Positions 1 to 64,000 of a DNA stretch of 64,000 nucleotides are shown piece after piece. The notes under the pieces were generated by a model. That model did not search any database. It was not told where the DNA came from and saw only the letters and a program-made list of their open reading frames with translations. This DNA comes from Candidatus Hydrogenedentota bacterium (lineage in GTDB: Bacteria; Hydrogenedentota; Hydrogenedentia; Hydrogenedentales; JAGMZX01): positions 6,411 through 70,410 of the forward strand of contig JAKQEQ010000130.1 of the NCBI GenBank assembly GCA_029556545.1, in the 5' to 3' direction. Numbering within the stretch: the first letter of the stretch is position 1; each line of letters begins with the position of its first letter. Position numbers and translations under genes: made by a program.

Positions 1-2080
1 TGAACATCTTGAACGGGACGCCGATGATATGGGCGTATTCCGGCGGAAACTTCTGGGTGGCGGCCTTAGCCTTGGGGCCCACCGGCTCTCCGTGCTTGTT
101 GTAGCCTTGCAGATAGTAGTTCTTGCGCCGCAGCGCGCGGCCCGCCACCTGCTCGCACAGCAACTGCGACCCGAATGCCCGTAGTCCCATAATGTGCGTG
201 ACCGTGTTGGCGTCCCAACCCTCCGTCAACATGGACACCGACACCACGCAACGAATGTGTGCGCCCAGGCATCCGGGTTTGCCGACGGTATTCACCACCT
301 CGCGAAGGATTTCCGCCTCCGTGATATTCTCCGCGGCGCCTTGGCCGTGCATGCGCGCGTACTCGCGCTTGAACACATCGATCTCAGGCGCGAAAACCTT
401 CTTGAATTCGGCGTCGACCTGGTCGGAGTTTTCGATCGCGTCACTGTCGATGAGTAACGTGGGCGGTTTTTCCAGGGCGCGATATGAAGTCTTGTCGTAG
501 TTCGAAAACAGATCGAAATGGCCCGCGACACAGCGGGTTTCGTCGTCCGGTGTGACGGTTTCGTAGCCGGCAACGTACTTGTAAACCTCCTTGGATACGG
601 AGGTGTTGTTGCAGACGACGATGAAGACAGGCGGGCTGTCAAACAGCTCGCGAACTCGGTCAAAATCGCGTTTGTAGTGGTCATAGAACTTGTCCATCGC
701 CAGCTTGACGAGCGACGGCAGCTTCGGCGGCTGTTCGCCGGTTTTTGTCTTCCCCTCCTTCTTTGCATCGGCCTTCGCACGCTTCTGGCCCTTTTTCGGG
801 AGGTCATCCTTGACGTGCTCGTATAGGTTTCTGAGCACCGGCATCGTCAGTTCATGCGTCGTATCGCTTTCGGGCAAGAACGGAATCTTGACAAGCCCGG
901 ATTCAATGGCCTCGATGAGTCCGAAATCGGAAACGACCCAGGGAAACAGCCTGTATGCCTCGTAGCCTGATCCGTGCAAGTAATAGGGCGTGGCGCTGAG
1001 ATCGTAGACATTGTCCACCTTGAACCGCTGTGTGGTGGCAACTATGCCGTTGAACCAGACGGCGGCGCGTTTGTTCTCGACTTCCGTGTTTTCCCCTTCA
1101 ATGGCGCGGCCCTTCTCGCGAGGCAAGTAGCAGTGATGCGCCTCGTCGTTCAAGATCAGCAACCGCGCGCTATGTCGGAACTTCCCGAGGACGCGGCGCA
1201 ATACCTGACTGAAATCCTCGACGGCCTCTTGCTTGCGCCCTTCCGCATTGCGTTTTCCGTCGAACGGGCTGCGTTTGTTTCCTTGCAGGGTTCGTGGTTC
1301 GAATGCGTGGTAGTTTGTAATGACGATGCGCGCGTTCAGGTTGCCAAGACGCTCTTTCCATCCCTGCGGAATAAGGAATCTCGCGTGGTAGTAGTCCTGC
1401 TGCCCGGACTTGTGTTCAAGGTCCACATACAAGACCGCAAGCCGATTCTTGATGGTGATCCCGGGGGTAATAATGAGGAAGTAGTCTGCATAACGGGTGT
1501 CGTTGCGGTATTCCTGGCGGTTGAAGTAATGATAGAGTATTTGCATGGCCATTACGACCGTCTTTCCCGTACCGGTGGCCATTTTGAACGCGGTGCGCGG
1601 GAGATTGAGTAAGCGCGTCTCCTCACTGACGGATCGAGCCTCGGACACCTTGTTCAGGATATGTTGCCCGATATTGGAGAGGGGGGCAATCTCGTTCAGC
1701 CAGATGGTCGTCTCGATGGCTTCCCGTTGCGCAAAGAAGAGTCGCTGTTCCGCGTAGCGGTCAGGATTCTGGAACCAGAAATCGAGGAGCTGTTTGGTCA
1801 CGCGGGTGGGCGGGGGCGCCGTGTACGCCGACGCGCGCCACGCCCCCACCTCTTTCCGCAGCAGGTTTACCAGGTGGTTCTCGTGCTCATCGCGCAGTTC
1901 GTTGACTTCAAACAGGCTGCGCTGAGGACCTTGGCGGAGAGGGACGCTCTGAATCTCTGGTGTGAAAATCCGGCGACCTTTCACCACCTTCGAATAGTCC
2001 AGCGCCCCTTCAATGTCCGTCGCATAGTGATGCAGCGGTTCGTCGTAAGGACTATTCAAGATCGGGTTGTCTGACTTCAT
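1..2080 (-). CDS. Type III restriction-like DEAD/DEAH helicase (partial, runs off left edge)
   Basis: An uninterrupted minus-strand frame of 693 codons starts at ATG 2080 and is still open at base 1, so the C-terminus is missing. It holds a complete superfamily 2 helicase motor: Walker A ATGTGKT (residues 168-174), DEAH box (312-315), SAT motif (362-364) and motif VI QVAGR (644-648). The N-terminal opening [11 protein letters not shown] and the region up to the Walker motif resemble restriction R-like proteins annotated as the BPTD_3080 family. I infer ATP-dependent DNA translocation; any nuclease domain would lie beyond the window. GGAG lies about 12 bases upstream of the start. No methyltransferase gene is visible on this side. 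Family assignment to a type III Res-like helicase is firm; the BPTD_3080 name is from memory. Confidence 0.85.
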
Positions 2081-2126
2081 CCCCTCTGCTATCTCCACAT
2101 GTCGCCGCCCCAGTGGCGTTCCCTTC

Positions 2127-2132
2127 ATTATA
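2127..2132 (-). promoter_or_regulatory. Candidate -10 box for the restriction helicase
   Basis: A perfect TATAAT lies on the minus strand about 47 bases upstream of the helicase ATG at 2080. No good -35 hexamer sits 16-18 bases further upstream, so this rests on the -10 match alone. Confidence 0.3.
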
Positions 2133-2328
2133 TAGGAGAAAACAACTGCTAATCACCCGGAGCAGTCCACTTCATCCGGACGCCAGTGTACCGGCGTTGA
2201 ACGCCCGTGTCCACTTTGCTTTGCCTTGCATCCTCGTTGCTCTCGGGCACGTCTTTTCTTGTCTGAAGAGTCCCTGCTATCCTGTGCGGGTTCTTCACCG
2301 CATGCAAGCGGGAACGTTTGGGAGGGTT

Positions 2329-3687
2329 ATGGCCACACCGCCGCATGACGAACAGCCGACCTTGTCCGAGGGCGACGTGAATGTGTCGCCGCGGCGGGCG
2401 GCGTGGATCGCGGGGCACGTGGACGGGGCGACGCGGCGTATTCTCGACGAGGACGAGGCGGTGTTTTTGCATCAGGCATTGTCGACGCCGTGTCTCAACG
2501 TGATCGATCGTTGCGAGGGGCCGTATCTGTTCGACCGGCAGGGCCGGCGCATCCTGGATTTCCACGGGAACAACGTGCACCAGGTCGGTTTCGGCCACCC
2601 GAAGGTCGTGAACGCCATCATCGAACAATTGCGGAGGCTGCCGTTCTGCACGCGCCGCTATACGAATACGACGGCGGTCGCCCTGGCGCGCAGGCTGGGC
2701 GAGCTTGCGCCCGGCGACCTGAACAAGGTGTTGTTCGCGCCGGGCGGCGCGGAGGCCGTCGGCATGGCGATCAAACTCGCGCGCCACGCCACGGGCCGGT
2801 TCAAAACCGTCTCGATGTGGGACTCGTTCCACGGCGCGTCGCTGGACGCGATATCGGTCGGCGGCGAGGCGATTTTCCGCAAGGGCGCGGGGCCGCTCTT
2901 GCCCGGCGCGGAGCACGCGCCGCCGCCGGACCCGAGGCATTGTCCGTTCGGCTGCGGCGCGCGGTGCAATCTCAGGTGCGCGGACTACATCGAGTACATC
3001 CTCGAAAAAGAGGGCGACGTGGGGGCCGTGATCGCGGAGACGGTGCGCAGCACGCCGTACATCCCGCCGCCGGAGTATTGGCGGCGCGTGCGCGACGCCT
3101 GCGACCGGCACGGCGCGCTGCTCATCCTCGACGAAATCCCGACTTGCCTCGGGCGGACGGGGCGCGTCTTCGCGTTCGAGCACTACGACATCGTCCCGGA
3201 CATGGTGGTCCTTGGCAAGGGCCTCGGCGGCGGGGTCTTTCCGCTGGCGGCGCTCATTGCGCGGGAAGGACTGGACGTGGCGCGCGATCGCGCGATCGGC
3301 CACTATACCCACGAGAAGAGCCCGGTGGCGTGCGCCGCCGCGCTGGCGACGATCGAGGTGTTGATCGAGGACGGCGTGATCGAGAACGCGAACCGCATGG
3401 GCGCCTACGCGCTCGAACGCCTCCGCGAAATGGGCGCGCGGCATCCGATAATCGGCGACGTGCGCGGGCTCGGGCTGCTGATCGGCGTGGAACTGCTGCG
3501 GCCCGACGGCGCGCGCGCGATTGACGAAGCGGAACAGGTCATGTACGGGGCGTTGTCGCGGGGGCTCAATTTCAAGGTCACGATGGGCAACATCCTGACG
3601 CTGACGCCGCCACTCATCATTACCCGCGAGCAGATGGACGAGGCGTTCCGCATACTCGATGCGTCGATCGCGGCGGTCGGCTCGTAG
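2329..3687 (+). CDS. Class III PLP-dependent aminotransferase-fold protein
   Basis: A 452-residue protein of the class III aminotransferase family (fold type I PLP enzymes). The PLP lysine lies in GKGLGGG and the cofactor-binding Asp in LILDEIPTCLGRTG. I chose ATG 2329 because GGGAGG precedes it; an in-frame extension to 2113 lacks family similarity. The N-terminal block (LSTPCLNVIDRCEG, FHGNNVHQVGFGHP) resembles a subgroup that, as I recall, includes PbfA, (R)-1-hydroxy-2-aminoethylphosphonate ammonia-lyase. No other phosphonate gene is nearby, so the substrate remains open. An unusual Cys cluster C-x3-C-x3-C-x3-C occupies residues 205-217. Soluble and probably cytoplasmic; it appears to be transcribed alone, facing the convergent efflux operon. 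Confidence 0.85.
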   Translation: MATPPHDEQPTLSEGDVNVSPRRAAWIAGHVDGATRRILDEDEAVFLHQALSTPCLNVIDRCEGPYLFDRQGRRILDFHGNNVHQVGFGHPKVVNAIIEQLRRLPFCTRRYTNTTAVALARRLGELAPGDLNKVLFAPGGAEAVGMAIKLARHATGRFKTVSMWDSFHGASLDAISVGGEAIFRKGAGPLLPGAEHAPPPDPRHCPFGCGARCNLRCADYIEYILEKEGDVGAVIAETVRSTPYIPPPEYWRRVRDACDRHGALLILDEIPTCLGRTGRVFAFEHYDIVPDMVVLGKGLGGGVFPLAALIAREGLDVARDRAIGHYTHEKSPVACAAALATIEVLIEDGVIENANRMGAYALERLREMGARHPIIGDVRGLGLLIGVELLRPDGARAIDEAEQVMYGALSRGLNFKVTMGNILTLTPPLIITREQMDEAFRILDASIAAVGS

Positions 3688-3766
3688 TTCTGGTTCCCGG
3701 GGTTACATGCGATGGTCTGATCCGTCGTCGGGGGCGAGATAAGGGCGCACGAAAGGGGTTCGTGGG

Positions 3767-4945
3767 TCAGGGCAGGTCGGGATGGGGGCGCTCGGGGAAT
3801 GGTTGCGTGCGCTGGACGCATACCCACGAGAGCAGGAAGTAAAACCCGCACAACGCCCAAAGGACGAACCACTCGAAACGCACTTCGTGCAGCGTCGCGC
3901 CCATCTGGTTCAGGCGCAGAAAGCCCGCCACGCCGGAGGTGCTGGGCAAGAGCAGGGCGGCGTGTCGCAGCCACGTCGGGACGGCCTCCATGGGCCAGGC
4001 GAATCCGGCGAGGAAGACCGCGGGGACGGAGGTGTAGATGAGGGCGGGGATCGAGTGCTCCCGGTATTGGAACAAGGTGCTGAGGGCGAAGCCGAGATAC
4101 ACAATCGAGAGGACATAGGGTACGAGAAAGACCATGACGGCGGTCGTGTGGCCCGCGCGGGGGAGATCGTAGAGCGGGAAGATGAAGAACAGATAGAAAA
4201 GGGGATAGAGGATGTAGATTGAGAAGTAGGCGAAGCCGCGCCCGAGAAGGAGCGGGACGTAGCTGTCCTTGCCGCCTTGCGGCGGTACGGGCGCGTTGCG
4301 GAACGCTTCGTTGCGCGTGCCGCCGAGCATGCCGATCCCGATGAGGAGGGTCTGCTGCAGGATGAGCATGAGCACGCCGGGAACGACGTAGGTGGCGTAG
4401 CCGCTGGCCGGGTTGAAGAGCGGGCGACTGTCGAGCGGCAGCGGGTCGCGGGCCGCGCGCGCGTGGCGCTCGCCGAAGCCCGCCGCGGTGAATCGTTTGA
4501 TCTCGATGCCCGCCGAGAGTGTCGCCGCAGCCTTGTAGCAACCGGTGTGGACCTGGCGATAGATGAGGAAGTAGCAGGCGTCCGCGTAGAGGGCGACGGT
4601 GGCCTGTTCGCCGCGCAGCACCGACCGCTCGAACCCCTCGGGAATCACGAAGAACCCCGCGGCTTCTCCGTTCACCACGCGCCGCCGGGCCTCGGCCACG
4701 TTCCGCGTGGAAGCCGCAAGCCGTACCTCCTCCGTCGCATCGACCCATTGCAGCAGCTTGCGGCTGAGGGTCGAGGCGTCCTGGTCCACCGGAACCACGG
4801 GAAGCTCCTTGACGACCTCCGGCGAGTAGGGCAAAGGATAGTAGGCGGTGTAAATGATGAGTCCGGCGAGAAAGATAAAGAGCACGCCCCTGTCCGAGAG
4901 GATGGCGCGGTACTCGTCGATACAGGCGCGCGCGAGGGTTCTCAT
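3767..4945 (-). CDS. ABC-2 type transporter permease (second of pair)
   Basis: A 392-residue inner-membrane protein with the ABC-2 permease layout: one N-terminal membrane segment (about residues 16-35), a large periplasmic region, then about five hydrophobic segments from residue 190 onward. Its start overlaps the stop of the upstream permease by 4 bp (ATGA), which fixes the ATG at 4945 and implies translational coupling. Length and layout match the half-transporters found with HlyD and TolC partners in drug or metabolite export systems such as YhiI/RbbA/YhhJ. It is the last gene of the operon. No ATP-binding subunit is encoded in the cluster. The substrate cannot be inferred. Confidence 0.88.
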   Translation of the reverse strand: MRTLARACIDEYRAILSDRGVLFIFLAGLIIYTAYYPLPYSPEVVKELPVVPVDQDASTLSRKLLQWVDATEEVRLAASTRNVAEARRRVVNGEAAGFFVIPEGFERSVLRGEQATVALYADACYFLIYRQVHTGCYKAAATLSAGIEIKRFTAAGFGERHARAARDPLPLDSRPLFNPASGYATYVVPGVLMLILQQTLLIGIGMLGGTRNEAFRNAPVPPQGGKDSYVPLLLGRGFAYFSIYILYPLFYLFFIFPLYDLPRAGHTTAVMVFLVPYVLSIVYLGFALSTLFQYREHSIPALIYTSVPAVFLAGFAWPMEAVPTWLRHAALLLPSTSGVAGFLRLNQMGATLHEVRFEWFVLWALCGFYFLLSWVCVQRTQPFPERPHPDLP

Positions 4946-6141
4946 AGGCGCCCCCAGTAGCGGTCGTCGCGCATGAGCCGCCCCATGCGGGGCAGGAAGA
5001 GTATGGGCGGCGCGAGCACGAACGCGGCCAGCGCCGCGAGATACGGGGCGGATGCTTGCCACGGCGCGCCGCGGAGCGCCTGCTGCAATACGATGTGCAG
5101 GTAGTGTGCCAGCGGCAAAGCCCAGCCGACCGCCTTGGCGAATAGCGGCATACCGATCGTCGGATAGGTGATGCCCGCAAAGGCGAAGGCCGGACCCGCA
5201 TAGAAGCCTGCAAGGCTGTTCGCCAGCCGCAGGTTTGCGGACAGCGCCACGAACGCAACGCCTATCACTTGATAAGCGAGCACGAACAGGACGCTCGCCA
5301 GGAACAATACGCGGACGCTGCCGTGGAGCGGCACGTTCATGAATCGCACGAGCAGTGCGAACATGAAGTTCGTGAGAATGAGATAGGCGACGGTGTAGGG
5401 GATGCACTTGCCGAGGAGGGCGAGCCACGGGCGATTGCCGGAATCCGCGAGCCAGACGCCGGCCGTGCCGTGCTTGAGTTCGCCGCCCACCGCGCGCACC
5501 GTCATCATGATGACAAACGCCTGCACCAGCGTCGGCAGCAGCGACGGCAGCAGGAAGAACCGGTAATTCAAGTTCGGATTGAACATGGGATGGGCGTCGA
5601 CCTGGATGGGCTCGTAGCGCTCCCAGGCGAGGGCCGGGTCTTCGCCGCGCATCATGCGCGCGCGCAGGTCGAGGCCGGCGGAAAGCGTGCCGACCGTCTC
5701 CCGCAGGGCGCGGTTCAATATGCCGCTGGTCAGCAGCCATTGATTGTTGAAATACGCGACCACCGGCGGCGCGTCGCCCCGCTTCGCATCCCGTTCGAGG
5801 CGCGGCGGGATATAGAGTACCGCGTAGGCTTCGCCCCGGCGCACGTACCCGGCGGCCTCCTCCATGTCCCGCGCGGTCGCCGTCACCGCCATCGAGGCCG
5901 AGGCGTCCGCCATCCGCGTCAGTTGCCGCGAAAGGGTCGAGCCGTCGCGGTCGCAGACGACAATCGGCAGGTCTCGCGGCGTCTCGACGTAGAAGATCGC
6001 GCACAGAATGGCGAACGAGACCAAGGGCAGCACGACAATGAAGAGAGTGCAGAACGGGCTGTGCGACATGAAGTGCAGTTCGCGTCGCGTCACCCGGTAC
6101 AGGCAGCGGAGACGCCCCTCGTTCGCGCCGCGGGCGGCCAT
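4942..6141 (-). CDS. ABC-2 type transporter permease (first of pair)
   Basis: A 399-residue paralogue of the permease that follows it, with the same topology: an N-terminal membrane anchor (about residues 29-50), a periplasmic domain of about 170 residues containing VVCDRDGSTLSRQL, and a C-terminal bundle of hydrophobic segments. The neighbouring permease has the matching string VPVDQDASTLSRKL, which supports origin by duplication. Its ATG abuts the stop of the HlyD gene directly and its stop overlaps the next start. The two half-transporters probably form a heterodimer docking onto the HlyD adaptor and TolC channel encoded upstream. The ATPase is missing from the operon. Confidence 0.88.
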   Translation of the reverse strand: MAARGANEGRLRCLYRVTRRELHFMSHSPFCTLFIVVLPLVSFAILCAIFYVETPRDLPIVVCDRDGSTLSRQLTRMADASASMAVTATARDMEEAAGYVRRGEAYAVLYIPPRLERDAKRGDAPPVVAYFNNQWLLTSGILNRALRETVGTLSAGLDLRARMMRGEDPALAWERYEPIQVDAHPMFNPNLNYRFFLLPSLLPTLVQAFVIMMTVRAVGGELKHGTAGVWLADSGNRPWLALLGKCIPYTVAYLILTNFMFALLVRFMNVPLHGSVRVLFLASVLFVLAYQVIGVAFVALSANLRLANSLAGFYAGPAFAFAGITYPTIGMPLFAKAVGWALPLAHYLHIVLQQALRGAPWQASAPYLAALAAFVLAPPILFLPRMGRLMRDDRYWGRL

Positions 6142-7206
6142 TTACGGGCGCTCGCCGGGCAGGTATTCTTGGAGCCACGCGGGCATGCGCTGCCGCAGTT
6201 TGGTGAACGGGTCCGGCGCGGCGGCGAATTGCCACGGGACCACGACGCTCATCCCCGGGCGCAGCCCTTCGACGGCGTCGGCGGGTTTCGCACGCACTTC
6301 GAAGGTGCGCAGATCGAAGCCCCCTTGCGCGCTGGTCGATCGCCAAGTCGCGAAATCGCCCATGGCCGCGATGTAGACCACTTCCAGATCGACCGCCTGG
6401 AAACCGAGCGCGGGGACCTGGCCCGCAAGCCGATCACCCATTTGCAGTCCCGCGAGATGGTCCTCGCGCAAGTGGAACGTGACCCATAGGTCGCTGAGGT
6501 CGACCACGGTGACAATGGGCATGCCCGCCGACGCGAGTTCGCCGACCTTGACCACGTGTTCGAGTACCTCGCCCGCGACCGGCGCGCGCACCCGCGCCTC
6601 GTCGAGCAGCGATTCGACCTCGGCCACGGCGCCGCCCGCCTGCGCGACCATCGCGGCCGCCGCGGCCTTGTCTTCCTCCCGCGCGCCGTTCACGGCCATG
6701 TCATACTGCGCCCGGGCGGCCTGCGCCAGTTTCTGCGTCATCGCGAATTGCGCCGCGACCTCGTCGCGCCGCTGCTCCGGCACAATGCCGTCAGCAAAGA
6801 GGCGATCGACCCGCTCGTGGCTCTTACGCGCGAGTTCGAGGCCGGCCTCGACCTGGAGCCACTTGTTGTACACCATGCGGATCTCTTCTTCACGGGCGCC
6901 GCGATCCGCCTTTTCCTGTTGCGCCGTCGCCGCGGCGCGCGCCCCCGCCGCCTGCTGGCGCTTCGCCTCGAGTTGCGGGCTGTCCAACACGGCGACCAGG
7001 TCCCCCTTCGCAACACGTTGCCCCTCCCGGACGCGCAATTCCTCGACACGCCCCGGAATCTTCGCCGATACGTTGACCTTGGTCGCCTCGACCTCGCCCT
7101 GGAGATACGTGGGCGGCGGCGTCATGAAGAGCCACGCGGAGGTGGACAGGCCGAGCAGCACGAGGGTGAGCAATGTGATCGCCAACAGTCTGGGGTGTCG
7201 TATCAT
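6142..7206 (-). CDS. HlyD-family periplasmic adaptor
   Basis: A 354-residue membrane fusion protein. An N-terminal membrane anchor (residues 8-28) is followed by a biotinyl-lipoyl half-motif (VNVSAKIPGRVEELRVREGQ), a long Ala/Glu/Arg-rich alpha-helical hairpin (about 85-200), the second lipoyl half (ARVRAPVAGEVLEH) and a beta-barrel domain. This is the part that bridges inner-membrane permeases to an outer-membrane channel. The ATG at 7206 overlaps the TolC-like stop by 4 bp and the TAA is immediately followed by the permease ATG, so these are translated as one unit. Confidence 0.92.
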   Translation of the reverse strand: MIRHPRLLAITLLTLVLLGLSTSAWLFMTPPPTYLQGEVEATKVNVSAKIPGRVEELRVREGQRVAKGDLVAVLDSPQLEAKRQQAAGARAAATAQQEKADRGAREEEIRMVYNKWLQVEAGLELARKSHERVDRLFADGIVPEQRRDEVAAQFAMTQKLAQAARAQYDMAVNGAREEDKAAAAAMVAQAGGAVAEVESLLDEARVRAPVAGEVLEHVVKVGELASAGMPIVTVVDLSDLWVTFHLREDHLAGLQMGDRLAGQVPALGFQAVDLEVVYIAAMGDFATWRSTSAQGGFDLRTFEVRAKPADAVEGLRPGMSVVVPWQFAAAPDPFTKLRQRMPAWLQEYLPGERP

Positions 7207-8630
7207 GGCGCCATCGACTCCCTGGGGATGGCCAACCCTATGTCGGGCTGAATATTGACGGGACCGTCGGGATCGGCGTCGATTTCCGCGTCCTCGACGG
7301 GGATCGCGCGTTCGAGGTATTCCCGCCAGGCGTGGGAGCGCCCCGAGGCTTCGAGCAGGCGAAACAGGGCGACGTCGAAATCGTGCGCTGCCTTGCTGCG
7401 GCCGAGCCGCGCCCGCGAATGACTCAGGGTGGCGTCTATGACTTCGAGGGACGTGGCCTGTCCTTCCTCGAACGCGCGGGTCCGCACGCGCAGATTCTCT
7501 CGCGTGAGGGCCAACGTGGCCTCGAACGCGTCGAATAGCCCGAGCGCCGTCGTCATTTCCTCGTGCCGCTTGACGACGAGCGTCTTCAGGTCGCGATCGT
7601 ACTGCTTGCGGAGATGCGTTACCCGCTGCGCCGTCGCGCGCGCCGCCGCCACTTCGTGGCGGCCCCGGAAGCCGTCGAATAGGGTGTATTTCAAGCCCAC
7701 ACCGACGGCCCAGTCGGGGTCCAGCATGGTGAGATCGTTCGGAACAAGCTCCTTCATGCCGAAGGCGTACACGGTCGGGCGGTTTTCGCCCTGCTCCGCG
7801 CGCACGCCCTGTTTCGCGAGGTCTTCATTGGCCGCCAGACGGCGCATCACCGGGTGCTGATCGTTCACGAAGGCCACAAAGGCCTCGCGCGACTCGAAGT
7901 CGCGCACGAGGAACAACGACGTCGCCGGAAGAACAGGGCCGTCCGATACGATCGTATTCAGCAAGGCATCGTGAGCAATGGTCACGCTCGCTTCGGCGTC
8001 GCGCAACTCGACCCGCGCGCTCGAAAGCGCGACTTCGGCGTTCAGCACTTCGATGCGGGCGATGACGCCCTCTTCCAGGAGGCGTCGCGCGCGCGCGACG
8101 TGCCGTTCCATGACCTGCACCTTGAGCGCCTGCACCTCCCGCGCCTGCCGCGCGAGACTGAGGCCGAAATAGCGTTCCGCAAGTTCGGACAGCAGCGCCT
8201 GGTCCGTCGCGGCCAAAAGCGCCCGCGCCTCGTCTTGACGCGCCCGCGCCGCCTGGTTCGCGGCGTCTACCCGGCCCCCCGTGTACAGCGGGATAGTCAC
8301 TTCCACCTGTCCGTTCCAGAAGCGGTCGCTCTGTACCTCCAACGAGAACGGGATTGGGTCGACGCCGACCTTCACCGGGTCGTCCAGTACATACCGGCGC
8401 AATTCCATTTCGACGCGAGGATAGCGCAGCCCCCGCGCGGCCTCCCGTTCGGCGTCGCGCCGGCGAATCTCCTGGTCGGCGGCTTTGATCGCCTCATGCC
8501 GCCCCTGGGCCCGCGCGACGGCCTCCTCAAACGTCACCGGATCGGCCGCCGAGGCAGACGCTATCGCAATCGCGGTGAGAAACCCCGCCGCAGCTGTCGT
8601 AAGTGTTTTATCGCCGTATCGCGGCGCCAT
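7203..8630 (-). CDS. TolC-like outer-membrane efflux protein
   Basis: A 475-residue outer-membrane factor, close to the usual TolC family length. A signal peptide is evident at the N-terminus (hydrophobic core AAAGFLTAIAIASASA). The mature part shows the two repeats of long coiled helices typical of the family, for example FEEAVARAQGRHEAI near the start and HSRARLGRSKAAHDFDVALF near the end, plus the VTIPLYTGGRV strand. I start at ATG 8630, preceded by AGAAGG; an upstream in-frame extension looks untranslated. It is the first gene of the four-gene export operon and may also serve the RND pump at 59992, which has no channel gene of its own here. Confidence 0.9.
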   Translation of the reverse strand: MAPRYGDKTLTTAAAGFLTAIAIASASAADPVTFEEAVARAQGRHEAIKAADQEIRRRDAEREAARGLRYPRVEMELRRYVLDDPVKVGVDPIPFSLEVQSDRFWNGQVEVTIPLYTGGRVDAANQAARARQDEARALLAATDQALLSELAERYFGLSLARQAREVQALKVQVMERHVARARRLLEEGVIARIEVLNAEVALSSARVELRDAEASVTIAHDALLNTIVSDGPVLPATSLFLVRDFESREAFVAFVNDQHPVMRRLAANEDLAKQGVRAEQGENRPTVYAFGMKELVPNDLTMLDPDWAVGVGLKYTLFDGFRGRHEVAAARATAQRVTHLRKQYDRDLKTLVVKRHEEMTTALGLFDAFEATLALTRENLRVRTRAFEEGQATSLEVIDATLSHSRARLGRSKAAHDFDVALFRLLEASGRSHAWREYLERAIPVEDAEIDADPDGPVNIQPDIGLAIPRESMAP

Positions 8631-8683
8631 TACGTTTACCTTCTTGCCCGACTGCCCGGCGGCGCTTGGCAGACGATCGCGGC

Positions 8684-8713
8684 AGTGTAAAAACCGCAAA
8701 CATACCAAGTCAA
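8684..8713 (-). promoter_or_regulatory. Sigma-70-like promoter of the export operon
   Basis: On the minus strand TTGACT (8713-8708) and TACACT (8689-8684) are separated by 18 bases and point toward the TolC-like gene, whose ATG is about 55 bases downstream of the -10 box. Confidence 0.5.
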
Positions 8714-8880
8714 ATCCGCACACAAGAATGGATTTTCAGGATTTTCAATAAACTCGTGACTATTTGACGCTCGAAGCACAGGGCTGGTTTCGCGCCCCGC
8801 TCTCGGGATACCGCATAGCGCTGGTCGGTCCAACCGGCGGCGGGCTGTCGCGGAGGGGGGAACGAGATGCCTTGTCGCAG

Positions 8881-8894
8881 GGCAATCCTGTTGC
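8881..8894 (+). promoter_or_regulatory. Candidate sigma-54 (-24/-12) promoter
   Basis: GGCAATCCTGTTGC has GG and GC exactly 10 bases apart and the TTGC of the -12 element. It points at the histidine kinase gene 160 bases downstream. Because that operon encodes an NtrC-family sigma-54 activator, autoregulation is plausible, but a single short match can occur by chance. Confidence 0.35.
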
Positions 8895-9052
8895 GGCGTG
8901 AAGGCCCACTGCGATGGATCCGGCCGGGGCATGCGTGGCGGGGGGTGGAAGGGTGCATTGGTATGGGAAGAAGCCTATACTGGTAATATGCACTGCATGG
9001 ACGGTGACGGTTTCCGGATATTGTGAACGGATGCTTCCAGGGGACATAGCCT

Positions 9053-11935
9053 ATGGCGAAAACTGGAGTGGAGCGGCCCGTTGTCAGGCGCCTGTCGCGC
9101 GTGGTGGCGTGGTTACTACCGCCGTTGGCGCTGCTTTTTCTCGTGGTGGGAAACGTATTGGATTGGCGGCATGCGGACCGGCTGGCTGAAATGCTGGCGC
9201 GCACGGAGAGCAAGGAACAAGCGCATCGTCTTGGTATGTCGCTATCGGACTTGTTGCGCGGTTGTGCGAATGATCTCTCCCTCTTGGCGATGATCTGGCG
9301 CGTCCCTTTTGCGGAGCAGCGCACGGAGATATTTCACCGCGAAGCAACGGCCCTGATGACGCGAGAGCCCGTGTATCGCATGATTGCTTTCGTGGACGAT
9401 ACCGGCGTGATTCGCTTGAGCGTGCCGGTGGAGGAAAGCGCGTCCGTCATAGGGCTCAACGTCCGCACGCTGCCTAAGCGCGACGCGTGGCACCGACAAG
9501 CGCTGGAATCGGGCGCGCCCCTGTGTTCGGATGTCGTCACCCTGCAAACCGGAGAGAGAGCATTGCTGGTCTGGGTGGCCGCTCGCGAGGGCGGCGCTTC
9601 CGATCAACCGCCCGTCGGTTTGCTGGCCGGCGTGCTGACGTTGGACTCGCTGTTGGATCGCGTGGTCGCGCCGCCGCCTGACGACGACTACGAAGTATGG
9701 ATGACGTGCGGGGATCAGGTGGTGGTCAGTCCTCCGGAGGCGGATGAAGCCGGGCGTCGCGTGACGGCGGACTTGGCGGGGTCCGAGGATCTGACGGTGC
9801 TGGGACGCTCGTGGACGATTCGGACGGTGCCGAGGGCCGCGGCGGTTTTTGACCGCTTCTTCCAGTACAACCGCGCGCGGCTTCGACTGGACCTACTGGT
9901 CTCCATTCTCGTGTTCGCGCTGTTCACGATGGTGATCGTGGCTGTCGACCGACTGCGCCGGAGCCGCCGCGCGTTGCGCCTGAACGAGGAACGACTTTCC
10001 CTTGCCATCGCGGCGACACGCGACGCCATGTGGGAATGGGATATTCCCTCGGACGCGTATCGGTGTGATGGCCCGTGGTGTGACAAGCTGGGACTTGGGC
10101 ACGAGGAAGCCGTGAGGACATACGCTTTCTGGCGCAAGCTGGTCCACCCGGATGACCGAGCGCGGTTCGAGGCGACGCTTGAGGAGCACCTCCGGGGCGG
10201 CAGCGCGTTCTATGAGTGCGAGTATCGCCTGCTCGCGAACACGGCGGACCCGCTTTGGCTGCTTGACCACGGGAAAGTGGTCAATCGGGATGCAAGAGGC
10301 GCGCCGCTGCAAATGATGGGCGCGCACCGGGATATCACGGCGCGCAAGGAGGCGGATGCGGCGCTGCGCGCGAGCCGGGAACGCTATGCCTTGGCCATCC
10401 GCGCCGGCAAGGTGGGTGTCTGGGACTTTCGAATCGATACGGAGGAGTTCCACGCGGATGAACTGCGGGCGCTTCTCGGATACACGGAAGACGAATTGGG
10501 AACGCAGGTCGGTTCCTGGCTGGAACTAATGCCGGAGGAGGACCGTGAAGAGACCCAGCGGCTGGTCCGCGCGCATCTCGCCGGCCATATCCCGCGCTAT
10601 GAGTGTGAGCACCGCATCCGGCGAAAGAACGGATCAACGGCATGGTTCTTCTGTTCCGGGTCTGTCGTCGAGCGCGTCGACGGTAAACCGGCGCGTCTTA
10701 TGGGAACCAGCACGGACATCACCGACCTTAAGAACGCCGAGATCGCCCTGCGCGAGAGTGAAGGCTTGTATCGCCTCCTCGCCGAGAACAGCACCGATAT
10801 CATCACGCGCCATCTTCCCGACGGGACGTATCTGTACGTCTCGCCCGCCATCCGCAGGTTGACCGGAAATGAACCGGAGGAGTTGATTGGCCACACCGCC
10901 TTCGAGTACGTGCACCCGGACGACGTGCCGATTCTGAGAGAGGCAAGCCTTCGCGCGCTGGGGGGAGAAGGCAGCGCGGTGGCCACATACCGCAGGCGCC
11001 GGAAGGACGGCACGTACTACTGGGCCGAGAGCACCGGCGCCGTCGTACGGGACGCGGCCACGGGCGAGGTGAGCGATATCGTCGTCGTCACGCGGGACGT
11101 TACCGCGCGCATCGAGGCGGAACGGGCCGCGAAGGAACGGGAACAGCAGCTTATGCAGGCCGATAAGATGGCCTCGCTGGGCGTGCTTGTATCGGGCGTG
11201 GCGCACGAGATCAATAATCCGAACGCTTTCATCCTGAACAATCTCGATCTGCTCGAGTTGGTTTGGAACGGGGCCTTGCCCGTGCTCGATCGCTATCGCG
11301 AGGAACACGGCGCATTTTCCCTCGCCGGACTGGATTACGCGCGCCTGCGTGAGCGCATGCCGCTGCTATTGGCCGGCATGCGCGACGGCGCGCGCCGGAT
11401 CAAGCTGATCGTCGAGGAATTGCGCGGCTTTGCGCGCCAGGAGCCGGACGGCATCATCGAGTCGGTGAACCTCAACCACGTCATCAATTCGGCGACGATG
11501 CTGCTCGCGAACATGCTCAGCAAGGCGACGGACCATTTTGTGTTCACGCCCGAGGAGAACCTCCCGCCGGTCCACGGCAGTTTTCGTCGGCTCGAACAAG
11601 TGGTTATCAACTTGCTGCAGAACGCCTGTCAAGCCCTCACCAGCCGCGATCAGCACCTTCACGTCAGCACACAGTACCGTCCCGGCACGCGCGTCGTGCG
11701 GCTCGTCGTCGAAGACGGCGGCGTGGGGATTCCGGCGGAAGCCATGCCGCGCATCACCGATCCGTTCTTCACGACCAAGCGCGACGCCGGCGGGACGGGT
11801 CTCGGCCTCTCGATTAGCGCCACCATTATCCGGGAGCACGGCGGAGTGCTCCGCTTTGACTCGCAGACCGGCCACGGCGCGGTCGCTACCGTCATCCTGC
11901 CTGCCGGTCACGCTGCAACGGGAGACGTTACGTGA
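9053..11935 (+). CDS. Membrane sensor histidine kinase with three PAS domains
   Basis: A 960-residue sensor. Membrane segments at about residues 17-34 and 283-303 bracket an extracytoplasmic sensing region of some 250 residues. Three PAS/PAC units follow (about 318-445, 446-571 and 572-700), each ending in a DIT or DVT motif. The dimerisation box GVAHEINNPN carries the phospho-acceptor His718. The ATPase domain has an N box NLLQNACQAL (about 855), a G1 box DGGVGIP (about 890) and a G2 box GGTGLGLS (about 915). The HEINNPN box is typical of NtrB-like kinases. The stop overlaps the regulator start (GTGA), so the two form a cognate pair. The divergent export operon is the likeliest local target. 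Confidence 0.92.
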   Translation: MAKTGVERPVVRRLSRVVAWLLPPLALLFLVVGNVLDWRHADRLAEMLARTESKEQAHRLGMSLSDLLRGCANDLSLLAMIWRVPFAEQRTEIFHREATALMTREPVYRMIAFVDDTGVIRLSVPVEESASVIGLNVRTLPKRDAWHRQALESGAPLCSDVVTLQTGERALLVWVAAREGGASDQPPVGLLAGVLTLDSLLDRVVAPPPDDDYEVWMTCGDQVVVSPPEADEAGRRVTADLAGSEDLTVLGRSWTIRTVPRAAAVFDRFFQYNRARLRLDLLVSILVFALFTMVIVAVDRLRRSRRALRLNEERLSLAIAATRDAMWEWDIPSDAYRCDGPWCDKLGLGHEEAVRTYAFWRKLVHPDDRARFEATLEEHLRGGSAFYECEYRLLANTADPLWLLDHGKVVNRDARGAPLQMMGAHRDITARKEADAALRASRERYALAIRAGKVGVWDFRIDTEEFHADELRALLGYTEDELGTQVGSWLELMPEEDREETQRLVRAHLAGHIPRYECEHRIRRKNGSTAWFFCSGSVVERVDGKPARLMGTSTDITDLKNAEIALRESEGLYRLLAENSTDIITRHLPDGTYLYVSPAIRRLTGNEPEELIGHTAFEYVHPDDVPILREASLRALGGEGSAVATYRRRRKDGTYYWAESTGAVVRDAATGEVSDIVVVTRDVTARIEAERAAKEREQQLMQADKMASLGVLVSGVAHEINNPNAFILNNLDLLELVWNGALPVLDRYREEHGAFSLAGLDYARLRERMPLLLAGMRDGARRIKLIVEELRGFARQEPDGIIESVNLNHVINSATMLLANMLSKATDHFVFTPEENLPPVHGSFRRLEQVVINLLQNACQALTSRDQHLHVSTQYRPGTRVVRLVVEDGGVGIPAEAMPRITDPFFTTKRDAGGTGLGLSISATIIREHGGVLRFDSQTGHGAVATVILPAGHAATGDVT

Positions 11936-13347
11936 GCGCCCGAGGACCTACCCCGCTGCCCGTATTGCTCGTCGATGACGAGGTCCATGTTCTCGAAGGC
12001 GTCGAAACCATACTTAATGTCGGCGGCGTCCATGACGTGGTCCGCTGTCAGGATAGTCGCCAAGTGTTGCACCTTCTGGGCACGCGCGAGATCGGCGTTA
12101 TCCTGCTCGATCTCTGGATGCCGCACGTCTCCGGCGAAGAATTATTGCCCCGAATCACCGAGAAGTATCCCGATGTGCCCGTCGTGGTCATAACCGGCGC
12201 CAATGAAGTCGACACGGCCGTACGCTGCATCCGCCAGGGCGCGTTTGACTACCTTGTCAAGCCCGTCGAGAGCGGACGCATCCTCGCCGTGGTTCGGTGC
12301 GCCCTCGAAATGCGCGAACTGCGCCGCGACTACGCGCTGGTAACCCAGCGGCTGATCTCCGACCGGCTTGATCGCCCCGAGGCCTTCACCGATATCGTAA
12401 CCCAGAACGAGCGGATGTTCGGGATTTTCCAATATATCGAGACCGTCGCTGGAACCTCGAAGCCCGTTCTTATCACCGGCGAGACCGGGACCGGCAAGGA
12501 ACTCATGGCCCGCGCGCTCCACGCGCTCAGCGGGCTGTCGGGATCGTTCGTGGCCGTCAACGTGGCCGGCGTGGACGACGCGGTTTTCTCGGACACCTTG
12601 TTCGGGCACGTGCGCGGCGCGTATACCGGCGCGGAAGGCATGCGCGCGGGGCTCATCGAGCGCGCGGCCGGCGGCACGCTGTTCCTCGACGAGATTGGCG
12701 ACCTGAGCCCGGCCTCACAACTCAAACTGCTGCGGCTCATCGAGCACCACGAGTATTATCCGCTCGGCGTGGATATGCCGCGCCAGAGCGACGCCCGCAT
12801 CGTCTGCGCAACCAACCGATCGCCCGAGGAACTGCGCACGCGCGACACCTTCCGGCGGGACCTCTATTACCGACTCCGGACCCATCATATTCATATCCCG
12901 CCCCTGCGCGAACGCCGCGACGACCTGCCGGTTCTGGTGGAACACTTTCTGGCGAAGGCGGCGGAAGCGCTCGATAAGAAGAAGCCCACGGCGCCCCCCG
13001 AATTGCATGCGCTGCTGCGCCTGCACGACTTTCCCGGCAACGTCCGGGAACTCGAAGCGCTCGTATTTGAGGCGGTCTCCCACCACAAGTCCCATGTACT
13101 TTCCCTCGATGTTTTCCGCGGGTATCTCCACGCCGACGCTTCGAAGACGCCAACGGCCGCCGAGTCCGAAGGGGTCGGCGCGGCGAGCGACGTCAGTTTT
13201 GGCGAGCGGCTTCCCACGATCCAGGAAATGACGGACCTGCTCATCCTCGAGGCAGTGCGTCGCGCCGGCGGCAATCAACGCATTGCGGCTTCCATGCTGG
13301 GTATTTCGAGGACAACCCTTAATCAGCGGTTGAAGCCACTGAGGTAG
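11932..13347 (+). CDS. NtrC-family sigma-54 response regulator
   Basis: A 471-residue regulator with three domains: a receiver (residues 10-125, acidic pair D15-D16, phospho-acceptor D60 in LLDLWMP), a sigma-54 AAA+ domain (about 148-380: Walker A GETGTGKE, sigma-54 contact loop GAYTGA, Walker B LFLDEIGDL), and a Fis-type helix-turn-helix at the C-terminus (NQRIAASMLGISRTTLNQRL). The start is GTG at 11932, overlapping the kinase stop. GAYTGA differs from the common GAFTGA by the Tyr variant, which occurs in active family members. The last 29 bases overlap the convergent GDPD gene. Confidence 0.93.
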   Translation: MSARGPTPLPVLLVDDEVHVLEGVETILNVGGVHDVVRCQDSRQVLHLLGTREIGVILLDLWMPHVSGEELLPRITEKYPDVPVVVITGANEVDTAVRCIRQGAFDYLVKPVESGRILAVVRCALEMRELRRDYALVTQRLISDRLDRPEAFTDIVTQNERMFGIFQYIETVAGTSKPVLITGETGTGKELMARALHALSGLSGSFVAVNVAGVDDAVFSDTLFGHVRGAYTGAEGMRAGLIERAAGGTLFLDEIGDLSPASQLKLLRLIEHHEYYPLGVDMPRQSDARIVCATNRSPEELRTRDTFRRDLYYRLRTHHIHIPPLRERRDDLPVLVEHFLAKAAEALDKKKPTAPPELHALLRLHDFPGNVRELEALVFEAVSHHKSHVLSLDVFRGYLHADASKTPTAAESEGVGAASDVSFGERLPTIQEMTDLLILEAVRRAGGNQRIAASMLGISRTTLNQRLKPLR

Positions 13348-14275
13348 GGGGCGCCGGGCGACATGCCGCGGGGGTGATCGCCGTGATTTCGGTCGCAACA
13401 TGTTCACGGAAGGCGGGCTCATACACGCTGTCTATCTGCAAGCCGTCCACGCCGTACTCGATCATGCGGGCCACGTCCCGGTTGCCGTTCTCCTCCCAGT
13501 CGCCGACGCGAAGGTAATGGAAGATGTTGATACTGACAATCACTTTGAGACCGAGCGCCTGAAAGCCTCGAACGGTGGGCGCGTCAAAAGCAACGGCGTG
13601 GCCGAAGATGAAGAGATGCCGGCCTGGGGCGTTCCGAATGTGGTCGCTCGCTCGCGCTTCCTCCAGGGACGGTTTCCAGGAAACACGGGCGCGATCCGCG
13701 AACCGTTTCGTAATCGCATGCTTCCCGATGAAGAAGGCGTTTTCCATCAACCCGTGCCTGATCATGGGCTGCTCGATACTCTTCGCGAATGCCTCTTCCG
13801 CCTCGGGCGGCCACTCCTTGATATCCGGCATGAGGCCGATGCGGCCTTCACAACGCGCACAGAACGTGGCGAAGTCCGGGACCGTCTTGACCGGCGCCAG
13901 CGCGCGCAGCTCGGCCAAGGTCAGTTCACTCACCAGCCGCGAGAGACCGGCGGCGCGGCGCAGGCTGTTGTCGTGCAGGCACACGGCGTGCCCGTCCTTC
14001 GTGCTGCGCAGGTCCACCTCGATGTGGGTATAGCCGCGGCGGATGGTTTCTTCGAGCGACGCGAGGCTATTCTCGGGGATTGTGTCCGTGACCACGCCCC
14101 GGTGCGCAATAAGAATACGGCCCCTCACGTCCATTCTCTCGACGGCGTCGTCACAATAGCCGACGGTTCCGAACAGGAAACACAAAGCGCCGACGGATAA
14201 CCATAATGGTGATATACCTGTCAGCGCACAGCGATTTTCGCGACTTATGCCGCAAGTCTCTCGTTGTCGCGCCAT
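13319..14275 (-). CDS. Exported glycerophosphodiester phosphodiesterase
   Basis: A 318-residue GDPD-family enzyme, hydrolysing glycerophosphodiesters to sn-glycerol 3-phosphate and an alcohol. Family motifs are present in order: AHRG with PENS (metal and catalytic His), EVDLRSTKDG, and CLHD (second catalytic His). A hydrophobic stretch after the start (SPLWLSVGALCFLFGTVGYC) suggests a signal peptide, so it probably acts in the periplasm. I chose ATG 14275; longer in-frame starts run into the upstream gene. It lies 64 bases downstream of the fucose-isomerase-like gene on the same strand and may be cotranscribed. Its 3' end overlaps the NtrC-type gene by 29 bp, tail to tail. Confidence 0.88.
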   Translation of the reverse strand: MARQRETCGISRENRCALTGISPLWLSVGALCFLFGTVGYCDDAVERMDVRGRILIAHRGVVTDTIPENSLASLEETIRRGYTHIEVDLRSTKDGHAVCLHDNSLRRAAGLSRLVSELTLAELRALAPVKTVPDFATFCARCEGRIGLMPDIKEWPPEAEEAFAKSIEQPMIRHGLMENAFFIGKHAITKRFADRARVSWKPSLEEARASDHIRNAPGRHLFIFGHAVAFDAPTVRGFQALGLKVIVSINIFHYLRVGDWEENGNRDVARMIEYGVDGLQIDSVYEPAFREHVATEITAITPAACRPAPPTSVASTAD

Positions 14276-14339
14276 GAGTCTTCCGCACCCTTGCGCGCAG
14301 TCGGAACGCCTCGCGCCAAGACGCCGAGTCCGCCAGAGA

Positions 14340-15932
14340 TCAGGCCAACTTCCTCGCCGCCTCGCCCGCGATACGTGTCTTGATCCCGAGGTTGAGGCAC
14401 GTCGCCGCGAGTTCCTGCAGGATGTCGCCGTAACCGACCACAATGTGGTTCGACATGTGCGTGGCCATGAGCTGGTTGCGGTCGTAACCCGGGATGTGCA
14501 CGTTGGCGATGGGCCATACCGGGGTGGTCTTGTCGAGTCGATCCCGCACCTCGGGCGCGGGCAGTTCGAGCACCTCGCCGACGCCGCAGTCCATGCCCAT
14601 CTCGCCGTACTGCTCGTAGCAGCGCGCCCACGTGATAACGCCGGGCTTCGATACGCCCGAACAGGTGCCGCCGCCCAGCGGGAAGTACATGGCCGGCTGC
14701 CGGTACACGTGCGTCTTTTTCCAGCCGCCGAAATGGGCCGGCGGCGCGCCGCCGCTGATCAGGAGCACCCAGACGAACTTGCCGTCGTACTCGCGGCCCC
14801 AGCGCACGTCGTGGAGCGTCGTTTCGGTTGGCATACCCTTGCGTTCGTAGATTTCGTTCATGAGAAATTGCGGGATACCCGCGCCGAGGTCGCCTTCGTT
14901 GAAATGCGGGATGGCCTTGCCTTGCTTGACGATGGCGCCCGTTTCCGGGCTCTTGATCGGCGGCCGGTCCGCGTTGTTGAGCATGCCCTCGACCAGGTCC
15001 GACGCTGGACAACAGCGTACGAGGCCCAACTGGTACGGAATCCCGATGGCGCTCAGGCCGAACCGCTCGACGAGCCGCCCCGCCGCCGCGTACATCTTCA
15101 TCTGCGACATGACTTGACCGTGTACGAGTTCCTTGAAGCCGTCAGCGCCCCAGTGGAAGTTGCACCCTCTTCGCACGAGCCAGTTCAGATGTCGCTGCGC
15201 CTCCGCGTCGCTGACGAGGTTCATTTCGGCCAAGAGGTCCGACTGGTTCAGATACTCGATGGGCATACCCGCCGCGCCGACCAGCGCGGGGTCCATGACC
15301 GCATTGAGCATGCCCATGCAGCCGGGATCGAACTGCCCCATGATGCGGCGATGCTTCCGAATGTCCGCCGCGAGTTCCGCGCCGAAACGTCTTGCCGCCG
15401 TCGAGAGTCGCAGACCCGCCGCGTCGTATACGTGCGAGGTGTCGTGCGCGATGCGTCCCGTCCGCACCCACTCGCCGAGCCGCGCCATGAAATAATCGTC
15501 TTTCGTGAAAGCGTCTGACCAGAGGCGCGCGTGCTTGACGTGCAACCGGTCCAGCGATCCCGAATGATTGAGCAGTGCCACCAGGCCCGGCCACGTACCA
15601 TCGAAGTTCGCGAGCAGCAGAATGGGACCCTTGTGTGTCTGGAGCGGGCCGCACACGTGGTGCGAATAGGCCCAGCAACTCAAGACGACGACAACCGGCG
15701 CATTCGGTTCAATCTTCGATAAAATCGCCGCACCCTCGCTCTGGCGCGTGATGAAACCATGCTTCTTCTTCGGGTCGTACTTCGTCAGCGTTTCCGTCTT
15801 GATTCCGAGCTTGCGGAACGCCTTCGTTACCTCTTTCAGCGTCAGTTCCTGCATGGGCCAGCACTCGACGCACGCCGTGTCGCGAAAATCGCCGTTCGAG
15901 ACCAGATACACCTTGTCCATACCCTTCGCCAT
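14340..15932 (-). CDS. L-fucose isomerase-like protein
   Basis: A 530-residue protein that I recognise as the fucose/arabinose isomerase-like group by the pattern VYLVSNGDFRDTACVECWP at the start and HIVVGYGDILQELAATC near the end. These proteins interconvert aldoses and ketoses, but the catalytic metal ligands could not be confirmed by eye, so the substrate is unassigned. The start at ATG 15932 has a strong GGAAGGGAG ten bases upstream; a longer frame to 16004 lacks one. No signal peptide is seen, so it is cytoplasmic. Neighbours are a divergent DUF4432 sugar epimerase-like gene and a downstream GDPD, consistent with sugar catabolism. Confidence 0.65.
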   Translation of the reverse strand: MAKGMDKVYLVSNGDFRDTACVECWPMQELTLKEVTKAFRKLGIKTETLTKYDPKKKHGFITRQSEGAAILSKIEPNAPVVVVLSCWAYSHHVCGPLQTHKGPILLLANFDGTWPGLVALLNHSGSLDRLHVKHARLWSDAFTKDDYFMARLGEWVRTGRIAHDTSHVYDAAGLRLSTAARRFGAELAADIRKHRRIMGQFDPGCMGMLNAVMDPALVGAAGMPIEYLNQSDLLAEMNLVSDAEAQRHLNWLVRRGCNFHWGADGFKELVHGQVMSQMKMYAAAGRLVERFGLSAIGIPYQLGLVRCCPASDLVEGMLNNADRPPIKSPETGAIVKQGKAIPHFNEGDLGAGIPQFLMNEIYERKGMPTETTLHDVRWGREYDGKFVWVLLISGGAPPAHFGGWKKTHVYRQPAMYFPLGGGTCSGVSKPGVITWARCYEQYGEMGMDCGVGEVLELPAPEVRDRLDKTTPVWPIANVHIPGYDRNQLMATHMSNHIVVGYGDILQELAATCLNLGIKTRIAGEAARKLA

Positions 15933-16102
15933 GACCGCTACTCCCTTCCGTCTTGCGGCGCCGTCCGCGGACGACGCGGCTAATTCGTTCGAACAACCCC
16001 GCAAGCATAAATCGGGACATGACGGAAATCAAAGGACGTTCTGCTTCAACTCCCGTGGCATACCTCTTCAGAGCATGGTCCAGGGTGGGCCGCTCGCGCC
16101 GC

Positions 16103-16131
16103 TTGCGGTGTGTGAACGCGCGTCGTATTGT
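16103..16131 (+). promoter_or_regulatory. Candidate promoter of the DUF4432 gene
   Basis: TTGCGG (16103-16108) and TATTGT (16126-16131) are 17 bases apart and lie 57 bases upstream of the DUF4432 ATG. Matches are 4 of 6 in each hexamer. Confidence 0.35.
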
Positions 16132-16187
16132 ATGCTTGTAACGGGTGCGGGCGGGGCGAACTCGCCGCGACCAACGGAGGAAGCACG

Positions 16188-17315
16188 ATGGAACTCTTCG
16201 GCAAGCGCTATTCCGTGGCGGACCTGCGCCGCCGCGTCGGGAACATGGACCAGATTGCGGGCATCCGCGTGGTGCAACTCGACGACGGCAATGAGCGGCC
16301 CGCGCGCGCGGCATTGATCCATACGGGCGGCGGTCTGGAATTGACTGTGCTCCTCGATCGCGCGCTCGATATCGCGGCGGCGTCGTATCAGGGCAAGGCG
16401 ATGGGCTGGCGCTCGACAACGGGCGACGCGGCCCCGCAGTACTTCGAGCCGGAGGGCATTCGCTGGCTGCGGAGTTACTTCGGCGGCTTGGTGGCCACGT
16501 GCGGGCTGATCAACGTCGGCGCGCCCGCGCCGGGATTGCGCTCGGCGCTCACGGGCGAGGGACTGCACGGGCGCATCGGCAACACGCCCGCGCGCAACGT
16601 GAGCATCGTCCAGGAATGGCGCGGCGATGACTACGTGCTCGAGGTCACGGGCACGATGCGGGAGACGGTCGTCTTCGGTGAGAACCTCACCTTGACCCGC
16701 ACGGTCGCGACGAAACTGGGCGAGAAGCGGTTCTGGATTCGCGACGTGCTCACGAACGACGGGTTCAAGCCCACGCCGTTCATGCTGCTCTATCACTGCA
16801 ACATCGGCTGGCCCGCCGTGGACAAGGGATCGGAATTGATGTCGCCGAGCCGCGTTGTCGCGCCGCGCGACTCCGTCGCCCACGACGGGAAAGAGCAGTG
16901 GTTCAAGATGGACGGCCCGACCCACGGCTACGCCGAGAAATGCTACTACCACGACATGGTCCCCGCGCGCGAAGGTTCGGTCACAGCCGCCATTGTGAAC
17001 GACGGCTTCGATCGCGGCGCGGGGTTCGGCGTGTACGTGAAATACCGCAAGGACGAACTGCCGCGCTTCGTCCAGTGGAAGCAGATGGGCGAGCAGGATT
17101 ACGTCTGCGGTCTCGAACCGGCGACCTGCGGCGTCGAGGGCAAGCACATCGACCGCGAATTGAGCCTGCTCCACGAGTTGCAGGCGGGCGAGCGCCGCGA
17201 GTTCCACCTCGAATTCGGCGCGATTACCGAAGCCGCCGAGGTCAAGAAGCTCCGCGCCGCCCGCGCAAAGACCAAGACGAAGATCGTGGACAGCTACAAG
17301 CAGTTCGTGCGGTAA
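16188..17315 (+). CDS. DUF4432 family aldose-epimerase-like protein
   Basis: A 375-residue protein of the DUF4432 group within the galactose mutarotase-like beta-sandwich superfamily. Typical strings are TVLLDRALDIAAASYQGKAM, LLYHCNIGWP and EPATCGVEGK. Family members bind the sugar ring and are thought to interconvert anomers; the exact substrate is unknown. ATG 16188 is preceded by GGAGGAAG. A Lys-rich tail (AKTKTKIVDSYKQF) ends the protein. No signal peptide, so cytoplasmic. It is divergent from the fucose-isomerase-like gene, suggesting joint control of one sugar pathway. The gap after it carries 9-bp tandem repeats. Confidence 0.82.
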   Translation: MELFGKRYSVADLRRRVGNMDQIAGIRVVQLDDGNERPARAALIHTGGGLELTVLLDRALDIAAASYQGKAMGWRSTTGDAAPQYFEPEGIRWLRSYFGGLVATCGLINVGAPAPGLRSALTGEGLHGRIGNTPARNVSIVQEWRGDDYVLEVTGTMRETVVFGENLTLTRTVATKLGEKRFWIRDVLTNDGFKPTPFMLLYHCNIGWPAVDKGSELMSPSRVVAPRDSVAHDGKEQWFKMDGPTHGYAEKCYYHDMVPAREGSVTAAIVNDGFDRGAGFGVYVKYRKDELPRFVQWKQMGEQDYVCGLEPATCGVEGKHIDRELSLLHELQAGERREFHLEFGAITEAAEVKKLRAARAKTKTKIVDSYKQFVR

Positions 17316-17400
17316 CGCGGGCCCCAGGAAGGGACGGAAACGACGTAAGCGACTCAAGAGGACACTGCCTCATTGACGAACATGATCCTGAGGACGTCTC

Positions 17401-17427
17401 GTCCCATAGGTCCCATTGGTCGCATGT
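17401..17427 (+). repeat. Three 9-bp tandem units, GTCCCATNG type
   Basis: GTCCCATAG, GTCCCATTG and GTCGCATGT follow one another in the gap after the DUF4432 gene. They share the GTC start and 9-bp spacing seen at other gene borders in this window. Confidence 0.7.
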
Positions 17428-17546
17428 CCTCCACGCGATCGTAGGAGCAGGCGTCGATTCGCCCCGCGAGGTATGCTTCTCGCCGTTTTCGCGCCTCTTC
17501 CGCCCAGATACGGTTCACGTCTGGGGGCGGGGCCGTGGCCGCATTG

Positions 17547-17573
17547 GTCCTTTGGGTCCCTTTGGTCCCTTCT
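17547..17573 (+). repeat. Three 9-bp tandem units, GTCCCTTTG type
   Basis: GTCCTTTGG, GTCCCTTTG and GTCCCTTCT lie 21 bases beyond the stop of the minus-strand phosphodiesterase gene. The same units occur on the minus strand inside the GH28 gene near 42200. Confidence 0.75.
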
Positions 17574-17593
17574 CTGCCTTCCGGCGCGACCCG

Positions 17594-19567
17594 CTACAGG
17601 ATGCCCTTGCCCTCGAAGACTTCCGGCACATCGAGTCCGAGATACTCAAGCGCCGTGACGCCGATGTCCAACAGCGTCGGGTCTTCCGCCGTCTTGCGGT
17701 TGGCGAAAAGGACGCCGGGCGTGTCGGCCACGTCGGAACTGGCGTGCTCGCCGCTCCACTTATCGAGATTGGGCGAAAAGACCTCGTTCGGCGCGGCGCC
17801 GGACGCCGAAGCTTTCGCCGTCTGGTAGCCCTCGGCATAGCCGAGTTGGATGTCCGGCGATTCGATCTTCGATTCGCCCTGATCGCCGTGCAGTACGTAG
17901 ATCGCGCCGAAAATCTTCTCGCCCGTCTCCGGATCCGTGACCTCGGCCAGCTTGCCGCGGATTTCCTCGATCAGGGCGGGCGCGTCCTCGGGCGGGACGA
18001 TGCCCTGACCCTCGCGGCCGCGCAGGTTGAGGAAGATCATCCCGAGCCCGAGACCATAGGCCCGCGTGCGCGACCAGTCGAACCCCTGCAAGTACTTCTC
18101 ATCCGTGTATGCCGTCGCGGGGTCGGTTTGCCCCTTCACGGCGAGGTAGCCGTTGCGCACGAGCCACGTGTTGACGCTGAAGCCCGTGCGGAAGCTGTGG
18201 AAGCCATGGTCCGAAATCACCATGAGGAGATCGTTCGGTTCGAGTCGCCGCATCACGTCGCCGATGATGCCGTCCATGGTCTGATACGTGTCCTCGACCG
18301 CGCGCCCATACTTCGCCGCGCCCTCGGGCGTGTAGAGCGGGTGCTTCGGGTCGCGGAAACGCCAGAACATGTGCGAAACCCGGTCCGTGGCGGTCCACGC
18401 CGCGACCAGCAGATCAAAATTACCGCGGTCGATCTCGTCGAGACACAGTTGCCGCCGCCAAGCCATGGTGCGCTTCACGTCCTCGAGGAACATGTCCTCG
18501 GTCATGTCATCCTTTTGAAGCGCCTTCGTGTCGTAGACCCAGCCGATGGTCTTGAAGAGGCCGTAACGATCGGCGAGTTCCCCGGCGTAGGTCGCCGGCG
18601 CGCTGATCGGGATCATCGGTTCCCGAGGGTGCATCTGGAGGCAGGTCATGTAGACGCGGACCGGCGCATCGCCTTGCATCAGATGGAACCGGCTGATGGC
18701 GCGCACGTTGTGCTTCGGCGATAGCGCGAAGGTCCACTCCATCCACGGCGACCACTCGCCTTCGCCCAGCGCGACCTCCTGGCCCTGGACGGTGATGCGT
18801 GTCGTCTTTGCCGACCGGTCCACGACCACTTCGACCGGGACCTCCGCGTACTGGCCGCGTTTGCCGGGGATGCCGATGCCGGGCACCCGGACCGTGGCGG
18901 TGTCGCCGTTGAATTCGAGCGGCAGGCGCATGCCGCCGGGCACTGGCTCCGGCTTCGTGAAGTCCTCGGAAAACGCGAAGTAGGTGCTTTGCGTCCCGCG
19001 GATGTCCGGAACGTCCAGGCCGCACAACTGGCAACAGCCCTCGGACAGATCGTCCACGGGATACGCGAACGGCACCACCAGCGCCTTCACGCGCGCGCCT
19101 TGGTCGTTGGCCGTCTTCCAGAACGTGTCGCCCTTGCGATAGTTCATGTACGTCGCCGGGTTAGCGAGCGCGCCGTCAGGCGCGAGGTCCGGCTGTTTTG
19201 TGACGCCGAAGCCCGGTGCGGGGAAGTAGTTGCCGGGATTGCGACGAAGGAAATCGAAAATGCCGTGATTCACCGGCGTGCGGCACGTGGCGAAATTCGA
19301 CCATGCCGTCGGCGATTGCGGCGGGTTGCTCGATGCGAGGGGAACGAAGGTTCCGTTGCCCTCGAGTTGGGCTACGTGCGGCAGTTCGCCGGCATCAATC
19401 ATTTGGCGCGTGATCTTCGGGTCCACGCCATCAAAACCGAGAATGATCACGCGGCCCTTGGCGTTGGCCAACTCGGCCTCGGCAAGACCGCCGGCAAGCA
19501 CGGAAAGCAGCGCCAATACCGCCGCCCGGCGGTGGAACATCGATATCTGAACACGACGACCAAGCAT
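17594..19567 (-). CDS. Exported type I phosphodiesterase / nucleotide pyrophosphatase-like protein
   Basis: A 657-residue member of the alkaline phosphatase superfamily, type I phosphodiesterase branch. Visible motifs: the first metal site GFDGVD, the nucleophile region SPTAWSNFATCRTPVNHGI, the central AWTATDRVSHMFW and the late metal site ISDHGFHSF. The N-terminus (RRAAVLALLSVLAGGLAEA) is a signal peptide, so it is secreted. ATG 19567 is preceded by GAGGAG ten bases upstream. The length exceeds a minimal phosphodiesterase because of an insert of about 250 residues between the nucleophile and the distal metal motifs. The phosphoester substrate is unknown. It shares a divergent region with the Gfo/Idh gene. 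Confidence 0.85.
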   Translation of the reverse strand: MLGRRVQISMFHRRAAVLALLSVLAGGLAEAELANAKGRVIILGFDGVDPKITRQMIDAGELPHVAQLEGNGTFVPLASSNPPQSPTAWSNFATCRTPVNHGIFDFLRRNPGNYFPAPGFGVTKQPDLAPDGALANPATYMNYRKGDTFWKTANDQGARVKALVVPFAYPVDDLSEGCCQLCGLDVPDIRGTQSTYFAFSEDFTKPEPVPGGMRLPLEFNGDTATVRVPGIGIPGKRGQYAEVPVEVVVDRSAKTTRITVQGQEVALGEGEWSPWMEWTFALSPKHNVRAISRFHLMQGDAPVRVYMTCLQMHPREPMIPISAPATYAGELADRYGLFKTIGWVYDTKALQKDDMTEDMFLEDVKRTMAWRRQLCLDEIDRGNFDLLVAAWTATDRVSHMFWRFRDPKHPLYTPEGAAKYGRAVEDTYQTMDGIIGDVMRRLEPNDLLMVISDHGFHSFRTGFSVNTWLVRNGYLAVKGQTDPATAYTDEKYLQGFDWSRTRAYGLGLGMIFLNLRGREGQGIVPPEDAPALIEEIRGKLAEVTDPETGEKIFGAIYVLHGDQGESKIESPDIQLGYAEGYQTAKASASGAAPNEVFSPNLDKWSGEHASSDVADTPGVLFANRKTAEDPTLLDIGVTALEYLGLDVPEVFEGKGIL

Positions 19568-19677
19568 TTCTTCGGGACTCCTCAAACGTTTTCATTCCCA
19601 CGCGCGAAGAAGCCGCAGCCTAGCGCACCCCGCCTTTTCAGAACAAACGTGCCGCCCGCTTTATGCGATGACCTTCG

Positions 19678-19695
19678 GTCGGATCAGTCGGATCG
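19678..19695 (+). repeat. Two 9-bp tandem units, GTCGGATCN
   Basis: GTCGGATCA and GTCGGATCG sit between the phosphodiesterase and Gfo/Idh genes. Only two copies, but they match the 9-bp family at 40602. Confidence 0.45.
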
Positions 19696-19821
19696 GCATT
19701 TCCTTGCTTCCGGCGGCATGAATGGTTCACAATGGAAACCTGCTTTTTCGAGTTTTGGTCCCATATGGGAGTTCGCCGTCGCGCGAACGGGTCGCAACCT
19801 GAATTCTGGGAGACACAGGTC

Positions 19822-21135
19822 ATGGGTATTTCACGCAGGAAGTTCCTCGGTACGTCCGCCGCGGCAGTGATTGTCGCCGGAACGCGGGCGAAAGGCAAGG
19901 TCTTTGGCGCGAATGATCGCATTCGCGTATGCGTTGTCGGTTTCAACGGCCAGGGCGGCAGCCACATCGACAACATCATGGAGCAGCCGGATGCGGAGGT
20001 GGTCGCGCTGTGCGACGTGGATTCGCGCGTCCTGGCCCGCGGCGCGGCGATGATGAAGCGAAAACAGGACAAGACACCGAAGACCTACGTGGACGTGCGG
20101 GACGTGATGGCGGACGCGGATATCGACGCGATCAGCACGGCGACGCCGAACCACTGGCATTCGCTGATCACGGTGTGGGCCTGCCAGGCGGGCAAGGACG
20201 TATACGTGGAGAAGCCCCTCTCGCACAGCGTATGGGAAGGGCGCCAGGTAGCCGCCGCCGCGGAGAAGTATGGCCGCATCGTCATGCACGGCACGCAAAG
20301 TCGATCGAACCCGACGCTCATCCGCGACATCGGGCTCATGCACAAGGGCTTCATCGGCGAGATCGTCCACTCGCGCGGCTACGTCTACAAGAACGGCAAC
20401 CGCATGGCCATCGGACACGGCGCGTCCGCCGACGTGCCGGACTATCTGAACTGGCCGCTCTGGCAGGGGCCGGCGCAGGAAAAGCCGTATCTGGTGAACG
20501 CGGACGCCTCGACGCCGCGCGGCCTGCTCGTGCATTACAACTGGCACTGGGTCTGGGAATACGGCAACGGCGAAATCGGCAACCAGGGCGTCCACGAGAT
20601 GGACATCGCCTGCTGGGGCCACAACCGCGGCCTCCCCGTCAAGATTTCGAGCACGGGCGGGCGCTACAAGTGGGACGACGACGGCGAGACGCCGAACACG
20701 CAAGCCACGCAGTTCACTTACGCGGACGGATCGATGATGACCTTCGAGGTGCGCAACCTGGGTTCGTTCCAGGAGGCCGACGGCGGCGACTGCGGTAACA
20801 GCTTCTTCGGCACGGAGGGCTACTACGTCCGCGGGCGCGGCTTCTTCGACTACAAGAACAAGCCCATCCAGGTGGACGAGCCGGAGCCTGCGGGGCTTCC
20901 GAAATTCGCGCATTTCTTCAAGGCCATCCGTTCGCGCAATCCCGAGGACGTGACCGCGCCGGCGCTGGCGGGACATCTGTCGTGCGTCCACTGCCACATC
21001 GGGAACATCGCGTACCGCATCGGTCACACGCTCGACTTTGACCCCGCAACCGAGACCTTTGTCAACAATGACGCGGCCAACGCGCTGATCAAACGGTCCT
21101 ATCGCGAAGGCTTCGAAGTGCCGCAGGTGGCGTAA
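19822..21135 (+). CDS. Tat-exported Gfo/Idh/MocA-family oxidoreductase
   Basis: A 437-residue NAD(P)-dependent oxidoreductase. It begins with a Tat motif (SRRKFLG) and a short hydrophobic stretch, then a Rossmann fold (IRVCVVGFNGQGG), the family motif EKPLSHSVWEG with its conserved Lys, and a C-terminal alpha/beta domain with a metal- or substrate-side HxxD-like region (GVHEMDIACWG). Gfo/Idh proteins oxidise or reduce sugar hydroxyls, often at C3. Tat export implies the protein folds with its nucleotide before crossing the membrane. I chose ATG 19822 after GGGAGACACAGGTC. The DUF1080 gene follows 123 bases later; together they suit formation and cleavage of 3-keto-glycosides outside the cytoplasm. 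Confidence 0.88.
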   Translation: MGISRRKFLGTSAAAVIVAGTRAKGKVFGANDRIRVCVVGFNGQGGSHIDNIMEQPDAEVVALCDVDSRVLARGAAMMKRKQDKTPKTYVDVRDVMADADIDAISTATPNHWHSLITVWACQAGKDVYVEKPLSHSVWEGRQVAAAAEKYGRIVMHGTQSRSNPTLIRDIGLMHKGFIGEIVHSRGYVYKNGNRMAIGHGASADVPDYLNWPLWQGPAQEKPYLVNADASTPRGLLVHYNWHWVWEYGNGEIGNQGVHEMDIACWGHNRGLPVKISSTGGRYKWDDDGETPNTQATQFTYADGSMMTFEVRNLGSFQEADGGDCGNSFFGTEGYYVRGRGFFDYKNKPIQVDEPEPAGLPKFAHFFKAIRSRNPEDVTAPALAGHLSCVHCHIGNIAYRIGHTLDFDPATETFVNNDAANALIKRSYREGFEVPQVA

Positions 21136-21156
21136 GCCCGAGGGAAGACGCCTATA

Positions 21157-21193
21157 CCCAGGGATGGCCGACGCCGCGTCGGCCGTCCCTGGG
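21157..21193 (+). terminator. Long hairpin after the Gfo/Idh gene
   Basis: CCCAGGGA-T-GGCCGACG pairs with CGTCGGCC-G-TCCCTGGG around a CCG loop, giving 16 pairs with one mismatch. No T-run follows, so it is either a weak terminator or a REP-like palindrome. Confidence 0.45.
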
Positions 21194-21258
21194 TTCCACG
21201 CGCCGGGTCGGCTATAATTCGGAATCAGGCTTTGGACAACATGCGGGAGACCTTGGTC

Positions 21259-22287
21259 ATGACGACGAAAAAGATTCTCGCCTCTTTTCTTACGGCTGTG
21301 GCGATCGCGGCGTATGCGCTTTGCCTTGCCCCCGCGTGCGCCGCGCCGGCGATCGAGGAACAGTTCCCCACGACGCCCGACCCCTTCATGGGCGATTGGG
21401 TGGGCCGCTGGTCGGAGGAGGAAGACATCGACCCGGAGATCGCCGCCCAGGTGTTCCCGATAGGCCGCGACCGGTACCGCATAAACCTCGTCCCCAAGCT
21501 CGACATGCGCTGTCCGCCCCTGCTTGTGGTCGAGGTCGAACGCAGCGGCGACTCGCTCTCGTTCAAGCAAGGCGGCATCTCGGGCGAGTTCCGGGACGGC
21601 GTATGCACCGGAAGCCGCCGTGCGGGCGGCGCCACGTTCCAGATGAAAAAGACCGAGCGTCTCTCCATTTCGCTTGGCGAGGCGCCGCCGCAAGGAGCGA
21701 TTGTCCTATACGACGGCACGAATCTCGACCAATGGGAAGCGGCCGAGGGTTGGGAAATCCTGCCCGACGGAACGCTCATGGTCACTCCCGACGGCAAGGA
21801 CCTGAAGTCGAAGGCCACGTACAAAGACGTGCGGATGCACATCGAGTTTCGCACGCCGCTGCTGCCGCACGCGCGCGGCCAGCAGCGTGGGAACAGCGGG
21901 GTCTTCCTTCAGGACGCCTACGAGATTCAGATTCTCGACAGTTACGGTCTCGAAGGCTACTACAACGAATGCGGCGCCTTGTATAAGGTGGCCGCGCCGC
22001 GCGTGAACGCCTGCGCGCCGCCGCTCCAGTGGCAGACCTACGACATCACCTACCGCGCGCCGATCTACGATGACGACGGAACCCTGCGCGCCAATCCCTA
22101 TATGACCGTATTCCACAACGGCGTGCTGGTGCACAACTACCAGGAAGTGCCCTGGCGCACCGACTGGAAGGAAAAGGACCGGCTTCGGCCCCCGCCCACC
22201 GAGCCCGGCCCCATTCGCCTTCAGGCGCACCACAACTACATCCAGTTCCGGAATATCTGGCTGTTCGACTTGCGCGACGCGCAATGA
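21259..22287 (+). CDS. Secreted DUF1080 protein (3-keto-disaccharide hydrolase-like)
   Basis: A 342-residue exported protein. After a signal peptide (KILASFLTAVAIAAYALC) comes an N-terminal region of about 110 residues not typical of DUF1080, then the DUF1080 domain (about 145-342) with IVLYDGTNLDQWE, RGNSGVFLQDAYEIQILDSYG and the closing PIRLQAHHNYIQFRNIW. DUF1080 proteins adopt a concanavalin-like fold; characterised relatives hydrolyse or hydrate 3-keto-glycosides. ATG 21259 is preceded by GGGAG; two upstream in-frame starts would spoil the signal peptide. It follows the Tat oxidoreductase, whose product it may process. Confidence 0.82.
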   Translation: MTTKKILASFLTAVAIAAYALCLAPACAAPAIEEQFPTTPDPFMGDWVGRWSEEEDIDPEIAAQVFPIGRDRYRINLVPKLDMRCPPLLVVEVERSGDSLSFKQGGISGEFRDGVCTGSRRAGGATFQMKKTERLSISLGEAPPQGAIVLYDGTNLDQWEAAEGWEILPDGTLMVTPDGKDLKSKATYKDVRMHIEFRTPLLPHARGQQRGNSGVFLQDAYEIQILDSYGLEGYYNECGALYKVAAPRVNACAPPLQWQTYDITYRAPIYDDDGTLRANPYMTVFHNGVLVHNYQEVPWRTDWKEKDRLRPPPTEPGPIRLQAHHNYIQFRNIWLFDLRDAQ

Positions 22288-22336
22288 TCGTCCACTCGAG
22301 CGCGGATCCGCGTGAGCCCCTGGCCGACGCGCTGTC

Positions 22337-22786
22337 TTACAGGCCGAACTGCGCCATGTGATGTTCGAAGTGGCGCACGTGGAATTTGCCCCAGGCGCGC
22401 GCGCTGAGTTCCCCAAAAAAAGGATGCATTGCCGCGGGCAGCGTTCCGGCGTCTCGGCGCGCAAGGTACTCCTCCACTGTCTGGCGTAACGATTCCAGAT
22501 CGCTCTCCGGCGGTGTTTCTGGCGCGCCTTTCCGTTGCGGCAGACGGATGTTCCGAGGGATTGCCGCGAGCCCGTGAAGGATCAGGGGCCCGAATATCCA
22601 CCGGCTGCGCCAATTGCCGCGAAACGGTAGTGGCGGTCCTTCTCCCATGGAATAACGCACGGTGGCGGCCAAGTGCGCGAACAGTTGCGCAGGCGTCATC
22701 TTCCCCCATTGCGGCGTCGCGTCGAGAGGCACGCGGGACAAGCGATCCAACGCGCGCGCCGCGTATGCGCGATCAAAGACCGGCAC
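22337..22786 (-). CDS. DUF1569 / DinB-like helical bundle protein
   Basis: A 149-residue protein starting at GTG 22786. The patterns KMTPAQLFAHLAATVRYSM and HPFFGELSARAWGKFHVRH are those of DUF1569 proteins in the DinB superfamily of four-helix bundles, which often bind a metal through three His residues; His at the end of the second motif (HVRHFEHHMAQFGL) fits. Function is unknown for the family. It starts 6 bases after the stop of a small lipoprotein gene on the same strand, so the two are probably cotranscribed. Cytoplasmic. Confidence 0.75.
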   Translation of the reverse strand: MPVFDRAYAARALDRLSRVPLDATPQWGKMTPAQLFAHLAATVRYSMGEGPPLPFRGNWRSRWIFGPLILHGLAAIPRNIRLPQRKGAPETPPESDLESLRQTVEEYLARRDAGTLPAAMHPFFGELSARAWGKFHVRHFEHHMAQFGL

Positions 22787-22792
22787 GGGCGG

Positions 22793-23215
22793 CTACAACG
22801 CCGGCGCGCAGCGTTCTTGCACGACTACCGTGAAGACCGCCTCGTTCGACGCCGCCACGTCGACCGCCACAGGCCGTTCCGTGATTACCGGAAGGGTAAT
22901 GGTTCCCGGCGCGGGCAGGAGAACGCGTAGGCGAATCAGCACCTGCTCCGGGTACGACTCCATCACCAGCACCTCCGGCCCCAACACGGCATAGCCGCTG
23001 TTCGGAAACTGGAAGCTGCCGCGAAGGCGCCATTCCGCGTCCGTCAGGTTCTCCTTCGTGAGATGTCCCTCAAGTCCGTATGGCCCTCGCACTGCATAGC
23101 CGAACGGGCCGGACAACGGAATCAGCGTAACCGGCAGATCCGGGTTTCCGCACGGACAGCCGCTGAGCACTACCGCCGCCAGCACCGCGACTACGACCGC
23201 ACTCCGCGCTAACAT
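22793..23215 (-). CDS. Small lipoprotein of unknown function
   Basis: A 140-residue putative lipoprotein. The signal sequence ends in a lipobox (VVLSGC) with acylated Cys20, followed by Pro. GGGAG lies upstream of ATG 23215. The mature part is predicted mostly beta by its alternating hydrophobic pattern (VLIRLRVLLPAPGTITLPV, EAVFTVVVQ) and has no family I recognise. Two further Cys are present (Cys22 and one near the end), possibly a disulfide. It is first in a pair with the DUF1569 gene. Confidence 0.65.
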   Translation of the reverse strand: MLARSAVVVAVLAAVVLSGCPCGNPDLPVTLIPLSGPFGYAVRGPYGLEGHLTKENLTDAEWRLRGSFQFPNSGYAVLGPEVLVMESYPEQVLIRLRVLLPAPGTITLPVITERPVAVDVAASNEAVFTVVVQERCAPAL

Positions 23216-23372
23216 GGCTTTATCTCCCTTTTCTCATTCGCCAAGGCCATCATTATAACATACCCCGCGTGGCGTCCTTTGTTTCGCTGTGCGCGATTTT
23301 CCGTGGCGCGAAACCGGAAGTCATGTTATCATGTTATGAGACAAGCGTTTCGAGGTAATGTGCAATGAGTGC

Positions 23373-23407
23373 TTGACATTGCGGATGAAGTGGAGTAAAC
23401 TGTTTAC
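23373..23407 (+). promoter_or_regulatory. Strong sigma-70 promoter with palindromic operator
   Basis: TTGACA (23373-23378) and TAAACT (23396-23401) are separated by 17 bases. The perfect inverted repeat GTAAAC-T-GTTTAC (23395-23407) covers the -10 box, a position where a bound dimeric regulator would block transcription. Confidence 0.6.
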
Positions 23408-23476
23408 AAATAGGGCGGTTTTTACGCTCCCTAGCAGTTCCGACAGATGGTGCCGGTTGGAGAGGAGGACGTTCTC

Positions 23477-23659
23477 TTGAAGCACATCACGTACGTGTCC
23501 AGTCGAAAGCCCATGACCGCCGCAGCCTGGCAGGACGTGCTCTGCCAAATCGTCATGGCCGCCAACGCCTTGGTTGAGGCGCTCGGGGGCAGTGCGCCCT
23601 TCCTGGGCCTTATCAACAGCAAGTGTGAGATTCCCACGCCGAACAATCCCGGTAGCTAG
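23477..23659 (+). CDS. Possible 60-residue protein of unknown function
   Basis: A short frame read from TTG 23477, chosen because GGAGAGGAGG lies eight bases upstream and a strong promoter begins 100 bases upstream. The frame contains a central hydrophobic-amphipathic stretch (VLCQIVMAANALVEALGG) and ends in NNPGS. A GTG at 23447 is an alternative start but has no ribosome site. No family is recognised. The promoter-operator and ribosome site support expression; the protein sequence itself offers no independent support, so it could also be the leader of an RNA. Confidence 0.4.
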   Translation: MKHITYVSSRKPMTAAAWQDVLCQIVMAANALVEALGGSAPFLGLINSKCEIPTPNNPGS

Positions 23660-23800
23660 ACATGGCCGGATCGCGTTGGTTCGCCTGTGGGCGCGGCGTC
23701 CCCTTTGCCCTCGTGCGGAGCGGTCGGGCGGGATGCAAGACGTTTTTCTCGTATTCGTGAGGAGTTGTGGATCGCCGTTCTTTCGAAGACGGGAAAACTA

Positions 23801-23829
23801 TTGACAAGAAAGGCGTATTCGCGCATACT
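23801..23829 (+). promoter_or_regulatory. Promoter of the lipoprotein block
   Basis: TTGACA (23801-23806), a 17-base spacer and CATACT (23824-23829) lie 95 bases upstream of the leucine-rich-repeat lipoprotein gene and point toward it. Confidence 0.55.
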
Positions 23830-23924
23830 ATGAAGGACATGGAAGGGCGGCGCACGATGCTCCGCTCGCGGTTATCACCTGATGCCGATGGGGCGGCTCG
23901 CAGGCCCCCAGGAAGGTTGACGCC

Positions 23925-24515
23925 ATGTGGACGAAATGTTTAAGAATGGTTGGACTCGTTGGACTTCTCGGATGCCTTTCGCTGGGCCTTGCCGGATGCC
24001 CGTGTATCGGCGGCCCGTTTCTGATCCGCGACGCCGCGCTCGAGTCCGCGGTGCGCGCGGCCTTGGGCAAACCCTTTGGCTGCCTGTCGAGGAATGACCT
24101 GCTCCGAGTTACCGAAATCCAGGCGGCGAACCTGAATATCCACACGCTTGACGGCATCGAGAACTGCAAGAACCTTCGGATTCTCAATCTGAAAAACAAT
24201 TTGATCCAATCGATCACGCCTTTGACCACGCTGATCAACCTGACATTCCTCGATCTGGGGTTTAACGAAGTGTCGCACCTGGAGCCGCTCGCCGGCCTGT
24301 TTTTTCTGGACCAGTTGTATCTCGATGGGAACGAAATCCTTGATTTGAAGCCGCTGGTCGCGAATGCGGTGAACGGCGGACTGGGCGACGGCGATATACT
24401 CGTCCTGCCGGCGACGGTGCTCGGTTCGGATAACGAAATCCAGGAAATATTCCGGGACGACGTCCAAACCTTGCATAACGCCGGAGTTCGCGTATTCGTC
24501 GAGGACCGTCCCTAG
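23925..24515 (+). CDS. Leucine-rich-repeat lipoprotein
   Basis: A 196-residue lipoprotein with lipobox LAGC (Cys25, then Pro). A short helical cap (DAALESAVRAALGKP) leads into about four internalin-type LRR units of roughly 22 residues: IHTLDGIENCKNLRILNLK, ITPLTTLINLTFLDLGFN, LEPLAGLFFLDQLYLDGN and LKPLVANAV. Such repeats make a curved protein-binding surface. The closing LHNAGVRVFVED is typical of Planctomycetes-type LRR proteins. It heads a rightward block with two giant vWA lipoproteins and is probably transcribed from the promoter at 23801. GGAAGG precedes ATG 23925. Confidence 0.8.
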   Translation: MWTKCLRMVGLVGLLGCLSLGLAGCPCIGGPFLIRDAALESAVRAALGKPFGCLSRNDLLRVTEIQAANLNIHTLDGIENCKNLRILNLKNNLIQSITPLTTLINLTFLDLGFNEVSHLEPLAGLFFLDQLYLDGNEILDLKPLVANAVNGGLGDGDILVLPATVLGSDNEIQEIFRDDVQTLHNAGVRVFVEDRP

Positions 24516-24638
24516 AGCAACCAAGACCGGAAGCCGCGGTTCACCGCGTCCGGGCGTGTGGAGCGGGCGTTGTCCCGCTTTTTGGCCGGTACGCAGACGG
24601 CCCGAGCGGTGCGAACTACAGCGTTGAGGTATATTGCC

Positions 24639-27600
24639 ATGACGACGATAACCCCGCGCGCACGGATGCTTGCCGCGACCGTCGCGCTGCTCGTGCTTTC
24701 GGGTTGCCCCCTGTTCCCGCAGCTTAGCGTCACCCCGCGCGCCCTGGATTTCGGCGAAGCCGGCGTAACCCGCAACTTCACCATCCTCAATTCAGGCGGC
24801 GGCGTGCTGGATTGGGTTGTCGAGGAAGTGGTTCGCGCCAATCCGGACGCGCCCTGGACGGCACAGGACGTGCCCTGGCTCGCGGTGGACCCGGCGTCGG
24901 GAAGCACCACCCGGGAAACGGACCGGGTGACGCTAACCGCGAACCGGTCCGGCCAGGCCGCGGGCCAATACACCAACACGGGCGTGCGCATTGTCTCGAA
25001 CGCGGGCACGGAAGTGATTCCCGTGGCCATGTCCGTTACCGCCACGTTGATCGTCTCGCCGACGCAGTTTACGCTTTCCGGCGTCGCCACCAGCGCGACA
25101 TTTAGCATCAGCAATATCGGCGCGCAATCCGCCTCCTGGGAGGTGCTCTACGTTCCCGATCCGCAGTCGCCGGCAACCACCCAACCGCTGCCGCCCGGAA
25201 TCACCGTCGCCCCTGCGACGGGGACCACGGCCTCCGGCGCGGCTACCGCCGTATCCGTCTCGTGGGCGGCCGGGCAGGACACCTTCTACCTGCGGGTCGT
25301 ATCCGCGGCGGGGTCGCAGTTGCTTTCCTTCGTCTTTGGCGCGCAACTGCAAGGGCTCGAAGTAACGCCTTCGCCGTTGACGCTTTACGTCGATTCGAAT
25401 GCGCAGAATGCGGATACTGCCATCCCGCAGACGCCCAGCAGGCTGACCATTCGCAACGTGGGGGCCGTGGTGCGTAATTGGACCGTCAAGGTGGTGAATC
25501 GCGTCAGCCCCAATCTCGGCGCGCCTATCAGTGTCGCACCGTCCTCCGGGGCGACGCCCGCCGGGCAGGAAAGCCAGGTGCAGGTCGCGGTATCCGATCC
25601 GCGTGGTATCGTGGCGGGCAGCGGGACCTATGATCTGATTGTCGAGTCCGGAGACGGTTCGCTGATTGTCCCCCTCGTGATCGAGATTTTGCCGATCCCC
25701 GCGATTGCGATTTCCGATGCGCCGAACCCCGAGGAAGCCTTTCCCACAGTCGAACCGCTTACGACGCTCGATTTCGGGCGCGAAGAGGTGCAGAAGGAAT
25801 TCTGGGTCGTCAATACCGGGTCGCGCGGGTCGCGCCTCTATTTCCGCGTTACTCATGACGACCAGGGCGTGACCAGCCCGCTCATTGTCGATGTGGTCCC
25901 CATCGAGGGCGACACCACCGGCGCCGACCGCGACTTCTACATCCCCGAGTTCGGCGACTTCGTCGACGGTGTGCCGGTGAAGGTTACCGTCGACCGGAGC
26001 AACATGACCGAGGACATCGAGTTCAGGACAGTCACTGTTGAAGCGTTCGACGCCGATTTCCAGTTTCCGCTCGATGCGGTTGAGAAACAGTCGATCCAGA
26101 TTCGGGTCGAGCGGCCGCCGTTGCGGATGGAAGGGACCTTGAATCGGAGCCGGCCGCCTTACGTCGAGCGTTTCGTGTTCATGTTGCGCGACACGGTCGG
26201 GCGAATTATCCCGACGCGCGCCGCGGAGGACCTCGCGCGCCTGCAGTTCCTGGTGTATGAGGACGAAGTGCTGATCGATCCGCGCGAGACGAATCAGTTC
26301 GTCTCCCTGCCGGACGACCTGCGCGTCAATCTGGTCCTGATGCTCGATTTTACCGGCAGCATGTTCTTCGCGGGCACCGAGGACCCGATAACGCCGCTTG
26401 CGCCCGGCGAAGCCATCGAAATCATGAAACAGGGCGCGGCCCTGTTCCTCGACGATCTGCCGGCCAGCTATCGTGTCGCGATCATGTATTACAACGACCG
26501 GCAACAACTCTCGCGCGTGATCCACCAGTTCTCGACGGACCGGAATTCGCTCAAGGCGGCCCTCGAGGATTTTACGCTGCCCACTGCGCAGCACGGCGTG
26601 TCCACCGTCCGCGATGCGCTTATAGACGCCATGAACGTGTTGTTGGAGGAGGATCCCGCGGAGACCTTGCCCTTCGACGACGCCGACGTACGCGCCCTCG
26701 TGTACATAACCGACGGCGTCGACAACGCCTCCGCCGCGTCCGAGAATGACGTGCTCACCCGCGCGGAGGAGACCCGGGTGCGCCTGTATCCCATCGCGTA
26801 CTCGGCAAACGGCGAGACGGTCAACTACGCCGAATTGCTCGTTCAGGCAACAGACTCGGGCGGGCACCTTTACGCGGTGAACGACGTGGAGGACCTTACT
26901 CGCGTGCTCGGCAGCGAGCGGAGCCTGGTCCTGGAACCGTCCATGCTCTCCGGGCCGAATCTTGTCTACTTCAATGTGGGCAACGTGGGCGCCTCGAACC
27001 TCTCCTGGAACCTTGCGGTGACGCTCGGCCAGGAGTGGATCTCGAACGTCGCGCCGTCCGGCTCGGTCCTCTTGCCGGGCGAGTCCGCGCCGGTCGCCGT
27101 GAGCCTGAATCCGTCCGCCGCGCCGCTCGGGAGCCGCGTCGAGGGCGAAATAGCCATCACCTCCGGTGATGGCGCGGCGACCATCGTAATACGCATGACC
27201 CCCGCCGATGACGGTCTCGGCAATATCGTTGCGTCGAATCTGACCGTTTCGCTTCAAGACGAGCCCGGAACGCTCTGGAACGACCTGCGCAACCAGGTTG
27301 TCTTCACGTACATCACCCCGAAGGAAGTCAGCTTCAGCTACCGGCTTGTCACTCGGTACACGCCGCCCAGCGGACCAGCCATCCAAGGCCAGTTCCAGCG
27401 TGACGGCGTCTTCTTCCCCGGCGACGTGTTGGCGGGCCAGATCGCCATGACGACCACCGGCATTGTCGAAGACCTGCGCGCGGCCACGCCGGAAGACGCG
27501 GTGCGCGCCGAGGTGTTTGTGCGCACGGATTACGTGCCTCGGAACGTGAATCGATTCCGGATGCGTTTCTTCACTTCCTTGCCGCCGGAAGCCCCCGCGG

Positions 27601-28454
27601 GGGCCGCGCAGGCGCTCGCGTCCGCGCAAATGCGGGTGCGACTCGCGCCCGGCGGACTGCTCGACACGGCCGGCGCGGCGTCTTCGGGTTGGCGGTTGCT
27701 TTCCGAGGGCGACGGCGTGTACCTGTTGCTTACCGAGGAAGCCAACGCGCTCCGCTACGGCGCGTTCGGCAATCTTCTCGCCATCACGTTCACGGGTCTC
27801 GACGATTTCGTGGCGTTGTATGACGGCCTTGTGCAACAACCGGAATTTTCTGTCGAGATGCGCGCGGACAACCAATTGTATGTTTCGCCCGCGACGCCCG
27901 GACGGCCCAGCGACACCAAGTTCTTCCTCTACCCCGCCGGGCCCACGTACCCGGATCGACGGCTTTCCGTGAAACTCAACGCGCGCGACGTGGCCGCGCC
28001 GGCCCGCACCATCGAGGACCTGGCCTTCCCCGGCATCAACCCCGAGGCGCCGAAGGCGTGGGACCGTGACGACGACGGGTTGTCCGACTTTGCGGACCCG
28101 TTCCCCGACGACGACGGACGTCCCGGGAACCTTGTCGTGCCGAGTCCGCTGCAGATCGGCGAGACCCAGAACTCGGGCACGTTGACGATTCGCAATAATC
28201 GGTTGGACACATTCGAGTGGGACATCGATCCGGGATCGATTCCTTCCTGGATTTCGAGCATTACTTATGGCAGTCCGGCCGGCGCCACGCCCAAGAGCGT
28301 GTTGTCGCCCGGCGAATCCGAGCTGATTCATCTTGGTGTGAACCGCGCGGGCCTGCCCGGGGGCTCGTCCGTGCAGGCCACGCTCATCGTGCGGCCCGAT
28401 GTCTTCCTCGATGAAGAAGTTACAGTGCGATTGTTTACCCCGGAACTGCCCTAA
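24639..28454 (+). CDS. Giant lipoprotein with Ig-like repeats and a von Willebrand A domain (copy 1)
   Basis: A 1271-residue surface lipoprotein (lipobox LLVLSGC, Cys23, then Pro). Residues about 28-500 contain four or five beta-sandwich units of the BACON/HYDIN-like type, each with a phrase such as LSVTPRALDFGEAG. A von Willebrand A domain follows (about 560-745) with MIDAS DFTGS (570-574) and the downstream metal Asp692 in ITDGVDN. The C-terminal half has another Ig-like unit, a domain shared with the next gene (YVPRNVNRFRMRFF, LRYGAFGNLL) and a calcium-type stretch DRDDDGLSDFADPFPDDDG. It probably binds a ligand at the cell surface through Mg2+; none is known. ATG 24639 was chosen by signal peptide and TGAGGT. 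Paralogue of the next gene. Confidence 0.82.
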   Translation: MTTITPRARMLAATVALLVLSGCPLFPQLSVTPRALDFGEAGVTRNFTILNSGGGVLDWVVEEVVRANPDAPWTAQDVPWLAVDPASGSTTRETDRVTLTANRSGQAAGQYTNTGVRIVSNAGTEVIPVAMSVTATLIVSPTQFTLSGVATSATFSISNIGAQSASWEVLYVPDPQSPATTQPLPPGITVAPATGTTASGAATAVSVSWAAGQDTFYLRVVSAAGSQLLSFVFGAQLQGLEVTPSPLTLYVDSNAQNADTAIPQTPSRLTIRNVGAVVRNWTVKVVNRVSPNLGAPISVAPSSGATPAGQESQVQVAVSDPRGIVAGSGTYDLIVESGDGSLIVPLVIEILPIPAIAISDAPNPEEAFPTVEPLTTLDFGREEVQKEFWVVNTGSRGSRLYFRVTHDDQGVTSPLIVDVVPIEGDTTGADRDFYIPEFGDFVDGVPVKVTVDRSNMTEDIEFRTVTVEAFDADFQFPLDAVEKQSIQIRVERPPLRMEGTLNRSRPPYVERFVFMLRDTVGRIIPTRAAEDLARLQFLVYEDEVLIDPRETNQFVSLPDDLRVNLVLMLDFTGSMFFAGTEDPITPLAPGEAIEIMKQGAALFLDDLPASYRVAIMYYNDRQQLSRVIHQFSTDRNSLKAALEDFTLPTAQHGVSTVRDALIDAMNVLLEEDPAETLPFDDADVRALVYITDGVDNASAASENDVLTRAEETRVRLYPIAYSANGETVNYAELLVQATDSGGHLYAVNDVEDLTRVLGSERSLVLEPSMLSGPNLVYFNVGNVGASNLSWNLAVTLGQEWISNVAPSGSVLLPGESAPVAVSLNPSAAPLGSRVEGEIAITSGDGAATIVIRMTPADDGLGNIVASNLTVSLQDEPGTLWNDLRNQVVFTYITPKEVSFSYRLVTRYTPPSGPAIQGQFQRDGVFFPGDVLAGQIAMTTTGIVEDLRAATPEDAVRAEVFVRTDYVPRNVNRFRMRFFTSLPPEAPAGAAQALASAQMRVRLAPGGLLDTAGAASSGWRLLSEGDGVYLLLTEEANALRYGAFGNLLAITFTGLDDFVALYDGLVQQPEFSVEMRADNQLYVSPATPGRPSDTKFFLYPAGPTYPDRRLSVKLNARDVAAPARTIEDLAFPGINPEAPKAWDRDDDGLSDFADPFPDDDGRPGNLVVPSPLQIGETQNSGTLTIRNNRLDTFEWDIDPGSIPSWISSITYGSPAGATPKSVLSPGESELIHLGVNRAGLPGGSSVQATLIVRPDVFLDEEVTVRLFTPELP

Positions 28455-28496
28455 ACCCGCCGCGTGGGAACGCAGGGTCGGGTGAAGGAGTGCGGT

Positions 28497-31400
28497 ATGA
28501 CGCATAGGAACTGGAAAATCGTTTCGCTCTGTATCGCGGCGGCATGCTTGGCGCTTGCCGGTTGTCCGTGGCAACCCTTGCTGTTCGTCTCACCCTTGGC
28601 CGTCAACTTTGGGCCGACAAGCACGACGCAGACGTTTCGCATCTACAACGCCGGCGGGGGGATGCTCAGTTGGGAGGTCTCCGAGGAGCTGCCCTGGCTC
28701 ACGCTCGTCGAGAAGACCGCCGGGAAGCAAGGCGCGATCCTGCAGGGCACAACGACCACGGAAATCGACGTTATCGAAATGCGCATCGATCGCACGGCCC
28801 TCGTCGGCGCCAACGCAAGCGGGCAAGTGCTTATCACGTCCAACGGCGGCAACCAGACCGTGGCCGTATCCGCGACCGTTGCAGCCACCGCTCAACTGCA
28901 AGTCTCGCCGACCTTCCTGGATTTCGGCGATTCCCTGAGCACCGCGCAACTTACGCTCACGAATCTCGGGCTGGAGGCGCTGAACTGGCAGCTTGCCGTA
29001 AGTCCCGACTCGCCGTGGTTGAGCGCGACGCCGACGGAGGGAACCCTGAGCAGTCAGGGAGCGACGGCTGCCGTGACCGTTACGGCGAACCGCGCCGCGC
29101 TGCCTCCGGGCGCGTTCCAGGGGCTCATCAGCTTCACGTCGAACGGGGGGGATGTTCAGGTTATCGCGGCGATTGAGACGCCCGTCCTCTTCGTGCTGCC
29201 GGACAGCCTGGCCTTCGGCGTTCTGGCTTCGCCCACAAGCCGCCTGGTCACCTTGCAGAATCAAGGTCTGGACCCGATACCGTGGACCGCGACGGCCAAC
29301 GCGGCAGGCGGCTGGTTGTCCGTGACGCCTTCCAGCGGCAACGTGCCGGCGGGGGCCACGCAACAGATCAACGTTACGGCCAGTCCGACGGGTCTCGCGC
29401 CTGGCGCGTATTCCGGAGAAGTCGTCGTGGCTGCCGCAGGATTGGGGTTCACGAAGGCCATACCCGTCACCATGAGCGTCTCCGGTTTCGTAGTGAGTCG
29501 GAGCCACATCGCGTTCGGCGTGATCGAGCGGGCCGCCAGCGACACGTTTGCAATAACCAATACGGGCGCGACGCCCATTCCCTGGCAGATACAGAAACCG
29601 GCCGCCGCCACGTGGCTGAACGTCAGCCCCGCCTCGGGCACGTTGACCGCCTCCGAGACCATCACCGTTACCGCCGACCCCACCGTCGTTGCGGCGGGTC
29701 AATACGACGTAAACCTGAGCATCCTCCACGATGACGCCACGGAGATCGTACGCGTAACGATGACTCGGCCCGCGCCCCCGGCCCTCGTGGTCGCGCCCAC
29801 CGAAATCGACTTCTCGACGACACGAGTCGAGCAAACCCTCGCCATCTGGAACCCGGGCACGGGCACTGTCGGCTGGCGCATCGACACAACGGGTTTTCCC
29901 GCGTGGTTGTCCTTGACGCCCGCCGTGGGCGGCATAGCCTCCGGCACGGTGACCGGCGATGAGACCGCGATCCTGGCGGTACGCGTCGACCGCGACCAGG
30001 CGCCCCCCGGATCGCTCAATTTCTCCCATACGTTTGCCGTCGAGGCCGTGAGCGGCGCCTCGGGCAGCGTGGACGTGCTCGTCCGCATGACGATTCCTGT
30101 GACTCCGCGCATCGAGATTGAAGCGGACGGCTTCGATTCGACCGGCATTCCCTTCGTCAACCTGGACGTCGACGAGAACGCAGTCACGTTTAAGATATCG
30201 AACGTCGGCAACGGCGCGCTGTTCTGGAGCATCTCGGGACAGGAGCAGGCGCCGTGGATTACGTCGGTGGCGCCCGCTCAAGGCACGCTGGACCCGAACA
30301 CGCAGACTACGGTGACTATCAGCGTGGATCGGAGAACACTCACGTATCTCGGCGCGCAGCATCTGCTCACGATCACGTCGAACGACCCGAACACCGGCGC
30401 GGCGCTCCTCCTGGTCGAGATTCAGGTGGCGAAAGTCATATCCGTCGCCACGCGTCCCCAGCAGTTGGCGTTCGGCGTGGACGTGATCTCCGACGTGCTC
30501 GAAGTCGCCAACTTCGGCGATCCCGATACGGTGCTCAACTTCGCCGTAACCTCGAACAAGGAGTGGTTGAACGTGTTCCCGGACTCGGGAACCAGCATCG
30601 GAACCCCCACCACCATCAAGGACTGGCAGCCCATAAGCGTGACCGTCGATCGTTCGCTAATCGACGGCGTCGGCGCCTCCGCCAAACTCACCGTTACGGC
30701 GTTTCAGGTCGTTGACGGCCAACGGGTCCCGCTGCCGGGTGTGGCGCCCATCGAGGTGCCCGTGTCCGTCGAGGCCGTCGAACTCTCCTTCGAGTCGGCC
30801 CGGCCCCGTCTCCGCGTGCCCTCGCTCGTGCGGACCGTGCTCCTGATGCGGAATATCCGCCAGCAGGTCCTTCCGATACCCGACGCGCTGCTCGGCGAGG
30901 TCGCGCGCAAATTCACCATTTACGAAAAGGGCGAGCCGCTCGAAATAACGGAGACCAACCAGTTTCTCCGCAGCGCCAACCGCATTCGCGCCAATGTCAT
31001 GATACTTCTAGATTACTCCGGAAGTATGCTTTCGGCGGCCCGGCAGGCCGTCGAGCCCGAGATTGCGAACGCGGAGGACCCGATTCAAGCGTTGTACGAA
31101 TCGTGCATCCCACAGCTTATCAATGAGTTGCCTGATCACTACCGCATCGCCCTCGCCGTCATGAGCGAACGCATCGGCGACGGGTCCGAATTGAGTTCCC
31201 TCCGGCTCCTGGGCGGCGATGACGGCGAGGAAGTTTTCACGACGAACAAGGCCGTGCTCGAGGCGCGGCTGTTCGCCCTCGATGTCAATGACAACGGCGC
31301 GACCACCCTGTTGCCCACGTTGCAGGCGGCCGCAAACGTCCTGCTGGCGGAGGACCTGGACGAGAACCGGATTCCTTTTGACGACGCGGATATGCGCGCC

Positions 31401-32981
31401 ATTATCGCCGTCACGGATGGGCGCCTTACGACCTCGTCCAATCTCAGCATCCCCGACACGGCGCTCCACCTCTTGGACCGCCACGTGCGCTATATGCCCG
31501 TCGGGTGGGGCCTCCAGGTGGCCGCCGACCCCTTGATTCGACTGTCCTACGTCACGGGCGGGCACTACTACGCCACGCGCAATGTCCCGACGGGCGAGGT
31601 GGACGCCTTCGGCAACGCCGTCCGCGTTCCGGTCGCGTCCACGCTGCGTGCGTGGTGCGAAACCGACCTTGCCGATGACTGCGATCAGTCTATCGCGAGA
31701 GACCTGAAATCGCAGGTCGTTCTTAACTACTCGACGCTGAAGAACGAGGCGAACGTGGTGGTTCAGGGGCGGCTTACCTTCAACGATCCTAACGATCAGA
31801 ACAGCCCCTGCCTGCCGGAGCAGGGCGATATTTCCGGCTCGTTTAGCCACACGCAACTGGACTTCCAGGCGATCTCCGGCGACCCGCGTCTCGGCCAGGT
31901 TTCCCTGCGGACCGACGGGCTTGAGGGCGACGGCACGGCGCGGGTGGTCGTGCGCCTCGAATATGCGCCGCGCAACCTGCGGCGTATCGCGTTCAGTTTC
32001 CAGGTGGACAGCGTCGAGCCTTATGCGGTGAACATCGTCAAAGTCGCGGAGAGCGCGGGCGGCGTGTTCCCCACGTGGACGCAAAGCGGCGCGCTGGCCA
32101 ACCTCGCGTTCGCCACCCCGGATAACACACCGCTGCAGTACGGCGATTTCGGCGACATGTTTGAACTGCGCTTCTCGAACGTGACCCTGCCTTTCACCGT
32201 GCACGCCGCCGTGACGGACCCCGTCATCGTTCCCGCGAATCCCGAGTCAAAATACTTCACCATCCCCGACAGCATCTACGTCGGCGCGACCCGTTTTCTG
32301 GCGCCCGCTTTCCCGACGCCGCTAATTTCCTCAGTGCCCCAAATGACGCTCGGCGCAGACGACGCGCGTATCATCGACCTGGGCACGGCGATAGACGCGG
32401 CGCAAATTTCGATCTGGAATGGCGGCGGCAGCCACGCGCCCACGGGGGTGTGGCTCGACTGGTTCCTGAATATCGAGGAGGGGGCCGGCTTTGTCTCCGT
32501 CGTGCCCCTCGAAGGGACGGTCGTTTCGACCCTTACGCCCGACCTGATCACCGCGACGGTCAACCGCGCGCAAGCGCCGGGCGACTACCGGGTCGTTCTG
32601 GGATTCAGCTATGTCTACGGGTCCCTGGGCCTGACTTTCCTGGGCAAGCCGATTACCCTATTGTTCACCGTTACGGATGCCGCCCTCGAGGTTACGCCTA
32701 CGGTCTTCGCCTTTGGCGACGTCACCGTCGATCTGCCCATTGCCGTCACAAACACCGGCCAGGGCGTCTTGCGTTGGTCCATTAACACCGCCGCGCTCCC
32801 GGCGTGGCTTGTCGTCACGCAAGGTTCGGGCGTGCTCGGACCTGGACAGAGCAGCAACTTCCTCGTGCGCGCACTACGCGGGCAGGCGCCGGGACCGGGA
32901 GACCATCTCCATACCTTCCTGTTGGAGACGGACATCGGCCAGTCGGTGCAACTCACCGCGACCATGACCGTCAACCCATAA
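28497..32981 (+). CDS. Giant lipoprotein with Ig-like repeats and a von Willebrand A domain (copy 2)
   Basis: A 1494-residue paralogue of the preceding gene, 42 bases downstream. Lipobox LALAGC (Cys23, then Pro-Trp). About seven BACON/HYDIN-like beta-sandwich units (residues 28-780) carry repeats like LQVSPTFLDFGDSLS and PWLSATPTEGTLSSQG. The vWA domain has MIDAS DYSGS (839-843) and Asp974 in VTDGRLT. As in copy 1, the vWA is preceded by a conserved segment ending TNQF and followed by the same YAPRN..R....F domain, LQYGDFGDMF and a last Ig-like unit. It lacks the Asp-rich calcium stretch of copy 1. AAGGAG lies six bases before ATG 28497. Both copies probably work at the outer surface. Confidence 0.82.
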   Translation: MTHRNWKIVSLCIAAACLALAGCPWQPLLFVSPLAVNFGPTSTTQTFRIYNAGGGMLSWEVSEELPWLTLVEKTAGKQGAILQGTTTTEIDVIEMRIDRTALVGANASGQVLITSNGGNQTVAVSATVAATAQLQVSPTFLDFGDSLSTAQLTLTNLGLEALNWQLAVSPDSPWLSATPTEGTLSSQGATAAVTVTANRAALPPGAFQGLISFTSNGGDVQVIAAIETPVLFVLPDSLAFGVLASPTSRLVTLQNQGLDPIPWTATANAAGGWLSVTPSSGNVPAGATQQINVTASPTGLAPGAYSGEVVVAAAGLGFTKAIPVTMSVSGFVVSRSHIAFGVIERAASDTFAITNTGATPIPWQIQKPAAATWLNVSPASGTLTASETITVTADPTVVAAGQYDVNLSILHDDATEIVRVTMTRPAPPALVVAPTEIDFSTTRVEQTLAIWNPGTGTVGWRIDTTGFPAWLSLTPAVGGIASGTVTGDETAILAVRVDRDQAPPGSLNFSHTFAVEAVSGASGSVDVLVRMTIPVTPRIEIEADGFDSTGIPFVNLDVDENAVTFKISNVGNGALFWSISGQEQAPWITSVAPAQGTLDPNTQTTVTISVDRRTLTYLGAQHLLTITSNDPNTGAALLLVEIQVAKVISVATRPQQLAFGVDVISDVLEVANFGDPDTVLNFAVTSNKEWLNVFPDSGTSIGTPTTIKDWQPISVTVDRSLIDGVGASAKLTVTAFQVVDGQRVPLPGVAPIEVPVSVEAVELSFESARPRLRVPSLVRTVLLMRNIRQQVLPIPDALLGEVARKFTIYEKGEPLEITETNQFLRSANRIRANVMILLDYSGSMLSAARQAVEPEIANAEDPIQALYESCIPQLINELPDHYRIALAVMSERIGDGSELSSLRLLGGDDGEEVFTTNKAVLEARLFALDVNDNGATTLLPTLQAAANVLLAEDLDENRIPFDDADMRAIIAVTDGRLTTSSNLSIPDTALHLLDRHVRYMPVGWGLQVAADPLIRLSYVTGGHYYATRNVPTGEVDAFGNAVRVPVASTLRAWCETDLADDCDQSIARDLKSQVVLNYSTLKNEANVVVQGRLTFNDPNDQNSPCLPEQGDISGSFSHTQLDFQAISGDPRLGQVSLRTDGLEGDGTARVVVRLEYAPRNLRRIAFSFQVDSVEPYAVNIVKVAESAGGVFPTWTQSGALANLAFATPDNTPLQYGDFGDMFELRFSNVTLPFTVHAAVTDPVIVPANPESKYFTIPDSIYVGATRFLAPAFPTPLISSVPQMTLGADDARIIDLGTAIDAAQISIWNGGGSHAPTGVWLDWFLNIEEGAGFVSVVPLEGTVVSTLTPDLITATVNRAQAPGDYRVVLGFSYVYGSLGLTFLGKPITLLFTVTDAALEVTPTVFAFGDVTVDLPIAVTNTGQGVLRWSINTAALPAWLVVTQGSGVLGPGQSSNFLVRALRGQAPGPGDHLHTFLLETDIGQSVQLTATMTVNP

Positions 32982-33163
32982 CCGGACCCGTGACCGGGCG
33001 TGCGGCGATCATACGGCGGGGCCGTCGGGTCGCGTCGGGAGTCCGCCTTCTTGCGCGTTTCCGATTGTATCGTGTATCGTCAGGGGGAATGACGTGCGTG
33101 AAGGGGGTGTTGTCGAAAACGAGGCGATTCGCCCGGACGAGTCTCCCGCGGATGGCTTAAGGC

Positions 33164-33370
33164 ATGACGGTTCTATTGGTAAATATCATACTGGCATTCG
33201 CCGCGATGGCGGTTATCCTGGCGACGTGGACCGCCGTGCATCTCCTGGCGCGCCGACGCATGGGCGAGCGGACCTTCTCCTGCAAAGGCCCCACCGTCGA
33301 TGCGCAAGGCTTGGCGCGATGCTGCAAAGGCGATGGCTCCATCTGCTCGGAAATCCCACAGGGCCGGTAA
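33164..33370 (+). CDS. Small membrane protein with Cys-rich tail
   Basis: A 68-residue protein with one membrane helix (about residues 3-28, LLVNIILAFAAMAVILATW) followed by basic RRR and a tail with four Cys in CKGPTVDAQGLARCCKGDGSIC, a spacing suited to a metal or cluster. The family is not recognised; it is only loosely like the NqrM maturation protein. The ribosome site is weak (AAGGC just before ATG). A 9-bp perfect hairpin lies 29 bases after its stop. Confidence 0.5.
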   Translation: MTVLLVNIILAFAAMAVILATWTAVHLLARRRMGERTFSCKGPTVDAQGLARCCKGDGSICSEIPQGR

Positions 33371-33399
33371 TCGCCTTACGTCATGACCCTGACGTGGTC

Positions 33400-33419
33400 A
33401 CGACCCGCCCGCGGGTCGT
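33400..33419 (+). terminator. GC-rich hairpin after the small membrane protein
   Basis: ACGACCCGC and GCGGGTCGT pair perfectly around a CC loop. A T-run is absent, so termination strength is uncertain. Confidence 0.4.
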
Positions 33420-33443
33420 TCGCGATCTTGGCAACGAGCTTGT

Positions 33444-33471
33444 TTGATTGTCCGGGATCTTTTGTTATAAT
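33444..33471 (+). promoter_or_regulatory. Promoter of the zinc-ribbon acidic protein gene
   Basis: TTGATT (33444-33449), a 16-base spacer and a perfect TATAAT (33466-33471) lie 55 bases upstream of ATG 33526. Confidence 0.6.
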
Positions 33472-33525
33472 CGGGCGCCTTCGCGGGGAGGCATTCCGCG
33501 AGAATATCGAACAGGGAGTTCGTGT

Positions 33526-33984
33526 ATGCCGGTGAAATATAAATGTCCGAAATGTGAGCGGCGCTACGTCGAATGGGGCGCGGAGAAATACGGCTTCAAG
33601 TGTCCCCATTGCGTGCAGGAGGAACTCGTGCGGTTGGGCGCGGTCGAGCAGTCGTCCTCGCGGCAGACTTCGATGAAGCGGCGCCTGCGCCGGCCCGCGC
33701 CGCAGCCCGTGCCGGACGAAGAGGCGGAAATGCTGGAAGTTGTCGAGGCGCCCGCGCCGGAGGACGTTGACGAGGAAGAAGAAGAACTGGAGGAGGAGGA
33801 GGAGGTCCAGGTGGGTGTCGGGGCCGCCGCCGTTCCTTCCACGGAGGAGGATGCCGATACCGATGCGGAACCCGCCGCTGACGAAACCCTGATTGAAGGC
33901 GAAGAGGACATGGAGATCGGAGGGGGGTTCGAGGAGGGCGGCAATGAGGAGCTTCCGGACGAAATGGAGCTAGAGGACCGCTGA
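33526..33984 (+). CDS. Zinc-ribbon protein with long acidic tail
   Basis: A 152-residue protein. The first 30 residues form a zinc ribbon (CPKC at 7-10, CPHC about 26-29). A basic patch (SMKRRLRRPAPQP) follows, then a very acidic, probably disordered tail with long Glu runs (EEEEELEEEEE). Such designs are seen in small nucleic-acid or RNA polymerase-associated proteins, but no function is known. ATG 33526 follows ACAGGGAGTT. It is a single-gene transcript bounded by a good promoter and a Rho-independent terminator. Confidence 0.7.
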   Translation: MPVKYKCPKCERRYVEWGAEKYGFKCPHCVQEELVRLGAVEQSSSRQTSMKRRLRRPAPQPVPDEEAEMLEVVEAPAPEDVDEEEEELEEEEEVQVGVGAAAVPSTEEDADTDAEPAADETLIEGEEDMEIGGGFEEGGNEELPDEMELEDR

Positions 33985-34008
33985 CCCGAGACCACAACGA
34001 CGTTTACC

Positions 34009-34040
34009 GCGGCGCGTTCAGGCTCGCGCCGCTTTTCTTT
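34009..34040 (+). terminator. Rho-independent terminator
   Basis: GCGGCGCG pairs perfectly with CGCGCCGC around an 8-base loop and is followed at once by TTTTCTTT, 24 bases after the stop of the zinc-ribbon gene. Confidence 0.8.
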
Positions 34041-34089
34041 CAGCTCTCCGGGTTCGGCCGTTGAACGGGTGGGCCGCCGCAGGCAGTTG

Positions 34090-34824
34090 CTACGGCGCGG
34101 CGGGCGTCTCGTTAGCGCGGTCGGTCGGCTTGGTCTCTTGGTCTCGGGCGTCGCCTGCCGCCTCGCGCGCCTTCTTCGCCTCCGCATCCGTCGTCAGAAT
34201 AAGCCGGTCGTGGTGATAGACCACCGCCAAGTCCGGAAACTCGCGCAGAAACTGGTAATTCAGCACGGCGAAGAATGTGGTCCCCGGCTCAATCCGCGCG
34301 GTCCACCGCCGCTGCTCGGCGGCGGCCGGCTCCAGCCCCGGTCCCAGTTCGAGCGGCACCTCCGCCTCTTTGCTGAGCCGCACGATGGCGGCGAGCGCGT
34401 CTTCGTCCGCGATAGTGATCGGGTGTTCGGAGACGGGACCGACGAGTTTCTCGTACAGCGCGGGCGCCAGCTTGACGCCGGGAATGAGTTCCTGTTCCGG
34501 CGCGACCGGCCCTTCCTTGCCTCCTTGCGGTATGGGCTTGGTGGTGTCCAGTTCCACCGTCGCCACCTGCCGCATGGGCAGGGTCATCTCGACCCCGTCC
34601 ATAATGCGGATGACCAACTCGCGGGCGTCCTGCCGGATGACCTTGAAGCCAACGAGTTGCTTCCCGCTCTTGAGCGTAATGACGTCGCCTCGAGGTTGAC
34701 GGGCGACGGTTTCCGGAGAGGTATCGGCGGACGGCGAGGCCGCGCCTTCCTGCGACCAGCCCGCCGGACACAAGAAGATCACAGCGGCTAAGAATAGCCG
34801 TAAAACCCGCCCCGAAGCCTGCAT
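34090..34824 (-). CDS. Secreted protein of unknown function with STN-like domain
   Basis: A 244-residue exported protein with an N-terminal signal peptide (RLFLAAVIFLCPAGWS). Residues about 45-95 (VITLKSGKQLVGFKVI and MTLPMRQVATVELD) look like a small SH3- or Sm-like beta-barrel often seen in Planctomycetes proteins. The region 130-215 (ALAAIVRLSKEAEVPLEL, FFAVLNYQFLREFPDLAVVYHHDRLILT) resembles secretin-type STN modules. The tail is low in complexity and rich in Lys and Glu. No assigned function; no operon partner. Confidence 0.55.
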   Translation of the reverse strand: MQASGRVLRLFLAAVIFLCPAGWSQEGAASPSADTSPETVARQPRGDVITLKSGKQLVGFKVIRQDARELVIRIMDGVEMTLPMRQVATVELDTTKPIPQGGKEGPVAPEQELIPGVKLAPALYEKLVGPVSEHPITIADEDALAAIVRLSKEAEVPLELGPGLEPAAAEQRRWTARIEPGTTFFAVLNYQFLREFPDLAVVYHHDRLILTTDAEAKKAREAAGDARDQETKPTDRANETPAAP

Positions 34825-35024
34825 ACCCGCGAGTCTCCATCTCTCAAGACCATTCTAGGAGCGTTGCCCCCGCAAGTCAAGCCCTTTCTTGCCTTTTCTC
34901 GGCCTGGACGCGGCCATGCGCGGAGCTTCCGCGCCCGTCAATCGCGCCGTCCCGGCGGGGTTGATGCATTGGCAAGCCCTGTGCCATTATGGGTGCGCGG
35001 GCACAGCCCGTGGAGAAGGATCGC

Positions 35025-35393
35025 ATGGCCCGAATCATCCTTGCGGGAACCGACGGCCCCAGTATCGCCGTCCTTGCCGCCGAACTCGAGGCGGAAGGAC
35101 ATGAGGTCGTCAAGGCATCGGACGGATACGACGCATATGGCTTGGCGTCAACGGCGGATTTGGTATTTATAGAGATGGATTTGCCGGTTTATAGCGGTTT
35201 TGATTTGTGTGCGATGCTGCGAAGCGACCCGGACATGCCCCCGGGTTTGCCCCTGGTCCTGTTCACCGATGAGAATCTCGACCCGCGCAGAATGGAGCGC
35301 GCCCGCGCCACATGCCGTTTCCCGAAGACCCATGGCACGGGCGACCTGCGCGACCTGCTTGCGGCATTGCTGGGGGAAAAGGCCCGCGCGTAG
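35025..35393 (+). CDS. Stand-alone receiver-like protein with Glu at the phosphorylation site
   Basis: A 122-residue CheY-like domain with no output domain. Aligning on Pro54 and Gly58 of EMDLPVYSG, the phospho-acceptor position is Glu50 instead of Asp. The N-terminal acidic pair is reduced (T9-D10), while the switch Thr81 and Lys101 are kept. Glu there often mimics the phosphorylated state, so it may be permanently active or may bind a partner without phosphorylation. ATG 35025 follows GAGAAGG. No kinase gene is adjacent; the kinase at 9053 already has its own regulator. Confidence 0.75.
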   Translation: MARIILAGTDGPSIAVLAAELEAEGHEVVKASDGYDAYGLASTADLVFIEMDLPVYSGFDLCAMLRSDPDMPPGLPLVLFTDENLDPRRMERARATCRFPKTHGTGDLRDLLAALLGEKARA

Positions 35394-35482
35394 GCCGCGC
35401 CTGTTCGTCCCGTCTCTGCTGTCCGTATGCCTTGGCAGGGCGTGTTCCCCCTCCACTCTCCAAAGCGGGGCGTTGCGCCCCC

Positions 35483-37516
35483 TCACTCCGTCTGTGGCGG
35501 CAGGGCGTCCAGCGCCCGGCCGATCTGGACCCGGATTTGTTCGATGCGCTCCGCCAGGTTTGTGAGTTCTTGCGGGGTGGTTTGCGGCCCGAAGAGCATG
35601 CCCGGCAGGATGCGTCGCGCCTCGTCCGTGGGCAGCCTGCCTTCCCGCACGGCGTCCCTGAGCGCGGCCAGATACTCGAAGTCCTCGATGCCGTCGCGCA
35701 ACCGCAGCAGGCGCGCGGACGGGATGCACGTTTCGACGCCCGGATAGACCAGGGGTTGCCGGGCCGCCTCCCCGAGCGTTTCTGCCGACCCGCCCGCACT
35801 CCAGTCCGGCGGCCACCAATTCAGTGTTCCCGCGTGGCAGCCTTCAAGGCCGCGACTGTGGCAGACCCACGCAACAAGCCGCGCCTCCGCCGGGTGCGCG
35901 TCGAGAGCGAGCGAAGGAAACGAATCCGGCTGCAGTAGCAGCCACGGCGAGACGGGCGGCGCGGAAGGGATGGGCGGCGCATCCTCCTCGTCGTGGTTGA
36001 GTCGAAGTTCGGCGATGCCGGGCGTATCGGCAGCGCCGCCGCGCCATCCGATGCGCAGGCCGAGCACGTCCTTCGGATATCCCAGCGTGCCGACGGAGGC
36101 CATGCGGGGGTATACCCCGAGCAAGTCGTGATGCTGCCAGATGACCGTCGAGGGGGCATAGGCGCGCCCGTCATACGTGGTTTCGAGGAGGAGGTCCCGC
36201 GGCGCGCGCCCGGTGGTCCAGAAAATCACGACGGACCGCAGGGGCGTGGGTGTGTCGAAGTCCAACGCTATCCAATTCGCCGACCGGGAGCCGGACTGCC
36301 TTTCGGGCAGCCAGGCGCTTACGCGGGCGCCGTCGCAGGCGTCTTCCGGCAGCGTCGCGACGCCTTCCGGCGAGGTCCCGTTCGAGGAGGCGCGCACGCG
36401 ATAGGGGAGGGGTTCCTCCTCGACGAGCGACTCGCCCGAGAGCAGTCGCCTGGCGTACTCGGGTTCATAACCGAGAAACGGGGCGGCCCAGATTTCGGCG
36501 TAGCGCTCCCACTGCGGATGTAGCGGGGCGGCGATCAATCGCTTGAACCGCTTATCGGCGCGCCAGACCCGGTGCAGGGTTGCCAGCGTCGCCAGCCATT
36601 GATCGCGACGGGGCGGCACGCGGACCTCGACGAAGGCCCGTTCGAGCCAACCCCGCGCCGCCAGCCAATTCCCCATGTCGTGCAGCAGCAATTGCAGCGC
36701 GTCCTGCAATTCGCCGGGCCGCGGATCGGGCACCAGGAGCGTCGCGTGGCCGTTGGCGCTCGCGTCGATGGCGGCCATCCGGGACGCGGTAACGGCATAT
36801 TCGAGGTGTTCCTTCCACGGCCCCGTGTCCGCGCGTCCCGAGGCGTCGATGCGGACCAGTTCGCCGCCGTCCCACACGGGATACGAGAGGCGGAACGGCG
36901 CGAGCGCGTCGTAGACCGGTTTCCAGGCCTCGAGGGAATCGTCGAGGCCGTACACGCGCCGCAACGCGCCCCGGTCCAGCGCCGTGTAGACGCGCAGGCG
37001 CGAAACCTCCGGCAAGGTGAACGCGAACACTTCAAGGCGGACCGGGACGGTCCGCGCGCGGCGACTCGCGCCGAGCACGCGTACCTGGCCGGTATGGACG
37101 CCGGGCAGCACATCCCGGGGCACGGCGTAACTAACCCAGAACGCGGCGGTCTCGCCGGCGGCAAGAGCGCTCGGGTGACCGGGGCCGAAGGGTATCAACA
37201 CGTCGGGCCACGCCGCTGCGGCGCCGATCGCGCGCGGCGAGGGCTTGTTAGCCGAGGCGGGGCCGACTGCATACACCGTTGGCGCGGGGATTTCGCCCGT
37301 GGGATCGCCCACCACATCGAGACGGTCGATCCCCTTGCGCCCGGCGCGCACAAACAGGAGAAACGACTCGCATTCGCCGCGCGCGACGTAGAGCCGCGCC
37401 TCGGGCGACGCGGCGATCGTTCCGCGGCTCGCGTCGAAGAGCGGGCAAAACGTCGAGGTGGTCCATATCTCCGTCGACGTGGCCGCAAGCAGGCTGAATA
37501 GCAAGGCCGAGATCAT
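35483..37516 (-). CDS. Secreted DUF4091 / GH123-like protein
   Basis: A 677-residue exported protein. After a short signal peptide (ISALLFSLLAATS) come an N-terminal beta domain, a central TIM-barrel-like region, a discoidin-like insert (VSAWLPERQSGSRSANWIALDF, residues about 410-520) and the C-terminal DUF4091 signature with PLVYPGVETCIPSARLLRLRDGIEDFEYL. DUF4091 is found in proteins related to GH123 glycosidases; the substrate is unknown. ATG 37516 was preferred to a TTG at 37552 because the signal peptide begins there, though the ribosome site is weak. It is divergent from the GH78-like gene, suggesting shared glycan use. Confidence 0.75.
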   Translation of the reverse strand: MISALLFSLLAATSTEIWTTSTFCPLFDASRGTIAASPEARLYVARGECESFLLFVRAGRKGIDRLDVVGDPTGEIPAPTVYAVGPASANKPSPRAIGAAAAWPDVLIPFGPGHPSALAAGETAAFWVSYAVPRDVLPGVHTGQVRVLGASRRARTVPVRLEVFAFTLPEVSRLRVYTALDRGALRRVYGLDDSLEAWKPVYDALAPFRLSYPVWDGGELVRIDASGRADTGPWKEHLEYAVTASRMAAIDASANGHATLLVPDPRPGELQDALQLLLHDMGNWLAARGWLERAFVEVRVPPRRDQWLATLATLHRVWRADKRFKRLIAAPLHPQWERYAEIWAAPFLGYEPEYARRLLSGESLVEEEPLPYRVRASSNGTSPEGVATLPEDACDGARVSAWLPERQSGSRSANWIALDFDTPTPLRSVVIFWTTGRAPRDLLLETTYDGRAYAPSTVIWQHHDLLGVYPRMASVGTLGYPKDVLGLRIGWRGGAADTPGIAELRLNHDEEDAPPIPSAPPVSPWLLLQPDSFPSLALDAHPAEARLVAWVCHSRGLEGCHAGTLNWWPPDWSAGGSAETLGEAARQPLVYPGVETCIPSARLLRLRDGIEDFEYLAALRDAVREGRLPTDEARRILPGMLFGPQTTPQELTNLAERIEQIRVQIGRALDALPPQTE

Positions 37517-37660
37517 GGCTTCGATTATGCGAACCCGCACTCGCGCACGCAAGCGTTCCTTGCCCCGGCCGCCGCCGGGGCTTATACTCGGTGTTCTCCA
37601 ACCGGCGCGTTGCCGGGGCGGGCGCGAGATCCGCTCGGGGTGATCAGGAAGGGTAACACC

Positions 37661-40588
37661 ATGCGCAGGACAGGTCTTACGATGAATGTACTGTTGACGA
37701 GTTTCCTCTTCGCGGCGGTGAACGCGCCGGGCGCGTCGCCGACGGCGTGGCGGGCATCATGGATTTGGGCGCAACGCGATCGTTACGACGGCTACAACGA
37801 CACAATCGAGGCGCGCCGCGTCTTCGAGTTGGGCGAGTTCGCCTCGGCGACGCTGCGCATTACCGCGGACAGTTACTACCGCCTCTATATCAACGGCGAG
37901 TGGGTGAATGACGGCCCGTGCCGCAGTTGGCCGAACCACTACCAATACGATGTGATTGACGTGACGTCGTACTGCCGCGCGGGCGTCAATGAGATTCGCG
38001 TCATCGTGAAGTTCTATGGTATCGGTACGTTCCATCAGGCGCCCGTTGAGGCGGGGCTGCTGGCGCAACTCGACGTGGCCGACGCTCAAGGCAACGTTAG
38101 CGCCGTCATGACGACGGACGCGAGTTGGGAAGTGCGCGACGCGACGGCGTGGGCGCGATGGGCGCCGAAACGCACCGTGCAGATGGACCTGTACGAGACA
38201 TACGACGCGCGAAACGAAGACGGCGGCGCGTTTACGCCCGCCGTGGCGCGCTACGCGGCGGAGGCCGGGCCGTGGCGCGACTTGAACCCGCGCGATTGCC
38301 CGCTGCTCACGCGCGAGCCTTTCGCCATGCGCGCGTTCGCGCAGGCAAGCGTGGTGGCAAGGCCGGAATGGCGATCGTTCGTGTTTCCGACCGCCGCGTT
38401 TGCCCGGGACAGCGTCGCGACGGCGAATAATCAGAGCATGAACACGGGCCTTTACGCCACGGTGCTCGAACTCGATGAACCGGCGACGGTCAAGTTCGAT
38501 ACCGACGGCAACCGCGTGATTGTGGACGGTAAAGACGGCAGAAACGGGCGGTTCAAGCTCGAAGCGGGCCGTCATTTCGTGTTGGTGCTGCTTTCGCAGT
38601 ACTTCGGCCATTGGCGCACGGACACGGTGCTCCATGTCGAGTCGAGGGCTGCGTACACGCTGCATCATCCCGTGAATGACGCCGAGGATGCGCCATGGTG
38701 CTACGCGCGCGTCGATGGCGGCGACTTCCAGGCCGCCGACTATGTATGGGCGCTCATGCCCGAGGAGAAACGCCGTGCGGCGCGCGAGCGGGTGGACAAG
38801 GCGCTCGAGGACTGCGCCGCGAACGCCGGGACGCTCGACGGGTTTCGCGCGAGATTCGGCGCGTCGGCGCGCACCGTGGGCGCGGACCAGGTTACGGAGG
38901 ACGTGCACGGCATGTTCCGCGAACGGCGGGTGATCACGGAGGCGACCGCGCGGGTCGAGCGGCCGGAGGCGATGCTCGAAGGCGGCGCGGGCGAGACGGT
39001 GATTTATCCGGCGGCGGACGGCGACGTGGAACTCGTCTACGACTTGGGCGAACAGAACTGCGGCTACTGGCAATTCGAGGTCGAAGCGGAGGCAGGCCTG
39101 ACCGTCGATCTCGCCGCCGTCGAATACATCACGCCCACCGGGCGGGTCCAGCACACGGACCGCTACCGCAACAGCATGCGCTACGTCTGCAAGGAAGGCG
39201 AAAACGTCTTCATGAGCCTGGTGCGCCGTTCGGGGCGGTACCTCTTTCTCACGTTTCGCGGCTTGACCCGGCCCGCGACGTTGCGCAGGTTGCGGCTGAT
39301 CGAGTCAACGTATCCTGTCGAGCCCGTGGGCCGCTTCGAGGCGTCCGACGCGCGCCTCACGCGCATTTGGGAAATCTCGGCGCGCACGCTCAAGCTGTGC
39401 ATGGAGGACTCTTTTACCGATTGCCCGCTCTATGAACAGACCTTGTGGGTGGGCGACGCGCGCAACGAGGCCGTCTTCGGCTACACGGCCTTCGGCGCGG
39501 CGGACCTTGCGCGGCGCTGCGCAAAACTCACGGCCTACTCGCTCGAAGAACACCCAATCGCGCTGTGCCAGGTGCCGACGACGTGGGAGACACTGCTGCC
39601 GGCCTGGAGCTTCCTCTGGGGGATCATGGTCTGGGATTACTATTACTACACGGGCGACGCGGAATTTCTGGCGTGGGCGCATCCCTACGTTATCAAGAAC
39701 CTGGAGGGCGCGGAACGGTTCAGCGACGCGCGCGGGCTCTTCAGCGGCCCGTTCTGGAACATGTTCGACTGGACGGAGATCGACGACGGCCACGCCACCG
39801 TGACGCATAACAGCATGTTCGTGGTCGGCGCGCTCGACGCGGCCATTCGCTGCGGCGAGACGCTCGGCGACACAAAACACCTCGATTGGCTTCGGGGGTA
39901 TCGTGCGAAGATGATTGACGCCGTCAACGGCCTGTGGGACGCGCAGCGCGACTGGTATCCGGACAGCGTCCACGGCGACGGGGCGATCAGCCCGAAGATC
40001 TGCGTCCACACGGGCTTTCTCGGGCTCTTGTACGATATCGTGCCCCAGGAACGACGTGCGGAGGTGCTCGCGAAAGTGCTTGCGCCGCCCGAGGGCATGA
40101 CGCAACTCGGCTCGCCGTTCGCCGCCCTGTACCTGCTCGAAGCGCTCGAGAAAGAGGGGCGCAACGACGAGATTATCCGGCTGATTTATCAATACTACCA
40201 GCCGATGCTCGACTTGGGCGCGACCACGGTATGGGAGTCGTTCGCGGAGGGCAACATCGGGCGCGACCAGTTCCCGACGCGCAGCCACTGCCACGCCTGG
40301 TCGTCCGCGCCGATTCATTTCCTGAACCGTATTGTCCTCGGCATCGTGCCCGCCGCCGTCGGCGGCGCGTCCTATCGGATCAGCCCGCGTCCGAGCGGCT
40401 TGGAATGGGCGCGCGGCGCGAGCGCGTCGGTCCGCGGCCCGATCGAGGTCTCGTGGGTTCGTGACGGCGACACGCTGATTATTGAGGCGACCGCGCCCGA
40501 AGGCGTGACGTTGCACTACGAACCGAACGACGCCCTCGCGGGGCTCGAAGTGGTGTTCAAGCGGATTTCAGCGGCCGAACCGAAGTGA
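37661..40588 (+). CDS. GH78-like alpha-L-rhamnosidase
   Basis: A 975-residue exported glycosidase. After a signal peptide (MNVLLTSFLFAAVNAPG) it has N-terminal beta domains (ATLRITADSYYRLYINGEWV is typical of GH78 domain N), then an alpha/alpha barrel with FTDCPLYEQTLWVGDARNE, the region carrying the general acid in GH78, and PTTWETLLPAW, and a C-terminal beta domain. Family enzymes release terminal L-rhamnose from pectic side chains or glycosides. ATG 37661 follows AGGAAGGG. It neighbours GH28-like, DUF4091 and pectate-lyase-like genes, fitting rhamnogalacturonan degradation. A 9-copy tandem repeat begins 14 bases after the stop. Confidence 0.82.
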   Translation: MRRTGLTMNVLLTSFLFAAVNAPGASPTAWRASWIWAQRDRYDGYNDTIEARRVFELGEFASATLRITADSYYRLYINGEWVNDGPCRSWPNHYQYDVIDVTSYCRAGVNEIRVIVKFYGIGTFHQAPVEAGLLAQLDVADAQGNVSAVMTTDASWEVRDATAWARWAPKRTVQMDLYETYDARNEDGGAFTPAVARYAAEAGPWRDLNPRDCPLLTREPFAMRAFAQASVVARPEWRSFVFPTAAFARDSVATANNQSMNTGLYATVLELDEPATVKFDTDGNRVIVDGKDGRNGRFKLEAGRHFVLVLLSQYFGHWRTDTVLHVESRAAYTLHHPVNDAEDAPWCYARVDGGDFQAADYVWALMPEEKRRAARERVDKALEDCAANAGTLDGFRARFGASARTVGADQVTEDVHGMFRERRVITEATARVERPEAMLEGGAGETVIYPAADGDVELVYDLGEQNCGYWQFEVEAEAGLTVDLAAVEYITPTGRVQHTDRYRNSMRYVCKEGENVFMSLVRRSGRYLFLTFRGLTRPATLRRLRLIESTYPVEPVGRFEASDARLTRIWEISARTLKLCMEDSFTDCPLYEQTLWVGDARNEAVFGYTAFGAADLARRCAKLTAYSLEEHPIALCQVPTTWETLLPAWSFLWGIMVWDYYYYTGDAEFLAWAHPYVIKNLEGAERFSDARGLFSGPFWNMFDWTEIDDGHATVTHNSMFVVGALDAAIRCGETLGDTKHLDWLRGYRAKMIDAVNGLWDAQRDWYPDSVHGDGAISPKICVHTGFLGLLYDIVPQERRAEVLAKVLAPPEGMTQLGSPFAALYLLEALEKEGRNDEIIRLIYQYYQPMLDLGATTVWESFAEGNIGRDQFPTRSHCHAWSSAPIHFLNRIVLGIVPAAVGGASYRISPRPSGLEWARGASASVRGPIEVSWVRDGDTLIIEATAPEGVTLHYEPNDALAGLEVVFKRISAAEPK

Positions 40589-40601
40589 CGCCAATTACGC
40601 T

Positions 40602-40682
40602 GTCGGACCAGTCCGACAGGTGCGACGGGTGCGACGGGTGCGACAGGTCCGACAGGTCCGACGGGTCCGACGGGTCTGACCG
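40602..40682 (+). repeat. Nine-copy 9-bp tandem repeat, GTCCGACGG type
   Basis: Nine consecutive 9-mers: GTCGGACCA, GTCCGACAG, GTGCGACGG twice, GTGCGACAG, GTCCGACAG, GTCCGACGG twice, GTCTGACCG. They fill the space between the GH78-like and GH28-like stop codons. This is the longest member of the 9-bp repeat family in the window. Confidence 0.9.
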
Positions 40683-40708
40683 GCTTCCGCGTGCGCCTGA
40701 CTGCGGGT

Positions 40709-42265
40709 TCAGGGCGTCGCGCCGTGCTCCGCCGGCGCCGGGCGGCCGTCCACCAGCGCGTCCGGCGCATCCTTGAGCAGCATCAGCGGCGCGCCGTCCG
40801 CGCTTTGCCGCGCGGTGAAGCCGTCGATGCGCAATCCCCGCACGTTCTCACAGTAGAGGGCGAGTCCAGGTTCGCCAGGCTCCGAGGGGGCGGGCGCGCC
40901 GTCGTCATCCGGCCACGCGACGTCGCGGTAGACGTCCGTGGTGATCCGCCAGAAATCATCGGCATAGGTGAAATCGATGTTGCGCAAGGCCAGACCTTCC
41001 ACGTGACGACAGAATAGACCGTAGGCCGGCAGCGTGCGGAACATGAGCGCCTCGGGGTAGACCCGCGCGAGTTCCATGACCGGCTTATCCACGGGGTGCG
41101 GCGCGTTCCCGCCGACGAACGCGACCCGGATATCCGAAAGGGTGACGCCCTGAACGCGGGCATCCGGGATGCCCGTGACGCTGCACGCGAACGACGCGCG
41201 CGTGGCGACGATGTTGCTGATGCTTACGTTGCGCAGCGCGCCCGGCACGGGCGTCTCCATGTCGCGGCCTCGATTTCCGAGGCGGATGAAGATGGGCGCG
41301 CGCACGCGGTCCATCGTGATGTTCGACACGACCACGCCGTCGAGATCGCCGCCGTCCACCGATTCGAGGGCGATTCCCGAAATGGCGGGTCGATTGTCGC
41401 GATATCCGGTGATGACGCAGTTGCTCACGGCGATTCGCTTGAAGCCGCCGCCGGACTCGGTGCCGAGTTTGAACCCGTTGCATACGGTCGAGAGGACGCA
41501 GTTCGTGACGGTGATGTTCTCGCAAGCCCGGCGTTCGCCCAGCGAGAAGCTGGCCTTCGGCACGATGGCGTCGTCGATGCTCTCGATGCGGCAATTCGAG
41601 ATGCGCACGTTCCGGCACGAGTCCGGGTCGATGCCGTCGCAGTACCCATTGAGGATCGTGACGCCGTCGATATGGACGTCGTCGGTTCCGAGCAGGCTGA
41701 TCGTGTAATTCGGCGCGTTCAGGATGTGGATATCGCGGATGCTCACGAACCGACATCGGCGCAACGCGATGGGCTTTGGACCGCCGCGCCGCGTGAAGTT
41801 CGCGTCGATGAGGCCGCCGCCCACGATGGCGACGTGTTCGAGACCCTCGCCGAACAACAGCGCATGACGGAAGAATGAGGTCTCGTGGTCGGCGTCGTTC
41901 TTGAATCCGAGTTCCTCATAGGGATCGTAGTCGTCCCGATTGTCGCTGCCGAGCAGCGTCGCGCCCTGCTCGAGGCGCAGCGCCATGCGGCTCCGCAAAT
42001 GCAGCGTGGCGCTGCGGTAGACGCCCGGCGAAAACAGCACCGTCCCCCCTGTCTCGCCGCAGGCGTCGATGGCCCGCTGTACGGCCGCCGTGTCGTCCGT
42101 TACGCCGTCGCCGACGGCGCCGTGTGCGCGAACGTCGTGCATCCCCTCTCCCCGAGGGAGAGGGTCAGGGTGAGGGTTTTCGCCCATTGCGATAGGAGAA
42201 AGGACGAAAGGGGCCAAAAGGACCAAAAGGACAGAGAACGATTGCGGGGTGCGCGTCACGTTCAT
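40709..42265 (-). CDS. GH28-like polygalacturonase / rhamnogalacturonase
   Basis: A 518-residue right-handed beta-helix protein. The mature part starts with AHGAVGDGVTDDTAAVQ and carries GYCDGIDPDSCRNV and SIDDAI, the two Asp regions of GH28. The usual Gly-His-Gly is replaced by VCNGFKLG, so the catalytic His is uncertain. The start at ATG 42265 overlaps the upstream ceramidase-like stop (ATGA) and has GGGGAGAA eight bases before it. Oddly, the signal peptide core (SVLLVLLAPFVLS) is encoded by four 9-bp tandem repeats, and the next residues (PHPDPLPRGEG) by a REP-type palindrome. It probably acts on pectin together with the GH78-like enzyme. Confidence 0.8.
   Translation of the reverse strand: MNVTRTPQSFSVLLVLLAPFVLSPIAMGENPHPDPLPRGEGMHDVRAHGAVGDGVTDDTAAVQRAIDACGETGGTVLFSPGVYRSATLHLRSRMALRLEQGATLLGSDNRDDYDPYEELGFKNDADHETSFFRHALLFGEGLEHVAIVGGGLIDANFTRRGGPKPIALRRCRFVSIRDIHILNAPNYTISLLGTDDVHIDGVTILNGYCDGIDPDSCRNVRISNCRIESIDDAIVPKASFSLGERRACENITVTNCVLSTVCNGFKLGTESGGGFKRIAVSNCVITGYRDNRPAISGIALESVDGGDLDGVVVSNITMDRVRAPIFIRLGNRGRDMETPVPGALRNVSISNIVATRASFACSVTGIPDARVQGVTLSDIRVAFVGGNAPHPVDKPVMELARVYPEALMFRTLPAYGLFCRHVEGLALRNIDFTYADDFWRITTDVYRDVAWPDDDGAPAPSEPGEPGLALYCENVRGLRIDGFTARQSADGAPLMLLKDAPDALVDGRPAPAEHGATP
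42144..42178 (-). repeat. REP-type palindrome translated as PHPDPLPRGEG
   Basis: CCCTCTCCC and GGGAGAGGG form a perfect 9-bp stem with a CGA loop, followed by TCAGGGTGAGGGTT. This element is common between genes in many bacteria but here lies in frame inside the GH28-like gene. Confidence 0.75.
42197..42232 (-). repeat. Four 9-bp tandem units inside a signal peptide
   Basis: On the minus strand: GTCCTTTTG twice, GCCCCTTTC, GTCCTTTCT. Read in frame they give VLL, VLL, APF and VLS. They match the intergenic units at 17547. Confidence 0.85.
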
Positions 42266-43620
42266 GGGGTTTCTCCCCGCGGCAAGGCGCCGAGTCGCGC
42301 GGCGAGTTCCTTCACTGTGTCGAGGACGCGCCGCTCGACGTCGTTGCGCCATTTAGCGGGCATACCGTATTCCATCTGGGCCGTTTCGCCTTCATAGCCG
42401 CCCTCGTTCAGGACGCGCACAGAAGGGATGTAACTCATGAGATCATTCGAGAAACCCATAACAAAGGTGTCGCGACCGAGCAGCCGCTTGATGAATATGG
42501 CGTAGTCGACGACGACCTCGCCGCCGAGCGCCACGACGTTCTGCTCGCCGAGCCGCCAGAGTTGCACCGGATACGGATACGAGGTCCGCAGGGACTGGCC
42601 GGCGTCCAACTGCGCGATCATGGCTTCCGCGGCGTTCCGGTTGTGCGGGGCCGCGGTCTTTGCATACGCGACCAGTTGATCGCGCGTGGGCGGCGTCTCG
42701 AGCAGCAGTTCTTGCTCGATGTAGGCGGTCTGGAGTACGGGATCGAACGCCCGCATCGGATCGGCCAGCGCGCGCTCGACAGCGGCGGCGAGTTCCTTGC
42801 CGTACTGCTCCGCAAGCGCCACCGAACGCCGCGGCAGCGGATTCTGGTCCGCGCCGCATCCGGCGAAGAATAGCGCCGTCGCACCGGGATGCGCCGCCTC
42901 GATCGCGATCTGCGCATAACCGGGATAATCGCCGCACCACTCGTAGCCGCTGAGCACGGTGCCGTGGCAGGCATAGCCGAACACGAGCGCCGCCACCGCG
43001 CCGTCGGCGCCCGTTACGCGCAGCACCGGCACGGCGTGGTCCACTGGTCCCTTGAAGTCGTACGTGTCGAGTATTTCCGCTTCCTTATTGTTGCGGCGGT
43101 TCACGGCGAAGCGCGTGACTCCGTTCGCGGAGGCCAATTGCGCGGGCCGCATGTCCGCGAAGGCCGCCTCTACCAGCGAAACGACCCGATCCTCGAGGGC
43201 GTCGGAATAGCGTTTCACCTTCTCGATGCCTTGTGAATCGAGCGGATACATACACATTAGCGATTCATTAATCACCGGTCCCGAATGCGTGTGCGAGGCA
43301 TTCAGGATGATCGCCGCGCGCTCGAGCCCGAGGCGATCCCGCAGCCGGTCGCGTATGCGATCGGACATGGCCTTCGGGAAGCCGAGGATATCCGCGGTGA
43401 CCAGAACCGCCTGGTTGCCAGCGGCGTCGCGCAGCGCCAGCGCCTTGATCCATAGCGGATGCAGCGCGCCCTCCGCCTCGCGATCACGCGCGGCGTAGCC
43501 GGCCAGCCACATCGGTTCCTGGGGCGTGATGTCCGCCCGGGCCACGCCCGCCATCCAGACGCCATCCGCCGCGCCGCACAGCATCGACCCGCCGAGCAAA
43601 GCCATCATGATCGTCCCCAT
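42262..43620 (-). CDS. Exported neutral/alkaline ceramidase-like protein
   Basis: A 452-residue protein of the neutral/alkaline non-lysosomal ceramidase N-terminal family. The N-terminus ends in VARADITPQEPMWLAGY, typical of the family. Zinc-ligand regions NASHTHSGPV and GYACHGTVLSG are present. Where true ceramidases carry the nucleophile Ser, this protein has GCGADQNPLPR, as in many Planctomycetes homologues, so amidase activity on ceramide is doubtful. A short hydrophobic start (GTIMMALLGGSMLCGAADG) suggests export. AAAGGA precedes ATG 43620. The stop overlaps the GH28-like start by 4 bp, so they are coexpressed. Confidence 0.78.
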   Translation of the reverse strand: MGTIMMALLGGSMLCGAADGVWMAGVARADITPQEPMWLAGYAARDREAEGALHPLWIKALALRDAAGNQAVLVTADILGFPKAMSDRIRDRLRDRLGLERAAIILNASHTHSGPVINESLMCMYPLDSQGIEKVKRYSDALEDRVVSLVEAAFADMRPAQLASANGVTRFAVNRRNNKEAEILDTYDFKGPVDHAVPVLRVTGADGAVAALVFGYACHGTVLSGYEWCGDYPGYAQIAIEAAHPGATALFFAGCGADQNPLPRRSVALAEQYGKELAAAVERALADPMRAFDPVLQTAYIEQELLLETPPTRDQLVAYAKTAAPHNRNAAEAMIAQLDAGQSLRTSYPYPVQLWRLGEQNVVALGGEVVVDYAIFIKRLLGRDTFVMGFSNDLMSYIPSVRVLNEGGYEGETAQMEYGMPAKWRNDVERRVLDTVKELAARLGALPRGETP

Positions 43621-43753
43621 GCCGGAAATCCTTTCATCTTGTACAGCGATGATCCACCCGCACGATACGAGCAGCCGCGCCGGAGAATCAAACTTACGAT
43701 GGCTTTTTCTTGATAGCGACGCGATTGAAGGCTATGATGGTTCGAGAATCATA

Positions 43754-43774
43754 GGGACAAGGGACAAGGGACAA
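43754..43774 (+). repeat. Three-copy 7-bp tandem repeat GGGACAA
   Basis: Three perfect GGGACAA units followed by GGGTTG, 56 bases upstream of the DegT-family gene. TAGTCCCT (43806-43813) in the same gap recurs in the repeat at 53112. Confidence 0.75.
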
Positions 43775-43830
43775 GGGTTGCCCCGGTTTCCTAATCCCTG
43801 ATCGCTAGTCCCTCACAGGAGAACATTATC

Positions 43831-45150
43831 ATGTCACATCAGGAAACCCATGAAAAACCGCGTCCGTCCCGCCGCGATTTCCTTATCTCGACCGGAGCGT
43901 TGGCCGCGGGGCTTGGCGTGGCGGGCCATGCGCCCGCGCGGGGCGCCGTCGAAAAACTCGCGCTGCACGGGGGCCCGAAAGCGGTGACCGTCCCCGACGG
44001 CGACGCGGCCGCGTGGCCCCGCTACGGCGCGGCCGAGGAGCAGGCCATCCTCGACTTGGTCCGCGCGCCCAGCTACGACCCGATTGGGAAGCTTGAGGAC
44101 GAGTGGAAGGATTTCCTCGGCGTGCCGCACGTGAAGGCCCATTTCAACGGCACCAGCGCGCTCGCGTCCATGTTCTTCGCGCTGAACTTGCCGCCGGGCA
44201 GCGAAATCCTCGTGCCGAGCTACACGTTCTTCGCGACCATCGTGCCCATGCGTCTCTTCGGCCTCGTGCCCGTGTTCGTGGACATCAATCCGCGCACGCT
44301 GAACTTCGACCTCGAGGACGCGAAGAAGCGCCTTACGCCGCGAACCAAGGCCGTGCTGCCCGTGCACTGGATCGGCCTGCCCGCCGACATGGACCACATC
44401 TCGGAGTGGGCGAACGAGAAGGGCCTGATTGTCCTCGAGGACGCGGCACATGCGCACGGCGCGAAGCTGAAGGACAAGTACATGGGCGCGTGGGGCCGCA
44501 TGTCCATCTTCAGCTACCAGATGTCCAAGCCGCTGCCGGCCATCGAGGGCGGCATGGGCGTTTACCAGGACGAGAATGACTTCCAGCGCGCCACGGCCTT
44601 CGGTAATTACGATATGCCGGGGGTGTCGCCCGAGGGCGGCTACTTCAAGTACAAGGGGTCGGGCCTCGGCCTCAAGTTCCGGATGCACCCGTTTGCCGCC
44701 GCGCTCGCGCGCTGCCAGCTCAAGGGACTTGTCGAGCGTAACGAGTCCGGCGCGCAACAGACCCGGCAGCTCAACGACGCGATCCTGCAACTGCCCGGCC
44801 TTTACGAGCAGTCGAGCGGGCGCAAGGACGTGCAGCGCCTGTACTACGCTTGGAACATGCTCTTTATCGACGAGCGGGAGGCGGGCATGTCCCGCGACAA
44901 GGCCGTCGAGGCGCTCAAGGCCGAGGGCGTGCGCGTGAGCTGCACCCACTACACGCTCCAGCACGAACTGCCGCTCTACGCCGAAGACAAGTGGTGGCAC
45001 CACAAGCCGGAAATCCCCGACCTGCCAGGATCGCGCCAGGCCAACGCGACCTGCACGGGACTGCCCTACTTTACGAAGGAGGTCCCGGAACTTGTCGAGC
45101 AATACGTCGCCGCGTTCCGGAAGGTCTGGGCGCATCAGAAGGAATTGTGA
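43831..45150 (+). CDS. Tat-exported DegT/DnrJ/EryC1 PLP aminotransferase
   Basis: A 439-residue sugar-aminotransferase-family protein beginning with a Tat motif (PSRRDFLIS) and a hydrophobic stretch. The PLP-binding Lys233 lies in SYQMSKPLPAIEGG; other fold motifs are AHFNGTSALASMFF, VPSYTFFATIVP and LEDAAHAHGAK. Usual members act in the cytoplasm on keto-sugar nucleotides. A Tat signal implies that this protein is folded with PLP and exported, which changes its likely substrate. ATG 43831 follows AGGAGAACA. It is on its own but close to the surface enzyme cluster; the lower-GC cassette starts 43 bases downstream. Confidence 0.87.
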   Translation: MSHQETHEKPRPSRRDFLISTGALAAGLGVAGHAPARGAVEKLALHGGPKAVTVPDGDAAAWPRYGAAEEQAILDLVRAPSYDPIGKLEDEWKDFLGVPHVKAHFNGTSALASMFFALNLPPGSEILVPSYTFFATIVPMRLFGLVPVFVDINPRTLNFDLEDAKKRLTPRTKAVLPVHWIGLPADMDHISEWANEKGLIVLEDAAHAHGAKLKDKYMGAWGRMSIFSYQMSKPLPAIEGGMGVYQDENDFQRATAFGNYDMPGVSPEGGYFKYKGSGLGLKFRMHPFAAALARCQLKGLVERNESGAQQTRQLNDAILQLPGLYEQSSGRKDVQRLYYAWNMLFIDEREAGMSRDKAVEALKAEGVRVSCTHYTLQHELPLYAEDKWWHHKPEIPDLPGSRQANATCTGLPYFTKEVPELVEQYVAAFRKVWAHQKEL

Positions 45151-45193
45151 AGCGACGAAAAGGACTTTCTGCGGAAGCGCATGAGGATTCGAA

Positions 45194-46174
45194 ATGATGG
45201 CTGGGAAGAGTACGCCCAAGTGCCCAATATGTGACAATTGTGTTCTCGACTACAGGCAGCGGATTGAGAACTTGAACGTAGACTACTTCGATTGTCCTAA
45301 CTGCGGCAGGTACCACGTTGATGATATTACCATAAGGCTCATAGGTAACCTAAACCAGAGAGAGAAGGCCGCGCTCAGTCACGGGATTTGGCGAGGACAG
45401 CACCAAGAACAGCCGTTCGAGGTGGGTTGTCAGCACATTGATGCCGCAAAGAAAGTAGAGCTTCCCGACCCCGCCACGCAGCTTGACCTGCTCATCCTGT
45501 TCCTTGGCCAAAACCAATCCTCAAGCGGTGCACGCGTGGATGTCCCCGTACACTGTCTTTGCGCCAAAATAGGCGCGTCTTCTATCGGTGATGAGATATT
45601 CGTCGTGGATGCAGCCAGCGAAAAAGGGCTCATGTCCGCCCAATGGAGGCCGAAAATACCGCCGATCGTAGCAGATGTGCGCAGTCTCCGCCTCACCCTT
45701 ACCGGCTGGCAACGCTTTCACAAAATCCAGCGCGGTGCGGTGACAAGCCGAACGGCGTTCATGGCTATGCCGTTCAAGAATTCGGAAGTGGAGAAGGTCT
45801 TTGAAGAGGTATTCCGTCCCGCAGTCGCGGAGACGGGATTTGAACTCAAGCCAGTAAATGTGAAGCAGCCGGCGGGCCTCATAGACGACCAAATTCGCGT
45901 CGATATTCGGCTTAGCCGGTTTCTCATCGCCGATTTGACTTGTGATAACCGCGGCGCTTATTGGGAAGCGGGCTACGCGGAGGGTTTGGGCAAGCCGGTG
46001 ATTTACACGTGCAACAAGTACTACTTTGAACATCCAGGCACTCATTTCGACACGAACCACTGCACGACCGTGATTTGGGACCCGGAAGAACCCGAGGAGG
46101 CTGCGGACAAACTGAAAGCCACCATCCGCGCCACACTACCGTTTGAGGCAAGGATGGAGGACGAGTCATCGTGA
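45194..46174 (+). CDS. Zinc-ribbon protein with nucleoside deoxyribosyltransferase-like domain
   Basis: A 326-residue protein with no recognised named family. The N-terminus has a zinc ribbon (C10-x2-C13 with C34-x2-C37). A middle region of about 130 residues is uncharacterised. The C-terminal part (188-310) has the nucleoside 2-deoxyribosyltransferase/TIR-like pattern: FMAMPF (189-194), IRLSRFLIADLT, and YWEAGYAEGLG with candidate catalytic Glu258. This fold cleaves N-glycosidic bonds and occurs in nucleotide-based immune effectors. GC is about 46 percent at 45241-45360 against 63 percent at 44101-44160, suggesting transfer. The stop overlaps the PIN gene start (GTGA). GAGGAT precedes ATG 45194. 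Function is inferred, not known. Confidence 0.7.
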   Translation: MMAGKSTPKCPICDNCVLDYRQRIENLNVDYFDCPNCGRYHVDDITIRLIGNLNQREKAALSHGIWRGQHQEQPFEVGCQHIDAAKKVELPDPATQLDLLILFLGQNQSSSGARVDVPVHCLCAKIGASSIGDEIFVVDAASEKGLMSAQWRPKIPPIVADVRSLRLTLTGWQRFHKIQRGAVTSRTAFMAMPFKNSEVEKVFEEVFRPAVAETGFELKPVNVKQPAGLIDDQIRVDIRLSRFLIADLTCDNRGAYWEAGYAEGLGKPVIYTCNKYYFEHPGTHFDTNHCTTVIWDPEEPEEAADKLKATIRATLPFEARMEDESS

Positions 46175-46641
46175 AGCCACAGTTCATCTACGTGGACGCG
46201 TCGGTGGTCGGGGGCTGCGAGGACGCAGAGTTCGCTGAAGCGAGTCTTGGGCTTTGGGGGCAGTTTATTGCGGGGCGGCATATCATGGTGTTGTCAGACC
46301 ACACATTGCGCGAACTCAGGCCGGCGCCTGAAACGGTAAGACGACACATCTCGGATGTTCCGGAGGAAAACACGCTTGTCTTGTCTGACAGCGGGGAGGC
46401 GTTGGACCTCGCGGACGCATATCTGCGTCGCGGCGTGGTAGGGCGCGGTTCGCATGCCGATGCGCTGCATGTCGCCTTGGCAACGGTGGGACGCGCCGAC
46501 GTACTGGTCAGTTGGAATTTCAGGCATATCGTCAATCTTGGACGAATTCGCTTGTTCAACGCGGTCAATCTCGAAGAAGGGTATGGTACAATCGAAATCC
46601 GTACCCCGATGGAGGTGCTGGCTTATGAAGAAGGACTTTGA
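46171..46641 (+). CDS. PIN-domain ribonuclease-like toxin
   Basis: A 156-residue PIN-fold protein. Candidate metal-binding acids are Asp9 (YVDAS), Glu48 (LRELRP) and Asp97 (SHADALHVALA), followed by VLVSWNFRHIVN. This matches the PIN subgroup usually paired with a very small partner. GTG 46171 overlaps the upstream stop, and the 3' end overlaps the next gene by 17 bases. Such proteins are typically toxins that cut RNA. Here the toxin is also fused by overlap to a deoxyribosyltransferase-like gene upstream, an arrangement I do not recognise. Confidence 0.8.
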   Translation: MKPQFIYVDASVVGGCEDAEFAEASLGLWGQFIAGRHIMVLSDHTLRELRPAPETVRRHISDVPEENTLVLSDSGEALDLADAYLRRGVVGRGSHADALHVALATVGRADVLVSWNFRHIVNLGRIRLFNAVNLEEGYGTIEIRTPMEVLAYEEGL

Positions 46642-46819
46642 CGCTGTCGCGTTCATGCGCAAGAGGCGCGCGGAGATTGATGACGAGGATGCGGGGCTGA
46701 CGTGGGAAGAACGCAGTGTCAAGACCCGCGCGCTGCTCGAGGATGACCCGCTGTGCCTGCGCCTCCGCGAGCGGCATGTACGCGCGGGTGACAGGGGCCA
46801 AGCGCGCGCTACCCGATAG
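46625..46819 (+). CDS. Small antitoxin-like partner of the PIN protein
   Basis: A 64-residue protein. The beginning (KKDFDAVAFMRKRRAEIDDE) and the following LTWEERSV resemble the short proteins found directly after PIN toxins of this subgroup, with the pattern FD-V-MRK-R--I then L--EE. It is highly charged and probably helical, as expected of an antitoxin that covers a toxin active site. ATG 46625 is preceded by GGTGCTGG and lies 17 bases inside the PIN gene. The unusual order is toxin first and antitoxin second. Confidence 0.65.
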   Translation: MKKDFDAVAFMRKRRAEIDDEDAGLTWEERSVKTRALLEDDPLCLRLRERHVRAGDRGQARATR

Positions 46820-46845
46820 TCGTGGCAGTCGGAGATCAGCGAAGG

Positions 46846-47709
46846 ATGAGTATTGTGAAGTCATGCGGATTCATCGTTTGCCTGTGCGGTCTGTTCTGTA
46901 TCGTCGGTTGCATGTCGGCGGGGTCCGCCGAAGCCGACGCGGCTTCGCCGTGGCCGCTGGCCGTGCGGGTGATGAGCTACGGCAAGTATCAGGACGCGGC
47001 GTGGGCGCATCTCCAGGAACTGGGCGTGAAATACGTGTTCATGGCCGTGCCGGCGGCGGACGAAGCGGAGGCGGAGGTGGAGCGGCTCGCGCGGTATGGG
47101 CTGAAGCCGCTGGTGGTGCGTTGCGGCGCGGAATTGAGCAAGGACACATTTCTCCACGATATCGCCGCGCAGTTGGCCGTGTGCGAGAAGATGGGCGTGA
47201 AATTCATGTTCATGTCCGCGAAACGGGGTGACTTGTCGAAGGAGGCGGCCTATGCGCGGCTTCGTGCCGCGGGCGTCATCGCGCAGGCGCGCGGCGTCAC
47301 GATCACGCTCGAGACGCACCCGGACCTCGGCACGAATGGCGCGGTCCAGGTCGAGACGATGCAGGCCATCGACAGCCCGAGCATACGGGTGAATTTTGAC
47401 ACAGCGAACATCACCTATTACAACCGGGACACGAGCGCGGTCGCGGAGTTGGCGAAGAGCATCGAGCACGTGGGCACGGTCGAATTCAAGGACCATAACG
47501 GCGAATTCGAGACGTGGAATTTCCCCGTGCTCGGCAAGGGTGTGGTCGATTTTCCCGCGATCGTGAAGATGCTGCGCGATCACGGCTACGCCGGGCCGGT
47601 GACGCTCGAGTTCGAGGGGGTTGAGGGCGTGGAATTGAGCGAGGACGAGACGAAGCGGGCGATCGCGGATTCCGTGGCGTATGTCCGCGCGCTGGGCGGT
47701 TTCGAATAG
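46846..47709 (+). CDS. Lipoprotein with xylose-isomerase-like TIM barrel
   Basis: A 287-residue sugar phosphate isomerase/epimerase-type protein, AP endonuclease family 2 fold. Typical motifs are ITLETHPDLGTNG, RVNFDTANITYYN, EFKDHNGEFETW and VTLEFEG, which carry the metal-ligand Glu, Asp and His. The N-terminus has a lipobox (IVGC, Cys22), so the enzyme appears anchored outside the cytoplasm. Relatives isomerise or epimerise free sugars, or hydrate keto-sugars. ATG 46846 follows GGAGATCAGCGAAGG. The sodium symporter gene starts 42 bases downstream and may import the product. Confidence 0.82.
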   Translation: MSIVKSCGFIVCLCGLFCIVGCMSAGSAEADAASPWPLAVRVMSYGKYQDAAWAHLQELGVKYVFMAVPAADEAEAEVERLARYGLKPLVVRCGAELSKDTFLHDIAAQLAVCEKMGVKFMFMSAKRGDLSKEAAYARLRAAGVIAQARGVTITLETHPDLGTNGAVQVETMQAIDSPSIRVNFDTANITYYNRDTSAVAELAKSIEHVGTVEFKDHNGEFETWNFPVLGKGVVDFPAIVKMLRDHGYAGPVTLEFEGVEGVELSEDETKRAIADSVAYVRALGGFE

Positions 47710-47751
47710 CACGCGGCGTCGCGCGGCCGTGGCGGAAGGAGACCCGGAACG

Positions 47752-49521
47752 ATGCCCGTGACACAGGGCCATCTCGAGTTCCCGGACCTGTTCATGATCG
47801 GCGGCTATTTTGCGTTGATGCTCGGGATCGGCGCGTATTTCTACCGCCGTATGCGGCGGATGAAGGACTATTTCAGCGGCGGCAATCGCATCCCGTGGTG
47901 GCTCAGCGGCGTCTCGTTCTACATGACGAGTTTCAGCGTGGCTGCCTTTGTTTTCTATCCCTCGCTCTGTTATCGCTACGGCTGGGTTGGTGTGACGCTG
48001 CTCTGGGTTGCCATACCCGCCACGCTGTTCAGCGCGCTATTGTTCGCGGCGCGGTGGCGGCGCGCGCGCATCGACAGCCCCGTCGAGTATCTCGAAATGC
48101 GCTACAGCCCGCTGCTCCGCCAGTTGTTCGCGTGGCAGGGCGTACCCGTCAAGATCATCGATGACGGCATAAAGCTCTTCGCCACAGGGACGTTTATCTC
48201 GATCTGTGCCGGCATCGACATCCGATACAGTATCCTTGCGGCGGGCGGCATCATTTTGCTCTACACGTTCATGGGCGGGCTCTGGGCCGTGGCCGTGACC
48301 GACTTCATTCAGTTCGTGGTCCTGGCCGTGGGCGTCGGTGTCATTCTGCCACTCTCGGTTGCGCGGGCCGGCGGGCTCGGCGCGATTGTCGAGAATGCGC
48401 CGGCGGGATTCTTCCGTCCGACCACGGCGGAATTCGGCTGGAGCTACGTCATTCCGCTCATTCTTTTGTACGCCCTGGCGTGGAGCAGCATCAACTGGTC
48501 CCTGATTCAGCGGTATTACTGCGTTCCGAAGGAACGGGACGCGCTGAAGGTCGGCTGGCTGGTCGTCGCGCTATACCTCGTTGGTCCGCCGCTGATGTTC
48601 TTCCCGGCCATCGCGGCGACACGGTTCTTGCCGGGGGTCGAGGACGCGGGCACGATCTACCCGATGATTTGCCGGGAACTGCTGCCCGCGGGCATGCTCG
48701 GGCTCGCGGTGGCGGCTATGTTCGCGGCCACGATGTCCACGCTCAGCAGTGATTACAACGTGTGCGCGGGCGTGCTCACGAACGACGTTTACCGGCGGCT
48801 TATCCGCCCGCGCGCGAGCCAGAGCGAACTGGTGCTCGTCGGGCGGATCATGACGCTGCTCGTCGGCGTGATCGCGCTTGGCGCGGGCGTTCTCATGGCG
48901 CGCGGAAAGGCGGAAGACATGTTCCGCGTCATGGTCACGCTGTTCGGCGTCGCGACGGCGCCGGTGGCGGTGCCGATGCTGCTGGGGCTCGTCTCGCGCA
49001 AGGCCACGAACCTCGGCGCGGTGCTCGGGTTCCTTTTCGGCATTGGCGTGGGACTCAACCTCTTCTTCCTGTCGCGGTACCGGCAGGAAGTCGAGTTCCT
49101 GGGCATTCTCTGGGACCCGAGCAAACAGGAACTGCTGTTCTGGGGCCTGGCGCTGAAGATGGAGATCGTGCTGTTCTTGAGCACGGCGCTTATGACGTTG
49201 GTCGTGATGCTGGCGGCGGGTGCGCTCGCGCCGGCGGATTGTGTCGCACAGGAACGCGCCGACGCCTTCCTCGCGCGGCTGCGCATGCCGATCGGCCGCC
49301 TGCCCGAGGACGAGGACGCAGAGTCGGTGACGGACGTCCCGTCGCCGTTTGGCGTGGTGGGCGTGTCACTGCTGTTGATCGGGGGGCTGCTGTTGGCGGT
49401 GGCGCCGTGGTGGCGCGGCGGGTTGGTTGTGGCGCTGGATGTTGCGCTTGCACTCGTGTTGATGGCGGTGGGCGGCGCCTTCTTGTGGTTGGGCCGTAGC
49501 CGCCTTGCGGGCGGGCCGTAG
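47752..49521 (+). CDS. Sodium:solute symporter (SSS family)
   Basis: A 589-residue inner-membrane transporter of the SSS family with about 13-14 hydrophobic segments. Family signatures include KDYFSGGNRIPWWLSGVSF near residue 38, GGLWAVAVTDFIQF (about 175) and AAMFAATMSTLSSDYN (about 320), the sodium-site helix with its Ser/Thr residues. SSS proteins import sugars, amino acids or other organics with sodium. Two added hydrophobic segments at the C-terminus follow a charged loop (about 490-530). AAGGAG precedes ATG 47752. It appears cotranscribed with the TIM-barrel lipoprotein. Confidence 0.9.
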   Translation: MPVTQGHLEFPDLFMIGGYFALMLGIGAYFYRRMRRMKDYFSGGNRIPWWLSGVSFYMTSFSVAAFVFYPSLCYRYGWVGVTLLWVAIPATLFSALLFAARWRRARIDSPVEYLEMRYSPLLRQLFAWQGVPVKIIDDGIKLFATGTFISICAGIDIRYSILAAGGIILLYTFMGGLWAVAVTDFIQFVVLAVGVGVILPLSVARAGGLGAIVENAPAGFFRPTTAEFGWSYVIPLILLYALAWSSINWSLIQRYYCVPKERDALKVGWLVVALYLVGPPLMFFPAIAATRFLPGVEDAGTIYPMICRELLPAGMLGLAVAAMFAATMSTLSSDYNVCAGVLTNDVYRRLIRPRASQSELVLVGRIMTLLVGVIALGAGVLMARGKAEDMFRVMVTLFGVATAPVAVPMLLGLVSRKATNLGAVLGFLFGIGVGLNLFFLSRYRQEVEFLGILWDPSKQELLFWGLALKMEIVLFLSTALMTLVVMLAAGALAPADCVAQERADAFLARLRMPIGRLPEDEDAESVTDVPSPFGVVGVSLLLIGGLLLAVAPWWRGGLVVALDVALALVLMAVGGAFLWLGRSRLAGGP

Positions 49522-49910
49522 GAGAAGCGATTGCGATTACGAGTTGTCATGAAATCCTCCTGCGGCGGATTTCTCCCGCAGAGGATGAAAATGGATGCTA
49601 GAGCGGTGCACAAGCGGCGCTGAAGCGTTCTTTGCTGGGCAAGACCTCTTACCCCCCGGCTGAAGCCGGGGGCAAAGAAGATCCCGCTGAAGCGGGCTGA
49701 CAGGCCCGTCAGCGTTGATCTTGGGAATAGCGGGCTGAGAAAGTGGACTGGCGGGATGTCGCGCGTGCCCTGGCCCCGAAGGGGCCAAACGTGAGTAGCC
49801 GTAGGCGAAAGCCTACGGATAAGGGACGCCCATCCCCTTTGCCCGGCCCCGAAGGGGTCGAACGTGAAAACTCGCGGGTACGCACCTGGCGAGACATCAA
49901 GTCGGTTTTC

Positions 49911-49934
49911 GGAGTAGGAGTAGGACGAGGACGA
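49911..49934 (+). repeat. 6-bp tandem repeat GGAGTA/GGACGA
   Basis: Two GGAGTA units then two GGACGA units, with a decayed continuation (TTACGAGGACGAG) after a short break. Confidence 0.7.
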
Positions 49935-49990
49935 GTGTGATTACGAGGACGAGCGGTGTAGATGTATATAGATATATCACTACACTGTAA

Positions 49991-50016
49991 CCCTAAACCC
50001 TAAACCCTAAACCCTA
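49991..50016 (+). repeat. 7-bp tandem repeat CCCTAAA (telomere-like)
   Basis: Three perfect CCCTAAA units and a partial CCCTA, ending 15 bases before the DUF6807 ATG. The unit equals the plant telomere repeat but sits between bacterial genes. Confidence 0.85.
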
Positions 50017-50031
50017 TTCAGGACCTTCGAT

Positions 50032-50943
50032 ATGAGACACTTCACGTTCTTCTCGCTTCCACTTCTTGCGCTGGCGGCGACGGCCTGCGCGGCGCAGGAT
50101 GCGCCTGAACCGCCGTTTCAGGACGGCGTGGACCTCGTGGTGTTTGACGCGCCGTGGTTGCGGACGATTACGCCGACGTATGAGCGCCGGGACCACGTCA
50201 ATACGTACAAGGTGTTCACGCACGTGTACGATTTCGACGGCGTCGGCCCGATAACGAAGGGCCCCGGCGGCCTGTATACGCACCACCGGGGACTCTTCAT
50301 CGGATGGAAGGACACGCTGGTCGACGGGACGGACTTTGACACGTGGAGCATGGACAAGTGCTATCAGCAGCACGTGGCGTGGCTCGCGTTCGGGAACTAT
50401 GGCGCGTCCACGTTCCAGCGCCAGAAGATCGAGTGGCGCGATCCGCGCGACACGCCGTTTATCGAGGAAATCCGCACCATCACCGCGACGCTGGGCGACA
50501 TGGACGTGCGCATCGTGGACTTCGGGTCGCGGTTGACGTCGCTACGCGGAACTATCCAATTGAAGGGCGATCTTCAGCATGCGGGCATGCACATCCGCAT
50601 GGCGCAGGAGGTGGTCGAGCATCAGGACACGACGCGGTACATCCTGCCCGAGGGCGCGGAAGAACGGGAAGGCGACGAAGTGGTCGGCGCGTGGTGGGTG
50701 TGCGCGAGCGTCGTGGTGCGGGACAAGCGCTATTGGGTCATGCATATGTCGCCCCGGGAACTGCCCGGCGGTGTTCCGGTGTACTCGATTCGGCGATACG
50801 CGCGGTTCGGCGCATTCTTCGAGCCGACACTTGAGGAAGGGCGGCCGCTTGACCTCACGTTCCGGCTGGTCTTCTCGGAGCGCGAATTGGATCGGGCGCG
50901 GTGTCAGGCCTTGTACGACGAATTCACGGAGGACCTTCCGTGA
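50032..50943 (+). CDS. Secreted DUF6807 family protein
   Basis: A 303-residue exported protein, with a signal peptide (FFSLPLLALAATACA) that might also be read as a weak lipobox. It belongs to the DUF6807 (PmoA-like) group by YTHHRGLFIGWKD and the Trp/His-rich region that follows, and by MHMSPRELPGG. These are beta-sandwich proteins common in Planctomycetes with no proven function; a sugar-binding role is guessed from their neighbours. AGGA precedes ATG 50032. The stop overlaps the next gene (GTGA), starting a three-gene coupled operon. Confidence 0.75.
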   Translation: MRHFTFFSLPLLALAATACAAQDAPEPPFQDGVDLVVFDAPWLRTITPTYERRDHVNTYKVFTHVYDFDGVGPITKGPGGLYTHHRGLFIGWKDTLVDGTDFDTWSMDKCYQQHVAWLAFGNYGASTFQRQKIEWRDPRDTPFIEEIRTITATLGDMDVRIVDFGSRLTSLRGTIQLKGDLQHAGMHIRMAQEVVEHQDTTRYILPEGAEEREGDEVVGAWWVCASVVVRDKRYWVMHMSPRELPGGVPVYSIRRYARFGAFFEPTLEEGRPLDLTFRLVFSERELDRARCQALYDEFTEDLP

Positions 50944-51452
50944 TTCTCGGCGTGATGAGCGACACGCACGGCCGGATCGCCTTGATGCATCGCGTGGCCG
51001 AGCAGATGGTCGCGAAACATGGGGTCGAATGTATCCTCCACTTGGGCGACGACTACGCCGACGCCGAAATCCTCCGGGTTTCGGGGTATGACGTGCGCGC
51101 CGTGCCCGGCCTGTGGTGTCCCGAATATAACGAACGGCGTGTGCCGAGGACGCTGGTCGTCGATGTGGGGGGCGTGTCCATCGCGTGCGCTCATTCGCAC
51201 GAGGACTGGGGGCCGCGCGAACGGAGCGCGGACATCCTGCTTTGCGGGCACACGCATCGCGCCGCGATAAATCGCGTCGGTCCGAAACTCTATCTGAATC
51301 CGGGGCACCTCCGCGGCCCGCTCGACCGCGGCCAGCGCGCCTCGTATGCCGTCATCGAGATCACACCGGAGACGATTGCAGTCACTATCCACGAACTCGA
51401 CGGCGCGGTGCGCACGGCATGCACGGCCCGGCGGCGGGAGGCGGCTTCATGA
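50940..51452 (+). CDS. YfcE/MJ0936-type metallophosphoesterase
   Basis: A 170-residue calcineurin-like phosphoesterase of the small YfcE type. Metal-binding motifs are in order: SDTHGR, LHLGDDYAD (GD box), AHSHEDWG and LCGHTHRA. Instead of the usual GNxD, the third region reads PGLWCPEYN, so the catalytic Asn/His environment is altered. Family enzymes hydrolyse phosphodiesters with Mn2+. The start is GTG 50940, fixed by a 4-bp overlap with the DUF6807 stop. The stop overlaps the next gene by 4 bp. Cytoplasmic. Confidence 0.85.
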   Translation: MILGVMSDTHGRIALMHRVAEQMVAKHGVECILHLGDDYADAEILRVSGYDVRAVPGLWCPEYNERRVPRTLVVDVGGVSIACAHSHEDWGPRERSADILLCGHTHRAAINRVGPKLYLNPGHLRGPLDRGQRASYAVIEITPETIAVTIHELDGAVRTACTARRREAAS

Positions 51453-51646
51453 GCAACTCGGTGGCAACCGGGCCGCCGTGTCCGGCGTGCGGTGCGCCGA
51501 TGGCGCCGGGGCGCAGTGTGTGCCCGTCGTGCGGGTATGTCTCGCGTTGGTTCAAGGTGCGGCTGGTCGTGGGGTGCTTGTTCCTCCTGCTGGCGATGGC
51601 GGGGCTGGTCGGCATGATCATCATGGCGCTGTATGCGCCTCGGTGA
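51449..51646 (+). CDS. Small zinc-ribbon membrane protein
   Basis: A 65-residue protein with a zinc ribbon (CPAC at about 12-15, CPSC about 27-30) followed by one membrane helix (VRLVVGCLFLLLAMAGLVGM). Function is unknown. ATG 51449 overlaps the phosphoesterase stop, so it is the third translationally coupled gene. Two 7-bp units TAGAGGC (51653-51666) lie directly after its stop. Confidence 0.65.
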   Translation: MSNSVATGPPCPACGAPMAPGRSVCPSCGYVSRWFKVRLVVGCLFLLLAMAGLVGMIIMALYAPR

Positions 51647-51667
51647 CGGGAGTAGAGGCTAGAGGCC

Positions 51668-51865
51668 ATGAGCATCGAAGTGGAGCAAGAGACAGACGGA
51701 CGCTGGATTGCAGAAGCGGTCGACTTTCCGGGGGCCATGGCCTATGGCGCTACTCAGGCGGATACAGTTCGCACTGTGGCGCGCTTGGTGGAAGGTATCG
51801 TTGCTGAGCGCAGCGAGCATGACGAGGATTCGCCTGGCGCGCCGCATCAGGCCGGCGTCAGTTGA
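51668..51865 (+). CDS. HicB-like antitoxin domain protein (no HicA beside it)
   Basis: A 65-residue protein matching the HicB N-terminal fold: SIEVEQETDGRWIAEAVDFPG followed by AYGATQADTVRTVARLVEGIV. The usual C-terminal DNA-binding part is missing, as in many short HicB-like proteins. No HicA-type partner (a small dsRBD-like protein) is found on either side, so it is either an orphan or serves another purpose. AGAGGCC precedes ATG 51668 weakly. The 3' end overlaps the convergent TPR gene by 8 bases. Confidence 0.75.
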   Translation: MSIEVEQETDGRWIAEAVDFPGAMAYGATQADTVRTVARLVEGIVAERSEHDEDSPGAPHQAGVS

Positions 51866-53093
51866 TTTGTTCGAGGACTTCGCGCAGGAGGGTGTCGTAG
51901 GTGCGGCGGTAGTTCTCGCGCAGGGCCTGTTCCGCGGGCGTGCCGGAGGCGAGGGCGGACATCATGTCGCGGAGGCGGCGCTGGCCGAAGCGGTCCCACA
52001 GGTGACGCACGGTGAGATGCGCTTGCAGGTAGGCGATGCGCAACGCCTCGGGGTTTCGCGCGCGGAGTTGGCTCGGCGCGAGTTCCGCGAGCGAGAACAG
52101 CGCGCCAGCCGCGCGGGCGGCGCGCAGGGTTTCCGCCATCGCCGGGGTAAAGTCGCCGCTGAAGGTCTCGGCGAGTCCCTCGTTGAGCCACCAGGGCACG
52201 TTTTCGCCCGCGAGGAACCGCACGACGACGTGCACGTATTCGTGCGCCAACCGCCGCCGCAATTCGTCCTCGGGCAGCCATTGGCCGTCCTTGTCGGTCA
52301 TGGGCGCGCGAATTTTGCCGTCGTAGACGGCGCCGACGTGGTCGTCCAGTTGGGTCGCTTCGCTGAACTGGTCCGCGCCGTAGAGAATGACCTGGATCGG
52401 TCCGGGCGGATACACCCCGCCGAACTTGCGGCCTATCTCGCGATAGGCGTCCTCGAGCAGGCGGATGATACGGTTGCGCACGTGGTGGGGGAGGTCCTTT
52501 GGCCCGGTGAGACGGAAATGGCTCGAATCGGTCTTCTTGAACCCGGACTCGATGGATTCTTCGCGAAACGCCTTGTCGTAACGCTCGCGCAGGCCGGGCC
52601 GTTTCGGGTCCATGCGCAGCACATACTCCCACTGCGCGCGCGCCCACGGCAGGTCATTGTCCCGGTAGTACGCCTCGCCGAGCAGTTCATGCGCGTCGAG
52701 GTGCCCCGGTTTGAGTTCGATCGCCTCCTCGAGACGGCGAATCGCCTGAGACACCATGTCCAGACGCAGGTAATACGCGCCCATCTGCACCAGTGGCGAG
52801 GGGTTCGCCGGATCCGCGGCAATCGCGCGTTCGAGATGCGTAACGGCGGACGCGAAATCGCCGGATTGTGCGAGTACGTCGGCGGCGCCTTGCCGCGCAT
52901 TGCACAGGTTCCGGCGCACGGTGGCGTTTTCCGGGGCCTGCGTGAGCGCGCGCTCGAACCACGTGATGGCGAAGTCGAAGTTGCCAGCGTCGTAGGCTTC
53001 GATGCCGCGATTGTTGTACTCGGCGGGCGACTGCGCCACCGCCCCGACGCCCAGCATACACAACACGATTATCAAATACCCTCGAAAGCTCAC
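51858..53093 (-). CDS. TPR protein with gluzincin peptidase domain
   Basis: A 411-residue exported protein. A signal peptide (GYLIIVLCMLGVGAVAQ) is followed by three or four tetratricopeptide repeats (residues 25-160; EYNNRGIEAYDAGNFDFAI). The C-terminal half is a peptidase MA-like domain with zinc motif HEYVH (284-288) and the third-ligand region WWLNEGLAETFSG. This is typical of periplasmic peptidases of unknown substrate. TPRs probably hold a partner protein. ATG 53093 lies near a short gap before RidA on the same strand. Confidence 0.85.
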   Translation of the reverse strand: MSFRGYLIIVLCMLGVGAVAQSPAEYNNRGIEAYDAGNFDFAITWFERALTQAPENATVRRNLCNARQGAADVLAQSGDFASAVTHLERAIAADPANPSPLVQMGAYYLRLDMVSQAIRRLEEAIELKPGHLDAHELLGEAYYRDNDLPWARAQWEYVLRMDPKRPGLRERYDKAFREESIESGFKKTDSSHFRLTGPKDLPHHVRNRIIRLLEDAYREIGRKFGGVYPPGPIQVILYGADQFSEATQLDDHVGAVYDGKIRAPMTDKDGQWLPEDELRRRLAHEYVHVVVRFLAGENVPWWLNEGLAETFSGDFTPAMAETLRAARAAGALFSLAELAPSQLRARNPEALRIAYLQAHLTVRHLWDRFGQRRLRDMMSALASGTPAEQALRENYRRTYDTLLREVLEQIN

Positions 53094-53111
53094 CCTATAT
53101 ACTCTCCTACT

Positions 53112-53132
53112 CTAGTCCCTAGTCCCCAGTCC
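53112..53132 (+). repeat. Three-copy 7-bp tandem repeat CTAGTCC
   Basis: CTAGTCC twice then CCAGTCC. The RidA stop codon (CTA on this strand, 53119-53121) lies inside the second unit. Confidence 0.75.
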
Positions 53133-53505
53133 CTCTCCAAGCCACCGCCTCGATCTCGACCTTGATATCAAGCGGCAAACGGCCGACCTGCACACAACTG
53201 CGCGCCGGGCAGTCCGTCGTGAAGTACTCCTGGTAGATGCGGTTGAACTCGGCAAAGTCGTTCATATCCGCGAGGAACACAGTTACCTTGACGATGTCCT
53301 TAAGGCCGCATCCGGCGGCGGCGAGCACCTTCTCGAAATTCGCGAAGGTGACGCGCGTCTCATGCTCGAACGTGCCATAGGCGACTCCTTGCGCGGTGAA
53401 GGGGCCCTGCCCCGAGACGAAGACGAAGTCGCCGGCAATCACAGCGTGGGAATACGGCCCCTTGGCCGGCGGGCCGTCCGTGGCGTTGACGCATTGTTTT
53501 TGCAT
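53119..53505 (-). CDS. RidA/YjgF-family enamine/imine deaminase
   Basis: A 128-residue RidA family protein. It has the conserved N-terminal GPYSHAVIAGDFVFVSGQ, the central VTVFLADMNDFAEFN, and PARSCVQVGRLP with the key Arg that binds the substrate carboxylate, then VEIEAVAW. RidA proteins hydrolyse reactive enamine or imine intermediates made by PLP enzymes. The length is standard. ATG 53505 is preceded by GGGGAGAG; longer in-frame starts are unlikely. It lies 105 bases from the HAD gene on the same strand. Confidence 0.93.
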   Translation of the reverse strand: MQKQCVNATDGPPAKGPYSHAVIAGDFVFVSGQGPFTAQGVAYGTFEHETRVTFANFEKVLAAAGCGLKDIVKVTVFLADMNDFAEFNRIYQEYFTTDCPARSCVQVGRLPLDIKVEIEAVAWRGTGD

Positions 53506-53531
53506 GGCGCTGTCTCTCCCCGGATCTGCTC

Positions 53532-53577
53532 TTGGTTCCTTTGGGTCTTCTCGATCCGTTACGTCCCTTTTCCCGTC
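53532..53577 (+). repeat. Degenerate 9-bp tandem repeat, TTGGTTCCT type
   Basis: TTGGTTCCT, TTGGGTCTT, CTCGATCCG, TTACGTCCC, TTTTCCCGT keep 9-bp spacing and the TTGG-TCC flavour of the 17547 units, though they have drifted. Weak on its own. Confidence 0.4.
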
Positions 53578-53610
53578 CTGCGAGAACGCTAACATAAGAC
53601 GCCCGACCCG

Positions 53611-54975
53611 TCAATCCGCGGCGTCTTCGAGTGCTCGCTCTGATAGAAACAGGCGATGCCGCAGCAGGATTTCCGGGAAGCCCCGGGTCGCCACGTGGGA
53701 GGCGGCCTGGAAGTCGTGGGCGCGCGTGCCCTCGAGGGGCAGCGCCACCGCCACAGGAACGCCCGCCGCGCGCAGCGAGATGACGCCGGGCTCGGTGTCC
53801 TCGAAGCCGACGACCCGCGCGAGGGCGGCGGCATCCACGCCCAGCCGCGCCAGCGCCGCGCTGTACGGGTCGCGGAAGGGTTTCAGCCGCGTTTCCGGGA
53901 TATCCGTCGAGGTTACGACGGCGTCATAGCTCGTTTCGGCGGTCTGAAAAAGCTCGTGGACGGCGTCCGAGCGCTCGGGCGGTAGCCCCCAGTCCATGAT
54001 CTCCGCACGGAGTCTCGTGAATACGTGGCGCAGCACGTGGCGCGTCTCGAAGGCCGACGAGGTCGTGACCAGCGCGAGTCTCGCCGGCTGGCGCTCGAAA
54101 TGGACGCCCAATGCGCGCAAAGTATCCCGTCCCTCATCGGCGTTCACGACGTCGTCGAGGGCCGCCGCCAGCATGTCGAAACAGCAGGCGGCGTCCGCGC
54201 CCAGGCGCCCCTTGAGCGCCGCCATGACGACGCCGACGCCGGGCAGGGGCCGGATCATGGGCTCGTCGTTGCCGACGAGGCGGCGGTGGTAGTCGTGCGC
54301 GTAGATGGTGAGGCCGACGTCGGTTGCGCACGCGGGCCAGGCCGCGCGCAACGCGCCGATGCACTCGGCGCACAAGGCGTCCAGCACGCCGCCGTGGGCC
54401 GCGGGCTCTTTCCCCGAGCGCATCAGCACGCGAAAACGCGGGTCATTCAGCAGAGCGGCAAGGCCAAGGCCCGCAAGCCAGTCGCGCACGTTTGCCGCCT
54501 GCGCTGGGTCCGCCCACGGACCAATGTTCCATGCCGCAGCCTCGATATAGGCGCGCGTCGTCGCGTCCAGCGAGAACAAATGGCCGTACTTCTCGCCGAG
54601 ATATTCGAGGTTTTCCCGCCCGCTATAGCCGATCAACGCGGGGTGGTCTCGATCCCGGTCGAGCCCCGGCCAGGCTTCCGCGGCCAAGCCGCTCATGCGC
54701 CGCATCATTTCCTCCATCGCGAGACAGCACACATCCTCCGTCGAGGTTGTCGTACCGTCCATGTCCATGAGCGCGACGGCGAGACCGTCGTCGAGCATCG
54801 TGCGTTTCGGGGCCAAGGGCACGACCTCGAAGGGCGGAAACGGCCCCGAGTCCTTGCGAATCACGGCGAAGTCCTCAGCGAGATTGTGCAGTTGACGTGT
54901 TGCCGATCCGCCATCGAGATAGGAGACGGCACGTGGCACGGGTGCGCCGTTCTCGGAGGGCTTGCCGTGCGTCAC
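53611..54975 (-). CDS. HAD-superfamily hydrolase
   Basis: A 454-residue phosphohydrolase. HAD motif I is MDMDGTTTST (about residue 65), motif II LALVTTSSAFETR, and motifs III/IV are near RLKPFRDPYS and VVGFEDTEPG. The length is roughly double that of a simple HAD phosphatase because of a cap region of about 180 residues between motifs I and II. The substrate is unknown. The start is GTG 54975, overlapping the stop of the cation exchanger gene (GTGA). A Met within residues 40-60 could be an alternative start. Confidence 0.82.
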   Translation of the reverse strand: MTHGKPSENGAPVPRAVSYLDGGSATRQLHNLAEDFAVIRKDSGPFPPFEVVPLAPKRTMLDDGLAVALMDMDGTTTSTEDVCCLAMEEMMRRMSGLAAEAWPGLDRDRDHPALIGYSGRENLEYLGEKYGHLFSLDATTRAYIEAAAWNIGPWADPAQAANVRDWLAGLGLAALLNDPRFRVLMRSGKEPAAHGGVLDALCAECIGALRAAWPACATDVGLTIYAHDYHRRLVGNDEPMIRPLPGVGVVMAALKGRLGADAACCFDMLAAALDDVVNADEGRDTLRALGVHFERQPARLALVTTSSAFETRHVLRHVFTRLRAEIMDWGLPPERSDAVHELFQTAETSYDAVVTSTDIPETRLKPFRDPYSAALARLGVDAAALARVVGFEDTEPGVISLRAAGVPVAVALPLEGTRAHDFQAASHVATRGFPEILLRHRLFLSERALEDAAD

Positions 54976-55979
54976 GGCGCGCCGACTCCCACGGGCAACG
55001 CGTCGCGCGGTACGAATGCGATCAATACCGCGACGTACACCAAGTACAGCAACAATAGAATGGCGCCGTTCACGCGGCTGAGCCGGTAACCCCAGCGGAG
55101 CATGACCAGCATCACGCCGACAATGATGGCGACGGCGGGAAACATGATGAGGATGACGCGCATTTCGGCGCGCAACGGGTTCGCGATTGCCGACAGCCCC
55201 GCGACCCAGCAGATGTTGAGGATGTCTGCGCCGAGAATATTGCCGACGCCGATCCCGCTTTGCTTCTTGATCGCGGCGGCGGTGCACGTCGCGATCTCGG
55301 GCATCGAGGTTCCAATGGCGACTACGGTCAACCCGATTACGACCGGCGGCACGCCGGCCGCCGTCGCGAGGCCGAGCGCGCCGTGCAGCAGCAGATGGCT
55401 TCCGCCGAGCACACCGACGAGGCCGAGGGCGAAGAGCCCGACGACCTTGCTTGTGGGAAGCTGGGCCAGGCTTTCGTCCGGTGGCTCGAAGGGCAGATCC
55501 GTCGCGGACGCGCGACCGCGCTTCACGCGGACATAGGACACGACAACGTAGCCCGCGTAAAGACTCAAGAGGATGATCCCGTCGGCCCGGGACAATACGC
55601 CGTCCAGGCACATGGCGAAGGCCAGCCCGATCGCGGCGATGAGCATGACCGCGCTCGTGCGAAAGAGGCGCGGCTCCGCCACGAGCGGCGTAACGGCAAG
55701 CAGGGCGGCGAGCCCAAGCGCGACGGAGGCGTCGACGATTACCGAGCCGATGGCGTTGCCCAAGGCCACCTCGGGCATTCCGCGCAGCGCCGCCAGTACG
55801 GAGGCCATAAGCTCGGGTGAGGTCGTCGCAATGCTGACGATGACCAGCCCGACAAGCATCTGCGGCACCGCCAGCTTCTCCGCCATCGCCACCGCGCCCT
55901 CGACGAACCAGTCGGCGCACTTCCACAGGATCACGACTGCCGCCGCGACATAAAGCAGGTCCTGGACCAAAGGGGGCAT
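54972..55979 (-). CDS. Calcium/cation antiporter (CaCA family)
   Basis: A 335-residue inner-membrane exchanger with about ten hydrophobic segments and two inverted alpha-repeats. Repeat 1 has SIATTSPELMASV and GNAIGSVIVDAS, and repeat 2 has AIGTSMPEIAT and GNILGADILN. The Glu residues bind Ca2+. In repeat 1 the usual GSNxxN is GSVIVDA, with Asp in place of Asn. CaCA proteins export calcium in exchange for sodium or protons. ATG 55979 follows GAGGAG. It is translationally coupled to the HAD hydrolase and divergent from the pectate-lyase-like gene. Confidence 0.9.
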   Translation of the reverse strand: MPPLVQDLLYVAAAVVILWKCADWFVEGAVAMAEKLAVPQMLVGLVIVSIATTSPELMASVLAALRGMPEVALGNAIGSVIVDASVALGLAALLAVTPLVAEPRLFRTSAVMLIAAIGLAFAMCLDGVLSRADGIILLSLYAGYVVVSYVRVKRGRASATDLPFEPPDESLAQLPTSKVVGLFALGLVGVLGGSHLLLHGALGLATAAGVPPVVIGLTVVAIGTSMPEIATCTAAAIKKQSGIGVGNILGADILNICWVAGLSAIANPLRAEMRVILIMFPAVAIIVGVMLVMLRWGYRLSRVNGAILLLLYLVYVAVLIAFVPRDALPVGVGAP

Positions 55980-56086
55980 ACCCGGAATTCTCCTCGACGC
56001 CTCATGCTCGTCACGGTCATGGCATGGACATCTTGCCCATGAACCGTCCCAAGTCATGGTACGTGGCCGCCCCCACGGCGTGCAAC

Positions 56087-56110
56087 CGTTGCCGAGCCCG
56101 TTGCCGAGCC
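56087..56110 (+). repeat. Two-copy 12-bp tandem repeat CGTTGCCGAGCC
   Basis: Two perfect copies in the gap between the antiporter and the pectate-lyase-like gene, followed nearby by the reverse element GGCAAC. Confidence 0.7.
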
Positions 56111-56245
56111 CTCAGGCAACGTCGCGCCGCCCGCTGCTGCTTCCGGTGTGCTTTCCTCCTGTTCTTCTCGGCCTTGCCCCCCGGCCAGTGCGTGGCCTAC
56201 CATGCACCCGCGCTCGACGCTGAAGCTCCAAGGAGACCCAATGCC

Positions 56246-57976
56246 ATGCGTTATCTGCTTGTCTGCCTGATTACCGCCCTGTGCGTCGCCACGGCATCCG
56301 CAACCGATTCCCGGCTTATCGACGTAACCCAGCCGCCGTACAACGCCGTGGGCGACGGCGCGACCGATTGCTCGAAGGCATTTCAGGACGCCTTGCACGC
56401 GGCGGGCGAGGGCGACGACGGCGGGGTGGTGTTCGTGCCCCGGGGGCAATTCCTGATCTCTGAGCCTTTGCGGATGCGGCCCAACACCGCGTTGCGCGGC
56501 GTGTGGACGTATCCGCCGAATTCGCCGCAATTCTGGCCGCCTTTCGAGGAGAAGGCGCTACCCGGCTCCGTCCTGCTTGTCACGGCGGGCGAGGGCGACG
56601 AGGACGGCCCGCCGTTTATCACCATTCACGCGAGCTGCGCCATCGAGGGCCTCGTCATCTATTACCCGAAGCAGGTGAAGGAGAATCCGCCGAAGCCCTA
56701 TGCGTGGACCGTGCAAATCACCGAGGGCGGCGCCGACCACTGCACGATTCGCAACGTGCTGATGGTCAACCCATACAAGGCGGTCGATTTCGGCACGCAT
56801 CCCTCGGGCCGGCACTTCATCGAGAACCTCTACGCCTATCCGCTCTATCGGGGCCTCTATATCGACAAGTGCTACGACATCGGCCGCGTCTCGAATGTCC
56901 ACTTCTGGCCGTTCTGGGGCTACACCGGCGACGACGACCCGGTCGGACGCTTCGTGACCGATCACGCGGAGGCGTTCATCATCGGCCGCACCGATTGGGA
57001 GTACTTCAACAATTGCTTCGCCATCTTCTATCACGTCGGGTTTCGCTTCGTGAACCGCGGCGCGGGGGGCGGCAACGTGCTGCTCACGCAAAGCGGCGCG
57101 GACATTTGCCCCTACGCGGTTCTTGTCGAGGAGGTCCAGGGACACTCCGGCGTGTCCTTCTCGAACAGCCAGATTTTCGGGCGTGTCACGGTCAAGGATA
57201 CGAACGCGGGTCCGGTGCGCTTCACCGGCTGCGGCTTCTTCGGCGCGACGCGCGAACCCGAACCGCGCGATCCCATCCATTGCGAGATCGCGGGTGCGGG
57301 CCATGTGTCGTTCGAGAACTGTCACTTTATCACGCTCGATCCGAAGAACACCGCGAAGACCAGCATCCTCGCGGCCGGCGGCGGGTTGAGCGTATCGAAC
57401 TGCCTGTTCATGGACGTGGGCCGCGTTCACTTCGACCTGCGGCCCGGCCTGCGTACGGCCGTGATTGTGGGTAATACGTTCCAGGGCGTGATGGTGATGC
57501 GCGATACGAGCGAGGCGAATGTGCAGGCCGGGCTCAATGCGGACCAGCGCGCGCCGAAAGAACCGGACAGCCTCACGGTGGATAACCTGGACGAGGGCGA
57601 TGGCTTCTCGACAGACGGTGCGTGGTATCTGGGCAAGGCGGGCGGCGACTATCGCGGCGTGGTCCACTGGGCTGAGGCGGGCGACGGGGAAGCCACAGCG
57701 ACATGGCGCGTCAATTTACCCCAAGCCGGCGATTACACCGTGTCCGTCTGGTACGGCGCCGACCCCTTCAGTGACCGCGCCACCGACGCGCCGTACACGG
57801 TGCGGCACGCCGCAGGCGAGGAAACTATCCGCATCAACCAGCGCGAGCATAGCGGACAGTGGGTCGAACTCGGCACATTCCGTTTTGAGGCCGGATCTGC
57901 CGTCGTTACCCTCTCCAACGCGGCCAACGGCAACGTCCTCGCCGACGCGGTAAGGTGGGTTCCTGTGGCAAAGTAG
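56246..57976 (+). CDS. Secreted pectate-lyase-like beta-helix protein with Golvesin-type C-terminal domain
   Basis: A 576-residue exported protein. A signal peptide (RYLLVCLITALCVATASA) is followed by a right-handed beta-helix of the pectate lyase 3 type (TQPPYNAVGDGATDCSKAFQ at the start, then repeating CTIRN, SVSNC and FENCHF units). Residues about 440-576 form a second domain (DEGDGFSTDGAWYLGK, VWYGADPFSDRATDAPYTV, NVLADAVRWVPV) resembling the Golvesin/Xly carbohydrate-binding-like fold. The catalytic type, lyase or hydrolase, cannot be told. AAGGAG lies ten bases before ATG 56246; a longer in-frame N-terminus is Cys/Arg-rich and unlikely. Confidence 0.82.
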   Translation: MRYLLVCLITALCVATASATDSRLIDVTQPPYNAVGDGATDCSKAFQDALHAAGEGDDGGVVFVPRGQFLISEPLRMRPNTALRGVWTYPPNSPQFWPPFEEKALPGSVLLVTAGEGDEDGPPFITIHASCAIEGLVIYYPKQVKENPPKPYAWTVQITEGGADHCTIRNVLMVNPYKAVDFGTHPSGRHFIENLYAYPLYRGLYIDKCYDIGRVSNVHFWPFWGYTGDDDPVGRFVTDHAEAFIIGRTDWEYFNNCFAIFYHVGFRFVNRGAGGGNVLLTQSGADICPYAVLVEEVQGHSGVSFSNSQIFGRVTVKDTNAGPVRFTGCGFFGATREPEPRDPIHCEIAGAGHVSFENCHFITLDPKNTAKTSILAAGGGLSVSNCLFMDVGRVHFDLRPGLRTAVIVGNTFQGVMVMRDTSEANVQAGLNADQRAPKEPDSLTVDNLDEGDGFSTDGAWYLGKAGGDYRGVVHWAEAGDGEATATWRVNLPQAGDYTVSVWYGADPFSDRATDAPYTVRHAAGEETIRINQREHSGQWVELGTFRFEAGSAVVTLSNAANGNVLADAVRWVPVAK

Positions 57977-58036
57977 TCGCGCGTTTCCCGATCGCGACGG
58001 GAGTACTTATCGGGAGGGGACGCGAAGATCAAACGC

Positions 58037-58065
58037 TTGACTGAAACGACTGTTCGGTATAGAAT
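58037..58065 (+). promoter_or_regulatory. Promoter of the TetR-RND operon
   Basis: TTGACT (58037-58042), a 17-base spacer and TAGAAT (58060-58065) lie 55 bases upstream of the TetR ATG. Being close to its own gene, the regulator may bind here, but no clear palindrome is visible. Confidence 0.6.
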
Positions 58066-58119
58066 AAGCAGCGGTGAACGCGGCCTTCGCGGGGTTGCTG
58101 GGGGCAGGAAGCGTAACTC

Positions 58120-58761
58120 ATGGAAAGACCGTTGGATACGAAGACTGTGCTGCTCGACACCGCTGGCGAGTTGTTCGCCGCGCTGGGGTTCGAGGGCGCG
58201 AGCGTGCGCGCTATTGCGGAGCGCGCGGGGACCAATATTGCGGCCGTCAACTATCACTTCGGCACGAAAGACAACCTCTACGCGGAGGTGTTGCGGCGGG
58301 CGGCGCTGGCGATTCGCGGCGCGGGCATCGAGCAGTTTCTGGAGCCGCCGGACCGCATCGCTACGCCGGCGGGGGCTGCGCGGGTCATTCGCGAGATCGT
58401 ACACGCACGATTTGCGTCCTACTTCTCGAATGACTATCCCGCGTGGTACCGTCGCCTGCTCATGCGCAGTCTGATCGAGTCCTCGGCGGTGTGGCAGGAC
58501 CTGGTGCGGGCGGTTTTCGCGCGGGAACACGAACTGTTGTCGCGCGTGGTGCAAGCGGCGAATCCCGCGCTGACGGAGGCGCAGGTGGCGCTATTCGCCT
58601 TCACGCTGACGGGGCAAATCGTGGTTTTCGGCTTCGCGGAGACGCCCATCTTGATGATCCTGGGCAAAGAAGCCTATGACGACGCATTTCTTGAGGCGGC
58701 GGCGGACCACGTGTCGGCATCCGTGCTGGCCGCCTTGGGGCTTGCCGGCGCACTGAGATAG
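58120..58761 (+). CDS. TetR-family transcriptional regulator
   Basis: A 213-residue regulator. The N-terminal helix-turn-helix (LFAALGFEGASVRAIAERAG and NIAAVNYHFGTKDNLYAEVL) is classic TetR; the all-helical C-terminal ligand domain (VIREIVHARFASYF onward) resembles CecR-type repressors. It probably represses the downstream adaptor and RND pump, which begin 10 bases after its stop, and itself, and is released by a pump substrate. AGGAAG precedes ATG 58120. Confidence 0.92.
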   Translation: MERPLDTKTVLLDTAGELFAALGFEGASVRAIAERAGTNIAAVNYHFGTKDNLYAEVLRRAALAIRGAGIEQFLEPPDRIATPAGAARVIREIVHARFASYFSNDYPAWYRRLLMRSLIESSAVWQDLVRAVFAREHELLSRVVQAANPALTEAQVALFAFTLTGQIVVFGFAETPILMILGKEAYDDAFLEAAADHVSASVLAALGLAGALR

Positions 58762-58771
58762 GACTGAAGGC

Positions 58772-59992
58772 ATGGCGAAGAACAGACTAAGACGGGTGAT
58801 ACGGAGGGGGGGAGTCGTCGCCCTTGCGGCGGCGCTGTGCGCGGGCGCGATCATCTTATACGGCGCTCGCAACGGCGGCGCCAACGGGATTGGCGCGCAG
58901 TCCGCGGTCGAGGCGAAGCCCGCGGTCCCGGTCGTGACGGAACCGCTTGCGTTGCGGGACTTTGAGAGCGTGGTCGTGGTGCAGGGCACGATCGAGGCGA
59001 AACACACGGCGATTGTGTCCGCGAAGATACCGGGGACCATCGAAGCGATTTACGTGGACGAAGGCGACGCGGTGGTCGAGGGCGAGACGCGGCTTTTCCA
59101 GACCGACGCGCTCAAGCTGCGGAAAGCGGTCGACATCGCGCGCCAGAACCTCGAAATTGCGCGTTACGGTCGCCAGGAGAAGGAGGCGTACCGCGAGCGC
59201 CTGCAGGCGGACTTTGAGAAGGCGAAGATCGATTACGATCGGCACCAGTTGCTTTACGAGAGTAACTCGATAGCGATTGACGTGTTGGAACAAAACCAGA
59301 GCCGGTACCGGCAGGCGCTGGCCATGTGCAAACACGCACAAAGCCTGGTGGACCTTGCCGCCGAACAGGAACGGCAAGCCGAAGCGTCGCTCGCCATCGC
59401 GCAGAAGGACCTGGGCGACGCGCTGGTCACGGCGACACTCACGGGCAAGGTGACCCATCGATTCCTGGAACCGGGCGAGATGGCCGGGGCCGGCACGCCG
59501 GTGGTGCGGATCGAGGACACCTCGCTCGTCGAGGCATCGGCGTTTCTTTCGTCGCAATACTACGCCGACGTGCGGCCCGGCGAGACGATAATGCGCGTCA
59601 CGGTCCACAACACGGGAGTGGGGGAGGTTCCGGTGATTTTCAAGAGCCCGACCATCAACCCGAAGCTGCGCACCTTCGAGGTGAAGTGCCAGATCAAGGA
59701 CCCGCCCGAGGGTGTAGTCTCGGGAGCGATGGCGCATATCGCGGTGCTGATCGCGCAACACCGGGGGTTCGGTGTGCCGAAGGGCGCGATCCAGACGCGC
59801 GATGACCGGTCCGTTGTATTTCATGTCGAGGGGGACACGGCGCGGATGCTGTCCGTCACCACCGGCTTCGAATCCGGAGGCATGGTCGAAGTACAAGGCG
59901 AGGGACTGCGCGAGGGACTGTCCGTCGTCACCATGGGCCAGTTCCAGGTTGAAGAAGGCAGCCGTGTCGTCGTGCGTCGGGAGAACCGGTGA
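58772..59992 (+). CDS. RND efflux periplasmic adaptor
   Basis: A 406-residue membrane fusion protein. An N-terminal anchor (VVALAAALCAGAIILYG) precedes the lipoyl half-motif KHTAIVSAKIPGTIEAIYVDEG, a coiled helical hairpin (about 115-215, EKEAYRERLQADFEKAK), the second lipoyl half (TATLTGKVTHRFLEPGE), and beta-barrel and membrane-proximal domains (VFHVEGDTARMLSV). It joins the RND pump to an outer-membrane channel. Its TGA overlaps the pump ATG (TGATG), so both are made together. No channel gene follows, so the TolC-like protein at 7203 or another one must serve. Confidence 0.92.
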   Translation: MAKNRLRRVIRRGGVVALAAALCAGAIILYGARNGGANGIGAQSAVEAKPAVPVVTEPLALRDFESVVVVQGTIEAKHTAIVSAKIPGTIEAIYVDEGDAVVEGETRLFQTDALKLRKAVDIARQNLEIARYGRQEKEAYRERLQADFEKAKIDYDRHQLLYESNSIAIDVLEQNQSRYRQALAMCKHAQSLVDLAAEQERQAEASLAIAQKDLGDALVTATLTGKVTHRFLEPGEMAGAGTPVVRIEDTSLVEASAFLSSQYYADVRPGETIMRVTVHNTGVGEVPVIFKSPTINPKLRTFEVKCQIKDPPEGVVSGAMAHIAVLIAQHRGFGVPKGAIQTRDDRSVVFHVEGDTARMLSVTTGFESGGMVEVQGEGLREGLSVVTMGQFQVEEGSRVVVRRENR

Positions 59993-62900
59993 TGTCCCTG
60001 TTCAGCCTGCCGGCGCGGCGACCCGTGGCGACGGCCTGCCTTATCATCGGCCTGTCTCTGCTCGGGTTTAACGTGTATCGCAAGATGCCCCTCGAATTCT
60101 TCCCGAGTGTTGACATGCCGTACATCACCGTCGTCACGGTCTATCCCGGGGGAAGTCCGCTCGAAATAGAGACGGACATCGCCAAGCGCATCGAAGACGC
60201 CGTCGTCGCCATCGACGGGCTGAAGCACGTGTCGTCCGTGTGTATGGAGAATGTGTGCCAGAACCTGCTCGAATTTAACCTTGACGTGGACGTGGACGTC
60301 GCGGCGAACGACGTGCGCGAGAAGATCGACCTGATCCTGAACGAACTTCCCGCGGGCGCGGAGAAGCCGAAGATACTCAAGTTCGACGTCAACGCCCAGC
60401 CCATCATCAGTCTGGCGCTCAAAGGCCGGGCGACACTCGAAGAATTGCGCGATTACGCGGCGAATACGCTCAAGGACCGGATCACGGTGATCTCGGGCGT
60501 GGCCGAGGTGCGGATCATCGGCGGGGCGGATCGGGAAGTGCAGGTGCTGATCGACCGGGAGAAGTTGGCCGCGCGCGGGCTGACGAGCATGGAGATTGTC
60601 GAGGCGATCCAGCGCGGTGTGCGCACCGTGCCTTCGGGGCGCGTGCGCGAAGGGGACATCGAGTATTCCGTGAAGTTCGACGCCGAATACGACAATGTGG
60701 ACGACATCGGGAATCTGGAGGTGGCCGGCGCGGACGGGGCGCGGTGTTACCTGAAAGACGTCGCGACGGTGAAAATGACGACTGAGGAGTTGCGGCAGGC
60801 GTCGTATATAGACGGGGCGCCGTGCATCGGCATTCGGGTGGTGAAGAAAGCGGACGCGAACGCCGTGCAGGTGGTCGAGGCCGTGCGTTCGGCGATGGAT
60901 CGGCTCAACGCGCAACTACCGGGCGACATGAAACTCGAGTGGATTTCCGACAACGCCGCCATGATCCAGGCGTCGGTGGACAGCGCGGTGCAGAACATCG
61001 GCCAGGGCATCCTGCTCACCGCGCTCATTCTGTTCCTGTTCCTGTACAATCTGCGGACCACGATTATCGTGGCAATCAGCATGCCGGTAACCATCCTCAT
61101 CGGCGTGTTCTGCCTCACCTTCTGGGACTACACCCTCAATTTCTCGACGCTCATGGCGGCGGGGTTGTCGGTGGGCATCCTCGTGACTAATTCGATCGTG
61201 GTGCTCGAAAGCATCGTCACGCACTTCAAGCGAGGCGGGGACGCCAAAGATGCGGCGCAACGCGGGACCTCGGGCGTCGCCGTGGCGGTGGTCGCGAGCG
61301 CAACCACGAATCTTGTCGTGCTGTTTCCGGTCGCGGCAATGCAGTCGCAAATCGGGATGTTCTTTGCCCCGTTCGCGGTCACCATGATCCTGATGACGGC
61401 GGCCTCGCTCTTCGTGTCATTTACGCTGACCCCGCTGTTGTCCACTATTCTGCTGAAACCGGCACGGGCCGATCGGAAAGGTGCGCTGCAACGCGTCGAG
61501 GCTGCATGGAACCGCGGCTTCGACAGGTTCTCGGGGTGGTTCAGCGCAATGCTTGATTTCTTCGAGCGGCGGCGCTGGGCCGCGGCGTTCTTACTGGCGA
61601 CAGTGATTGCGGCGCTGGTCCACGCCGCCGTGCTTGCGCCATCGCTGGGGTTTGGATTCTTTCCGGAAGAGGACAGCGGCGAGATATCGGTCAAGCTCGA
61701 GTTTCCCACGTACTACAATCTTGAAAAGACCGTGGGCCGCGTGAAGGAGGTGGAGAGGCTGCTCGCGGACTTGCCGGAACTTAAGAAGACCTTCACGACC
61801 ATCGGGAAGGTGGAGGGCATTTTTGGGCGTTCGTCCGAGGGCGTATACCTCGCGCAAGTGCTCATGGTCTTCTCGGATAAGCCCGACCGCGACATCACTA
61901 TCGACGAGATCATGACCGCGGCCCGCGCGCGACTCGCGGGGTTTCCCGAGTGTCTGGTTTCGGTGTCGCAGCCCACCGCCATGGGCGGCACCGCCTCGGA
62001 AATCGAACTCGAAATCGCCGGCGAGGACCTTGACGTCCTGGACGAACTGGCGGTCCGCGCGCTGGCGCTGGCGCGCGCGATTCCCGGCTACGCGGACCCG
62101 GACACGACGGTGCGCACGGGTAAGCCCGAGCTGCGTGTGCGCCCGAACCGAGCCGTGCTCGCGGACTTGGGTGTTCCCGCCACGGGGGTCGGTATGACGC
62201 TACGCGCGAACTTGGAGGGCGTCGAGGCCGGCGTATTCAAGCAGAGCGACCGCAACTACGACATCGTCGTCAAGATGCGGGAACAGGAGGGGAAGGACCA
62301 GGTCCGTCAGTTTCTGTTCCCTGGGCCGCCGGGTCGCCCGGTGTTGTTGACCAGCCTCGCCGACATCGAGGAAACGCGCGCGCCCATCCAGATCACGCGC
62401 AAGGACAAGGAACGCATCTCGAAGCTTTTCGCTAACCTCGAAGGAGGGAAGCCGCTGGGCAACGCCGTCATGGAACTGTCGGCGGCCCTCGAAGAACAGG
62501 GGCAGTTTCCGCCCGGGTATCGCTACAGGTTCTCCGGTCTTTACGAAATCATGCGCGAGGCGAACACGGAATTCATCGAGTCGTTTCTGATAGCGTTTAT
62601 TTTGGTCTACCTGACGCTTGCCGCCCTGCTGGAATCGTTCAAGCAGCCGTTCATCATCCTGATCACCGTGCCCTTGGGCTTCATCGGCGTGATCTGGGCG
62701 CTTTACCTCACGGGAAACTCGATATCGCTGATCATCCTGCTCGGGGCCGTGATGCTCATCGGTATCGTGGTAAACAACGCCATCCTGATCATCGACGAAG
62801 CCAACGCGCAGGTCGCCCGCGGCGTGCCGCGCCACCAAGCGATGGAGCACGCCGCGGCCAGTCGTCTGCGGCCGATCGTCATGATTACCCTCGCCGCCGT

Positions 62901-63057
62901 CCTCGGCATGCTGCCCCTCGCCGTCGACAACAGCCTCGGCAGCGAGCCCCGCGTTCCACTGGGGATCGCGTCCATTGGCGGCATCCTCATCAGCGCTGTA
63001 CTCGCTCTCGTCGTTGTTCCCGTCGTCTACAACTTATTCACCCGGCGCAGCGCGTGA
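59992..63057 (+). CDS. RND-family efflux pump (HAE-1 type) with altered proton-relay residues
   Basis: A 1021-residue inner-membrane pump of the AcrB-like class, of standard length, with twelve expected membrane segments and two large periplasmic loops (about 35-330 and 550-860). Signatures include FFPSVDMPYITVVTVYPGGSP and GFFPEEDSGEISV. In membrane segment 4 the normal Asp-Asp pair of LVDDAIVV is Thr399-Asn400 (LVTNSIVV); in segment 10 the AcrB Lys is Asn928 (VVNNAIL). Coupling to protons must therefore use other residues, or the protein is not a normal pump. ATG 59992 (a GTG at 59989 is possible) overlaps the adaptor stop. The 3' end overlaps a convergent gene by 20 bases. Confidence 0.92.
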   Translation: MSLFSLPARRPVATACLIIGLSLLGFNVYRKMPLEFFPSVDMPYITVVTVYPGGSPLEIETDIAKRIEDAVVAIDGLKHVSSVCMENVCQNLLEFNLDVDVDVAANDVREKIDLILNELPAGAEKPKILKFDVNAQPIISLALKGRATLEELRDYAANTLKDRITVISGVAEVRIIGGADREVQVLIDREKLAARGLTSMEIVEAIQRGVRTVPSGRVREGDIEYSVKFDAEYDNVDDIGNLEVAGADGARCYLKDVATVKMTTEELRQASYIDGAPCIGIRVVKKADANAVQVVEAVRSAMDRLNAQLPGDMKLEWISDNAAMIQASVDSAVQNIGQGILLTALILFLFLYNLRTTIIVAISMPVTILIGVFCLTFWDYTLNFSTLMAAGLSVGILVTNSIVVLESIVTHFKRGGDAKDAAQRGTSGVAVAVVASATTNLVVLFPVAAMQSQIGMFFAPFAVTMILMTAASLFVSFTLTPLLSTILLKPARADRKGALQRVEAAWNRGFDRFSGWFSAMLDFFERRRWAAAFLLATVIAALVHAAVLAPSLGFGFFPEEDSGEISVKLEFPTYYNLEKTVGRVKEVERLLADLPELKKTFTTIGKVEGIFGRSSEGVYLAQVLMVFSDKPDRDITIDEIMTAARARLAGFPECLVSVSQPTAMGGTASEIELEIAGEDLDVLDELAVRALALARAIPGYADPDTTVRTGKPELRVRPNRAVLADLGVPATGVGMTLRANLEGVEAGVFKQSDRNYDIVVKMREQEGKDQVRQFLFPGPPGRPVLLTSLADIEETRAPIQITRKDKERISKLFANLEGGKPLGNAVMELSAALEEQGQFPPGYRYRFSGLYEIMREANTEFIESFLIAFILVYLTLAALLESFKQPFIILITVPLGFIGVIWALYLTGNSISLIILLGAVMLIGIVVNNAILIIDEANAQVARGVPRHQAMEHAAASRLRPIVMITLAAVLGMLPLAVDNSLGSEPRVPLGIASIGGILISAVLALVVVPVVYNLFTRRSA

Positions 63058-64000
63058 GGCGGCGATTAACAGGGGACTGGCACAAGCGAGCGAGTCTTCG
63101 AGCGAGACGTGCCTGTCCCCGAACCACCGATGGGCAATATCCGTCCTCGCTGTCCGGGCAGGCTTGATAGCCGCCGGAGTTGAAGAATTGGATAAGCCGT
63201 AGCAACTCGGAAAGGCTGATACGCCAGTCCGTCGGACTGTAATCGCTCGCGTGCGGCCCACACGACGTGTCCCCCGGACCAGGCCCATAGCCGTCTTCCG
63301 AGGTGCCGTCGCAATGAATCCCATTCGAGTTATACAACTGGATCACACGCAACAACTCGCTCAACGAGATTACGTGGTCCCCGTTAATGTCGCTGCTGTG
63401 CGCGTCCCCGGGCGCTTGTCCTTCACCTTCACCTTCACCTTCACCTTCACCCTCGCCTTCGCCCTCGCCTTCGCCCTCGCCCTCTTCGCCTTCGGCGGAT
63501 TCAAGACACGAATCGTTAAAGGTCATGCTCCAACCGTTCAGAACGCCCTCGGCGCCCGTGCGCGCGTCGTACACCATCAGTTTCCACCTGCCCGCAATGC
63601 CCTCGCCGTCGTACCGTGACAGTGCGTCCACCGGCCTGAATACGCCCGCATACGGCGGCGTGGCCAGCATGATCGAGAAGTCGGCTTCGTCGTCGAAAAC
63701 CGTGCCTTGAAGCGCCGTGCCCGCCGAATGGAACTGCGTGGCCAGAAAAACAACGGTCCCTTGGGGTGATTCAAGCCACAGGACCAGATCACGCACGTCG
63801 GCGTGATCGATATCCACTTCGATGTTGATATCGGAGACAATACCCGCTGGAGGCGCGGTGATTACGCTTTCGGTCGTATCCATGTCCACTATCGGCAACG
63901 GGTCGAGATTCTCGAACCGCAGACATTCGGGAATCTCCTCACCCTCTCCTTCACCCTCACCCTCGCCCTCACCTTCACCGTCACCCTCGCCCTCGCCCTC
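63038..64000 (-). CDS. Secreted P-domain protein with Glu-Gly linkers and EF-hand-like pair (partial)
   Basis: The frame is open at base 64000, so the N-terminus is missing; 320 codons are visible. From the right edge it reads a Glu-Gly linker, then a proprotein convertase P-domain (IVSDINIEVDIDHADVRDL, FNDSCLESAEG), a second Glu-Gly linker, and a pair of EF-hand-like modules (DINGDHVISLSELLRVIQ and TDWRISLSELLRLIQFF) separated by Cys-rich linkers. I recall this C-terminal pair as frequent in Hydrogenedentota exported proteins. After EDGYCP, where such proteins normally stop, the frame continues for about 29 residues through a palindromic repeat (63072-63120). Likely surface or secreted; the missing part may be a peptidase. 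Confidence 0.75.
   Translation of the reverse strand, partial: EGEGEGDGEGEGEGEGEGEGEEIPECLRFENLDPLPIVDMDTTESVITAPPAGIVSDINIEVDIDHADVRDLVLWLESPQGTVVFLATQFHSAGTALQGTVFDDEADFSIMLATPPYAGVFRPVDALSRYDGEGIAGRWKLMVYDARTGAEGVLNGWSMTFNDSCLESAEGEEGEGEGEGEGEGEGEGEGEGEGQAPGDAHSSDINGDHVISLSELLRVIQLYNSNGIHCDGTSEDGYGPGPGDTSCGPHASDYSPTDWRISLSELLRLIQFFNSGGYQACPDSEDGYCPSVVRGQARLARRLARLCQSPVNRRLTRCAG
63072..63120. repeat. Inverted repeat GGGGACtGGCAC / GTGCCTGTCCCC
   Basis: Twelve-base arms (one mismatch) at 63072-63083 and 63109-63120 enclose a 25-base loop. Similar GTGCCTGTCCCC elements are widespread between bacterial genes. It lies between the convergent RND and P-domain genes and may also stop transcription. 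Confidence 0.7.
63421..63490 (-). repeat. 6-bp repeat encoding a Glu-Gly linker
   Basis: About eleven tandem GAAGGT/GAGGGC-type hexamers on the minus strand encode alternating Glu and Gly between the P-domain and the EF-hand-like pair. A second tract of the same kind (63935-64000) continues off the window. Confidence 0.9.

Follow-up and report, generated by a model that had tools for sequence, protein, structure and literature searches.

A predicted signal peptide in a Hydrogenedentota GH28-like protein with a core read from an in-frame array of a dispersed 9-bp repeat

Genes at the locus

The window (the whole stretch of DNA analysed, 64,000 nucleotides) carries a GH28-like gene of the pectate-lyase superfamily on its minus strand (40709..42265; 518 amino acids from ATG 42265), with hits to Pfam Glyco_hydro_28 (1e-13; 51.5 bits against a curated cut-off of 22.9, residues 185-412 of the 547-aa frame) and Pect-lyase_RHGA_epim (2e-10). 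Upstream on the same strand lies a neutral/alkaline ceramidase-like gene (42262..43620; PF04734, 1.5e-17). Its stop and the start of the GH28 gene overlap: ATG 42265-42263 and TGA 42264-42262 are read from the shared letters ATGA. This overlap had been put forward in the sequence-only reading as support for the frame and is confirmed here. The junction next to the same-genus ortholog (73% identity) reads GTGA, a GTG start overlapping the ceramidase stop. The gene pair also persists in two genomes from another family, where an ATG preceded by GGAGG lies 29 nt ahead of the ceramidase stop. The overlapping junction is kept in four genomes from two families, and the GH28-like gene is probably translationally coupled to its neighbour.

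The frame is free of stops from ATG 42142 up to ATG 42265. A codon-usage gene finder places the start at ATG 42142, downstream of the repeat array described below, and this ATG is preceded by a strong purine-rich sequence, GGGAGAGGGG. The sister ortholog has an open frame of near-equal length, VTRPRTTALGFPPNGPLCVPLVLLVFSSLAMPLAAESPDSR-DVRAHG, with no in-frame ATG at the point equivalent to 42142. Folding of the leader RNA gave only a modest excess of structure (z = -1.6).

The predicted signal peptide and its repeats

Translation from ATG 42265 gives a protein that starts with MNVTRTPQSFSVLLVLLAPFVLSPIAMGENPHPDPLPRGEGMHDVRAHGAVGDG. The predicted signal peptide with the first mature residues (42176..42265, minus strand) reads MNVTRTPQSF-SVLLVLLAPFVLSPIAMG-EN. 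Judged by tripartite anatomy and family conservation, it has the layout of a Sec signal peptide: an n-region, MNVTRTPQSF, that is weak with its one arginine; a core with a hydropathy of 3.15, in the top 5% of N-termini; and AMG before E, after which cleavage is likely to occur. Read this way, the leader points to export of the GH28-like protein by a Sec-type signal peptide.

The hydrophobic core of this predicted signal peptide, VLLVLLAPFVLS, is encoded by a four-9-mer array (42197..42232, minus strand), GTCCTTTTG GTCCTTTTG GCCCCTTTC GTCCTTTCT. Direct reading of the 36 bases from 42232 to 42197 on the minus strand gives VLL VLL APF VLS in frame with the GH28 gene. The four in-frame 9-mers are thus exactly as had been claimed, with the correction that only the first two are identical; units 3 and 4 are diverged copies. 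That the repeats form the hydrophobic core is borne out by this in-frame reading and by removal of the array, which leaves no hydrophobic segment (best 11-residue hydropathy 0.15, against 3.15 with the array). The mean hydropathies of the core in its six frames are 2.82, 0.51, -0.05, -3.51, -2.61 and -2.26, and the V-L-L frame is the only one that is strongly hydrophobic. An array in the V-L-L frame could therefore be used as the core of a signal peptide, and with a unit of 9 bp the gain or loss of one copy would change the core length by three residues without a frame shift.

A second repeat lies just behind the predicted cleavage site. This dispersed palindrome (42138..42176, minus strand) consists of CCCTCACCCTGACCCTCTCCCTCGGGGAGAGGG followed by GATGC and is read in frame as NPHPDPLPRGEG(MH). 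It occurs in 12 exact copies in the source genome and in none in the sister genome. GATGC, which holds ATG 42142, also follows other copies, and the palindrome thus probably supplied both the rival ATG and its purine-rich upstream sequence. A literature search with the peptide NPHPDPLPRGEG gave nothing relevant. The palindrome arms at 42144-42176 are CCCTCACCCTNACCCTCTCCC..GGGAGAGGG(GATGC), and three copies stand in tandem at one locus (contig C133).

Orthologs and ancestry of the leader

GH28 orthologs from within and beyond the order were compared. By eye, all 42 ortholog loci, which amount to about 38 distinct sequences with the two from the genus counted in, show a signal-peptide-like N-terminus. 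The 9-mers are present in just two orthologs, those of the source genome and of its same-genus sister; the others, about 36 distinct sequences, have signal peptides with at least 6 mismatches to the 9-mer pattern. The sister core, GTCCCGTTG GTCCTTTTG GTCTTCTCT, has 2 mismatches, occupies the same place in the same frame, and aligns without gaps with the last three units of the source core; the source genome has one clear unit more. The alignment is most simply read as descent of the in-frame 9-mers from a common ancestor of the two. A lengthening by one unit relative to the sister is possible and consistent with slippage, its polarity not being fixable from two sequences.

Since the GH28 family already had signal peptides, the repeat would have rebuilt or lengthened an ancestral core and would not have created export. 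The earlier proposal that a multiple-of-three repeat can create or lengthen a signal peptide is therefore to be divided: creation does not hold here, all other orthologs found having a signal peptide without 9-mers, and lengthening stands as a possibility.

The GTCCYTTNG family

Membership of the family was taken to require an unbroken run of two and a half or more 9-mers that fit GTCCYTTNG; the array in the GH28 leader matches with 1 mismatch in 22 positions. Its likeness to the intergenic units at 17547, noted in the sequence-only reading, is real: the array there (17547..17568, plus strand) reads GTCCTTTGG GTCCCTTTG GTCC. With up to 2 mismatches allowed, GTCCYTTNGGTCCYTTNGGTCC matched the 6.1 Mb genome at 65 places and its reversed control at 0. 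The family is spread over an order of uncultured bacteria, with matches in 34 of 68 genomes; it is scarce in the same-genus sister genome (just 6 matches at the same threshold). GTCCTTTCG and GCCC variants are present in other arrays of the family. No description of a 9-bp intergenic repeat of this kind was found in the open-access papers searched.

Placement relative to genes was scored in 1.6 Mb of the 6.1 Mb genome. Among 36 arrays, 32 are clear of called genes, 3 reach into a gene's 3' part and 1 lies in the GH28 leader. GTCC repeated three times at 9-bp spacing occurs 44 times outside and 4 times inside called genes, with 85% of the DNA called coding; at spacings of 6, 7, 8, 10 and 12 there are 0 to 7 occurrences. 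In the order's other genomes a further 95 arrays were placed, 89 of them outside called genes, an approximate figure, the finder having been trained on the Hydrogenedentota source genome. A position outside genes is usual for the family, though not part of its definition, and the array at 42197-42232 departs from it by sitting in a translated leader.

GTCC at exactly 9-bp spacing shows strong enrichment, nearly all of it in non-coding DNA, and has several sub-types, GTCCYTTNG, GTCCGATCC and GTCCATACC (stretches L074-L133 and L196-L215 of the source genome). Most GTCCYTTNG arrays have an opposing gene ahead of them and point at its 3' end, often from 10-50 bp beyond the stop. Inverted array pairs were also seen, about 35-110 bp apart (L078, 6219-6380; L131, 12581-12715; places in genomes G005 and G009); those of the source genome sit between convergent genes, where a transcript hairpin is possible, perhaps as a terminator or processing site.

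Chance expectation and search for further cases

A codon model was built with frequencies from 359 candidate leaders (signal-peptide cores) of the source genome, in which about 1370 such leaders are estimated genome-wide. Under this model the per-position probability of matching with 1 mismatch or fewer is 2.6e-8. Only about 5e-4 such matches are expected genome-wide, and generic signal-peptide codons therefore do not account for the family match. In the Val-Leu-Leu frame, every other candidate leader differed from the pattern by 5 mismatches or more.

The search for other signal peptides made of these 9-mers, which had been proposed as a check, left the generalisation weak. No further convincing case was found among about 130 other arrays (1.6 Mb of the source genome plus other genomes of the order), the GH28 leader standing alone among about 131, and extension of gene frames upstream of the called starts in the source genome gave no other 9-mer signal peptide. 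Because some 130 other arrays are without a convincing signal peptide, a route from repeat to signal peptide is possible but would be rare. Two hydrophobic phase-0 extensions in other genomes (L235, L239) were rejected, the downstream genes' own starts looking adequate; by its first residues one of these genes is HslV-like, which implies a cytoplasmic protein.

Interpretation

We consider it probable that the locus encodes a translated Sec-type signal peptide of a secreted GH28-like glycosidase, and that its core is an in-frame GTCCYTTNG array. The array would have been inherited at least from the common ancestor of two species of the genus; later, in the source lineage only, the palindrome would have entered in frame just behind the cleavage site. 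For the mutational route we infer insertion or slippage, and the order of events is proposed on the same footing. Against this account, the feature is carried by two sequences, and the sister's 9-mers could partly be coincidence, the family being scarce there. A fuller version is held tentatively, at somewhat below even chances. In it a dispersed 9-bp intergenic array would have taken the place of the ancestral core, and would now act as an export signal whose length can be tuned without loss of frame, the linker behind it having later been lengthened by a second dispersed repeat; if true, one protein N-terminus was rebuilt from two kinds of spacer DNA.

The strongest competitor, to which we give perhaps one chance in a few, is that an ordinary core held one chance GTCCTTTTG (Val-Leu-Leu) whose tandem duplication mimics the intergenic family. 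A rough hand estimate from codon frequencies puts the expected number of single units in signal peptides at a few per genome; the identity of units 1 and 2 is what a recent duplication would leave, and the sister genome has few family arrays. However, GCCCCTTTC, GTCCTTTCT and the sister units also fit the family pattern, of which variants are known elsewhere, and the full match is far rarer by chance than a single unit.

That array and palindrome are untranslated spacer repeats before a cytoplasmic protein starting at ATG 42142 is suggested by the intergenic position of nearly all other arrays, by the purine-rich sequence and by the finder's call, but this case, which would have undone the earlier reading, is very improbable in view of the stop-free frame to the conserved junction overlap, the leaders of all orthologs found, the probably repeat-borne ATG and its absence from the sister. 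Translation from ATG 42265 through the leader is instead well supported by sequence comparison, because the junction is conserved, all orthologs have signal-peptide-like N-termini and ATG 42142 is apparently repeat-derived.

Comparison with known systems

The preferred reading, an in-frame family array as signal-peptide core, is of a kind already known. YPAL/RU-2 of Yersinia, as summarized in PMC2229807 (citing Delihas 2007), is a dispersed, mainly intergenic 168-bp MITE that forms an in-frame part of the predicted signal peptide of YPO1552. The likeness lies in a mainly intergenic repeat read in frame within a predicted signal peptide; unlike the MITE, which by that summary belongs to a putative new exported protein, the GH28 case is a 9-bp tandem array in an old, conserved enzyme family already provided with signal peptides. 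In Neisseria opa genes, CTCTT pentamer tracts in the leader-peptide region shift the frame and give on/off phase variation (PMC3960869, PMC5354566). There too, part of a signal peptide is written in short tandem repeats, but the 9-bp unit, unlike the 5-bp one, cannot shift the frame and alters length by three residues only; the GH28 leader is accordingly not phase-variable in the opa manner. Rickettsia palindromic elements (105-146 bp) lie in protein genes (PMC2229807); the NPHPDPLPRGEG palindrome resembles them, by description, as a dispersed palindrome tolerated in frame inside a conserved protein, although they are much longer. The Beggiatoaceae have intergenic TAACTGA direct-repeat arrays and, as far as the account in PMC4679880 describes them, share with the GTCCYTTNG family many short tandem arrays across intergenic regions, with a 7-bp instead of a 9-bp unit, another sequence and another phylum.

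Beside the Yersinia MITE and the opa leaders, the GH28 leader is a further, well-resolved case, and the absence of the repeat from the gene's relatives makes it unusually easy to trace. About 36 ortholog sequences are repeat-free, the sister has the feature in weaker form, and the source genome has the array plus a second, lineage-specific insert; together they offer a traceable example in which non-coding repeat DNA turned into a working part of a protein.

Signal peptides require little beyond hydrophobicity, and are for that reason a natural landing place for spacer repeats that are hydrophobic in one frame.

Other short repeats in the window

A 7.8-copy 9-bp array, GTCCGACGG (40611-40680), lies between the 3' ends of the convergent GH28 and rhamnosidase genes and has the GTCC-N5 architecture of the GTCCYTTNG family. 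Heptamer arrays at 43753-43777 (AGGGACA, 3.6 copies) and 53112-53134 (CTAGTCC, 3.3 copies) resemble the GTCC unit with a 7-bp period. Four copies of the plant-telomere-like heptamer CCCTAAA stand at 49989-50016 in this bacterial sequence.

Follow-up and report, generated by a model that had tools for sequence, protein, structure and literature searches.

A zinc-ribbon/winged-helix/NDT-fold gene overlapping a putative toxin-first PIN pair in Hydrogenedentota: probably two independent units

When three genes overlap head to tail and the first two share a low GC3, do they act together, or have separate units come to lie side by side? The question is raised by a locus in the window, the whole 64,000-nucleotide stretch of DNA from Candidatus Hydrogenedentota bacterium that was analyzed, in which a zinc-ribbon protein with an NDT/TIR-like pattern, a PIN-domain protein, and a small charged protein are encoded in a row. 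The original prediction, made from the sequence alone, suggested that all three may make up one combined defense or toxin module. We propose instead, with a probability of roughly 0.8, that gene 1 and the PIN/small-gene pair are two independent units whose adjacency arose by chance or under loose selection. Genes that overlap and have a similar base composition need not belong to one module, and what appeared to be a new cassette is cleared up. What is left of interest is an uncharacterized, widely spread zinc-ribbon/winged-helix/NDT family, a candidate single-gene effector, together with the pair itself.

Anatomy of the locus

The coordinates of the three genes and their overlaps, 4 bp between genes 1 and 2 and 17 bp between genes 2 and 3, were reproduced as originally described.

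45194..46174, + strand: gene 1 (P0001), a zinc ribbon, winged helix, and NDT/DrHyd/TIR-fold protein of 326 aa; based on its homolog family, PF05014, and a structure model
46171..46641, + strand: gene 2 (P0002), a PIN-domain protein (VapC-like) of 156 aa with a GTG start; based on homologs, intact acids, and a Leptospira homolog annotated as VapC
46625..46819, + strand: gene 3 (P0003), a small charged partner of 64 aa and putative antitoxin; based on its conserved downstream overlap with the PIN gene

Because each has independent homologs, genes 1, 2, and 3 are real genes and not chance frames. The reported local drop in GC was also recovered (0.458 at 45241-45360 versus 0.633 at 44101-44160, with 0.638 for the window), and over whole genes, GC is 0.544 in gene 1 and 0.575 in the PIN gene. 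The GC3 contrast agrees: values are about 0.63 in genes 1 and 2 versus 0.84 to 0.88 in the flanking metabolic genes, and since their GC3 lies below that of these neighbors, genes 1 and 2 look acquired. There is no defense island around the three genes in the window, where the surroundings are those of carbohydrate metabolism (a rhamnosidase, a GH28 protein, a ceramidase-like protein, a DegT aminotransferase, a TIM-barrel isomerase, and a sodium:solute symporter).

The PIN pair, with and without gene 1

Two elements of the original prediction stand up well in the PIN pair. The PIN acids that it named, Asp9, Glu48, and Asp97, are present and remain unchanged in every homolog that has a letter at that position, and the small charged partner proves to be a conserved small gene that accompanies PIN in homologous loci. 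Across the phylum, 33 of 68 genomes contain relatives of P0002, frequently in multiple copies, and PIN and its small partner gene recur as a conserved overlapping pair in more than 20 other loci, as well as in Leptospira plasmids, without gene 1 alongside. In nearly all strong homologs examined, the small gene, which carries an FDxVxxM motif, starts within or just past the end of the PIN gene, usually with an overlap of 7 to 38 bp; no conserved gene lies upstream of PIN among them. The exact 17-bp overlap is kept in the closest pairs (L092, L093, L123, L124, and L127), and the Leptospira plasmid pairs overlap by 8 bp, with the first gene annotated as VapC in one of them. The genome under study itself has four more relatives of the P0002 PIN (contigs C134, C39, C182, and C42), with at least two partial copies.

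Judged by this anatomy, the PIN gene and the small gene are likely a toxin-antitoxin pair with the toxin gene first, in which the PIN protein would cleave RNA and the small protein would restrain it. The pair is like type II VapBC systems in its PIN fold with D/E/D acids, in its small, adjacent, overlapping, and conserved second gene, and in the VapC annotation of the Leptospira relative of P0002. The usual VapBC order, however, places the antitoxin gene upstream of the toxin, whereas here the small gene is downstream of PIN in all pairs seen. Moreover, P0003 is not recognizable as a VapB DNA-binding antitoxin and has no family match in Pfam, NCBIfam, or PADLOC. Reverse gene order is on record for type II systems of Synechocystis (PMC4963859). 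A search of the literature for a toxin-first PIN pair found no match, as did a search for the PIN in viral contigs. A toxin-first PIN pair this common, with a small partner that fits no family model, is of interest in its own right.

The view of a combined module implies that gene 1 and this pair should travel together, and they do not. Not one of 80 gene 1 homologs across many phyla has a P0002-type PIN beside it, and no sequence like P0002 or P0003 was found in the 89 further loci initially retrieved with P0001. Among 139 immediate neighbors of gene 1 homologs, no Pfam family was seen more than twice, and there were two PIN matches, of which the one identified belongs to the VapBC of L080, an ordinary pair of another type and gene order than P0002/P0003. 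The proposed survey for conserved PIN and small-gene neighbors of gene 1 homologs thus found no such conservation, in practice the outcome that the original prediction named as its own refutation, and nothing indicates a conserved functional link between gene 1 and the PIN pair.

The pair also occurs without gene 1 at the syntenic locus of a congener, G040, where the order is aminotransferase (84% identical), PIN, small gene, and isomerase (78%). The aminotransferase-PIN gap there is about 400 bp, and the only trace of gene 1 detected within it seems to be the last ~18 bp (16 of 18 identical, encoding ENESS-stop); beyond this 3' end, a search for a gene 1 remnant gave a best local score of 11 versus a shuffled mean of 11.6. 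The retained 3' end weakly favors the view that G040 lost gene 1, as opposed to a recent insertion here, and gene 1 and the PIN pair may, on this sequence comparison, have been neighbors since before the two species split. With loss or insertion alike, the pair persisted in G040 without gene 1. The reading frame of the G040 PIN (L152, G040:C78) is shifted right after its GTG start, and the gene looks decayed.

An improbable alternative casts the PIN pair as an addiction module for the retention of gene 1 in the genome, such that the adjacency would be selected even though the proteins do not interact. Differing toxin-antitoxin-type genes do lie near several gene 1 homologs (HicBA in L011, VapBC in L080, and a RelE-like gene in L046, all recognized by eye, and Fic in L022, recognized otherwise), but these come, as a raw count, to no more than roughly 5 loci out of some 80, and G040 kept the pair with gene 1 gone. 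Some link of gene 1 to toxin-antitoxin-type modules of other families is conceivable. A single module, in which gene 1 would deplete nucleotides, PIN would cleave RNA, and the small protein would control PIN, is scarcely credible: the tight overlaps, the common low GC3, and the 3'-end trace of gene 1 adjoining PIN in the congener speak for it, but the trio is conserved in no other genome seen, the PIN pair exists independently, and gene 1 is missing at the congener's locus. With gene 1 and the pair understood as two independent units, the 4-bp overlap between gene 1 and PIN may mean that they are cotranslated here.

Architecture and proposed activity of gene 1

The gene 1 protein divides into the following parts.

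45215..45322, + strand: zinc ribbon, gene 1 residues 8-43; Cys10, Cys13, Cys34, and Cys37 invariant, and structure model
45470..45745, + strand: winged helix-turn-helix, gene 1 residues 93-184, MarR/PadR-like; structure comparison
45743..46141, + strand: catalytic-fold domain, gene 1 residues 184-316, NDT/DNPH1/MilB/TIR fold; structure comparison
45965..45967, + strand: codon of invariant Glu258, matching the catalytic glutamate of the NDT/TIR fold in position; alignment, assigned by motif

Here the earlier reading of a zinc ribbon plus an NDT/TIR-like pattern is confirmed, with invariant cysteines, PF05014 matches, and fold comparison in agreement. The motifs FMAMPF and YWEAGYAEGLG are found in the gene 1 protein, and the invariant residues across 49 aligned homologs comprise Cys10/13/34/37, Gly171, Phe189, Tyr256-Trp257-Glu258-Ala259-Gly260, and Phe285-Asp286. 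Glu258 is equated with the NDT/TIR catalytic glutamate by motif and fold, not by a superposed active site. All 49 aligned members match PF05014 at E≤0.01 (best, 1.2e-7). Structure prediction, which had been suggested as a check, yielded a model (pLDDT 89) that places residues 184-316 in the NDT/DNPH1/TIR fold; in this model, the domain aligns with DNPH1 and NDT at a Z of ~14 and an rmsd of ~2.4 over ~122 residues and also matches the folds of MilB CMP N-glycosidase and TIR domains, and the modeled winged helix reaches a Z of up to 10.6 (best, PefR, with an rmsd of 2.4 over 81 residues). A single-chain sequence search of the PDB gave no match for gene 1 or PIN, and a profile search gave nothing beyond zinc-finger noise.

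Gene 1 is thus like the NDT, DNPH1, and MilB N-glycosidases (PF05014, DrHyd superfamily) in the fold of its catalytic domain and in the invariant Glu of its YWEAGYAEG motif. It differs from them by the addition of a zinc ribbon, a winged helix, and its own conserved HFDTNH motif, and P0001 itself scores under the Pfam gathering cutoff for PF05014 (19.4 versus 28.8 bits). Fold class and conserved glutamate are likewise shared with TIR and TIR-like NADase effectors (SPARTA TIR-APAZ, DUF4062, and CBASS TIR), and 23 of the 49 members weakly match the PADLOC model of a CBASS TIR effector, PDLC00733. Unlike these effectors, gene 1 is accompanied by none of the known partner genes, such as an Argonaute or a cyclase, and its N-terminal domains differ. 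Retron NDT effectors also include an NDT-like enzyme, and genes for winged-helix DNA-binding proteins are likewise found in retron operons (PMC12548924), but no reverse transcriptase was recognized near gene 1 homologs. For the zinc-ribbon/winged-helix/NDT architecture as a whole, no counterpart was found in the literature.

Two assignments to named systems were rejected. CBASS was set aside because no cGAS/DncV-like cyclase adjoins gene 1, whose neighbors in the window belong to sugar metabolism and whose homologs have no recurrent neighbor of that kind. Retrons were set aside too: the [YF]xDD motif occurs three times in loci of the homologs, by eye never in an RT-like context, and there was no reverse transcriptase among the window neighbors scanned.

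Cleavage of the N-glycosidic bond of nucleotides or NAD+ is established for relatives in the NDT/TIR fold class, which is widespread in conflict systems (PMC9503650, PMC13174449). By analogy, we consider gene 1 somewhat more apt to be a nucleotide N-glycosidase than anything else. Its zinc ribbon and winged helix would, as their folds suggest, bind nucleic acid; a nucleic-acid cue sensed by this N-terminal part would then prompt the catalytic domain to cleave a nucleotide, perhaps a (d)NMP or NAD+, at its N-glycosidic bond.

Spread, neighbors, and role of the gene 1 family

A single scan returned no fewer than 80 members of the gene 1 family, drawn from Hydrogenedentota, Planctomycetota, Pseudomonadota, Chlorobiota, and others. 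A full-length copy is present in 6 of the 68 genomes of the phylum, and the congener is without one. The gene 1 tree places the Hydrogenedentota members in a single clade and keeps phyla largely together, apart from a few misplacements. A plasmid search with gene 1 returned distant matches only, and tblastn against a phage collection returned none.

The idea that gene 1 homologs cluster with defense genes holds for a minority, which lie with restriction genes, bSEFIR, or prophage cargo. For instance, homologs lie between hsdS and hsdR of a type I restriction system (L084), after hsdS (L089), near an AAA protein of the HEC-01/OLD type (L085), near DUF499 (L026), and, on a viral contig, beside a DNA methyltransferase (L156); the TPR-S neighbor in L061, the HicBA-like genes in L011, and Fic in L022 belong to this conflict-related minority as well. 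The idea fails for the rest: the majority of homologs sit among housekeeping genes, which weakens the defense reading of gene 1. We put a conflict role for gene 1 at a little short of even odds, in which case the protein is possibly a solitary effector. A bolder proposal, which we hold only tentatively, is that gene 1 founds an undescribed solitary anti-phage family, borne in many phyla by prophages, plasmids, and restriction loci. In its members, detection of nucleic acid by the zinc ribbon and winged helix would activate an N-glycosidase acting on a nucleotide or NAD+.

Possible too, if on balance doubtful, is that gene 1 encodes a housekeeping or regulatory protein, a transcription factor built on the zinc ribbon and winged helix, in which the NDT-fold domain would serve to sense or process a nucleotide. 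The MarR/PadR type of its winged helix, the position of most homologs among metabolic genes (including etfB/etfA, by eye, in several Planctomycetes), and the largely phylum-clustered tree are consistent with such a regulator; the patchy distribution within the phylum, with the congener lacking a copy, the varied neighbors, the prophage and restriction-operon positions, and the low GC3 argue against it.

Several individual loci deserve mention. In four from Planctomycetes (L020, L045, L053, and L054), the gene 1 homolog directly follows an EtfB-like gene, as judged by eye, and in three of these, a short ORF overlaps the homolog by 8 bp and precedes an EtfA-like gene. In 7 of 82 loci, as a raw count (L021, L033, L042, L051, L066, L072, and L078), the homolog is no more than 500 bp away from a tRNA gene; integrated elements often adjoin such genes. 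On a viral contig (L157:63-7682), a homolog is found between integrase and tape-measure/terminase genes, a usual place for prophage cargo. A Leptospira plasmid (L155, 1102-5914) carries a distant gene 1 relative with a bSEFIR protein on one side and, on the other, a large protein that is methyltransferase-like. In L005:1492-3789, the homolog ends a 765-aa open frame, which may be an N-terminal fusion or a mere GC-rich frame. Finally, the homolog in L061:4679-6972 overlaps by 4 bp a gene whose product combines TPR-S and MAP3K-TRAF-binding domains and, at its N terminus, is similar to the gene 1 NDT domain.
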